Shown piece by piece: positions 1 through 42,257 of a stretch of DNA of 42,257 nt (positions are counted from its first letter, which is position 1; each line of letters begins with the position of its first letter). The stretch is from Alphaproteobacteria bacterium (GTDB taxonomy: Bacteria > Pseudomonadota > Alphaproteobacteria > ATCC43930 > CGMCC-115725). Under the pieces are notes generated by a model. That model saw only the letters and a program-made list of their open reading frames with translations. It had not been told where the DNA came from and did no database searches. Location of the stretch: assembly GCA_030042035.1 (NCBI GenBank), contig JASIAN010000136.1, positions 1 through 42,257 of the forward strand, read 5' to 3'. The translations under genes were made by a program, and so were the position numbers.

Positions 1-13
1 AAACGTACCTCAT
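1..13 (-). CDS. Possible start of a leftward gene, cut by window edge
   Basis: An ATG reading leftward from position 13 opens with Met-Arg-Tyr-Val before the window ends. A GGAGG stretch (complement of 18-22) lies 4 bases upstream, which suggests a real ribosome binding site. It would be the next gene after the AI-2E permease on the same strand. Nothing can be said about function from four codons. Confidence 0.3.
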
Positions 14-144
14 GCTTCCTCCATCATGGCTTCCGGCATCGTCCGGCATCGAGGGTGGGGATGCGACGTCGGCCGCAGCAAAATCCCCCGGCCGCGCGCT
101 GTCAACAGCAACCTAAAGGCAGCCGAAACTGCTGGAAACGCGCC

Positions 145-1317
145 CTAGCGGCGGGTCCGGCGAGCGCCGGCGGTGCGCCGCGGCGGCGCCGCCGGCACGC
201 GGTCGGCGACCGGCTCCGGCGCGGTCCATTCCCGCCACAACGCAACGAGCGCCGCCATGACCGCCGGCCCGAGGAAGAGGCCGAGGATTCCCATCGTCTC
301 CAGCCCGCCGAGCAGCCCCAGCAGCACCAGCAAAAACGGCAGGCGCGCCGCACCGCCGATCAGCACTGGACGGATAAAATGATCGGCGACGAACAGGATC
401 GCGCTGCCCGACGCGATGACGACCGCCGCGCCGAGCGGGTTGCCCGCGCTGAACAGATAGAGCCCGGCGAGGCAGTAGGTCACAACGGCGCCGAACGGGA
501 TGATGGCGGCGACGGCGGTCGCGGCACCAACCAGCGTGGGGTATGGCAGGCCGACGAGAAAATAGACGACGCCGAGGAGCACGCCTTCGCCGATGCCGAC
601 CAGCACAAGCCCCGTCACGGTGCCATGCACGGCCGCAATCATGTGGCCGGCAATATGCTCGCCGCGCGGCCCGAGCAATCGGTCGCTGAGGCCGCGCAAC
701 TGTGCCGCCAGCCGCCTGCCGTCGCGGAATACAAAAAACAGCGTCAGCAACGTAAAGCCGAGAATGACGAGGCGCTGCACGATTTCGCCGCCGTAATGGC
801 GCGCCGAATAGGTCAGCGTGTGGACATCGATGTTGCCGAACATCTCCTGGGCCAGCAGCGGGTCGCTCAGGTGATCCTTCCACCAGCTCACCAGGGGGGT
901 GCCGACGAGCGGCAGGTCGCCCAGCCAAGCGGGCGGCGGGATGCCGTAATGACGCGCTTCGTTGACGAGCTGGATCACGACGTGCACTTCGTTTGCCAGC
1001 GCGATGCCGATCAGCACGAGCGGCCCGACGATGAGGATGCCGACCACCAGCGTCGCCAGCGCCGGTCCGAGGAGATGTTCGTGCTCGCCCGGCAACAGCT
1101 TGAGCAGACGGTCGTAAAGCGGCCACAGGGCGATCGCCAGCACCCCGGCCCACGCCAGCGCCGGCAGGAAATCGAACAGAATCCAGCCGCCAAACCCAAC
1201 AACCGCGACCGCCAGCGCGGTGCGGGCGGCGGTCTGCCAAGCCGACGAAGCTTCGTTCGGCGGCGCGGTCCCGACGGCGGTCGGCCGTGGCGGCGGATCG
1301 GACGAAAGCCGGTTCAT
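145..1317 (-). CDS. AI-2E family transporter (PerM/YdiK-like permease)
   Basis: This is a 390-residue polytopic inner-membrane protein. A short Pro/Ser-rich cytoplasmic N-terminus (about 1-30) is followed by two close hydrophobic segments (about 33-65) and another pair at about 84-108. A soluble stretch of about 120 residues separates these from a C-terminal block of further membrane segments (about 170-350). This is the usual arrangement of the AI-2E transporter family (PF01594), and the length is typical. Members are annotated as autoinducer-2 exporters, but most have other or unknown substrates, so AI-2 transport should not be assumed. The C-terminal 25 residues are Arg/Ala-rich. The gene is divergent from the cupin gene. 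Confidence 0.85.
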   Translation of the reverse strand: MNRLSSDPPPRPTAVGTAPPNEASSAWQTAARTALAVAVVGFGGWILFDFLPALAWAGVLAIALWPLYDRLLKLLPGEHEHLLGPALATLVVGILIVGPLVLIGIALANEVHVVIQLVNEARHYGIPPPAWLGDLPLVGTPLVSWWKDHLSDPLLAQEMFGNIDVHTLTYSARHYGGEIVQRLVILGFTLLTLFFVFRDGRRLAAQLRGLSDRLLGPRGEHIAGHMIAAVHGTVTGLVLVGIGEGVLLGVVYFLVGLPYPTLVGAATAVAAIIPFGAVVTYCLAGLYLFSAGNPLGAAVVIASGSAILFVADHFIRPVLIGGAARLPFLLVLLGLLGGLETMGILGLFLGPAVMAALVALWREWTAPEPVADRVPAAPPRRTAGARRTRR

Positions 1318-1423
1318 GTCTCTATGGCTGCCATCGGGTCCGCTTGCCTATGCGGGCGGCGCGCTTTACTGTCGAAAGCATCCGTCATGAGACTGCCCCA
1401 AAATGCCAAAAAGGGAGTCGGCT

Positions 1424-1927
1424 ATGGCATACACCCTCGAACAATTCTCGGCCGATTGTCATCGCATCCTCGCCGCCGATCCCGGGCCCGAGGGCCGCGG
1501 GAAGGTCTGCGAACTGGTGCAGAAGGCGTGCACCGACGCCGATTTCGTCCGCCGGCACCTGCCGGACGACGGGCCGGAGCGCAAGATCCTCTACGAGGAC
1601 CCGCAGCTCGGGTTCTGCATTCTCGGCCATGTCTATCACGGCGCCAAGCAGAGCGCACCGCACGACCATGGTCCGACCTGGGCGATCTACGGTCAGGCGC
1701 AGGGCGAGACGATCATGACCGATTGGTCGCTCGTGTCGCCGGCGAGCGAAACCCAGATCGGCAAGGTGAAGCACGTCCGCGACTACGCGCTGAAGCCCGG
1801 CGCCGCCTATGTCTACAACGAGGGCGACCTGCACTCGCCGCGGCGCGACGGCTCGACCAAGCTGATCCGCATCGAGGGCCGGAACGTCGAGACGATTCGC
1901 CGCTACCCGTACGAACGGGCGGCCTGA
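1424..1927 (+). CDS. Cupin-fold metalloprotein, cysteine-dioxygenase-like
   Basis: The product has 167 residues with a single cupin barrel. The first metal motif is His80-Asp-His82-Gly, followed by a Gly-Glu pair near 94-95. The second motif contributes His137 (Glu-Gly-Asp-Leu-His). The layout resembles cysteine-dioxygenase-type and related double-stranded beta-helix dioxygenases, but the substrate cannot be read. I chose the ATG at 1424 because AGGGAG sits about 7 bases upstream; an in-frame ATG at 1403 has no such site. It lies about 100 bases upstream of the amidohydrolase on the same strand, so a shared catabolic role is plausible but unproven. Confidence 0.7.
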   Translation: MAYTLEQFSADCHRILAADPGPEGRGKVCELVQKACTDADFVRRHLPDDGPERKILYEDPQLGFCILGHVYHGAKQSAPHDHGPTWAIYGQAQGETIMTDWSLVSPASETQIGKVKHVRDYALKPGAAYVYNEGDLHSPRRDGSTKLIRIEGRNVETIRRYPYERAA

Positions 1928-2027
1928 ACGGCGCCCGGCCGCTCCGCGCAGTCCCGGCTTGCGCTCGAACCGTGGGCCGCGGCTTTCGGCCGGACTGCGT
2001 GTAGTGTTCTGCTGAAGGGAGATTCCC

Positions 2028-2993
2028 ATGGCGCCGCGGCCGCAGGTCATCGCGCTTGAAGAGCATTATCTCGACGCCGAGGTGAAGCCGCACATGGCCG
2101 GCCCCGACGCGGCGGCCGGCGCCGGGCGGGTCGCGGCGCTGCTCGACGATGTCGGGCAGGGCCGCATCGCCGACATGGACGCGGCCGGTATCGACATCCA
2201 GGTCTTGTCGCACGGCGCGCCGTCGATCCAGAAGATTGCGGACGCGGCATTGGCGGTGCGCCTCGCGCAGGGCGCCAACGACCGCCTCGCCGAGACGGTG
2301 CGCGCCCATCCCGACCGTTTCGCGGCCTTCGCGATGCTGCCGACCGCAGACCCGAACGCCGCGGCCGACGAATTGGAGCGCGCGGTCACCCGGCTTGGCT
2401 TCAAGGGCGCGATGGTGCATGGGCTGGCGGGCGGCCGGTTTCTCGACGACCGCCGCTTCTGGCCGATTTTCGAGCGCGCCCAGGCGCTCGATGTGCCGCT
2501 TTATATGCACCCGGCGGTGCCGCACCCGGCGGTCATCGACACCTACTACAGGGAATACGCCGAGAAATTCCCCAACCTTCTGCGCGCTGCCTGGGGCTTT
2601 ACGGTCGAGACCGCGACCCAGGGCATCCGCCTCGTGTTGAGCGGCATCTTCGACCACTATCCACGGCTCAAGATCATCCTCGGCCATTTGGGCGAAGGTC
2701 TGCCGTTCTACCTGTGGCGCATCAATATGGCCTTGACCCGCGACGGCGCCGGGCCGAGTTGGTTTCGCGACGCGTTCTGCGAGCATTTCTGGGTCACGAC
2801 GAGCGGCTTTTTCTCCGATCCGGCGCTTCTCTGCTGCATGTTGGAATTGGGCGCCGACCGCATTCTGTTTTCGGTTGATTACCCGTTTGTCGAGAATGCG
2901 CCGGGCACGGCGTGGATGGAGCGGGCGCAACTGTCGGCCGAGGACAAGGCCAAGATCCTGAGCGGCAACGCCAAGCGCCTGTTGAAAATGTGA
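2028..2993 (+). CDS. Amidohydrolase-family decarboxylase (gamma-resorcylate/ACMSD type)
   Basis: The 321-residue TIM-barrel protein belongs to the amidohydrolase_2 family (PF04909). Its first strand carries Glu11-Glu-His13 instead of the hydrolase-type HxH, as in non-oxidative aromatic decarboxylases such as gamma-resorcylate and 2,3-dihydroxybenzoate decarboxylase. The other expected residues are present: His161 (MHPAVPHP), His220 (GHLGEGLPFY) and Asp284 (SVDYPF). The likely reaction is metal-dependent decarboxylation of a hydroxybenzoate or similar acid. The start is preceded by GAAGGGAG about 6 bases upstream. The alpha/beta hydrolase begins 10 bases after its stop, so the two are probably co-transcribed. 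Confidence 0.82.
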   Translation: MAPRPQVIALEEHYLDAEVKPHMAGPDAAAGAGRVAALLDDVGQGRIADMDAAGIDIQVLSHGAPSIQKIADAALAVRLAQGANDRLAETVRAHPDRFAAFAMLPTADPNAAADELERAVTRLGFKGAMVHGLAGGRFLDDRRFWPIFERAQALDVPLYMHPAVPHPAVIDTYYREYAEKFPNLLRAAWGFTVETATQGIRLVLSGIFDHYPRLKIILGHLGEGLPFYLWRINMALTRDGAGPSWFRDAFCEHFWVTTSGFFSDPALLCCMLELGADRILFSVDYPFVENAPGTAWMERAQLSAEDKAKILSGNAKRLLKM

Positions 2994-3003
2994 GCGGGCG
3001 GCC

Positions 3004-3855
3004 GTGCCGGACCTGCCGCGACTGCCGGAGCTCTCGTTTGCCGAAATCCCGGCTGGGTCGCGGCGACGCTATCGCGGCGACCGGTTCAGCTATATGGAAG
3101 CGGGGCCGCGCGACGCCCGCCCGGTGCTGCTGCTGCACGGCATCGGCGCCAACTCGCTGCACTGGCGCTTTCAGCTTGCGGCGCTGGCCGGGCGCTGGCG
3201 GCCGATCGCGTGGAACGCGCCGGGCTACATGCTCAGCGACAACCTCGCCGTCGAGATGCCGAGCGGCAAGGATTACGCCGACGCGCTCGCCGATTTTCTC
3301 GCGGCGCTCGGCATCGCCGCATTCGATGTCGTCGCCAATTCCTTCGGCACGCGCGTCGTGCAGGCGTTCGTCTGTCACCATCCAGGCCGTATCGGCCGTG
3401 CCGTCTTCACCGGCACCGCGATTGCGCACAACCTGTCGGCCGCGGAGCGCGAGCGCAGCATCGCGGCGCGCGCGGCGATGATCGCGTCGGGCGGCTGGGG
3501 CTTCGGCGAGCGGGTCCGGGCCTTACTCGGCTCGACCGCCTCGACCGCGACCGTCGCGCTTGTGCAACACGTGCTGCGCGCGACAAACCCGGAGGGGTTC
3601 ATGCAGGCGGCGCGCTACATCGCCGCCGGCGTCGCGGCGCCGCTCGGCGCCGGCCTCGCGCTGCCGCTCCTGTTGATCCAGGGCGAGGAAGACCGCGTCA
3701 CGCCGGCCGAGACGAACGCTGTAAAGCTGCTGAGCGCGGTACCGGATGCGCGTCTCGTCATCTTGCCCGGCATCGGCCATCTGCCGGAGGTCGAGGCGCC
3801 GACGCGGGTCAACGATCTGCTCGCCGCCCACCTCGCGGCGCCCAGCGCGCGCTAA
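3004..3855 (+). CDS. Alpha/beta hydrolase
   Basis: This is a 283-residue alpha/beta-hydrolase-fold protein. The oxyanion motif is His45-Gly46 (LLLHGIGAN). The nucleophile elbow is Ala-Asn-Ser113-Phe-Gly, the acid is Asp230 (GEEDRVTP) and the catalytic base is His259 (GIGHLPE). The order and length fit C-C bond hydrolases of ring-cleavage pathways (MhpC/BphD type) and also general esterases, so the substrate is open. Translation starts at GTG, 10 bases after the amidohydrolase stop, within a GC-rich purine stretch. The pairing with a decarboxylase suggests aromatic or carboxylic acid breakdown, which is inference. Confidence 0.82.
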   Translation: MPDLPRLPELSFAEIPAGSRRRYRGDRFSYMEAGPRDARPVLLLHGIGANSLHWRFQLAALAGRWRPIAWNAPGYMLSDNLAVEMPSGKDYADALADFLAALGIAAFDVVANSFGTRVVQAFVCHHPGRIGRAVFTGTAIAHNLSAAERERSIAARAAMIASGGWGFGERVRALLGSTASTATVALVQHVLRATNPEGFMQAARYIAAGVAAPLGAGLALPLLLIQGEEDRVTPAETNAVKLLSAVPDARLVILPGIGHLPEVEAPTRVNDLLAAHLAAPSAR

Positions 3856-3865
3856 TCCCCTCGGT

Positions 3866-4273
3866 TCAGGTATTGGCGCCGCCGTCTTCGGCCCGGTGTT
3901 CCTTGAAGACGCGCGAGGCGACCTGCAGGCATTCGCGGATGATCGGGACGCCGATATAGCCCGACAAGTGCAGCAGGGTTTCGGTCAGCTCCTCCTCGGT
4001 CCAGCCCTGGCGCAGCGCCATGTGCAGGTGCAAGGCCAGTTCCGGCTCGCGGCCGGTGCAGGTGTCGGAGACGACGCAGATGAGCGCCCGTGTCTTCAGA
4101 TCGAGGCCGGGGCGCGTCCATAGCGCGCCGAACACGTTCTCGATTGCGACATCGAGGAATTTTTGCATGACCGGATCGCTGTAGACGCCTTTGGCGGCGG
4201 CCTCGACCGCTTCGTCGCCCATCAGCTGCCGCCGCAGCGCCGCGCCTTTGCGATAGTTCTCGCTGTCCGGCAT
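3866..4273 (-). CDS. Carboxymuconolactone decarboxylase family protein
   Basis: The 135-residue all-helical protein matches the CMD family (PF02627). A central block contains Cys-Thr-Gly-Arg-Glu-Pro-Glu-Leu, then an Ala-Leu-His-Leu-His-Met segment, then Gly-Trp-Thr-Glu-Glu-Glu and a GYIGVP turn. This resembles gamma-carboxymuconolactone decarboxylase (PcaC) more than AhpD, because the AhpD CxxC pair is missing. It is encoded opposite to the preceding hydrolase, whose stop is 10 bases away, and divergent from pccB. No other protocatechuate-pathway gene is present, so a role as PcaC itself is uncertain. Confidence 0.82.
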   Translation of the reverse strand: MPDSENYRKGAALRRQLMGDEAVEAAAKGVYSDPVMQKFLDVAIENVFGALWTRPGLDLKTRALICVVSDTCTGREPELALHLHMALRQGWTEEELTETLLHLSGYIGVPIIRECLQVASRVFKEHRAEDGGANT

Positions 4274-4357
4274 CCCCTCTCTCCCGTCGTTCTACGCCAA
4301 GCGGCATCTTGCCGGCACGTGCTGGTCTTGTCGCCTCTTTGATGCTATCCCGCGGCC

Positions 4358-5890
4358 ATGGCCGACATTCTGCGCGCCCTCGACGAAAAACGCGCGGCCG
4401 CCCGCCTCGGCGGCGGCAAGCGCCGCATCGAGGCGCAGCATGCGCGCGGCAAACTGACCGCGCGCGAGCGCGTCGAACTGCTGCTCGACCCTGGGTCCTT
4501 CGAGGAATGGGATATGTTCGTCGAGCACCGCAGCAGCGAATTCGGCATGGCCGAACAGAAGGTGCCGGGCGATGGCGTCGTGACCGGCTACGGCATGGTC
4601 AACGACCGGCTGGTCTTTGTCTTCAGCCAGGATTTCACCGTGTTCGGCGGCTCGCTCAGCGAGGCGCATGCCGAGAAGATCTGCAAGATCATGGACCAGG
4701 CGATGCAGGTCGGCGCGCCGGTGATCGGCCTCAACGATAGCGGCGGCGCCCGCATCCAGGATGGCGTCGCCTCGCTCGCCGGCTATGCCGAGGTGTTCGA
4801 GCGCAACGTGCTGGCCTCGGGCGTCATCCCGCAGGTTTCGCTGATCATGGGGCCGTGCGCCGGCGGCGCTGTCTATTCGCCGGCGATGACCGACTTCATC
4901 TTCATGGTCAAGGACAGCTCCTACATGTTCGTGACCGGCCCCGATGTCGTGAAGACGGTCACGCACGAAACAGTCACGCACGAGGAATTAGGCGGCGCCG
5001 TCACTCACACGACCCGTTCCGGCGTCGCCGATCTCGCTTTCGACAACGATGTCGAGGCGCTGATCGAATTGCGGCGTTTCATCGATTTCCTGCCCGGCTC
5101 AAACCGCGCCGGCGCGAGGGTGCGCCCCTTTTGGGACCCGCGCGATCGGCGCGAACCGTCGCTCGACACGCTTGTCCCGGCCAATCCGAACAAACCCTAC
5201 GACATGAAGGAACTGATCCTCAAAGTCGTGGACGACGGCGATTTCTTCGAATTGCAGCCGAATTTCGCCGGCAACATCATCATCGGCTTTGCCCGCATCG
5301 AAGGCGCGACGATCGGCATCGTCGCCAACCAGCCGATGGTCCTCGCCGGCTGCCTCGATATCGACAGCGCGAGGAAGGCGGCGCGTTTCGTTCGCTTCTG
5401 CGACTGCTTCAACGTGCCCATCGTGACGTTTGTCGATGTCCCCGGCTTTCTGCCCGGCACGGCGCAGGAATATGGCGCGATCATCAAGCACGGCGCGAAG
5501 CTCCTGTTCGCCTTCGCCGAGGCGACGGTGCCGAAGGTAACGTTGATCACGAGGAAGGCCTATGGCGGCGCCTACGACGTGATGAGCTCGAAACACCTGC
5601 GGGGCGACGTCAATTTTGCCTGGCCCTCGGCTGAGATCGCGGTCATGGGGCCGCAAGGCGCGGTCGAGATCATCTTCCGCGCCGACTTGGGCGACAAGGC
5701 AAAGATCGCGGCGCGGGCCGAGGAATATCGCGAGAAATTCGCCAACCCGTTTGTCGCCGCCGGCCGCGGCTTCATCGACGACGTGATCGAGCCGGCCGCG
5801 ACCCGCCCGCGCCTTGCCCGCGCCCTCCACATGCTGCGCGGCAAGGAGTTGCAGAACCCGTGGAAGAAACACGACAACATCCCGCTGTGA
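4358..5890 (+). CDS. pccB: Propionyl-CoA carboxylase beta subunit (carboxyltransferase)
   Basis: The 510-residue protein contains both crotonase-like halves of a biotin-dependent carboxyltransferase. The N-terminal half includes [15 protein letters not shown] and [12 protein letters not shown]. The C-terminal half includes [32 protein letters not shown] and [11 protein letters not shown], which are very close to the PccB signature. It transfers carboxyl from carboxybiotin to propionyl-CoA (possibly also other short acyl-CoAs), giving methylmalonyl-CoA. Length is standard. The biotin-carrying alpha subunit follows 71 bases downstream, separated by a hairpin repeat. Methylmalonyl-CoA epimerase and mutase are not in the window. 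Confidence 0.93.
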
Positions 5891-5916
5891 CCAGCCTCAC
5901 CAGCCAACCTATTGAT

Positions 5917-5945
5917 GTCATGGCCGGGACAAGCCCGGCCATGAC
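5917..5945. repeat. Perfect 12-bp hairpin repeat between pccB and pccA
   Basis: Arms GTCATGGCCGGG (5917-5928) and CCCGGCCATGAC (5934-5945) are perfect reverse complements around the loop ACAAG. The element fills much of the 71-base gap between the two subunit genes. It looks like the short palindromic intergenic elements common in alphaproteobacterial genomes. There is no T-run after it, so it is not a classical terminator, but as RNA it could form a stable stem just upstream of pccA. Confidence 0.8.
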
Positions 5946-5961
5946 GATAGAAATTTGTCCA

Positions 5962-7938
<1,977 letters not shown>

Positions 7939-7955
7939 GGGCGAGGCGAGCAGCC

Positions 7956-8231
7956 GTGCGGAGTGTCAGGCTGCGCATCACCGGCCGGGTGCAGGGCGTC
8001 GGCTATCGCGCGTGGGCGATCGAGACGGCCGAGCGGCTGGGGTTGCGCGGCTGGGTGCGCAACCGCAGCGACGGCTCGGTCGAGGCGCTGGTGACGGGCG
8101 ACGGGGCGGCGGTCGCGGCGATGATCGCAGCCTGTCGCGACGGCCCGTTCGCGGCGCGGGTCGGCGGCGTTGCGGTCAGCGAGGCCGAGGATGACGGCAG
8201 CGCGGGGTTCCGCCCAAAGGCGACGGTGTGA
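7956..8231 (+). CDS. acyP: Acylphosphatase
   Basis: This 91-residue protein has the acylphosphatase signature near the N-terminus: the phosphate-binding loop [11 protein letters not shown] with its catalytic Arg, then [15 protein letters not shown], which contains the catalytic Asn. It hydrolyses carboxyl-phosphate bonds in the cytoplasm. Translation starts at GTG 17 bases after the pccA stop, preceded by GGGGCGAGGCGAG. Close spacing suggests read-through from pccBA. It converges on nusB, whose stop is 12 bases away. Confidence 0.9.
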
Positions 8232-8243
8232 CCCGCCGCTAAG

Positions 8244-8738
8244 TCAGAGCTCGGCGGGGCGCAGCGTGCGGGCGAGGCGATCGAGCACGCCATTGGCAAG
8301 GATCGGCTCGCGGCCGTCAAAAAATGCGTCGGTGATCGCGACGTATTCGCTGAGCGTGACGCGCGGCGGAATATCGGGGCGATGCACCAGTTCGTAGGCG
8401 CCGGCTTCGAGGATCAGCCGCAGCAGCGTTTCGAGCCGGCTGAGCGGCCAGGCGTCGCTGAGCGCCGCTGAGATGCTTTCGTCGAGCCGCTCGCGGTCGG
8501 CGGTGACGCCGCGCACGATGTCGGCAAACAGCGCTTCGTCCGCCGCGCCATAGCGCTCGCCATCGATTTCGCGCCCCAGGCGATGATGGATGAACTCGCC
8601 GATCACCGAATCGACGCCGCGGCCGGGGTTCAGCTCCAGTTGATAGAGCGCCTGCACCGCGGCGAGGCGGGCGTTGCTGCGCCGTCGCGCGGCACCGCCC
8701 GGCCGCGGCTGACCATCGGCGGCCGGCGCGGCGGTCAT
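8244..8738 (-). CDS. nusB: Transcription antitermination protein NusB
   Basis: The 164-residue NusB-family protein starts with an Ala/Pro/Arg-rich tail of about 20 residues. The helical core follows: ARLAAVQALYQLELN, FADIVRGV, SRLETLLRLILEAGAYEL and the C-terminal SEYVAITDAFFDGREP-type segment. NusB binds the boxA RNA with NusE (S10) during rRNA antitermination. The start ATG overlaps the ribH stop by four bases (8735-8738). The order ribE-ribH-nusB is widely conserved in proteobacteria. The thiL gene that often follows nusB is absent here. Confidence 0.93.
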   Translation of the reverse strand: MTAAPAADGQPRPGGAARRRSNARLAAVQALYQLELNPGRGVDSVIGEFIHHRLGREIDGERYGAADEALFADIVRGVTADRERLDESISAALSDAWPLSRLETLLRLILEAGAYELVHRPDIPPRVTLSEYVAITDAFFDGREPILANGVLDRLARTLRPAEL

Positions 8739-9205
8739 GCGCCCGGTGCGGCGAAGCGGCGCTGCACTGCGACGAGCGCAAGACAGGCGCGCACCGCCTC
8801 GCCGCCCTTGTCGCGCCCGCCCCCACCGGGTCCCGCCGGCGCGGCGCGCACCAAGGCCTGCGCCTCGTTCTCGACGGTCAGGATGCCGTATCCGATCGCC
8901 AGCCCATCACGCACCGCCAGGTCCTGCAAGGAGCGCGCGGTCTCGGCGCAGATGTGGTCGTAATGCGTCGTCTCGCCGCGGATCACGCAGCCGAGCGCGA
9001 CATAGCCGTCGAATTTGCCGCCGGCAAGCCGCGCCGCCGCCGCGATCGCCGCCGGGATCTCGAAGGCGCCAGGCACCGAGACGCTCTCATGCGTCACCCC
9101 GGCACTGGCAGCGGCGCGCTCGGCCCCATCGCGCAGCAAGGCCGCGAGATGGGCGTAATAAGGCGCCTCGACAAACAGCAGATGCGGAGGTCGCGCCATA
9201 TTCAT
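8735..9205 (-). CDS. ribH: 6,7-dimethyl-8-ribityllumazine synthase
   Basis: The 156-residue lumazine synthase condenses 5-amino-6-ribitylaminouracil with 3,4-dihydroxybutanone 4-phosphate. Visible motifs are the substrate-binding VPGAFEIPAA, the GCVIRGET loop and the catalytic His region ETTHYDHI. After LTVENEAQAL comes a Gly/Pro-rich insertion of about 15 residues not usual in short RibH proteins, then the KGGEAVRACLAL helix. The start overlaps the ribE stop by four bases and the stop overlaps the nusB start by four bases, so the three are translationally coupled. Confidence 0.93.
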   Translation of the reverse strand: MNMARPPHLLFVEAPYYAHLAALLRDGAERAAASAGVTHESVSVPGAFEIPAAIAAAARLAGGKFDGYVALGCVIRGETTHYDHICAETARSLQDLAVRDGLAIGYGILTVENEAQALVRAAPAGPGGGGRDKGGEAVRACLALVAVQRRFAAPGA

Positions 9206-9822
9206 GATTGCTCCGACGTTTCCGACCGGGCGCCAAGGAGCCGCGCGAGGTAGCGCGCGATCGGGTCGATTTCGAGGTTCATGCGCTGGCCGGGCCGCGC
9301 TTCACCGAACCCTGTATGGGCAAGCGTGTACGGGATCAGATTGACGCCGAACGAGGCCGCCGCGACCTCGTTGACGGTGAGGCTGACGCCATCGAGCGCG
9401 ACCGAGCCTTTACTGGCGATATACGGCATCAACTCCGCCGGCGCCGCGATGACGAGCCGCACCGAATCCCCTTCCGGCCGGCGATCGAGCAGCCGCGCCA
9501 CGCCGTCGACATGGCCCGCGACGATGTGGCCACCCAATTCGTCGCCGACTTTGAGCGCCCGTTCGAGGTTGACCGGCGTTCCTTCGACCCAGTCGCTAAG
9601 CGTCGAGCGCGCCAGCGTCTCCGCCGACGCTTCGACGGCAAACGCGCCGCTCTCCACTGCGACAACCGTCAGACAGACGCCGGAACAGGCGATCGAGGCG
9701 CCGAGTGGGATCGCCGCGCAATCGTAGGCGGTCGCGATCGTCAGGGCGAGGCTGCCCTCGGCGTCGCGGCCGCGGTGCAGCCGCCGCACCCGCCCGACAT
9801 CGGTGACGATTCCAGTGAACAT
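9202..9822 (-). CDS. ribE: Riboflavin synthase, alpha chain
   Basis: The product has 206 residues in two homologous barrel halves: MFTGIVTDVGRV at the N-terminus with a first GxxIACSGVCLTVV motif, and a second half beginning GHIVAGHVDGVA with SVALDGVSLTVN. It dismutates two lumazines to riboflavin and the pyrimidinedione substrate of RibH. It begins a four-base-overlap chain ribE-ribH-nusB and lies 94 bases downstream of hemA on the same strand. I looked for an FMN riboswitch in that gap and saw none. Confidence 0.93.
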   Translation of the reverse strand: MFTGIVTDVGRVRRLHRGRDAEGSLALTIATAYDCAAIPLGASIACSGVCLTVVAVESGAFAVEASAETLARSTLSDWVEGTPVNLERALKVGDELGGHIVAGHVDGVARLLDRRPEGDSVRLVIAAPAELMPYIASKGSVALDGVSLTVNEVAAASFGVNLIPYTLAHTGFGEARPGQRMNLEIDPIARYLARLLGARSETSEQS

Positions 9823-9916
9823 GACGCAAGGCTAAGGGGCGCCGAGGCGCTTGGCCAGCGTGTTTCGCGCATGGCCCGCCGCATGCCGGCACCAACCTCG
9901 GCGCTGAACCGCTCGA

Positions 9917-11122
9917 TTACGCCGCCCGCCGCAACTGGAGATCGCGCCAGACGGCATCGAGCGCGGCGACAAGCGCGTCGATATCGGCATCGCTGTGCAA
10001 CGGCGTCGGCGTAATGCGCAGCCGCTCGGTGCCGCGCGGCACCGTCGGATAATTGATCGGCTGCACATAGATCGCGTGCTCGCGCAACAACAGGTCGGAG
10101 GCAGCGCGGCACATCGCGGCATCGCCGACCGTGACCGGCACGATGTGGCTGTCGTTCGGCATGACCGGCAGTCTGGCCTCGGCGAGGCGGCGCTTTGTGA
10201 CCGCGACCCGCTCCTGATGGGTGGCGCGCTCGGCCCCGCTTTCTCGCAGATGCCGCACCGCGGCCAGCGCCCCAGCCGCGAGCAGCGGCGGCATCGCGCT
10301 GGTGAAGATGAACCCCGGCGCATGACCGCGCAGGAAATCGACCATCAGCGCCGATCCCGCGACATAGCCGCCCATGACGCCGAATGCCTTCGCCAGCGTG
10401 CCCTGGATCACGGTGAGGCGCTGCGAGACGCCGTCGCGTTCGGCGATGCCGCCGCCATGCGTGCCGTAAAGGCCGACGGCGTGCACTTCGTCGAGATAGG
10501 TCATCGCGCCGAAGCGGTCGGCGACATCGCACAATTCGCCGATCGGCGCGATATCGCCGTCCATCGAATAGACCGATTCGAAGCACACGAGCTTTGGCCG
10601 GTCTTCCGGGATGCCGGCCAAAAGCTCGGCCAGATGCTGCGTGTCGTTATGGCGGAAGATGACGCGCTCGGCGCGGCTGTTGCGGATGCCGGCGATCATC
10701 GAGGCGTGGTTCATCGCATCCGACAGCACGACCATGCCGGGCATGCTGCCCGCGAGCGTCGACAGCGCCGCCTCATTCGCGACAAACCCCGACGTGAACA
10801 CCAGCGCCGCCTCGCGGTCATGCAGGGCCGCCAGTTCGCGCTCCAGCAGCACGTGCGCGTGGCTCGTACCGGAGATGTTGCGCGTGCCACCGGCGCCAGC
10901 GCCGGAGCCGCGCAGTTCCGCCTGCATCGCCGCCAGCACTTTGGGATGCTGCCCCATGCCGAGATAGTCGTTCGAGCACCACACCGTCACTTCGCTGCCG
11001 ATGCGGTGGTCGAAGGCGCGCGGAAACCAGCCGCAGCGCCGCTCCAAATCGGCAAAGATGCGATAGCGCCCCTCGGCATGCAGCGCGTCGACGCGCGCCT
11101 TGAAGAAATTATCGAAGTTCAT
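9917..11122 (-). CDS. hemA: 5-aminolevulinate synthase
   Basis: The 401-residue PLP enzyme makes 5-aminolevulinate from glycine and succinyl-CoA, the first step of haem synthesis by the C4 (Shemin) route typical of alphaproteobacteria. It begins [15 protein letters not shown]. It has the glycine-rich [15 protein letters not shown] stretch, [12 protein letters not shown] and the PLP lysine at Lys245 in [12 protein letters not shown]. Length and order match other bacterial ALA synthases. It follows the lipoprotein gene by 52 bases on the same strand. I see no FNR-type site just upstream, although hemA genes are often oxygen-regulated. Confidence 0.95.
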
Positions 11123-11174
11123 GGCGTCGCCGTAACCGCAAGTTTGATCATCCTAGCATCCCCCCGTCTTCGCG

Positions 11175-11507
11175 TCAGCGGGCGCTGTGTCGCGCCCCGG
11201 CGGCGGGCCGGCATGCGAAGGTAGCGCGCGCCGGCAGCAGCACGGGGCAATAATCCAGCCGGTAATCGGTTGCAACCGGATCGGCCGTCGTTCCCTTCGG
11301 GCATTGCTGCTGCGCCTCCGCCTTCGCCTCGGCGCGGCTGGTGGCGAGCCCGTCGTAGCAGATCGCAACGCGCGCCGGCGCCGCCGGCTGGCCGGGCTTC
11401 GCTGGCTTGGCAGGCTGGGGCAGCGTCGGAAACGGATCGAGCGCCGAGCAGCCGGCGACACAAGCGAGCGTCGCGAGCGAGGCCAGCGCCGCGGCAAGAA
11501 GGCGCAT
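11175..11507 (-). CDS. Small predicted lipoprotein, function unknown
   Basis: The product has 110 residues with a clear lipoprotein signal: MRLL, a hydrophobic stretch, then the lipobox Val-Ala-Gly-Cys20. A Pro/Lys/Ala-rich linker (about 28-45) leads to a small domain with four Cys residues (about 50, 69, 87 and 99), so disulfides in the periplasm are possible. The start ATG shares one base with the amidase stop (TGATG), indicating translational coupling. I do not recognise a named family. Cys20 should be lipid-anchored. Confidence 0.75.
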   Translation of the reverse strand: MRLLAAALASLATLACVAGCSALDPFPTLPQPAKPAKPGQPAAPARVAICYDGLATSRAEAKAEAQQQCPKGTTADPVATDYRLDYCPVLLPARATFACRPAAGARHSAR

Positions 11508-12796
11508 CACGCCGCCGCGGCCAAGGCCTGCTCGGCAAACAGCGCCGCCGCCATCAGGCGTGCGTCGTCGCCGAGGCGGCCGACGAGCTGGATGCCGGTC
11601 GGCAATCCGCTGTCGCCCCATACCGCCGGCAGCGTCACGCACGGCACGCCGAGCAGGGTCCACATGCGGTTGAACACCGGGTCGCCGGTGTAGCCGAGGC
11701 CCCGCGGCGCTTCGCCCGGCGCCGCCGGCACGACGAGCGCCGCGCACGGGCCAAAAAACGCATCGAGCCGGGCGCGCGCCGCTTCCGTCTCGGCAACCGC
11801 CCTGTCGTACTCGTCGGCACCGACCGTCATGCCTGCATCCAGCATCTGCGCCAACCGCGGCGACAATTCGGCGCTCCGCTGCACCCGTTCGTGCGCCAGG
11901 CTGCGCACCAGTTCGTAGCCCATGATCCGATCGTGCGCCTGCGTCAGCCCCCGCTGCTCGGGCGGCACGGCGATCTCGGCAATCCACGCGCCGGCGTGCT
12001 CGAGCGCAGTGCGGGCATGATCGAGCGCGCGTTCGGTGCTGGGCTCTGCCGCTTCCCACATCGGCGTCTTGTAGAGGCCGAAACGCGGCGGCGTCGCCGG
12101 CACGGCGATCTCGCGCAGCGCCCGCCGGTCGCTCAGAACGCCGGCGAAAAATGCCGCATCGGCGACGTTGCGCGCCATTGTGCCGACGGTATCGAGGCGG
12201 TCGGCCAGCATCTTGACGCCGGCCCGCGGCAGCAGCCCAAAGCTCGGCTTGAAGGCGACAATGCCGCAATACGACGCCGGGCGAATCGTCGAGCCGGCGG
12301 TCTGCGTGCCGAAGGCGAGCGGCGCCATGCGGTCGGCAACCGCCGCGGCCGAGCCGCTCGACGAGCCGCCCGGCGTGTGCGCCGGGTTGTGCGGGTTGGC
12401 GGTCTTGCCGGGCGTGAAGCAGGCGAATTCAGTCGTCACGGTCTTGCCGAGCACGATCGCGCCGCCGGCGCGGGCGAGCGCAACACAGGCGGCATCGGCG
12501 GCCGGGCGGTGACGCTCGTAGATCGGCGAGCCGTAGCCGGTCGGCATGTCGGCGGTGTCGATCAGGTCCTTGACCGCGATCGGGATGCCGTGCAGCGGCC
12601 CTCGCGGCGGACCGGCATCGCAGGCGCGAGCCGCGGCGAGCGCGGCCTCGCGGTCGAGATAATGCCACGCGCCGATCGTCCCCTCACGCACCGCAATGCG
12701 GTCGAGGCAGGCCGCGACCAGTTCCTCGGCGGCGAGCCGGCCAGCGGCAATCGCGGCAGCAGCGTCGCGGGCAGACAAGGCGAGCAGATCGGCCAT
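11507..12796 (-). CDS. Amidase (amidase-signature family)
   Basis: The 429-residue protein shows the amidase signature: the catalytic Lys in GIPIAVKDLIDTADMPTGYGS, then the Gly/Ser-rich stretch PGGSSSGSAAAVAD with the cis-Ser. The nucleophile region is GTQTAGSTIRPASYCGIVAFKP, where Ser sits in GSTIRPA. It hydrolyses an amide of unknown identity. It is not GatA, because gatB/gatC are absent and the sequence is more like small-amide hydrolases. I chose the ATG at 12796 because GGAGAA lies about 6 bases upstream and the homologous region starts there; the longer frame to 13054 runs through a divergent gene. Confidence 0.87.
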   Translation of the reverse strand: MADLLALSARDAAAAIAAGRLAAEELVAACLDRIAVREGTIGAWHYLDREAALAAARACDAGPPRGPLHGIPIAVKDLIDTADMPTGYGSPIYERHRPAADAACVALARAGGAIVLGKTVTTEFACFTPGKTANPHNPAHTPGGSSSGSAAAVADRMAPLAFGTQTAGSTIRPASYCGIVAFKPSFGLLPRAGVKMLADRLDTVGTMARNVADAAFFAGVLSDRRALREIAVPATPPRFGLYKTPMWEAAEPSTERALDHARTALEHAGAWIAEIAVPPEQRGLTQAHDRIMGYELVRSLAHERVQRSAELSPRLAQMLDAGMTVGADEYDRAVAETEAARARLDAFFGPCAALVVPAAPGEAPRGLGYTGDPVFNRMWTLLGVPCVTLPAVWGDSGLPTGIQLVGRLGDDARLMAAALFAEQALAAAA

Positions 12797-12863
12797 CGCG
12801 TTCTCCGTCGGGCAAGCCAAGAATCCTAGCGCCAAACCGAGTGAGAGGCTATCCAGGCCGGCG

Positions 12864-13061
12864 ATGGACCGGCGCAACGCAGGCGACGACGGCGAGGCGC
12901 GCCGCACCGCGGCGCTGATGGGGTTGGTCGTGATCCTCGTACTGGCGATTGCCGGCGTCATTCTCGTGCGCGCGCTGCGCCGGGAGGCGGCGCTCGAAGA
13001 CTGCCTGATGGCCGGCCGGCGCAATTGCGCCCCGATCGAGGTGCCGCTGCGCAATCCGTGA
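12864..13061 (+). CDS. Small single-pass membrane protein, unknown function
   Basis: The product has 65 residues: a charged N-terminus (about 1-16), one transmembrane helix (about 17-36, Leu/Val/Ile-rich), then a basic turn and a short tail with two Cys in the pattern DCLMxGRRNC. The helix-plus-DCxxxGRxNC tail looks like a conserved small alphaproteobacterial membrane protein, but I cannot name the family. It is divergent from the amidase with a 67-base gap. The orientation predicts the Cys-containing tail outside the cytoplasm only if the N-terminus is inside, which is ambiguous given flanking Arg on both sides. Confidence 0.55.
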   Translation: MDRRNAGDDGEARRTAALMGLVVILVLAIAGVILVRALRREAALEDCLMAGRRNCAPIEVPLRNP

Positions 13062-13222
13062 TTGCATGTCGCGCCACCGGAATAGACGTGCCCTGGCGGC
13101 GCTGGGGATTGGTGGCGAGCGCCGGCGTATGGCGCGCGGCGCCAGTGGCTTTAGCAACGAATTCGGTGCACCAGCGCGGGCGCTGCGCCGGTCTTGAGCC
13201 CTCCGCCCGCTAATCCACCCGC

Positions 13223-14365
13223 TCAGCGTCGCCACGTATAGACGGAAGAAATCGCATAGTTCCACACCGAACCGACGATCACGCCGGCAATGCCAGCCAG
13301 CCACCAAATCTGATCGATCCGGAAGACGTACGAAGCCAGGCCAACATTGGCGACCGCACCAAGGCTGCAAATTGCGTAGAACGAAACAAGACCGCGAACC
13401 AGCTGCCAGCGATGCAATCTTTTATCGCGGTAGGTGAAAAAGTTGTTGAGGAAAAAATTCGATGTCATCGCGGTCACTACCGCGCCGGCTTGGGCTTCGA
13501 GAAAACTTAACGAAAACAGCTTGAGACCGGTCCAGAGAACTGCCAGGTGCACAAATAGCCCGAGACCGCCGATCAACGCGAATAACGCAAATCGCACCGG
13601 CACGAGATGACCGATCATCTTGTCGGCAAGCAACATTCCGTATTCCCAAACGACCATTACGTCGAGCTTGCTCTCGCCGTAGCGCCGTTTGCGGAACTCG
13701 AAGGGGATTTCGCAGACCCGCAGGTGCTGCGGTGACGAGGCCAGCAGATCCAGCAGTATCTTGAAGCCCTCGCCGGAGAGGCGGCGGACCGCAGCGTGAA
13801 ACACGTCGCGGCGAAACATGAAAAACCCGCTCATCGGGTCGGCAATTTGTGCTTTGCAGACCAGGCGCGCCAAGCGGGTGGCGAGATGGCTGGCGCGCGC
13901 CCGCCGATCGCTCAGCCCGTCGCCGACGGCACCGTCGGCGACATATCGGCTGCCGACGACGAGGTCAAAATCGCCCCGCCGCAGCCGTTCAAGCATCCGG
14001 CCGAGCAGGCGCTCATCATGTTGCAGGTCGCCGTCCATCACCGCGACATAAGGCGAGGCGGAGGCAAGAATACCCTCGATGCAGGCGGAGGCGAGGCCGC
14101 GGCGTCCGATCCGCTGCAGGCAGCGAACCCGGAGGTCGCGTTGCGCCAGGGCGCGGGCGAGGTCGGCGGTGCCGTCGGTGGAATCATCATCGACAAAGAT
14201 GACTTCCCACGCCACGTCCGGTAACGCCTCGGCGAGCAGAGCGACCAGAGGCTCAAGGTTGTCGCGCTCGTTCAGCGTCGGGATGACGATCGCCAATTCG
14301 GGGGCTGCCGCGATGCGGCGGGCATCAATGGCCGTTACGGCGGATTGCAGAGCGATATCTTGCAT
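13223..14365 (-). CDS. Family 2 glycosyltransferase with C-terminal GtrA domain
   Basis: The product has 380 residues. The N-terminal 240 form a dolichol-phosphate-mannose-synthase-like GT2 domain: VIPTLNERDNL, VDDDSTDGT, the DxD-type MDGDLQH, DPMSGFFMFRR and the FRKRRYGESKL loop. The C-terminal 130 residues carry four hydrophobic helices typical of GtrA (PF04138), including NFFLNNFFTYRDK. Such enzymes make polyprenyl-phosphate sugars on the inner membrane, and the GtrA part may flip or anchor them. ATG 14365 was chosen; an upstream in-frame start adds 23 unlikely residues. The neighbouring GT-C-like protein could use the lipid-linked sugar. Confidence 0.87.
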   Translation of the reverse strand: MQDIALQSAVTAIDARRIAAAPELAIVIPTLNERDNLEPLVALLAEALPDVAWEVIFVDDDSTDGTADLARALAQRDLRVRCLQRIGRRGLASACIEGILASASPYVAVMDGDLQHDERLLGRMLERLRRGDFDLVVGSRYVADGAVGDGLSDRRARASHLATRLARLVCKAQIADPMSGFFMFRRDVFHAAVRRLSGEGFKILLDLLASSPQHLRVCEIPFEFRKRRYGESKLDVMVVWEYGMLLADKMIGHLVPVRFALFALIGGLGLFVHLAVLWTGLKLFSLSFLEAQAGAVVTAMTSNFFLNNFFTYRDKRLHRWQLVRGLVSFYAICSLGAVANVGLASYVFRIDQIWWLAGIAGVIVGSVWNYAISSVYTWRR

Positions 14366-14496
14366 GATCCGTGGTGGTCCCTGTGCTGACCAATTACCTG
14401 GGCACTCGTGGCGTGCAAACGCACCGCTGCGCACCGCAACAAAACGGCGCAGAACCTTGCCGCCTCGTCGCGTTCGCGGCGAACTTCATACGGCTG

Positions 14497-16053
14497 CTAC
14501 GGAACCCGATAGATGACGACCCCGGAGTTCGGCTGCACTATCTTCTTGCGGAATTCCGGCGGGATCAGGTGCGTCACCCCTATCGTGTCGAGCAGGCTGC
14601 CGATCGCCCGCGGTCGCGGCACGATACGCTCGATTTCTTTCCAATGATTGAGACCGCTCAGGACGGCCCGGTCTGCTTCGCAGCCACCATAGTCGCATCG
14701 CTTCAGGTCATCGGGAGCCAGCACGTATAGCGAGCCGGGCGTCGGCTTGCCGATGCGGATCTTATCGGCAACCCCGTCGATTTGCGCAACAAAGCGGCCG
14801 CGCAGTTTGGTCGCGGTATTGGTGTAGACGGGATCATGAGTTTGCAGTGCGAGGTCAATTGCGGCGAAGGAGGCTTGGCTGGGATCGGTATTTTCAAGAT
14901 ACAGGCAAACGGCCTCCGACATGATCAGTGCCAGAAGCGACAAAACAACAAGGCCCAAATGATTGCGTCGCAATCGGGCGAGGCCGATCGCCGCGAGCAT
15001 CGCCGCGACCCAAGCCGTCACCACAATAAACCGAGGCACCAGATCGAGGAGCTTGACATTGCCAATAACGAAGCCCGCCCACGCGACGAACAGCGTTCCG
15101 AGCACAATCAGAACCGTCTTTTGGCTGCTCGTCCAGGCACTCCGCGCCAAACCAGGCACAACGCCCAGCATCGCATAAAAAATCAGGGCGTATTTCTGGC
15201 TAAAGAAGAACATAAAGAACCCGGTCCCGGCGGGTCCACCGATGCCGAGGTTACCCTCACGATCAATGAAATGCTTGGGCGCCAAGGCAACGGCGCGATT
15301 GAGGTTGGGTTCACGAGAGAAATCGAGCATAAATCGCCAAAGCGGATTGCCGGTTTCAATTGTGAAATATGCCATCTCCGCCAGAATGACGATGACGAAG
15401 CCGGCGCCGATCAGGAAATAATCCGACCGTCTTATCCCTGGGCGGAACAGAAACAGCAGGCCATACGCGATGATCAAACCGGCTGTCGTCTCGCGTACCG
15501 CAAAGGCAAGACCGGCAGCGATGCCGGCCGCGACGAGCAGATAGCGGCGATAGGTGCTGTCAAATGCGGCGCAGAAGCAAGCAACCGAAGCCGCCACATA
15601 AAACAGTTCGGTAATATCGTCATTGGCTATCGTCGCAAGGACGATGACGCCGGGCATCCCGCAAAATATAACAGCGAATATAACGCTTTCAACAAATCCG
15701 AACCAGCGCTGCAGCATCCAGATCGACACGACAACCAGGGCGAACAGATAGGCCAGCATCGCCGCGCCCACGGCAAAGACATTGACGCCGAACAGCCAGA
15801 ATGCCGTATCGATCGCAAATATGACTGGATAGCGAAGACCCCAAGTCCAAGTTGAACGGTCGATCTGCGGTACACGGTGATACCAAGCAAGCGCCGCGTC
15901 AACGTACTGGCCATCATCAGTGCCTTGATAGCCGACCCAGCGCAGGCTTCCGAGAATCGCGACTATTGCGGCGGCGATGAGGAGAGCGATGGCAAACGCG
16001 CTGCGCCTCGACAACCGCGAAATTTCCCGAAGCTGAGCAGCTTCTGTCGACAT
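14497..16053 (-). CDS. Polytopic GT-C-like glycosyltransferase (ArnT/PMT-related)
   Basis: The product has 518 residues with roughly ten or more hydrophobic segments between about 20 and 400, then a soluble C-terminal domain of about 120 residues. The first loop after helix 1 holds an Asp-Asp pair (GTDDGQYVDAALAW), in the position of the catalytic acid in GT-C glycosyltransferases that use polyprenyl-phosphate sugars. A role downstream of the adjacent GT2/GtrA gene, moving a sugar onto lipid or polysaccharide in the periplasm, fits. The gene is visibly less GC-rich than its surroundings (32 G+C of 60 in 15601-15660), suggesting acquisition. ATG 16053 is preferred over GTG 16059. Confidence 0.68.
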   Translation of the reverse strand: MSTEAAQLREISRLSRRSAFAIALLIAAAIVAILGSLRWVGYQGTDDGQYVDAALAWYHRVPQIDRSTWTWGLRYPVIFAIDTAFWLFGVNVFAVGAAMLAYLFALVVVSIWMLQRWFGFVESVIFAVIFCGMPGVIVLATIANDDITELFYVAASVACFCAAFDSTYRRYLLVAAGIAAGLAFAVRETTAGLIIAYGLLFLFRPGIRRSDYFLIGAGFVIVILAEMAYFTIETGNPLWRFMLDFSREPNLNRAVALAPKHFIDREGNLGIGGPAGTGFFMFFFSQKYALIFYAMLGVVPGLARSAWTSSQKTVLIVLGTLFVAWAGFVIGNVKLLDLVPRFIVVTAWVAAMLAAIGLARLRRNHLGLVVLSLLALIMSEAVCLYLENTDPSQASFAAIDLALQTHDPVYTNTATKLRGRFVAQIDGVADKIRIGKPTPGSLYVLAPDDLKRCDYGGCEADRAVLSGLNHWKEIERIVPRPRAIGSLLDTIGVTHLIPPEFRKKIVQPNSGVVIYRVP

Positions 16054-16181
16054 CCGCACCCGTCCCTGTCCAGAACTAGAACTAACAATAAAGGCCTAGA
16101 ACCGATCCGGGAAGTTGGAATCTAAACTGTATTACATAGTGCCGGCGGCGTCACGCGAACCGCAAGTGGTCGTCAGCGCGT

Positions 16182-17036
16182 TCAGCCCCACCATGAGGCG
16201 AGCGCCGCGACACATCCGAACAACCAACAGTAGATCGCGAACGGCATCAGCGCATTGTCGAAATTGTGCCGGCGGAAATAGCGCATCAAAAACGCGACGC
16301 TCAGATAGGCGGTAACGCCGGCGACGAGGCCGGCGCCGATCGCCAGGGCGCTGATGCCGTGGCCCGGCAGGCGCAGCAGCTTCGGCACCTCCAGCACGGC
16401 GGCTCCGGCGATGATCGGAGTCGCGATCAGGAACGAAAAATGCGCCGCGTCCTCGTGGTGCAGGCCGGCAAACAAGCCGCCCACCATCGCCGCGCCGGAG
16501 CGCGAGATGCCGGGAATAAACGCGGTGCACTGCCAGAACCCGACCGCCAGCGCGCCGCGCCAGCCGAGCGAACCGAGCGAGCCGAGCCGATTGCCGCGCT
16601 CGCGTGTTCCGCGCCGGCGCAGCCGGTCGCCAAGAAGCAAGAGGACGCCGTTGATAATCAGAAACAGCGCCGCGACGAGCGGCGAGGCGAACAGGCTGCG
16701 CACCGTCTTTTCCGCAACAAATCCGATTGCAACGGCGGGCAGCGTCGCGACGACGATGAGCCCCAACAGTCGCCGCGCCTCCCCTACCTCGTCCCGGCCG
16801 CCGCTGCCGGCCAGCCCCTGCACGACAAACACCCAGTCGCGCCAGAAATAGATGAGCAGCGCCGCCGCCGTGCCGACATGCAGCACGACGACAAATGGCA
16901 GAAACGACGGCGCGTGCTGGTCGAGCGTCCAATGCAACAGCGACGGCACGATGACCACATGGCCGAGGCTGCTGATCGGGAACAACTCGGTGATGCCTTG
17001 CAGCACCGCGAGGGCATAGGCATAAAACGCGAGCAT
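16182..17036 (-). CDS. uppP: Undecaprenyl-diphosphatase
   Basis: This 284-residue membrane protein of the UppP/BacA family has the first active-site motif GITELFPISSLGH with Glu17 and His26. The second is PGISRSGAAMVGG with its Arg. Multiple transmembrane helices fill the rest. It dephosphorylates undecaprenyl diphosphate, recycling the lipid carrier for peptidoglycan and surface polysaccharides. The motif has Leu where the more common version reads SSSGH. I took ATG 17036, where similarity begins; the longer frame reaches into the dapD promoter region. Location next to two lipid-carrier glycosyltransferases fits a supply role. Confidence 0.9.
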   Translation of the reverse strand: MLAFYAYALAVLQGITELFPISSLGHVVIVPSLLHWTLDQHAPSFLPFVVVLHVGTAAALLIYFWRDWVFVVQGLAGSGGRDEVGEARRLLGLIVVATLPAVAIGFVAEKTVRSLFASPLVAALFLIINGVLLLLGDRLRRRGTRERGNRLGSLGSLGWRGALAVGFWQCTAFIPGISRSGAAMVGGLFAGLHHEDAAHFSFLIATPIIAGAAVLEVPKLLRLPGHGISALAIGAGLVAGVTAYLSVAFLMRYFRRHNFDNALMPFAIYCWLFGCVAALASWWG

Positions 17037-17218
17037 GGGTCCGCCGGGTTGGTTGCGGAGGCGCGGGGCTGCCGCCCGCTCGGCGGCCACGCATAAATAA
17101 AGCAAGCCCTCGCCGGCGGCCAGCGGGCACAGCGCGCCGGCGGGGCGGCCTCGGTTGACATCGCGCGGACGTTTCGCGAATCGTGCTGTCACACCTCCGC
17201 GACGATGGGAGCGAGCCA

Positions 17219-18082
17219 ATGCCGATGAGCGACAGCGATCTGGCGCGGACGATCGACGCGGCCTGGGAGGGCCGCGACCAGGTCTCGCCGGCAACGAGCG
17301 GTGCCTGGCGCGAAGCGGTCGAGGAAGCGCTCGACGGCCTCGATGCCGGGCAGTTGCGCGTCGCCGAAAAGGAAGGGCGCAGCTGGCGCGTCCACCAATG
17401 GCTGAAAAAGGCGGTGCTCTTGTCGTTCCGCCTCAACGACATGGTGGAAATCCCGGGCGGTCCCGTCGATCCCGCGCGCGGCGCCGCGAAATGGTGGGAC
17501 AAGGTCCCCTCGAAATTCGCCGGCTGGTCGCAGAACCGCTTTCGCGACGCCGGGTTTCGCGCGGTGCCGGGCGCGATCGTGCGGCATTCCGCCTATATCG
17601 CGCCCAACGTCGTGCTGATGCCGAGTTTCGTCAATGTCGGCGCCTATGTCGGCAGCGGCACGATGGTCGACACCTGGGCGACAGTCGGCTCGTGCGCGCA
17701 GATCGGGCGGAACTGCCACCTGTCGGGCGGGGTCGGCATCGGCGGCGTGTTAGAGCCGCTGCAGGCCGAACCCGTCATCATCGAGGACGACTGCTTTATC
17801 GGCGCGCGCAGCGAAGTCGTCGAGGGGGTCCTCGTCGAGCAGGGCGCGGTCTTGGCGATGGGCACCTTCATCAGCGCGACGACAAAGATCGTCAACCGCG
17901 ACACCGGCGAGATCATCATCGGGCGCGTGCCGGCCTACTCGGTCGTCGTGCCGGGATCGCTGCCCGGCCGCAACCTGCCGGACGGCAGCCCCGGCCCGAG
18001 CCTCTATTGTGCCGTCATCGTCAAGCAGGTCGATGCGCAGACCCGCGCCAAGACTTCGATCAACGAGTTGCTGCGCGAATGA
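17219..18082 (+). CDS. dapD: Tetrahydrodipicolinate N-succinyltransferase
   Basis: The 287-residue left-handed beta-helix acyltransferase makes N-succinyl-2-amino-6-ketopimelate in the succinylase branch of lysine and diaminopimelate synthesis. After an alpha-helical N-terminal domain come the hexapeptide-repeat coils, including [23 protein letters not shown], then [17 protein letters not shown] and the C-terminal [13 protein letters not shown] segment. GGGAG at 17207-17211 sits 7 bases before ATG 17219, which decides the start. The stop overlaps the dapE start by four bases (ATGA). It is divergent from uppP. Confidence 0.95.
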
Positions 18083-19269
18083 ATGCAGCAGCGCCGAACG
18101 CAGCAGCAATCGACCCGGTCGAACTGACCGCCGAGTTGATCCGGCGGCCGAGCGTGACGCCACGGGATGAGGGTGCGCTCGATATCGTCGCGGCGCAGCT
18201 CGAACGGCTCGGTTTCACCTGTCATCGCCTCGTGTTCGACGATCCCGGCCCCAATGGCGAAGCAATAGCGGCGATCGCCAATCTTTATGCGCGCTGCGGC
18301 AGCGGCCGGCCGAACCTGTGTTTTGCCGGCCATACCGACGTTGTGCCGCCCGGCCCGCCGGAAGGCTGGTCGTTCGCGCCGTTCGCTGCCGAACGCCGCG
18401 ACGGCGCGCTGTGCGGCCGCGGCGCCGTCGACATGAAGGGCGCGATCGCCGCCTTCATCGCCGCCGCCGAGCGCTTCCTCGCGGCGCGCGGCGACGGCTT
18501 TGCCGGGTCGATCAGCCTCCTCATCACCGGCGACGAGGAAGGGGTCGCGGTCAACGGCACCAAAAAGGTGCTCGAGTGGCTAGAGGCGCGCGGCGAGACG
18601 CTCGACGCTTCGATTGTCGGCGAGCCGACCTCGGCCGCGGTGCTCGGCGACATGATCAAGATCGGCCGCCGCGGCAGCATGACCGGCCGGCTCACCGTCG
18701 AGGGCGTCCAGGGCCACGTCGCCTACCCGCATCTCGCTGACAATGCGGCGCACCGGCTCATTGCGTTGCTCGCTGCGCTGACGACCGGCCCGCTCGACGC
18801 CGGCACCGAGCATTTCCAGCCATCCAGTCTGCAGGTGACGACGATCGATATCGGCAATCCCGCGACGAATGTCATTCCGGGCCAGGCACGCGCAACATTC
18901 AACATCCGTTTCAACGACCGCTGGTCGAGCGACAAACTGCAGGCATGGGTTGCGGAGCGGCTAGCGGCATTCGGCGGCGGCTGGCGGCTCCAGTGGGAGG
19001 TCAGCGGCGAGTCGTTTCTGGTGCCGCCGGGGCCGGTCAGCGACTGCCTCACGGCCGCAATCGCTGCGGTGACCGGCCGCACGCCCGAACTCAGCACAAC
19101 CGGTGGCACCTCCGATGCGCGTTTCATCCAGGCCCATTGCCCGGTCGCCGAATTCGGCCTTGTCGGCCAGACAATGCACAAGGCCGACGAACGCGTCGCA
19201 CTCGCCGACCTGGCGCAGCTGAGCGCGATCTATGAGGCCTTTCTCGACCGGTTCTTCGGACGCGCATGA
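18079..19269 (+). CDS. dapE: Succinyl-diaminopimelate desuccinylase
   Basis: The 396-residue M20 metallopeptidase-family protein contains [11 protein letters not shown] (metal His and Asp), GRGAVDMKG (bridging Asp), ITGDEEG (general-base Glu pair), VGEPTS and the C-terminal [11 protein letters not shown] with metal His. A dimerisation domain lies in the middle (about 185-295). It cleaves N-succinyl-LL-diaminopimelate to LL-diaminopimelate and succinate. The ATG overlaps the dapD stop and its stop overlaps the next start, each by four bases, so three genes are coupled. Confidence 0.95.
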
Positions 19270-19841
19270 CGGCATCGGCGTGGAGCGAGGTGCGGCTGGC
19301 GCTCGGCGGCGCGCTGCGGCTCGCAGTCGGCGATCGCCGCGGGCTGCGCTGTTTTGACGCCTCGATCGACGGGTTCTGGCGGTCGTTCCGCGCCGCTGCG
19401 ATCTGCTACCCGCTCTACTTGTTCCTGCTGGCGCTGCGGATCAGCCATGCGCAATGGCAGCAATCGGGAGTCGTGACGATCCTCATCGTCGAGACGATCG
19501 ACTACGTCATTTCCTGGGTCACCTTCCCGCTGTTGATCCCGCCGCTGTGCGGCTGGCTGCGGCGCGACGATCGCTTCTTCGCGTTCATGGTCGCCTATAA
19601 TTGGTCGCAGGTGCCGCAGACGGCGCTGTTCGCGGTCATCGGCATCGACGGGCTGACCGGCCTGTTGGCGCCGAGTTCGCTGCCCGGCGCCGAGTTTGTC
19701 GCCGCGCTCGCGACAATGGTTTACGAGTGGTACATTGCGCGGGTCGCGCTCGCGATCGGCGGCGCGGCGGCGCTGCTGATCGTGCTGATCGACCTCCTGC
19801 TCGGCACCGCACTCTCGAGCATCGCCGAGGCGCTTTATTAA
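19266..19841 (+). CDS. Conserved-type integral membrane protein coupled to dapE
   Basis: This is a 191-residue protein with about four or five hydrophobic segments (about 42-60, 68-92, 103-125, 133-150 and 156-180) and an N-terminal amphipathic stretch. I see no catalytic motif and do not recognise a named family. The four-base ATGA overlap with dapE strongly implies co-translation with the lysine/diaminopimelate genes, so a role at the inner membrane linked to cell-wall precursor metabolism is possible but not shown. Its stop overlaps the truA stop by four bases in the convergent direction. Confidence 0.8.
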
Positions 19842-20602
19842 GGGGTGCCGTCGGTCGCGATCAGCTCGTAGGTGACGGCGACGAGCACGAGGCCTTCGGC
19901 CGGCGCGGTCGGACCGCCGGCGCGGCGGTCGCGGGCGGCGAGCGCGCCCGCGACATCGTCGGGCCGCCAGCGCCCGCTGCCGACGAGCTTCAGCGTGCCG
20001 ACCATGTTGCGCACCTGATGGTGCAAGAACGAGCGCGCCCGCGCGGCGATGTGGATTTCCTCGCCGGCGCCGGTCACGTCGAGCGCGTCGAGCGTCTTGA
20101 GCGGCGACTTCGCCTGGCACTGCGCGTCGCGGAATGTCGAAAAATCGTGGTGCCCGACGAGATGCCGCGCGCCTGCCTGCATCGCGGCCAAATCGAGCGG
20201 CGGTGCGACGTGCCAGACGCGGCCGCGCTCCAAGGCCGGCGGCGCCCGGCGGTTGAGCATGCGGTAGAGATAATGGCGGCCGGTCGCCGACAGCCGCGCA
20301 TCAAACTCCCGCCCGACCCGCTCGATGTTGAGCACGCTGATCGGGTGCGGGCGCAGATGGTAATTGACGGCGTTGCGCATTTCGTCGGGATCGGCGGTGC
20401 GCGCCAGATCGACATGCGCGACCTGCGCCAGCGCATGCACGCCGGCATCGGTGCGGCCGGCGGCGAACACGGTTGCGGCCTCGCCGCAATAGCGGCTGAT
20501 CGCGGTCTCCAGCGCCTCCTGGATCGACAGGCCGTTCGCCTGGCGCTGCCAGCCAACAAAGCCGGCGCCGCAATATTCGATCGTCAGCCGGTAGCGGGGC
20601 AT
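19838..20602 (-). CDS. truA: tRNA pseudouridine(38-40) synthase
   Basis: The 254-residue TruA isomerises uridines 38-40 in the tRNA anticodon stem. The catalytic Asp is Asp52 in [18 protein letters not shown]-terminal [18 protein letters not shown] and C-terminal [15 protein letters not shown] are also characteristic. The start lies inside the end of fmt (19-base overlap), so the two are coupled. The stop overlaps the convergent membrane-protein gene by four bases. Confidence 0.94.
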
Positions 20603-21546
20603 TGCAATACCATGCCGGGCGGCAAGCGGAAGCCGCGCAGAAAAGCGGCCGCATCGAGCGCGCCGCGGCCGGCGCGCTGCACGCGCAGCAGACGCAGTCG
20701 GCCCACGCCGCAGGCGATCGTCAGCCGCTCATCGAGCACCGTGCCGGGCGGCGCCGTCGACGACTGCGGTTTGGCGGCCGCCGCGAGCACGCGGATACGC
20801 TCGCCATTCGCCGCGAAGAACGCGCCCGGCCACGGGTCGAACGCGCGCACCTGGCGTTCGAGCGCATCGGCCGGCCGGCGCCAGTCGAGCTGCGCCTCGT
20901 CGCGCCGCAGTTTTGCCGCGTAGGTCACGCCTTCGCTCGGCTGCGGCCGAGGCTTGAGGCAGCCGCGCGCAACGCCGTCGAGGGCGCCGAGGATGAGACG
21001 AGCGCCGAGCGCCGCCAGCGTCTCGCTCAATCCGCCGCCAGTCGTATCGGGCCCGATCGGCACCGCCTCCTGCAGCAGGATCGGCCCGGTGTCGAGACCC
21101 GCGTCCATCTGCATGATCGTGACGCCGGTTTCCCGGTCACCGGCGAGGATCGCGCGCTGGATCGGCGCCGCGCCTCGCCAGCGCGGCAACAGCGAGGCAT
21201 GGACATTGAGGCATCCGAGCCGCGGCGCTGCGAGTATCTCCCGCGGCAGAATGAGGCCATAGGCCGCGACGACCGCGGCATCGACATCGAGCGCCGCAAA
21301 CGCTGCCTGCATCTCGGCATCGCGCAACGTCGTCGGGCAGCGCACAGCGATCCCGTGCCGCTCGGCCAATGCCTGCACCGGCGATGGCTGCATCCGGTGG
21401 CCGCGGCCGGCCGGCCGCGGCGGCTGGGTATAGACCGCGCGAAGGCGATGCCGGGCCGCGATCAACGCGTCGAGGATTGTCGCCGCAAACTCGGGCGTTC
21501 CCATGAACACAAGATCAAGCCGGCCGAAATCTCTGTCGCCTGTCAT
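20584..21546 (-). CDS. fmt: Methionyl-tRNA formyltransferase
   Basis: The 320-residue Fmt protein formylates initiator Met-tRNA. The N-terminal domain starts with [15 protein letters not shown] and has [18 protein letters not shown] with the catalytic Asn and His. The later Asp appears in [13 protein letters not shown] linker near residue 205-215 leads to the C-terminal OB-fold-like tRNA-binding domain. It overlaps truA by 19 bases. In many relatives def (peptide deformylase) lies immediately upstream; here the upstream neighbour is a divergent dehydrogenase, so def must be elsewhere. Confidence 0.94.
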
Positions 21547-21728
21547 GCCGCCGCGCTTTTCTCTCCGGCCGGCGCCCGCCGGTCAAGGAACCCCTGCATC
21601 GCCACGCGCATCCGCCAATGCATCGCAACGCGCATCCGCAAAATCTCGCCACCGCGCAGCGAACCTTGAGCCGGGCGGCCATCCTGTAGCATCGTGGCCT
21701 GTCGCCCTTAGCTCACACGGAGGCTCCC

Positions 21729-22610
21729 ATGCAGATCGGTTTTGTCGGCCTCGGTATCATGGGCCGCCCGATGGCCCACAACCTGATGCAAGGCGGGCAC
21801 CGGCTGTTTGTCTACGGCCGCCGCACCGTGCCGCCGGAGATTCGCGACGGCGCGACCGTGTGCGACACGCTGCGCGAGGTCGCCCAGCACGCCGAAGCCG
21901 TCATCATAATGGTGCCCGATACGCCCGATGTCGAGAACGTGCTGTTCAGCCAGGACGGCATCGCCGCCGGCCTCAGCCCCCGCAAGACCATCATCGACAT
22001 GAGCTCGATCTCGCCGATCGCGACAAAGGCGTTTGCTGCACGCATCGTCCAGCAGGGCTGCGATTATCTCGATGCGCCGGTATCGGGCGGCGAGGTCGGC
22101 GCCAGGGCGGCGACGCTGACGATCATGGTCGGCGGCTCCGAGGCCGCGTTTCGGCGTGTCAGGCCGCTGTTCGAGCTGATGGGCAAGAACATCACACTGG
22201 TCGGCGAGGTCGGCGCCGGGCAGACGACCAAGGTCGCCAACCAGATCATCGTTGCGCTGACGATCGAGGCGGTCGGCGAAGCGCTGCTGTTTGCGTCAAA
22301 GGCCGGCGCCGACCCGGCCAGGGTGCGCGAGGCGCTGATGGGCGGGTTTGCCTCCTCGCGCATCCTCGAAGTCCACGGCGAGCGCATGATCAAGCGCACA
22401 TTCGACCCCGGCTTCCGCATCGAACTGCACCAGAAGGACCTTGGCCTCGCGCTGTCCGGCGCGCGCGCCCTCAACCTGTCTCTCCCCAACACCGCGGCGA
22501 CGCAGGAATTGTTCAATTGCGCCGCAGCGCTCGGCGGCAAGGGGTGGGACCATTCCGGCCTGGTGCGGGTGTTGGAGCACCTGGCGCAGCACCAGGTCGC
22601 CCAGGGGTAA
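21729..22610 (+). CDS. 2-hydroxy-3-oxopropionate (tartronate semialdehyde) reductase-type dehydrogenase
   Basis: The product has 293 residues of the beta-hydroxyacid dehydrogenase family. The N-terminal Rossmann motif GFVGLGIMGRPMAHNL binds NAD(P). The substrate-loop DAPVSGGEVGARAATLTIMVGG and the catalytic-Lys segment GAGQTTKVANQI are present, followed by the helical C-terminal domain. The closest textbook relatives are GarR/GlxR, which reduce tartronate semialdehyde to glycerate in glyoxylate assimilation. 3-hydroxyisobutyrate dehydrogenase is the main alternative. GGAGG precedes the ATG by about 5 bases. No glyoxylate carboligase is in the window. Confidence 0.85.
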   Translation: MQIGFVGLGIMGRPMAHNLMQGGHRLFVYGRRTVPPEIRDGATVCDTLREVAQHAEAVIIMVPDTPDVENVLFSQDGIAAGLSPRKTIIDMSSISPIATKAFAARIVQQGCDYLDAPVSGGEVGARAATLTIMVGGSEAAFRRVRPLFELMGKNITLVGEVGAGQTTKVANQIIVALTIEAVGEALLFASKAGADPARVREALMGGFASSRILEVHGERMIKRTFDPGFRIELHQKDLGLALSGARALNLSLPNTAATQELFNCAAALGGKGWDHSGLVRVLEHLAQHQVAQG

Positions 22611-22626
22611 CCGGTCCTCCGCCCGC

Positions 22627-23853
22627 ATGGCCGATGATGCCGAACTGGTCGTAGCCGGCGCCGGGCTCAACGGCCTGCTGCTCGCGGTCGCCTGCGCCGG
22701 CGCGGGGCTCTCCGTCGCGGTCGTCGATCCGCAGGACCCGGCGGCGATGCTCGACCAGGGGTTCGACGGGCGCACCTCGGCAATCGCGTATGGCTCGCAG
22801 CGCGTGCTCGCCGGCATCGGGCTGTGGCCGGCGGTGGCCGGCGAGGCCGAGCCGATCCTCGAAATCCGCGTCGCCGACGACAATTCGCCCCTCTTTCTGC
22901 ATTACGACCATCGCGACCTCGCCGCGGGAGACGACCCGGCGCCGCCGCTCGGCTATATTGTCGAAAACCGGGTGCTGCGCCGCGCGCTGTTGGAGCGGGC
23001 GCGCGCCTTGCCCTCCCTGCGCCTTTTTGCCGGGCGGCGGATCGCTGCAGTTGAGGCGGAGGCGGGCGGCGCGGTCGCGCGGCTCGATGACGGCGAGAGG
23101 CTGCGCTGCCGCCTCGTCGCTGCCGCCGACGGCAAGGATTCGCCGCTGCGCCGCGGCGCGCAGATCCACGCCGTCGAATGGCGCTATGCGCAAACCAGCA
23201 TCGTGACAACCGTCGCGCATGCGCGGCCGCATGCCGGTATCGCGATCGAGCATTTTCTGCCGGCGGGACCATTCGCGATCCTGCCGATGCGGGGCAACCG
23301 CTCGTCGATCGTGTGGACCGAGCAGACCGACCTCGCGCCGGCGATCCTCGCCTTGCCGGAGGCGGAATTCGCCGCGGAACTCGAGGCCCGTTTCGGCGAT
23401 TTTCTCGGTGCGCTCGAACCGCTTGGGCCGCGCTGGTCCTATCCGCTCTCGCTGCTGCTGGCCGAGCGCTATGTCGCGCCGCGGCTCGCCTTGGTCGGCG
23501 AGGCGGCGCACGTGATCCATCCGATCGCCGGACAGGGGCTCAACATCGGCATCCGCGATGTCGCCGCGTTGGCCGAGCTCATTATCGATCAGCGGCGGCG
23601 CGGCCTCGATATCGGCGACGCCGCGCCGCTGTCGCGCTATGAGCGCCAGCGCCGCACCGACGCGCTCGTGCTCGCGACCGTCACCGACGGCCTCAACCGC
23701 CTGTTCTCGAACACGCTGGCGCCGCTGCGATTGGCGCGCGATCTGGGCCTCGCGGCGGTCAATCGCCTGCCGTCGGCAAAGCGCCTGTTGATGCGCCACG
23801 CGATGGGCCTCCTCGGCGAGCTGCCGCGGTTGGCAAGAGGCGAGCCGCTTTAA
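22627..23853 (+). CDS. UbiH/COQ6-family FAD-dependent ring hydroxylase
   Basis: The 408-residue flavoprotein monooxygenase belongs to the ubiquinone-biosynthesis hydroxylase family. The FAD-binding dinucleotide motif is VVAGAGLNGLLLAVA near the N-terminus. RTSAIAYGSQRVL follows, then a DGKDSPLRR segment and the C-terminal FAD motif GEAAHVIHPIAGQGLNIGIRD. It would hydroxylate the polyprenyl-phenol ring of the ubiquinone precursor; which ring position (UbiH, UbiI, UbiL or UbiF) cannot be decided here. It starts 16 bases after the dehydrogenase stop and is probably co-transcribed. Confidence 0.87.
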   Translation: MADDAELVVAGAGLNGLLLAVACAGAGLSVAVVDPQDPAAMLDQGFDGRTSAIAYGSQRVLAGIGLWPAVAGEAEPILEIRVADDNSPLFLHYDHRDLAAGDDPAPPLGYIVENRVLRRALLERARALPSLRLFAGRRIAAVEAEAGGAVARLDDGERLRCRLVAAADGKDSPLRRGAQIHAVEWRYAQTSIVTTVAHARPHAGIAIEHFLPAGPFAILPMRGNRSSIVWTEQTDLAPAILALPEAEFAAELEARFGDFLGALEPLGPRWSYPLSLLLAERYVAPRLALVGEAAHVIHPIAGQGLNIGIRDVAALAELIIDQRRRGLDIGDAAPLSRYERQRRTDALVLATVTDGLNRLFSNTLAPLRLARDLGLAAVNRLPSAKRLLMRHAMGLLGELPRLARGEPL

Positions 23854-24001
23854 CGCGGGCGTGCAATCCCGCGGTGCATACGCAATCGCGCCGCGCATAC
23901 AATCGTATTGAGCGGCCCGGCGACACGGGATTATCGTTAGCGTGGGGATTGCATCCTTCCCGGGATGCCAATCCTTTGACGTGCATGGCGGTATTCCCCC
24001 A

Positions 24002-25750
24002 ATGCCCGATGCCGACACACGCTCGGTTGTCCGTGAATCTGCCGCGTCGGATTGCCGACTGGCGGAGACGCTGCTGCATCAGGGACAAACCGAGGAAGCG
24101 GCCGAGTGCTGCCGCCGCGCGTGGCCGCAGATCGGCGACGATCCAAGCCTGTTGCGCATCTGCGGCTGGGTGTTCAGCAACGCCGCCTGTCACGATGAGG
24201 CTGCCGCGGCCTATCGCCGGCTGCTCGCCGTGTGCCCGGAGTGGATCGACGGGTATCGCCATCTGAGCGCCGCGCTGGCGGCCGCCGGGCATGCGCACGC
24301 GGCGATCGCGCCGGCGATGACGGCCAGCGACCACGCGCCCGGCGAACCCGAATATGCGCTCCACGCCGCGCAACTGCTCATCGCGGCGCAGTGCAGCGCA
24401 GAGGCCGCGCGTTACCTCGATCGCGCCATTGCGCACGCCGCGGGCGAGCCGCGGGTCGTCGCCGACGCCGCCGAATTCCTGATGCGGTGCGGCCGCGCCG
24501 CGGCGGCTGCCGAGCTGTTGGCCGCCGCCGATGCCGGCGGCGATGCCCGGCTGCTGCGGGTGCTATCGGCGGCGGAAATGACGCGCGGCCAGCCGAACGC
24601 GGCCTTAGCAGCGATTGACCGCGCATTGGCGCTGGCGCCGGATAATGCCGAATATCATCTGCATCGCGGGCATCTGCTGTGGCAGCTCGACGATCTGGCC
24701 AGCGCGGCGCAGGCGTTTGAAGAGGCCGCTGCCCGCGATCCCGACGGAAGCGGCGTCCGCCGTGCGCAGGTGAGCCTCTATCTCGCCGCGGGCCTCGTGC
24801 GCGAGGCGACGATGACCGGCGGCGACCTGCTGCAGCGCTGGCCCGACGACCGCGGTTCGGCCGAAGCGGTGCTGCACGTGCTGAACCATCGCCTCGACAC
24901 GATCGACGGCGACGCCGTCGTGGCAACCGGCGGGATGCGCGAACCGCCGCCGCCGCGCCCCAGCCCCGGGTGGCGCGACCGGCTGCGCACGCAACGCCGC
25001 GTCATCCGCGCGCTGATCATCCGCGAGACCCGCACCCGCTTCGCCGAATACAAGCTGGGCTACGGCTGGGCGCTGCTCGAACCGATCCTCCACATCGCAC
25101 TGTTGTCGGCGATGTTCGCGGTGCTGATGCACGGCCGCCCGCCGATCGGCCGGCATTTCTTTCTGTTCTATTACACGGGCCTTATTCCCTATCTGCTGTT
25201 CGTTCATACCAGCAGCGGCATGAGCCACGCGATTACCGGCAACGCGCCGCTCTTACAATTACCGCCGGTCACCAGCTTCGATGCGATCGCGGCGCGCGGT
25301 CTATTGGAAATCATGACCGATATCGTTGTCGCGACGGTCCTGCTCGCTGCCTTCATGTCGCTCCGGCTGGCGCGGATGCCGGACGACCTGTGGGAACCAT
25401 CGATGGCGCTCCTCGTCACCGCCGTTTTGGGCTGCGGGCTGGGCTTTATAAACGCCGTCATGACCGTGTTCTGGCGCTCCTGGGAGAAGGCCTACAACCA
25501 GGTGCTGCGGGTGCTTTATTTCATTTCCGGCATCTTCTACGTGCCGGCGATTATGCCGGGGTGGGCGCGCGATCTGCTCGCCTGGAACCCGCTGTTGCAG
25601 GCGGTCGATTGGTTCCGCGCCGGCTTTTTCGCGAGTTACCGGCCGCATTGGCTCGACCGGCCCTACCTCGTCATCCTCGCGACGTTGGTGCTGCTCGGCG
25701 GCCTGTCATTGCAGCGCTGCTGCCGTCGCCGACTGAGCGCCCCGCTGTGA
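24002..25750 (+). CDS. TPR-repeat / ABC-2 polysaccharide-export permease fusion
   Basis: The product has 582 residues. Residues about 15-300 are a run of helical TPR-like repeats; the clearest are about 196-230 and 231-250. A Pro-rich linker (about 313-323) is followed by a complete ABC-2 permease (about 325-582). The permease has a cytoplasmic amphipathic stretch RALIIRETRTRFAEYKLGY, about six membrane helices and the NPLLQAVDWFRAGFF region, as in KpsM/CtrC/BexB capsule exporters. Known KpsM-type permeases are about 260 residues, so the soluble N-terminal part is extra. Upstream GTG starts (23942, 23981) are possible and no start has a strong binding site. The stop overlaps the ATPase start (GTGA). 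Confidence 0.87.
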   Translation: MPDADTRSVVRESAASDCRLAETLLHQGQTEEAAECCRRAWPQIGDDPSLLRICGWVFSNAACHDEAAAAYRRLLAVCPEWIDGYRHLSAALAAAGHAHAAIAPAMTASDHAPGEPEYALHAAQLLIAAQCSAEAARYLDRAIAHAAGEPRVVADAAEFLMRCGRAAAAAELLAAADAGGDARLLRVLSAAEMTRGQPNAALAAIDRALALAPDNAEYHLHRGHLLWQLDDLASAAQAFEEAAARDPDGSGVRRAQVSLYLAAGLVREATMTGGDLLQRWPDDRGSAEAVLHVLNHRLDTIDGDAVVATGGMREPPPPRPSPGWRDRLRTQRRVIRALIIRETRTRFAEYKLGYGWALLEPILHIALLSAMFAVLMHGRPPIGRHFFLFYYTGLIPYLLFVHTSSGMSHAITGNAPLLQLPPVTSFDAIAARGLLEIMTDIVVATVLLAAFMSLRLARMPDDLWEPSMALLVTAVLGCGLGFINAVMTVFWRSWEKAYNQVLRVLYFISGIFYVPAIMPGWARDLLAWNPLLQAVDWFRAGFFASYRPHWLDRPYLVILATLVLLGGLSLQRCCRRRLSAPL

Positions 25751-26430
25751 TCGCGCTCGACCATGTCGCCAAATCCTATGCGACCGCGCACGGCCGCAAA
25801 CAGCTGCTGGACGACGCCAGCGCCGAATTCCGGCCAGGCCACAATTTCGGCATTCTCGGCGCCAACGGCGCCGGCAAATCGACGCTGATCCGGCTGATTG
25901 CCGGATCGGAGATGCCCGACCGCGGCACGATCCGCCGCGATGTCCGGGTGTCCTTCCCGCTGGGCTTTGGCGGCACGTTTCACGACGCGCTGTCGGGCCG
26001 CGAAAATGTCGAATTCATCGCCCGCATCTATGGCGCGCCGGTGCGTAGGACGGTCCGTTTCGTCGAGGAATTTGCCGAGCTCGACGGCTACTTTGCGATG
26101 CCGGTCAATACCTATTCCGCCGGCATGCGCGCCCGGCTCGCCTTCGGCGCCTGCCTTGCGATCGATTTCGATGTCTACCTGATCGACGAGGTCACGGAAG
26201 TCGGCGATGAACGCTTTCGCCGCAAATGCGCGGCGGCGTTTCGCGAACGGCTGCGCGGCGCCGACATCATTCTGGCGACGCACAACCACCATACCGTGCG
26301 GCAGTATTGCGATCGCGGCGCTGTGCTGGCGCAAGGCCGCCTGCAGCTATTCGATGACATCACGAGCGCATTCGAGTGCTATCGGCGCATCCTCTCGGCC
26401 CCGCCGCCTCCCGAAAGGACGCAAGCATGA
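25747..26430 (+). CDS. Polysaccharide-export ABC ATPase (KpsT-like)
   Basis: The product has 227 residues, typical for KpsT/CtrD. Walker A is GANGAGKS (38-45), the signature loop is Tyr-Ser-Ala-Gly-Met (123-127), as in capsule-export ATPases, Walker B is VYLIDE (143-148) and the switch His is in ATHNHH (about 177-182). It powers export of a lipid-linked polysaccharide with the fused permease. It starts at GTG overlapping the permease stop by four bases. The stop overlaps ATG 26427 of a small ORF by four bases. Confidence 0.9.
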   Translation: MIALDHVAKSYATAHGRKQLLDDASAEFRPGHNFGILGANGAGKSTLIRLIAGSEMPDRGTIRRDVRVSFPLGFGGTFHDALSGRENVEFIARIYGAPVRRTVRFVEEFAELDGYFAMPVNTYSAGMRARLAFGACLAIDFDVYLIDEVTEVGDERFRRKCAAAFRERLRGADIILATHNHHTVRQYCDRGAVLAQGRLQLFDDITSAFECYRRILSAPPPPERTQA

Positions 26431-26600
26431 AACTGCCGCAAGCGACAGGCGCGGCGATCTATACCTCCGTATGTGCCGAGTCCCCGGGTCAGGCATGCGT
26501 ATCATGTTTCTTGCGGTTCGGCCTGCGCACCGCATGCGCTGCAAATTATCGGCATAGCCGCCGTTCGGATAACCGGCTATGCGACTGGCGGCCCGGCTGA
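26427..26600 (+). CDS. Possible 57-codon small ORF between ATPase and KpsE-like genes
   Basis: The frame has 57 codons from ATG 26427. The start overlaps the ATPase stop (ATGA). The stop TGA at 26598-26600 overlaps an in-frame ATG of the following gene (TGATG). The predicted peptide has five Cys and many Arg, with no signal peptide, membrane helix or recognised motif. It may be a real coupled small protein, a translational relay into the KpsE-like gene, or the remnant of a longer N-terminus after a frameshift. The two junctions are the only evidence. Confidence 0.35.
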   Translation: MKLPQATGAAIYTSVCAESPGQACVSCFLRFGLRTACAANYRHSRRSDNRLCDWRPG

Positions 26601-27841
26601 TGCAGACCCGCGCGCTTGCGCGACGGCGTTCGCTCGGCTTGGGGCGATGGCCGCGAGCGCGAGCTCCGCAAGCGCCTGCCGCGATACCGCGCCGCTGGCC
26701 GGCATCGGCGGACCGCGAAGCGGCGGCGTCCCGGTTGCGGCTGCCGCGCCCGACGCTGCGCGTGCTGTCGTTCATCCTCGTCGTGGTGCTGCCGGTCGCC
26801 GTAGCCGCCGATTATTACTTCGCGATGGCGGCGGCCCAGTACGTCGCGGAATTCCGCTTCACGCTGAGTACTGCCGAGGCGCCTAGGCAGGATCCGCTAG
26901 CGCTGCTCTCCGGCAGCGCAGTACGGGCACCGGCTGCGCTCGAGTCGCAGATCCTGGTCCAATACATCGCCAGCCGCGCCATTGTCGACGACATCGGCCG
27001 CTCGCTCGATCTGCGCCAGCTGTTTGCGACGCCGCGGGCCGATTGGTGGTCGCGGCTGCCCGAGCCCGCTCCGATCGAGCAAGTGGTGCGTTACTGGCGG
27101 GGTCAGGTCGATCCGTTTTACGACCCGGCGACCGGCACCGTGACGGTGCGGGTGCGCGCGTTTACCGCGGTCGATGCGTTCCGCCTGGCACAGGCGATCG
27201 CCGCCGCCTGCGACCGATTGGCTAACCGGCTGTCCCTGCGGGCACGCGGCGATGCGCTGCGCAATGCCGAGAGCGAATCGGCGCGTGCCGAAAAACGACT
27301 CTCCGCCGCGCTCAGCGATATCCGCGCGTTCCGCGATCGCACCGGGCTGATCGACCCCGCCAAGGCCGCCCAGACGGAAAGCCTGCTCGCCGCCCGCCTG
27401 CATGAACGGCTGATCGCCGCCGACACCAATTTGACAACGCTCAGACGCTACATGGGGGACAATGCCCCGACTGTTCGCGTTCTGCGCGCGCGCATCCACT
27501 CGCTCAACCAGCAGCGTCAGGTACTGGCCCGCCGAATGACCGATCGCGACGGCGGCGCTGCAGTGCCCCTGTCAGGTATTCTCGGAGAATACGAAGAATT
27601 ACAGAGCAAGCGGCAATTCGCCGAGGCGGCCTATCAACTGGCGTTGCGCGGCGTGGACGAAGCGCGGGCCAACGCCGACCGTCAGCACGTGTTCGTCGCC
27701 AGCTTCGTGCCGCCCGCTTTGCCGCAGGAACCGACCTATCCGCGCCGCTGGCGTTCGCTCGGCGTCGTGGCGCTGATGGCGTTTGCCGTCTGGGCGATCG
27801 GCGGGTTGGCGCTGCAATCGGTCCGCGATCATTTGGGGTGA
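26579..27841 (+). CDS. Capsule-export inner-membrane protein (KpsE/CtrB/BexC-like)
   Basis: The product has 420 residues (413 if ATG 26600 is used). An Arg/Ala-rich N-terminus (about 1-58) is followed by a transmembrane helix (about 62-78). A long periplasmic part includes a coiled-coil-prone region (about 215-340, with many Glu/Ala/Arg/Leu heptads) and PTYPRRW just before the C-terminal transmembrane helix (about 395-412). This two-helix architecture matches polysaccharide co-polymerase/export proteins of KpsE type, which bridge the ABC exporter to the outer-membrane channel. No KpsD/Wza-type outer-membrane gene is in the window. TGATG coupling favours 26600 as a start, while 26579 gives the longest frame. 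Confidence 0.83.
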   Translation: MRLAARLMQTRALARRRSLGLGRWPRARAPQAPAAIPRRWPASADREAAASRLRLPRPTLRVLSFILVVVLPVAVAADYYFAMAAAQYVAEFRFTLSTAEAPRQDPLALLSGSAVRAPAALESQILVQYIASRAIVDDIGRSLDLRQLFATPRADWWSRLPEPAPIEQVVRYWRGQVDPFYDPATGTVTVRVRAFTAVDAFRLAQAIAAACDRLANRLSLRARGDALRNAESESARAEKRLSAALSDIRAFRDRTGLIDPAKAAQTESLLAARLHERLIAADTNLTTLRRYMGDNAPTVRVLRARIHSLNQQRQVLARRMTDRDGGAAVPLSGILGEYEELQSKRQFAEAAYQLALRGVDEARANADRQHVFVASFVPPALPQEPTYPRRWRSLGVVALMAFAVWAIGGLALQSVRDHLG

Positions 27842-27882
27842 GGGAGATCCCTCCGGCAATTTCGCATCTTGAGGATCGCACC

Positions 27883-29331
27883 ATGGCAATGTCCCTCCTT
27901 CGCGGCTCTGCGGCACCTGCGCCGCAGTGCCCCGGAACACAGGCCGCGCCGCCAAGCCGCCGCGAAACCCTTGCCATCGTCTCGACCGGCAGCCGGCTGT
28001 GCGGCGTCGCCGCATACACCGCCGCCCTCAAGCGCCAGCTTGCCGATGCGTTCCATGTCACAGTGTTCAATCTCGACCAGTACCTGATGCGCAGCCCGGA
28101 CCGCCGGGTGCGCAAATTCGCGGACCGCCAGGTGATGGAAATCTGCCGCGCGATCCGGCATTCCGATGTCGTCAACCTGCAGCTCGAACACGGCACGCTC
28201 GGCCGCCGCGGCTCGGACATTTTCCGACGCTTCTGCTGGCTCACCGACGCGGCGCCGCGGCTGTCGGTGACGTTCCACACGCTGCCGCTGCCGCCGATCT
28301 TCGACACGGTTGCCTTTCTCAAAGCCGTCACGACCGTCAACATCAATGCGGCTGCGCGGCTCGAACGCGACCGTCGGCGCGCGCGCCTGCTGTCGCGCGG
28401 CTTCGCCCGCCAGCTGCGGCAGTTGCAGCACCGCAAACAGGTCAGCGCGATCGTGCACAACCGCCGCGACCGGCGCGACGTGCACTATCTCTATGGCGTC
28501 GCACACGTGTTCGACCATCCGCTGTCCTATTGTTCGGCCGCCGAGCTGGCGGCGGTCCGGGCCGCCGCGTCGCGCCGCCGATTTCCCCTTCTCGACCGGC
28601 TGCCGGCTGACGCCGCGCTGGTCGGCGTCTTCGGGTTCCTCAACGAATACAAAGGAATCGGGACCGCGATCGATGCTCTGCACTATCTGCCGGATAATTA
28701 TCACCTGCTCATCTTCGGCGGCGTGCATCCGCAGGACATCCGGGCCCGGCAGGCGCGGCATCCCTACATTTCGTCGCTGTTCGACCAGGCCTATATGGAC
28801 ACGACCCTCTACCAGAAGATGGGCGCGCTGGCGACCGCGGGAACACCCCGGCTCGTCATCGACAGCGATGCCGGGCTGCGCCGCCTGATGGGCAATCATC
28901 CGCGCGAGCTGTCGTCCCGCGTGCACTTCATGGGGGCGCTCGACGAAGAAGATTTCCTCGCGGGCATGGCGATCTGCGATACGGTCGTATTTCCTTATCT
29001 CGAAGTCGGCCAGTCATCGTCAGGGCCGATCTCGCAAGCCCTCGAACTCGGCTGCCGCATCGTCGCCTCGCGCACCCACGCGTTCCTCGAATTCGCCGAA
29101 TACCACCGCGACTCGATCGAGTTTTTCGACATCGGCAACCACCTGGAACTGGCCGCGCGCCTGTCCGCCCGGCGGCAGTTTCCGCCCCGCGAGGGCCTGC
29201 CGGAATTCAATGTCGAGACCAATAAGGCGACCTATATTCTGGCAAACGGTCGCCTCGACGCTGCGCCGCACGGATGGAAGCTTGCCGAAACCCGCGCCGC
29301 GCCAGATTTTGTCGCCGAGCAGCGCCGGTAA
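27883..29331 (+). CDS. GT-B-fold glycosyltransferase
   Basis: The product has 482 residues. The first 28 are unstructured, then a GT-B-type N-terminal domain (AIVSTGSRLCGVAAYTAALKRQL) leads to a second domain. That domain has GVFGFLNEYKGIGTAIDAL, LIFGG and the donor-binding region DTVVFPYLEVGQSSSGPISQALELGCRIV. This resembles family 4 transferases. The acceptor and sugar are unknown, but its place immediately after the exporter genes suggests it builds the exported polysaccharide. ATG 27883 has GAGG about 8 bases upstream. A GTG at 27838 overlapping the previous stop would add 15 residues. Confidence 0.78.
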   Translation: MAMSLLRGSAAPAPQCPGTQAAPPSRRETLAIVSTGSRLCGVAAYTAALKRQLADAFHVTVFNLDQYLMRSPDRRVRKFADRQVMEICRAIRHSDVVNLQLEHGTLGRRGSDIFRRFCWLTDAAPRLSVTFHTLPLPPIFDTVAFLKAVTTVNINAAARLERDRRRARLLSRGFARQLRQLQHRKQVSAIVHNRRDRRDVHYLYGVAHVFDHPLSYCSAAELAAVRAAASRRRFPLLDRLPADAALVGVFGFLNEYKGIGTAIDALHYLPDNYHLLIFGGVHPQDIRARQARHPYISSLFDQAYMDTTLYQKMGALATAGTPRLVIDSDAGLRRLMGNHPRELSSRVHFMGALDEEDFLAGMAICDTVVFPYLEVGQSSSGPISQALELGCRIVASRTHAFLEFAEYHRDSIEFFDIGNHLELAARLSARRQFPPREGLPEFNVETNKATYILANGRLDAAPHGWKLAETRAAPDFVAEQRR

Positions 29332-29343
29332 GCATCGCCGGGG

Positions 29344-30666
29344 TCACGCGGCGAGCGATTCGGCGCGTTGCAGAAAGCGTCGGTTCGGGGTGCTGCGCTG
29401 CCGGCTGGCGAGGCGCTCGTTGGCCAGCGCGACCGCGACATCGCGCTGCCGGGCGCGGATTGCCGCTTCGGCCATCGTCCACCTGACGACATCGCGTTGC
29501 GCGTGGCTGCCGCCGATCCGCCACAGATCGAACCGCACCGGCAACAGCGCGTCGAGCGCCTCGCCGTAGGCGCCGCGATCGAACGCGCGAAAACCTTCGA
29601 CGATCGGGATCGCGACATCGCGGTAAAGTGCGGCCGCCTCGGCATCGCCCGCCGCCGTTTCGCGCATCGCGCCGAAGCGCCGATCAACCGCCGCCTCATC
29701 GCCCGAGCGCAATTCGGCCATCGCGGCATGGATGTCGGCAAAGGCAAGGCATTTTCCGTCGGCACGGCCCTGCCATAACGGCGCGAGCTGCTGCCACCGG
29801 TCACCGAGGTCGCAGCCGAGCAGGTCGAGCCGCCACAACAGCGCTGCCGCGTTGGTGAGGCTCAGGGCCAGCGGGCGCTGCGTCGTCGTGAGCGGCCCGT
29901 CATAGAGCGCAAGCGCCGCGTCATATTGCCCGAGTTCGAGGTGAAACAGCGCCTTGTGCCACCAGATGTGCACTTCGTTGAGGTGATCGGCGCCCGACCA
30001 CAGCGTTTCGCGCGCCGCCATCCAGCCGAGCCCGTCTTCCGGCCGGCCGGTCATTTCCATCACATGCGAAACGGTGTGATGCGGCCAGAAGCTCAGCGGT
30101 TCGAGATCGGCGGCTTGCCGCGACTCGTCCTCGGCGCGGGCGTAATCGCCGGCTTCTTCGAGGCCAAAACCGTGCAGCGCGAGGATTGTGCCATAACCCA
30201 GTCGGTCCCTCGACCACAGCGGCACGGCGCGCGCCGCGCGGTCGCGCAAAAAATCGAAGCGGCCGAGAAAGCCATCGATCAGCGCCGCCGCCTGATGCGC
30301 GACGAGATCGAACGGGTAGCTCATCAGATGCCGGTCCAGCGTCGCAACGGCGGCAGCGCGGGCGCCGCGACACAACTGCGTCAGCGCGGCGAGATGCGCC
30401 GCCTCGCGCTCGTTCAGCGCGAGGTCGCGCGCGGTTTCAGCGAGCGCGGCGGCCTTTGGCCGAAGGCCGGGGTCGTTGGCCAGCGCAAACACCCAGGCCT
30501 TGCCGAGATGCGCCATCGCAAACTCGGGCGCCGCCTGGCGCGCGCTGTCATAGAGGCCGACCGCATCGCCGCAAACCAGGTTGTACGCCCGCACCGCCTC
30601 ATCGTAAGCGCGCACCGCCGCGGCCGTTGCGCCGGATAGCGCCTGCCCCTGGGCGTCATGGATCAT
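29344..30666 (-). CDS. TTC38-like tetratricopeptide repeat protein
   Basis: The 440-residue soluble helical protein has degenerate TPR units along its length. It reads like bacterial relatives of human TTC38: an N-terminal YDEAVRAYNLVCGDAVGLYDSA, LNEREAAHLAAL, the central block GYGTILALHGFGLEEAGDYARAE, then HTVSHVMEMTGRPEDGLGWM and HIWWHKALFHLELGQYDAALALYD. No function is established for this family. The start is well supported by GGAGG about 6 bases before ATG 30666. It converges on the glycosyltransferase (12-base gap) and is divergent from the N-formylglutamate amidohydrolase gene. Confidence 0.8.
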   Translation of the reverse strand: MIHDAQGQALSGATAAAVRAYDEAVRAYNLVCGDAVGLYDSARQAAPEFAMAHLGKAWVFALANDPGLRPKAAALAETARDLALNEREAAHLAALTQLCRGARAAAVATLDRHLMSYPFDLVAHQAAALIDGFLGRFDFLRDRAARAVPLWSRDRLGYGTILALHGFGLEEAGDYARAEDESRQAADLEPLSFWPHHTVSHVMEMTGRPEDGLGWMAARETLWSGADHLNEVHIWWHKALFHLELGQYDAALALYDGPLTTTQRPLALSLTNAAALLWRLDLLGCDLGDRWQQLAPLWQGRADGKCLAFADIHAAMAELRSGDEAAVDRRFGAMRETAAGDAEAAALYRDVAIPIVEGFRAFDRGAYGEALDALLPVRFDLWRIGGSHAQRDVVRWTMAEAAIRARQRDVAVALANERLASRQRSTPNRRFLQRAESLAA

Positions 30667-30782
30667 CGTTTCCTCCGTGGCGGTTCCTTGCCATCCTGCG
30701 CTGTCCCGCGGCACTTGGCTGCACCTTTTTCTTCGGGAGATCGGTGCTTCCCTCGGCGTCTGCGCTATGCGATGACACGCGC

Positions 30783-31637
30783 ATGCAGCGCGCGACAGGC
30801 CTCGAAATTCCCGGAGTGCTGCAACGTCATGCGCCGGCGGGCGAAAGCCTGCCGCTCGTTTTTGATTCGCCGCACAGCGGCAATGCCTATCCGTCGGAAT
30901 TTGCCTATCGCTGCCCGCTCCCGGCGCTGCGCCGCGCCGAAGACGCCTATGTCGATGAGCTTTACGCAGCCGCACCCGAGCATGGCGCGACGCTGATCGC
31001 CGCGCTGTTCCCGCGCAGCTACATCGATGTCAACCGCGCGCCCGATGATCTCGACCCCGCGATCCTGGCGCGGCCGCTGCCGCCGCATCTCGTGCCGCGG
31101 CCGGTAACGCGGGTCGGGCTGGTGCGCCGGCATGCGCGGCCGGGCGTGCCGATCTACGACAAGAAGCTCGACCCCGACGACGTGCTGGCCCGCATCGAGC
31201 GCTACCACACGCCCTATCACCGGGTGCTCGACGAGACCTGCAACCATTTTCACCGGGAATTCGGCGCGGTGTGGCATATCAACTGCCATTCGATGCCGTC
31301 CGACGGGCGCCGCCCGGGCGAAAAGGGCGAGCACGGCGATTTCGTCCTCGGTGATCGCGACGGCACGACGTGCGCTTCGGAGTTCACCGATTTCGTCGCC
31401 GGCTTTCTCCGCGGTCGCGGCTACGAGGTGCGCATCAATGACGGCTACAAGGGCGTCGAGATCGTGCGCCGGCAAGGCCGCCCGCCGGAGCGCCGCCACA
31501 GTCTGCAGATCGAGGTCGACCGCGCGCTCTATATGGATCAGCACAGCCTCGAAAAGCTGCCGGGCTTCGATCGCCTCAAGGCCGATCTCGGCCGCCTCGT
31601 CGCGGCGCTCGCCGCTTTCGTGCGCGCGCAGGTGTAA
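30783..31637 (+). CDS. N-formylglutamate amidohydrolase family protein
   Basis: The 284-residue FGase-family protein (PF05013) starts with LPLVFDSPHSGNAYP, then has an acidic RRAEDAYVDELY segment, a RSYIDVNRAPDDLDP loop, HINCHSMPS with candidate metal His, and HSLQIEVDRALYMD near the C-terminus. The founding member removes formate from N-formylglutamate at the end of one histidine-degradation route, but no hut genes are nearby, so the in vivo substrate is open. It starts 117 bases from the divergent TPR gene, and pth follows after 9 bases. Confidence 0.87.
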   Translation: MQRATGLEIPGVLQRHAPAGESLPLVFDSPHSGNAYPSEFAYRCPLPALRRAEDAYVDELYAAAPEHGATLIAALFPRSYIDVNRAPDDLDPAILARPLPPHLVPRPVTRVGLVRRHARPGVPIYDKKLDPDDVLARIERYHTPYHRVLDETCNHFHREFGAVWHINCHSMPSDGRRPGEKGEHGDFVLGDRDGTTCASEFTDFVAGFLRGRGYEVRINDGYKGVEIVRRQGRPPERRHSLQIEVDRALYMDQHSLEKLPGFDRLKADLGRLVAALAAFVRAQV

Positions 31638-31646
31638 AGGGCGGCG

Positions 31647-32237
31647 ATGCGGCTCATCGTCGGCCTCGGCAACCCCGGCGCGCGGCACGCCGGCAACCGC
31701 CACAATATCGGTTTCATGGCGGTCGCGGCGATCGCGCGGCGCTGGGGTTTTCCGCCGTTTCGCAGCCGCTTCAAAAGCGAATTGTCGGAAGCAGTGATCG
31801 CCGGCGCAAAGCGGCTGCTGCTGCTGCCGCAGACATTTATGAATGCTTCGGGTGAAGCCGTGCTGGCGGCGATGAGCTTCTACAAGATCGCGCCTGCCGA
31901 CATTGTCGTCTTCCATGATGAACTCGACCTGCGGCCCGGCAAGGTGCGCGTCAAGAAAGGCGGCGGCAGCGCCGGCCACAACGGCTTGCGTTCGATCGAC
32001 GCGATGATCGGCCGGGGCTACTGGCGGGTGCGGCTTGGCATCGGCCATCCCGGCGTCAAGGAATTGGTCTATCCTTACGTATTGCAGAACTTTGCGGCCG
32101 ACGAGCGGGAATGGGTCGAAAAGCTGGTCGAGGCGGTCGCCGAAACCCTGCCGCTATTGCTTGAAGGCACGCCCGACGCGTTCATGAGCGAGGTCGCGCG
32201 CCTCGCTCCGCCGCCCGCCGACCCGCCGCAAGATTAG
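31647..32237 (+). CDS. pth: Peptidyl-tRNA hydrolase
   Basis: The 196-residue Pth releases peptides from prematurely dropped peptidyl-tRNAs. N-terminal MRLIVGLGNPG, catalytic His19 in GNRHNIGF, PQTFMNASGEAV, the Asp-containing VFHDELDL and GGGSAGHNGLRSI are all present. Usual neighbours rplY and ychF are missing here. It follows the FGase gene by 9 bases, and its stop overlaps the convergent ferredoxin-reductase stop by four bases. Confidence 0.95.
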   Translation: MRLIVGLGNPGARHAGNRHNIGFMAVAAIARRWGFPPFRSRFKSELSEAVIAGAKRLLLLPQTFMNASGEAVLAAMSFYKIAPADIVVFHDELDLRPGKVRVKKGGGSAGHNGLRSIDAMIGRGYWRVRLGIGHPGVKELVYPYVLQNFAADEREWVEKLVEAVAETLPLLLEGTPDAFMSEVARLAPPPADPPQD

Positions 32238-33469
32238 GCCGGGCGGGCGGCGGCGGTGCGCAGGTCGAAGCCGGCGTCGGCGGCCTCGTCGGGCGTCACC
32301 TCGCGGCCGGCAGACAGGATACGGCGGGCGATCGCGTGGTCGGCCGGGCGGTTGATCGACTCGACGCCGAGCAATCTGCCGTCCTTGTAGCAGAACACCG
32401 AGAACTGGCCGCTTTCCATATCGCCGCGCAGCACGTATTGGTCGTGGCCGGCCGTCAGCCCGGCGATCTGCAGGCGGCGCGGCCCCTGCTCGCTCCAGAA
32501 CCACGGCAGCGCGTTATAGGGGTGCGGCTTGCCGACGAGGCGGTCGGCGACACAGCGCGCGTGGTCGGTGGCGTTCTGCACCGCTTCGAGCCGCATCGGC
32601 CGGCCCTCGGCGTGAACGCACGGGAAGGACGCGCAGTCGCCGATCGCCGAGATTGCCGGATCGGCCGTCCGAAGCTCGGCATCGACGACGATGCCGTTCG
32701 CGACGTCGAGGCCGGCCGCCGACGCCAATTCGCTGTTCGGCACGACGCCGACGCTGACCAGCACGAGATCGGCCGCGAGGCGCTCGCCGTCGGCCAGTTC
32801 GACGTGATCGACGCGGCCGGCGTGCCCGGCGATGCGCTGCGCCGCGGCGCCGAAGGTAAATTCGACGCCGGCGGCGCGATGGGCCGCGGCGAAGAATTGC
32901 GAGGTCGGCACCGAGACGACCCGCGCCATGACGCGATCGACCAGCTCGACGATACGCACATGCTTCCCGTGGGCGCGCGCGACGGCGGCAAATTCGAGGC
33001 CGATAAATCCGGCGCCGATGACGACGATGTTCCGGGCGACGGTGAGCCGCAATTGCAGCGCCTCGGTTTCGGCCAAGGTGCGCAAATAGCAGATGCCATC
33101 GAGCTCGATGCCGGGCAGCGGCGGCACGCGGTTGCGCGCACCGGTCGCCAGCACGAGATGGTCGTAAGCGAGATGCCCGCCGGTTGCCAGCTGCACCCGG
33201 CGCGCCGCGCGGTCGATCGCAGCGACCCGTATGCCGGGCCGGAAGTCGATGCGGTGGTCGCGGTAAAATGCCTCCGGACGCATGAGCAGGAGGTCGAGGC
33301 CGATCTTGCCGTCGAGGTAATCCTTCGACAACGGCGGCCGCTGGTACGGCAAGACCGGCTCGTCGCCGAGCAGCGTAATCGTACCGTCAAAGCCGTGCTG
33401 GCGCAGCGAGGCGGCGACTTGAAAGCCGGCGTGGCTGGCGCCGACGATGACGACGCGCTCGCCGGGCAT
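32234..33469 (-). CDS. FAD/NAD-dependent ferredoxin reductase
   Basis: The 411-residue flavoprotein is of the rubredoxin/putidaredoxin-reductase type. The FAD motif VIVGASHAGFQVAASLRQHG, the PYQRPPLSKDYLDG segment, ATGARNR, the NAD motif NIVVIGAGFIGLEFAAVARAHG and the second FAD motif SAIGDCASFP are in order. It transfers electrons from NADH to a 2Fe-2S ferredoxin, almost certainly the one encoded directly upstream: the ferredoxin stop and this ATG share one base (TGATG). Such pairs usually serve a cytochrome P450 or ring-hydroxylating oxygenase, but none is in the window. Confidence 0.9.
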   Translation of the reverse strand: MPGERVVIVGASHAGFQVAASLRQHGFDGTITLLGDEPVLPYQRPPLSKDYLDGKIGLDLLLMRPEAFYRDHRIDFRPGIRVAAIDRAARRVQLATGGHLAYDHLVLATGARNRVPPLPGIELDGICYLRTLAETEALQLRLTVARNIVVIGAGFIGLEFAAVARAHGKHVRIVELVDRVMARVVSVPTSQFFAAAHRAAGVEFTFGAAAQRIAGHAGRVDHVELADGERLAADLVLVSVGVVPNSELASAAGLDVANGIVVDAELRTADPAISAIGDCASFPCVHAEGRPMRLEAVQNATDHARCVADRLVGKPHPYNALPWFWSEQGPRRLQIAGLTAGHDQYVLRGDMESGQFSVFCYKDGRLLGVESINRPADHAIARRILSAGREVTPDEAADAGFDLRTAAARPA

Positions 33470-33792
33470 CAGGTCTGCGTCTCGGGGGTGTAGACGACGA
33501 GCCCGTCCATTTCCGGCGACACGACAAGCTGGCACGAGAGCCGGCTGTTCGGACGGCGCGGACTGGCGGTGCCCTCCAGCATCGCATCCTCATCCTCGGC
33601 CATCGGCGGCGTCATCGCCAGCTGATCGTCGCGCACATAGACGTGGCAGGTCGCGCACATGCACGAGCCGCCGCATTCGGCGACAATACCGTCGACGCCG
33701 TTCAGCACCGCGGCCTGCATGACGCTGGTGCCGACGGGAATGTCGAGCGTCTTCTCGTTTCCAGCGATATCGATATACGTGACGCGCGGCAT
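33469..33792 (-). CDS. 2Fe-2S ferredoxin (adrenodoxin/putidaredoxin type)
   Basis: The product has 107 residues. Cluster ligands are Cys40, Cys46, Cys49 and Cys87 in the C-x5-C-x2-C ... C arrangement of vertebrate-type (ISC/P450) ferredoxins, with an extra Cys44 inside the loop. The acidic stretch AEDEDAMLEG (about 65-74) would dock to the reductase and terminal oxygenase. It is translationally coupled to the reductase. The gene is divergent from the amidohydrolase at 33943 with a 150-base spacer. Confidence 0.92.
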   Translation of the reverse strand: MPRVTYIDIAGNEKTLDIPVGTSVMQAAVLNGVDGIVAECGGSCMCATCHVYVRDDQLAMTPPMAEDEDAMLEGTASPRRPNSRLSCQLVVSPEMDGLVVYTPETQT

Positions 33793-33942
33793 CGTGCTTG
33801 TCGTCCTCGTTCGTGAAGGCGTGCCAGCCTTACGAAATCTGCGCCTCGCGGTCGAGCATTTTCCGCTACACTCGGGGCAGCCATTCCCGCCCGTCCGGGG
33901 CGGGTGTATAGGGTGGGAAGAAGCCAGTCACGGAGACGCCAG

Positions 33943-35091
33943 ATGAAGAACGGGTTGCGCGTATTCGACGCCGATACGCATGTCGAACCGACCGCCGAAG
34001 TGCTCGACAAATACGTCGATCCCGCCTTTCGCGCGCGCCTGCCCGATCTGGCGCAATACCGCCAGCCGGTCCGCGCCGGCGGCCCCGGCGCCTCGCCCGG
34101 CCGGCACGTCTACCGCTTCGGCCAGATCTCCTATAAGCGCATCCTCGGCGAGGCGGCGCCGCGCGACGCGCACAGCGGCCGCGACACGCATTGGATGGGG
34201 TCGAAGCAGCCGCGCCCCGGTGTGCAGGACGACAATGCCGCGGCCCGCATCCACGATATGGACGACGAGGGGACCGACACGCACTTCCTGATCCCGACTT
34301 CGTGGACGAGCTTTGTCGGCCATGAGGACCCGGCGATCGAGGTGAACATCATCCGCGCCTTCCATCGCCACATGGGCGATTTCAGCAGCCAATACCCGGA
34401 CCGGCTGAAGAGCATGATCGTCGCTTCGGCGCGCGACGTCGACGCCGCGGTAAAGGAAATTCGCGAGTGGGGCAAATCGCGCTGGGCGGTCGCGATCATG
34501 CCGCTCGTCACGAAGGACATCCCCGCCGACCATCCAAAGCTCGAACCGATCTGGCAGGCGGCCGTCGAGCACGACCTGCCGATTGCGCATCACAGCTTCA
34601 CGTGGACGCCGCCCTATTTCCCCGGCGTGTTCGACCTGTGGGACAATATCTTCCTCGGCCGCTTGGCGTCGCACCCGTGGGGCGCGATGCGCTTTGTCGC
34701 CTCGTTCATCGGCGGCGGCATCCCCGACCGCTATCCGAATTTGCGCTTCGGAACCTTGGAATGCGGCTTCGGCTGGCTGCCATTCTGGGGTCGCCGCATG
34801 GACGAGCAGTACGCCTATGTCGGCTCGACCGCGCAATTGAAGATGAAGCCGAGCGAATACCTGAAAAGCGGTCGCTACTTCTGCAGCGTCGAGCGGCACG
34901 AGGGGCCGGACATGCTCGACATGGTGCGGGGCTTCCTCGGCGACGACGTGTTGATGTACGCGTCCGACTATCCGCACTCGGAATGCCAGTTTCCCGACAC
35001 GGTCAGCAATTTCCTGGCCTGGGATATGAAGCCGGCGGCGCGCACCAAGCTGATGGCTGGTAACGCCGACCGCTTCTTCAAGCGCGCTTGA
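33943..35091 (+). CDS. Amidohydrolase_2 family protein
   Basis: This 382-residue metal-dependent TIM-barrel protein carries the DxH metal motif Asp11-Thr-His13 at its first strand (VFDADTHVEP). Further on are IAHHSFTW (metal His), LRFGTLECGFGWLPFW and the C-terminal Asp in MYASDYPHSE. Both DxH and the late Asp distinguish it from the Glu-x-His decarboxylase at 2028. Relatives include hydrolases and decarboxylases with unknown substrates. GGAG lies about 9 bases before ATG 33943. Its last 14 bases overlap the convergent PEP-CTERM gene. Confidence 0.82.
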   Translation: MKNGLRVFDADTHVEPTAEVLDKYVDPAFRARLPDLAQYRQPVRAGGPGASPGRHVYRFGQISYKRILGEAAPRDAHSGRDTHWMGSKQPRPGVQDDNAAARIHDMDDEGTDTHFLIPTSWTSFVGHEDPAIEVNIIRAFHRHMGDFSSQYPDRLKSMIVASARDVDAAVKEIREWGKSRWAVAIMPLVTKDIPADHPKLEPIWQAAVEHDLPIAHHSFTWTPPYFPGVFDLWDNIFLGRLASHPWGAMRFVASFIGGGIPDRYPNLRFGTLECGFGWLPFWGRRMDEQYAYVGSTAQLKMKPSEYLKSGRYFCSVERHEGPDMLDMVRGFLGDDVLMYASDYPHSECQFPDTVSNFLAWDMKPAARTKLMAGNADRFFKRA

Positions 35092-35758
35092 GCGCGATGC
35101 TGGCGCCGCGTCGCCGCCGCAGCGCCAGACCGCACAGCGCTGCGGCGAACAGTGCCAGCGAATTGGGCTCGGGCACCGGCGTCGGCGAGTCTGCGGCGTA
35201 GCTCTGCTGGCCCTCAAGGCCCTTCAGCTCATCGGCCTCGCCGCTGAAATCGCCGGCAGCGGCCTCGCTGACAAGGTGGTTCGTCAGATCCGCCAATGCG
35301 CTGTCGCCGCCGGAATATGAGAAATCGGCATACTCGATCGACCAGATCGCCAACTGCACGGCGGCCGATTCCCGATCGAGATCGGCGGTTGTCCCACCGG
35401 CGGCGAGAAGGTTGTCGCCATAGGCAGCGAGACCGGAGATATCGGCGATCTGTGCCGCAGTGAGCGGATTGCCGTTGTTGTCGGTCGTAATCGGTTCGAT
35501 CTCGAAGATCGAATCCTGCGGGCCAAGGGAGCCGTCGTGAAACAGATCGATGCACCACGCATCGATCGTGCCATCGGTCGTCGTTGTCAGCACGAGCTGG
35601 CCGACATCGGCCTCGGTGGGCGCAATCGGGCCGTCGATCGTCAAAATCTCCTCATACGGCATCGCAATATTGGTGACCGTTATGTCATCAGCCGCTGCCC
35701 CGCTCGCTTCGGCGATCACGGCGAGCGCGAGCACCGCAAGACCAACCAACCATTTCAT
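35078..35758 (-). CDS. Secreted PEP-CTERM protein with thioester-like Cys/Gln motifs
   Basis: The product has 226 residues. A signal peptide (about 1-23, MKWLVGLAVLALAVIAEASG) is followed by an acidic Thr/Asp-rich ectodomain. The C-terminal sorting signal comprises VPEPNS (195-200), a hydrophobic helix (about 201-213) and an Arg cluster (214-217), the pattern recognised by exosortase. In the ectodomain, Trp-Cys69-Ile-Asp-Leu and the later Ala-Val-Gln135-Leu-Ala-Ile-Trp resemble the Cys and Gln motifs of thioester adhesin domains; a bond is inference. AGGA sits about 7 bases before the ATG. No exosortase gene is in the window. Confidence 0.8.
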   Translation of the reverse strand: MKWLVGLAVLALAVIAEASGAAADDITVTNIAMPYEEILTIDGPIAPTEADVGQLVLTTTTDGTIDAWCIDLFHDGSLGPQDSIFEIEPITTDNNGNPLTAAQIADISGLAAYGDNLLAAGGTTADLDRESAAVQLAIWSIEYADFSYSGGDSALADLTNHLVSEAAAGDFSGEADELKGLEGQQSYAADSPTPVPEPNSLALFAAALCGLALRRRRGASIALKRA

Positions 35759-35770
35759 TAGAATTCCTTA

Positions 35771-35802
35771 ACCCTACAACCAAAAATTGGTCACATAAGG
35801 GT
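35771..35802. promoter_or_regulatory. Nested inverted repeats upstream of the PEP-CTERM gene
   Basis: An inner repeat ACCAA (35779-35783) / TTGGT (35787-35791) has a three-base AAA spacer. It sits inside an outer pair ACCCT (35771-35775) / AGGGT (35798-35802). The element lies 13 to 44 bases upstream of the leftward PEP-CTERM start and just past its ribosome binding site, in AT-rich DNA. It could be an operator or a 5' leader stem. No known regulator consensus is matched. Confidence 0.4.
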
Positions 35803-35873
35803 AGCACGGCTTGGGCTTTAAAATATCTGCAATTTATAGTTAAAATTTGTTCGTTAACCATGAGAGGCAGCGC

Positions 35874-35887
35874 TTGATGCAGATCAA
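35874..35887 (+). promoter_or_regulatory. Perfect FNR/FixK-type binding site
   Basis: TTGATGCAGATCAA is an exact match to the FNR/FixK consensus TTGAT-N4-ATCAA. Its centre (35880.5) lies 76 bases before the ATG at 35957. If it acts as a class II site (centre at -41.5), transcription would start near 35922 with a weak -10 at about 35909-35914 (TTAGAC). That leaves a short leader with GGAG at 35944-35947. The target is most likely the rightward secreted-protein gene; action on the leftward PEP-CTERM gene (116 bases away) is also possible. Confidence 0.65.
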
Positions 35888-35956
35888 ATTCAGGCATCGC
35901 CCTCCATGTTAGACGACATCGAAGCAGCGGATTTGCCGCAGTCGGAGAACTAGGTC

Positions 35957-36427
35957 ATGCAGTGGAAACGCGTTATTTCGGCGTTTGCGATCGTCGCGGC
36001 GTTAGCGGCCCCGATGGCTGCACAGGCGCAACATGGCGATTCGCACGCCGGCGGCGGGGGCGCTGGCGGCGGGCATGGCGGCGGCGGGGCGCATTTCCAT
36101 GCGCCCGCCGGCGGGTTTGCCCGCGGCGGCCATTATACGGCGCCGAACGGTGCCTGGACGTCGCATCCCGTCTGGCGCGGCGATGGCCAATTCTCGCAGT
36201 GGCGGGGTGGCCATTGGTGGCACGGCACCTATAGCGGCCGGCTCGGCTGGTGGTGGATCGTCGGCCCCGACTGGTACTGGTATCCCTATGAGGTCGCGGT
36301 GATCCCAAGCCCGTACACGCCGCCGGGCATGGCAGAGGGGTATTGGTATTGGTGCCCGGCCTACAGCGCCTATTACCCCTATGTCGGCGCCTGCCCGGCG
36401 CCGTGGGTTCCGGAGGCGATGCAGTAG
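35957..36427 (+). CDS. Secreted Gly/His- and aromatic-rich small protein
   Basis: The product has 156 residues with a cleavable signal peptide (cleavage after AAQA near residue 24). A Gly/His-rich stretch (about 26-48) is followed by a region very rich in Trp, Tyr and Pro. The tail contains YWYWCPAYSAYYPYVGACP, with two Cys likely forming a disulfide. C-terminal Y-rich CP..YYPY..CP segments occur in many small proteobacterial exported proteins of unknown role. The Gly/His segment could bind metal ions. It is preceded by GGAG and a perfect FNR-type site, so oxygen-responsive expression is predicted. Confidence 0.72.
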   Translation: MQWKRVISAFAIVAALAAPMAAQAQHGDSHAGGGGAGGGHGGGGAHFHAPAGGFARGGHYTAPNGAWTSHPVWRGDGQFSQWRGGHWWHGTYSGRLGWWWIVGPDWYWYPYEVAVIPSPYTPPGMAEGYWYWCPAYSAYYPYVGACPAPWVPEAMQ

Positions 36428-36463
36428 GCAGATGGCCCATCGCCGCGGTAGGAGACCAACATT

Positions 36464-36525
36464 GTCGTCATCCGCGGGCTTGACCCGCGGATCTCGGATG
36501 CCCGGATCAAGTCCGGGCATGACGA
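36464..36525. repeat. Composite palindromic repeat with two internal hairpins
   Basis: Two perfect 9-bp hairpins lie in tandem: ATCCGCGGG/CCCGCGGAT around CTTGA (36470-36492) and ATGCCCGGA/TCCGGGCAT around TCAAG (36498-36520). Outer ends TCGTCAT (36464-36470) and ATGACGA (36519-36525) are also complementary, so the whole can fold as a cruciform or three-way stem. The loops resemble that of the 5.9-kb element. It sits between convergent genes and could act as a bidirectional transcription barrier. Confidence 0.8.
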
Positions 36526-36557
36526 GTTGCGGATGAACGCGCGACCGGATTGGAGGT

Positions 36558-36944
36558 TCAGCCGATGACGGCGACGCCCTGGACTTCGACGAGGAGTTCG
36601 GGGCGCGCCAAGGCCGCGCAGGTGATCAGCGCGCTGGCCGGGAAATTGTCGCCGAATATCTCCTTGCGCAATTCGGTGAAGCGGTCGCCGAGCCGCGCGT
36701 CGGTGATGAACACGGTCATCGTCACCATGTCGGACAGCGTGCCACCGGCTTCTTCGAGCGTCGCGCCCAGCCGCCGGAACACTTCGCGCACTTGGCCGTC
36801 GAAATCGCCGGCGAGCGAGCGGCCGGCGGCGTCTTCCGGCCCCGTCTGGCCGGCCAGCCAGACGATGCGACCGCCCTCGGTGATGACCGCCTGCGAATAG
36901 GCGCGCGCCTGCGCCCGTTCGCGCTTGATAAAGCGGCGTGGCAT
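36558..36944 (-). CDS. RidA family protein
   Basis: The 128-residue RidA/YjgF-family protein shows the YSQAV motif, WLAGQTG, the GGTLSDMVTMTVFITD helix-strand and the C-terminal Arg in ARPELLVEVQGVAV, the carboxylate-binding Arg of true RidA proteins. These trimers hydrolyse reactive enamine/imine intermediates; some subgroups act in dedicated catabolic operons. The start lies 7 bases after the thioredoxin stop, so it is probably the last gene of a leftward operon. Confidence 0.87.
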   Translation of the reverse strand: MPRRFIKRERAQARAYSQAVITEGGRIVWLAGQTGPEDAAGRSLAGDFDGQVREVFRRLGATLEEAGGTLSDMVTMTVFITDARLGDRFTELRKEIFGDNFPASALITCAALARPELLVEVQGVAVIG

Positions 36945-36951
36945 CGCCGGC

Positions 36952-37278
36952 CTACAGCACCGACTCGACCCACTCCTTCAATTTGCTTTTCGGCAACGCC
37001 CCGATCTTTGTTGCCGCGACCTGCCCGCCCTTGAACAGCATCATCGTCGGGATGCCGCGCACGCCGTATTTGCGCGGCGTCTGCGGGTTCTCGTCGATGT
37101 TGACCTTGGCGACTGTGACCCTCCCCTCCATCTCGGTCGCCAATTCGTCGAGAAATGGCGCCACCATCTTGCACGGGCCGCACCACTCGGCCCAGAAATC
37201 GACGAGCACCGGCCCCGTCGCCTGCAGCACCATGCTGTCGAAGCTCGCATCGCTGACCGCTGTCGGCTTCATCGGCAT
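36952..37278 (-). CDS. Thioredoxin
   Basis: The 108-residue thioredoxin has the canonical active site Trp-Cys33-Gly-Pro-Cys36-Lys, the buried Asp in VDFWAEW and the cis-Pro in GIPT (Pro77). It reduces protein disulfides in the cytoplasm. A second in-frame ATG at 37272 would drop two residues. It lies 67 bases after the deacetylase-like gene and 7 before ridA on the same strand, so this is probably not the main chromosomal trxA unless the operon is also a housekeeping one. Confidence 0.92.
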
Positions 37279-37345
37279 ACCCTCTCTCCCCCCTCCCCCG
37301 AGATTAGGGGAGGCTAAAATGCGGCGTCAAGGTGGCGCACTGCCC

Positions 37346-38248
37346 TCACCCGGCGTGCTCCTTGGCCCAGCGCGCGACGTCGGCATGCGTGCCAAACCAC
37401 ACGCCGGGGCGGGAGCGCGCCAAGCGGATCAGCTCCTCGATGATCCAGATGCGCGAACGGTAGCCGATCACATGCGGGTGCATCGTCAATTGGAACAGCC
37501 CGCCCTCGTCGTACGCCGCCTCGAACTCGCGGCGGAAGACATCGAACACGCCCTCCGGCGGCGTATAGGGCCGCAGCGCGGCAAACCGGCTCATCATGAA
37601 ATAAACCGCATCGTCGCGCACCCATTCGACCGGCAGTTCGACGACGCCGCAGGGCTCGCCGTCGAGCAAGAGTTCGTAGCAATCCTCGTCCGACATCAGC
37701 GAGGAATCGTAGAGAAGCCCCATTTCAGCGCAGATACTTAGCGTGTTCCAGCTGAAATCCCAGGACGGCGTGCGCAGCCCGACCGGTCGCATGCCCGAGA
37801 TCTTTGCGAGCGTGTCGGCCGAGCGCAGCATCAGGTCGCGTTCGTCTTGATATTCCAGTACGGAATTCAATTCGTGGATCCAGCCATGGATGCCGATTTC
37901 ATGGCCTTCGGCGACGATGCGGCGCTGTTCGTCGGGGTGAATGAGGGCCGTCACCGCCGGCACGTAAAACGTCGCCTTGACGCCGTAACGCTCCAGCAGC
38001 TTCAGGATGCGCGGCACACCGACCCGCGCGCCATACTGGCCCCAGGCGAGCCGGCCCAATGACTTGCCGCCGTCGCGCAATTCGTTCGTCTCATGGTCGC
38101 TGTCGAACGACAGCGCGACGGCGCAGCGCGCGCCCTCGGGCCATTTGCGCGGCCGCAGCGGCCGCCCGGCGCGCACCCGGCCGACGAGCTGGCGCCAGTG
38201 TTCCTCCGGCCATTGCCAGGGTTCGCGATCGGATTGTGGCCGGTCCAT
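37346..38248 (-). CDS. NodB-fold polysaccharide-deacetylase family protein (HP0310/PuuE-like group)
   Basis: The product has 300 residues. The NodB-homology motifs are Asp49-Ser-Asp51 (FDSDHE), His121-x3-His125 (HGWIH) and Arg159-Thr-Pro161 (RTPSWDFS). FTMHPH-like metal and base residues appear late (QLTMHPHVIGYRS). The sequence GVPRILKLLERYGVKATFYVP places it with cytoplasmic deacetylases such as Helicobacter HP0310 and allantoinase PuuE, which lack signal peptides. None is seen here either. Beside a ureidoglycolate-lyase-like gene, ureide or amide hydrolysis is plausible, but the substrate is not determined. Confidence 0.83.
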   Translation of the reverse strand: MDRPQSDREPWQWPEEHWRQLVGRVRAGRPLRPRKWPEGARCAVALSFDSDHETNELRDGGKSLGRLAWGQYGARVGVPRILKLLERYGVKATFYVPAVTALIHPDEQRRIVAEGHEIGIHGWIHELNSVLEYQDERDLMLRSADTLAKISGMRPVGLRTPSWDFSWNTLSICAEMGLLYDSSLMSDEDCYELLLDGEPCGVVELPVEWVRDDAVYFMMSRFAALRPYTPPEGVFDVFRREFEAAYDEGGLFQLTMHPHVIGYRSRIWIIEELIRLARSRPGVWFGTHADVARWAKEHAG

Positions 38249-38332
38249 CGCCGCGCCTCCTCGTACCGGTTTCTCGCCCAGACGGTAGGGCGATCCTCCC
38301 GCGCCGGCAAGCCCGGCGACGGCGCGGTGTGG

Positions 38333-39007
38333 CTAGGCGGGCGGCGGTAGCGGCAGCGCCAGGTAGCAGCCGAACTCCTTCGCAAAATCGACCGAGACGC
38401 GGGCGTGCACGCGGCCCTGGCGATCCAGGAGCTCGGCGTTGTCGGCCAGCGGCACGATCGCGCCGTGCCAGATGTTCGGATGGATATAGAGGCCGCAGCT
38501 GCCGTCGCACAAAAACCCGACGAAGTGTTCCGGCGTCACGTCGTCGCCCGGCAGCGCCAGCGGCACGACGAAGCTCTCTCCATGCAACGGATAGAACAGC
38601 TGGCCGCCGTCGGGGTGGTAATTGGCGCGCCAGACGAGCGCCTGTCGCCGCGGCTTTGCCGGGCCGGCGGAGGCTGCGTCTTCCGGCCATTCGCTCCAGG
38701 CAAAGATGTAGCTGTCGCCGACCGCATTGTTGCGGGCGTAGAGCGTGTCGCCGCGCCACCCGAATTCGAAAATCCCTTCGGTAATGCCTCCTTGATCGCC
38801 CGAATGGTCATCGACCGGCCGCCAACCCTGCGCCGGCCAGCGAACGATCTCGATCGGACGATCCGCGGGCCGCTCGACCAGATGGCCGTAGCCTTGCAGA
38901 TTGGCCTCGGTGGCGGCAACGATCTCGACCTGATGCAGGCGTCGCACGCCGGTCGTCGGCACATAGATCGTCATCGCGGCGATCTCTGCGGGATCAAATT
39001 CACTCAT
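38333..39007 (-). CDS. Ureidoglycolate lyase-like cupin protein
   Basis: The product has 224 residues, longer than bacterial AllA (about 160). The C-terminal part matches the ureidoglycolate lyase cupin: LFYPLHGESFVVPLALPG, then LYIHPNIWHGAIVPL with the conserved His pair. The N-terminal 70 residues carry extra strands. AllA-type enzymes split ureidoglycolate into glyoxylate and urea, the last purine-ring step. The NodB-fold protein follows 84 bases later in the same direction. ATG 39007 was chosen over the longer 39049 start because GGGGGTGG precedes it. Confidence 0.7.
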   Translation of the reverse strand: MSEFDPAEIAAMTIYVPTTGVRRLHQVEIVAATEANLQGYGHLVERPADRPIEIVRWPAQGWRPVDDHSGDQGGITEGIFEFGWRGDTLYARNNAVGDSYIFAWSEWPEDAASAGPAKPRRQALVWRANYHPDGGQLFYPLHGESFVVPLALPGDDVTPEHFVGFLCDGSCGLYIHPNIWHGAIVPLADNAELLDRQGRVHARVSVDFAKEFGCYLALPLPPPA

Positions 39008-39274
39008 CGGTCCACCCCCTTGATCGATCGCCTTAAACACCGCTTTCATGAAACTGCCGTGATCGTTCGATGACAGTCGCTATGGCCCGTCGCCGCCGGC
39101 GGGCGCGGCCGAACGGTCAAGGGACGCAGCCAGAGAACTGCTCCATGCCGATGTCTGCTTCGCCTGCTGTGCTGGTGTATAAGTCGGAAAAACGGGGAAC
39201 GGAATGCAGCCGCGCGCCGGCGCGACGCCGATGCTCGCGATCGCCCGGCCCTGCGGCAGATCGGAGGCAGACAG

Positions 39275-40060
<786 letters not shown>

Positions 40061-40069
40061 CGCCGGATG

Positions 40070-40927
40070 TCACGGCCGCGCGCCGGGGCCGCGCGTATCG
40101 GGCATCGCGCGGTCCTTGTCGCGCCATTCCTTCGACCAGGGCGTCAATGGCCGCGGCATCTCCTTGCCATCAACCAGGACCCGATCGACCTGCTCGTTGA
40201 AGAAGCACAAATGGCCCTTGATCTTCGGGCACTCGGCGATCGGTTCGGGATAGCTCCAGACAATATCGGGAAAAATCTCGTCGCCGATTTTGACCGACCA
40301 GTAGCGCGCCTTGCCCTTATAGGGACAGCGGGTCGTCTTGTCGCTTGGCACGAGAAGGTCCATCCGCACATCCTCGGGCGGGATGTAGTAGCGGGTAGGC
40401 AACCGCGTCTCGAACAGAAACTGCGCGCGCCGCGTCTCGGCGATGGTCTCGCCGCCAACGATGACCCTGACCGGCCGCGATGAGGCGACGACATCGACCC
40501 GCTTATAGGGATCGCGCGGATGGACAAAGATTTCCTCGTCCTCCTCGTACCAGTGATCGACGCGGTCCCAGTAGAACGCAACGAGATCGGCAAGCGCCGG
40601 CACCTCGTCATAGGGGTCGGGATAGCCCCATACCGCGTTTTCCGACACCCGATCGCCGACCCGGATCGTCCAATACGACGCCTTCCCCTTGTAGGGGCAG
40701 AACGTATGGTGGTCGGTCGGTGCCAGCAGGTCGAAGCGCACGTCGGTGCGCGGGAAATAGTAGACCGGCAGGTGCTTCGTCTCGAACAGAAGCCGCGCGT
40801 TCGTGCTGTCGGCGACAAATTCGCCGTTGAACTTGACGCGCACGCGCCGCGGCGAAGGCTCCAGCAGGACCTTGTAGTCGGGGTTGGTCTTGAACCCGGA
40901 TTCCCGCCCGTCGATGACTGTTGCCAT
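40070..40927 (-). CDS. Tandem DUF427 protein
   Basis: The 285-residue protein is built of two copies of DUF427 (PF04248). Each copy has an R-VRV strand, a FETKHLPVYYFPRTDVRFDLL-like strand pair and the CPYKGKASYW / CPYKGKARYW motif (about residues 77 and 200). The two halves are about 45 percent alike by eye. Single-domain forms of about 95 residues are common; double ones occur in actinobacteria and proteobacteria. The function is unknown, although the fold is predicted to be a beta-tent. GGAGG-like purines precede the ATG. Confidence 0.85.
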   Translation of the reverse strand: MATVIDGRESGFKTNPDYKVLLEPSPRRVRVKFNGEFVADSTNARLLFETKHLPVYYFPRTDVRFDLLAPTDHHTFCPYKGKASYWTIRVGDRVSENAVWGYPDPYDEVPALADLVAFYWDRVDHWYEEDEEIFVHPRDPYKRVDVVASSRPVRVIVGGETIAETRRAQFLFETRLPTRYYIPPEDVRMDLLVPSDKTTRCPYKGKARYWSVKIGDEIFPDIVWSYPEPIAECPKIKGHLCFFNEQVDRVLVDGKEMPRPLTPWSKEWRDKDRAMPDTRGPGARP

Positions 40928-41027
40928 GTCGCATCCTCCCGTCGCCAGAGGCCAGCCCGCCCCTTCGGTTCGCGGTCATTCTGCCATAGGATGGCGCGTC
41001 GCGCGAACCGCGCATGAGGATATGGCG

Positions 41028-41501
41028 ATGGATGAGGCAGGCGGCTGCGCGTGCGGCAAGGTGCGCTATCGGCTTAGGGCGACGCCGCTCGTCGTCCATG
41101 CCTGCCATTGCCGCGACTGCCAACGGCTGAGCGGCAGCGCATTCCTGACGAACATCTGGATTGAGCGCGGCTTTGTCGAGGCCGATCATAGAGCGCTGCG
41201 TTCGGTGATGCTGCAGGGCGGCAGCGGCAAGCCGCACGAGGTCTTCAGCTGCCCCGATTGCGGCACCGCCCTTTACAGCAAGTACCACGCCGCGCCGGGC
41301 GACACGGTGCTATTGCGCGCCGGCACGCTCGACCGGCCCGAGGCGGTCCGGCCCGACGTGCACATTTTCACCCGCAGCAAGATGCCGTGGCTGCCGCTGC
41401 CGGACGGCGTGCCGGTGTTCGAGTCGTTCTACCGGATCGCCGAATTCTGGCCGGAAGCGAGCCGCGAACGGCTGCGCCGCAACATCGCCGGCGAAGGCTG
41501 A
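41028..41501 (+). CDS. GFA (glutathione-dependent formaldehyde-activating) family zinc protein
   Basis: This 157-residue GFA-family protein (PF04828) has zinc ligands in GCACGKVRY (Cys7, Cys9), HACHCRDCQRLSG (Cys26, Cys28, Cys31) and FSCPDCGT. The family includes Gfa, which speeds S-hydroxymethylglutathione formation, and CENP-V, but most members are uncharacterised. GAGGA at 41016-41020 lies 7 bases before ATG 41028, which decides between this start and the ATG at 41022. No formaldehyde dehydrogenase is nearby. Confidence 0.87.
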   Translation: MDEAGGCACGKVRYRLRATPLVVHACHCRDCQRLSGSAFLTNIWIERGFVEADHRALRSVMLQGGSGKPHEVFSCPDCGTALYSKYHAAPGDTVLLRAGTLDRPEAVRPDVHIFTRSKMPWLPLPDGVPVFESFYRIAEFWPEASRERLRRNIAGEG

Positions 41502-41582
41502 ACCGGCAGTGATGGGCGGACCAGGTCGTACCCCGTTCGTTCCCCTTGCTGGCGGGCTAGGTCTTTGCTACGTGACGGGCAT

Positions 41583-41657
41583 GCGGGTGTAGCTCAGGGG
41601 TAGAGCACAACCTTGCCAAGGTTGGGGTCGAGGGTTCGAATACCTTCGCCCGCTCCA
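41583..41657 (+). tRNA. tRNA-Gly(GCC), CCA encoded
   Basis: The 75-base sequence folds as a complete cloverleaf. The acceptor stem GCGGGTG pairs with CGCCCGC with one G-U. The D-arm is GCTC-AGGGGTA-GAGC, the anticodon loop TTGCCAA reads GCC at 41615-41617, and the T-arm contains GGTTCGAAT. Discriminator T and CCA (41655-41657) are encoded. It reads glycine codons GGC/GGU. tRNA-Gly genes often serve as integration sites, and the following spacer has repeat-like DNA. Confidence 0.95.
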
Positions 41658-41687
41658 AAATAACCCAATAGATTCAATCAGTTATGG

Positions 41688-41710
41688 ACGGCCCGAAAGG
41701 GCCGTTTCTG
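41688..41710 (+). terminator. Rho-independent terminator after tRNA-Gly
   Basis: A seven-base-pair hairpin ACGGCCC/GGGCCGT with a stable GAAA tetraloop (41688-41705) is followed by TTCTG. The T-run is short, but position 31 bases past the tRNA end and the strong stem fit termination of the tRNA transcript. Confidence 0.7.
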
Positions 41711-41733
41711 CTTCCAGGGCAGGTGCGAAGACC

Positions 41734-41755
41734 GAATGGAAGCGGAATGGAAGCG
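41734..41755 (+). repeat. Tandem 11-bp direct repeat
   Basis: Two perfect adjacent copies of GAATGGAAGCG occupy 41734-41744 and 41745-41755, just past the tRNA terminator. No gene covers them. They could be protein-binding sites (for example arm sites of an integrase that once used the tRNA) or chance slippage. Confidence 0.5.
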
Positions 41756-41776
41756 GTTGGAGTAAAGTCGTGGGAT

Positions 41777-41797
41777 ACCCTGGCGTAGCGCCAAGGT
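41777..41797. promoter_or_regulatory. Imperfect 21-bp dyad upstream of luxR-type gene
   Basis: ACCCTGGCG (41777-41785) and CGCCAAGGT (41789-41797) are inverted with one mismatch and a TAG centre. The ACC...GGT ends and length resemble lux-box-like operators, but the core does not match a defined consensus. It lies 126 bases before the regulator start, so autoregulation is only a possibility. It could equally be an RNA stem. Confidence 0.3.
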
Positions 41798-41923
41798 TCG
41801 CGATCCCGCGGAGACCCGATCTTCGACGCGGCCACATGCGACTTGAAATCGGCGTTCAAGCCGCTCTGAATAGGCAAGCGAGGGAGGAGACGAGGACAAA
41901 CATGAACTGAAGTCGACCGCCCT

Positions 41924-42257
41924 ATGCACCGCGTGTTCCAGCGATTTGTCGACGGCCTTGCCGCGAGCAGCGACGCGGAGGGCCTCCGCGCGGTCCTGGC
42001 CGAGGCCGGTGCCGCACTTGATCTGAACTGCTTCGCCTATCTTTCCATGCCGCCTAGAAGGGGCGATGCGCCCGAACTCATCTCGAACTACCCGGCCGCG
42101 TGGACCGATCATTATCTGCGCGAGCATTACGAGCGGGTTGATCCCGTCATCGTCAACGCGCTGACCGCGACAGAGCCGTTCGAGTGGGGACAGGAATTTA
42201 CAGCGAGGAGTCTGTCGAAGCCGCAATGCGCGCTGCTCGACGAGGCAGCACAGTTCG
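41924..42257 (+). CDS. LuxR-type regulator, autoinducer-binding domain (partial)
   Basis: The frame is open from ATG 41924 to the window end (111 codons). It matches the autoinducer-binding domain of LuxR/TraR proteins (PF03472). Invariant ligand-pocket residues are in register: Trp60 and Tyr64 (YPAAWTDHYLREHYERVDPV), Asp73-Pro74 and Trp88 (FEWGQEF), equivalent to TraR Trp57, Tyr61, Asp70 and Trp85. The DNA-binding helix-turn-helix part would lie beyond the window. A TGA just upstream in frame excludes a longer N-terminus. The binding site is weak. A strong GGGAGGA (41883-41889) instead precedes a two-codon ORF at 41902. Confidence 0.85.
   Translation, partial: MHRVFQRFVDGLAASSDAEGLRAVLAEAGAALDLNCFAYLSMPPRRGDAPELISNYPAAWTDHYLREHYERVDPVIVNALTATEPFEWGQEFTARSLSKPQCALLDEAAQF

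Follow-up and report, generated by a model that had tools for sequence, protein, structure and literature searches.

A minus-strand gene at bp 35,078–35,758 of the window (the whole 42,257 bp stretch of DNA analysed here) encodes a 226 amino acid protein that is probably, at about two chances in three as judged from sequence, an exosortase substrate carrying a compact, stalkless thioester domain (TED), in which a self-forming thioester between Cys69 and Gln184 or Gln185 would capture a partner covalently. Direct support comes from the gene itself, its PEP-CTERM signal, an exosortase in the same genome, a homology-level match to the TED family and the near-invariance of one Cys, two Gln and one Trp in its relatives.

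The gene and its surroundings

The protein is composed of a signal peptide, a domain of ∼165 residues and a C-terminal PEP-CTERM signal. Residues ∼1–23 (MKWLVGLAVLALAVIAEASGAAA; bp 35,690–35,758) read as a Sec signal peptide without a lipobox and with a putative cleavage site; residues 24–194 (bp 35,177–35,689) comprise the TED-like ectodomain and a linker; and residues 194–216 (bp 35,111–35,179) hold the sorting signal, which consists of VPEP, a hydrophobic stretch and RRRR. A convergent amidohydrolase-like open reading frame (ORF; bp 33,904–35,091) overlaps the 3′ end of the gene with its own end, and a plus-strand ORF at bp 35,957 diverges from the start of the gene. The intergenic region between the gene and this divergent ORF contains a perfect FNR/Anr/FixK-type palindrome, TTGATGCAGATCAA (bp 35,874–35,887), which hints at oxygen-linked control of the gene, the divergent ORF or both. 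No other such site occurs in the window (0 expected), and the 3.8-Mb assembly has 19 in all. Matches in the window to a sigma-54 promoter, the type used by pepA, do not exceed chance, and none lies upstream of the gene.

The sorting signal scores 30 bits against PF07589 (cut-off 20.7) and 22.4 bits against TIGR02595 (cut-off 16). It is the best of five PEP-CTERM matches in the assembly, four of which are above the cut-off, and the assembly encodes one clear exosortase (PF09721, E = 2.8e-60). Because its motif exceeds the cut-off and the genome encodes an exosortase, the protein should be a PEP-CTERM/exosortase substrate, in agreement with the original prediction of an exosortase-sorted PEP-CTERM protein. 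The LPXTG anchor and the isopeptide or ester stalk domains of TIE proteins are absent; the credible Pfam domains are TED and PEP-CTERM only.

Membership in the thioester domain family

The TED profile PF08341 matches residues 67–167 of the protein over profile positions 2–101 of 102, at E = 9e-4 and 20 bits (cut-off 22); the isolated domain scores 21 bits, and the E-values of the two forms span 5e-4 to 9e-4. This score is marginal by itself, and relatives were therefore collected. The domains of 14 of 17 representative relatives match PF08341 at E ≤ 1 (best E = 2e-6), and no other Pfam family recurs among the 17. The comparison with PF08341 that had been proposed as a check on the original prediction thus leaves the window protein a little under the cut-off, but three of ten individually scored relatives exceed it (28.6, 26.5 and 22.7 bits). 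In addition, a profile of the 56-member family retrieves, at E = 7.6e-9, an independent protein that scores above the PF08341 cut-off (L007, discussed below). The suspected likeness to thioester adhesins is thus supported at the level of homology.

All three TED motifs, C-Φ-ζ, QxxΦW and a C-terminal Q-ζ-Φ-Φ, are present in the correct order. The Cys strand motif is WCID (Cys69 codon bp 35,552–35,554, in WCIDL); its Trp lies outside the published [YFL] at the position before the Cys, and the relatives mostly have FC, YC or WC. The central-helix motif TQxxΦW is represented by VQLAIW (Gln135 codon bp 35,354–35,356, in AVQLAIW), and the C-terminal ΦQ-ζ-Φ-Φ by the Gln184–Gln185 pair in GQQSYA (codons bp 35,204–35,209, in EGQQSYA). 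Taken together, these features make a divergent member of the TED family the most likely identity of the domain.

The bond partner of Cys69

In characterised TEDs, the Cys of the [YFL]C-Φ-ζ motif is bonded to the Gln of ΦQ-ζ-Φ-Φ in the C-terminal strand; the Gln of TQxxΦW lies in the central helix and hydrogen bonds to the backbone of the Cys, and mutating it leaves the bond intact (PMC4450167; PMC6194298). Conservation was scored in 56 distinct domains drawn from all fetched loci, mostly found by profile searches and ∼17–35% identical to the window domain. Cys69 is conserved in all 56, Gln135 in 55, and Trp139 and the Gln184 column in 54 each; one of the two exceptions at Gln184 is truncated by the end of its locus. 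The C-terminal Gln was absent from every search pattern, and 24 rounds of shuffling and realigning the C-terminal segments never placed more than 22 Gln in one column, compared with 54 of 56 in the real alignment. One relative, L028, is a natural variant that separates the roles of the two Gln residues: Ala replaces Gln135 (GLALALW), and the Cys and the C-terminal Gln are retained, which is the pattern expected if the C-terminal Gln is the bond partner. Cys69 is the only Cys of the mature ectodomain, and most family members likewise have a single one, which disfavours a role in a disulphide.

It seems most likely from these patterns that Cys69 pairs with Gln184, 11 residues before VPEP, or possibly with the adjacent Gln185, and not with Gln135, which would be a second-shell residue. 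The original prediction had located Cys69 and Gln135 correctly, and their conservation across diverged homologues shows that the pattern exceeds chance, but it overlooked Gln184, left the minus strand unstated and assigned the thioester to Cys69 and Gln135. That pairing has in its favor the near-invariance of both residues and the resemblance of AVQLAIW to (T/V)QxA(I/V)W. It is nevertheless very improbable, given that the bond in known TEDs does not depend on the helical Gln (PMC4450167; PMC6194298), that a distinct C-terminal Gln is equally conserved, and that L028 has lost the helix Gln and kept the other two residues. Since the bonding Gln of known TEDs sits in the C-terminal strand, the Cys69–Gln135 distance suggested as a check would test the wrong pair.

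Structure models

An AlphaFold model built from nine sequences is of low confidence (pLDDT 53, pTM 0.58). TEDs fold as a β-barrel with a three-helix subdomain and have the Cys and the bonding Gln side by side. The elements of the model run in TED order: the Cys terminates a strand, three helices follow, and Gln184–Gln185 lie in a final hairpin. A second model, started from the best-scoring relative (L014), is worse (pLDDT 42). A Foldseek search of the PDB with the first model gave no significant match. Eight TED chains (from 5a0d, 5a0g and 6fx6) are among the weak matches listed, at E ∼2 or worse, and together with the element order they may mildly corroborate a TED fold. Sequence searches of the PDB with the window protein and two family profiles found no match.

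Relatives and their distribution

A search of 146 related genomes with the single protein gave two true homologues, and a scan of GTDB genomes with patterns back-translated from the Cys and QxAIW regions yielded eight loci, in Rhodospirillales, Magnetospirillum, Rhodopila, Phenylobacterium, Gemmataceae and Isosphaeraceae. The closest homologues are in metagenome-assembled genomes (MAGs) named Rhodospirillales. One candidate, L006, was discarded as a spurious match within another gene. Such patterns select for the Cys and the helix Gln, so profile searches (E of 1e-4 or better) were used instead for genome counts; they place the family in 58 of 298 sampled genomes of the planctomycete class to which the Isosphaeraceae MAG belongs and in five of 385 genomes of the window's own class. 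Relatives were also sought in viral contigs, and none was found.

Four planctomycete genomes carry tandem pairs of TED-like genes ∼1 kb apart (L032–L039), with VPLP-type C-terminal signals and with the Cys and both Gln kept in each gene. Elsewhere in planctomycetes, the domain lies inside large proteins (L027, L029, L030, L061–L064 and L070–L072) whose ORFs reach 4432 codons. In some of them IPT-like or FG-GAP-like repeats can be recognised by eye; thus multi-domain surface proteins there also carry the domain. In one of these, the Gemmataceae paralogue L030, the helix motif reads AALQLDLSL and has lost the Trp that the close paralogues L027 and L029 retain; L030 is possibly a decaying copy. 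The alphaproteobacterial L007, a 944-codon ORF of genome G292, shows SdrD-like repeats on visual inspection, and its C-terminal domain exceeds the PF08341 cut-off; it appears to be a further Gram-negative TED, within a multi-domain protein.

Comparison with known thioester and PEP-CTERM proteins

The class I TEDs of Gram-positive adhesins (SfbI, FbaB and CpTIE; PF08341; PDB 5A0D and 5A0G) have the same motif order as the window protein, and its Cys–Gln spacing of 115 residues is near the 129 of CpTIE (Cys138–Gln267). Both lack an Ig insertion, and both are exported and sorted at the C-terminus, although the class I adhesins use sortase and LPXTG in Gram-positive hosts, whereas the window protein has an exosortase-type PEP-CTERM signal in a Gram-negative one. 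The window protein differs from them further in its Trp before the Cys, in having no stalk, isopeptide or ester domains and in matching no PDB sequence. Gram-positive TEDs are usually carried on stalks; here the domain instead abuts the sorting signal. Class II TEDs (BaTIE, SaTIE and the pLS20 TIE) share the same three conserved positions but have an Ig-like insertion that forms a slipknot, which the window domain lacks. When the family was compared by profile with seven class II TEDs of the pLS20 type, with the Ig insertion either present or excised, the result was not significant and the alignment covered only the region around the Cys. The test is weak, because those seven barely find SaTIE themselves (E = 0.0015).

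The floc protein PepA (NF033554) also has a Sec signal and a PEP-CTERM tail, and it is mainly the sorting region that the two proteins share. The best PepA-like matches have no QxxΦW motif and are unmatched by the TED-like profile, and by the tests run here PepA itself does not appear to be a TED. The window protein was considered as a floc_PepA relative and rejected, at 33.1 bits against a required 80.

Proposed mechanism and alternatives

We propose that the domain folds after Sec export and that Cys69, positioned by Gln135 and Trp139 of the central helix, would attack the side chain of Gln184 (or Gln185), with loss of ammonia, to give the internal thioester. Exosortase would remove the PEP-CTERM tail and place the protein at the cell surface or release it there or into exopolysaccharide. 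A nucleophile of the partner, an amine or hydroxyl, would then open the thioester and leave Gln184 covalently linked to it. We infer bond formation, surface location, capture and the partner. With no stalk between the domain and the sorting signal, the protein may sit within the polysaccharide layer or be released into it, rather than project from the cell as a fibrillar adhesin.

Two alternatives concern the nature of the domain. It could have a TED fold but form no reactive thioester in vivo, with Cys69 and the two Gln residues making a buried hydrogen-bond network that stabilises a non-covalent matrix protein. In its favor, the thioester is a prediction from sequence, the structure models are poor, and a domain that directly precedes its anchor is awkwardly placed for a harpoon. 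However, a lone invariant Cys and a near-invariant C-terminal Gln, retained at such low identity, are what a self-forming bond predicts, and a mere hydrogen-bond network would tolerate replacement of the Cys by Ser or Ala; we regard this alternative as unlikely. Considerably less probable still is a chance resemblance of motifs in a PEP-CTERM matrix protein unrelated to TEDs, such as one of the floc_PepA type. The window protein has a TED score below the cut-off and its similarity to NF033554 extends over residues 98–217, but that score is far under the NF033554 cut-off, and TED is the only recurring Pfam family among the relatives. Furthermore, most other PEP-CTERM proteins retrieved by NF033554 lack QxxIW and are unmatched by the family profile, so the similarity is mainly that of the sorting signal. 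A thioester between Cys69 and a C-terminal Gln is thus the reading we prefer.

Implications

The founding survey of TEDs found them exclusively in Gram-positives, and our literature search found no paper connecting TEDs to either PEP-CTERM or planctomycetes. A stalkless, exosortase-sorted TED in a Gram-negative therefore appears to be a new form; the kind of domain is already known, since Pfam would already call some of the planctomycete members TED. These sequences suggest that exosortase-using bacteria may also make surface proteins that stick covalently by "chemical harpoon" TEDs. More tentatively, and with the odds somewhat against it, the family may be a large non-Gram-positive TED branch that is exosortase-sorted and acts not as a stalked host adhesin but as a secreted covalent matrix cross-linker, tying proteins to exopolysaccharide or to one another. 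If so, the PEP-CTERM system would gain a chemical means of joining protein to polymer.

PEP-CTERM proteins have been tied to bound exopolysaccharide and floc formation, and overexpression of PepA shifts polysaccharide from the soluble to the bound form (PMC9850573). A TED on exosortase substrates would suggest a concrete chemistry for the action of PEP-CTERM proteins on exopolysaccharide, and its three-residue signature, in Alphaproteobacteria and about one-fifth of the sampled planctomycete-class genomes, would extend covalent adhesion to Gram-negative surfaces.
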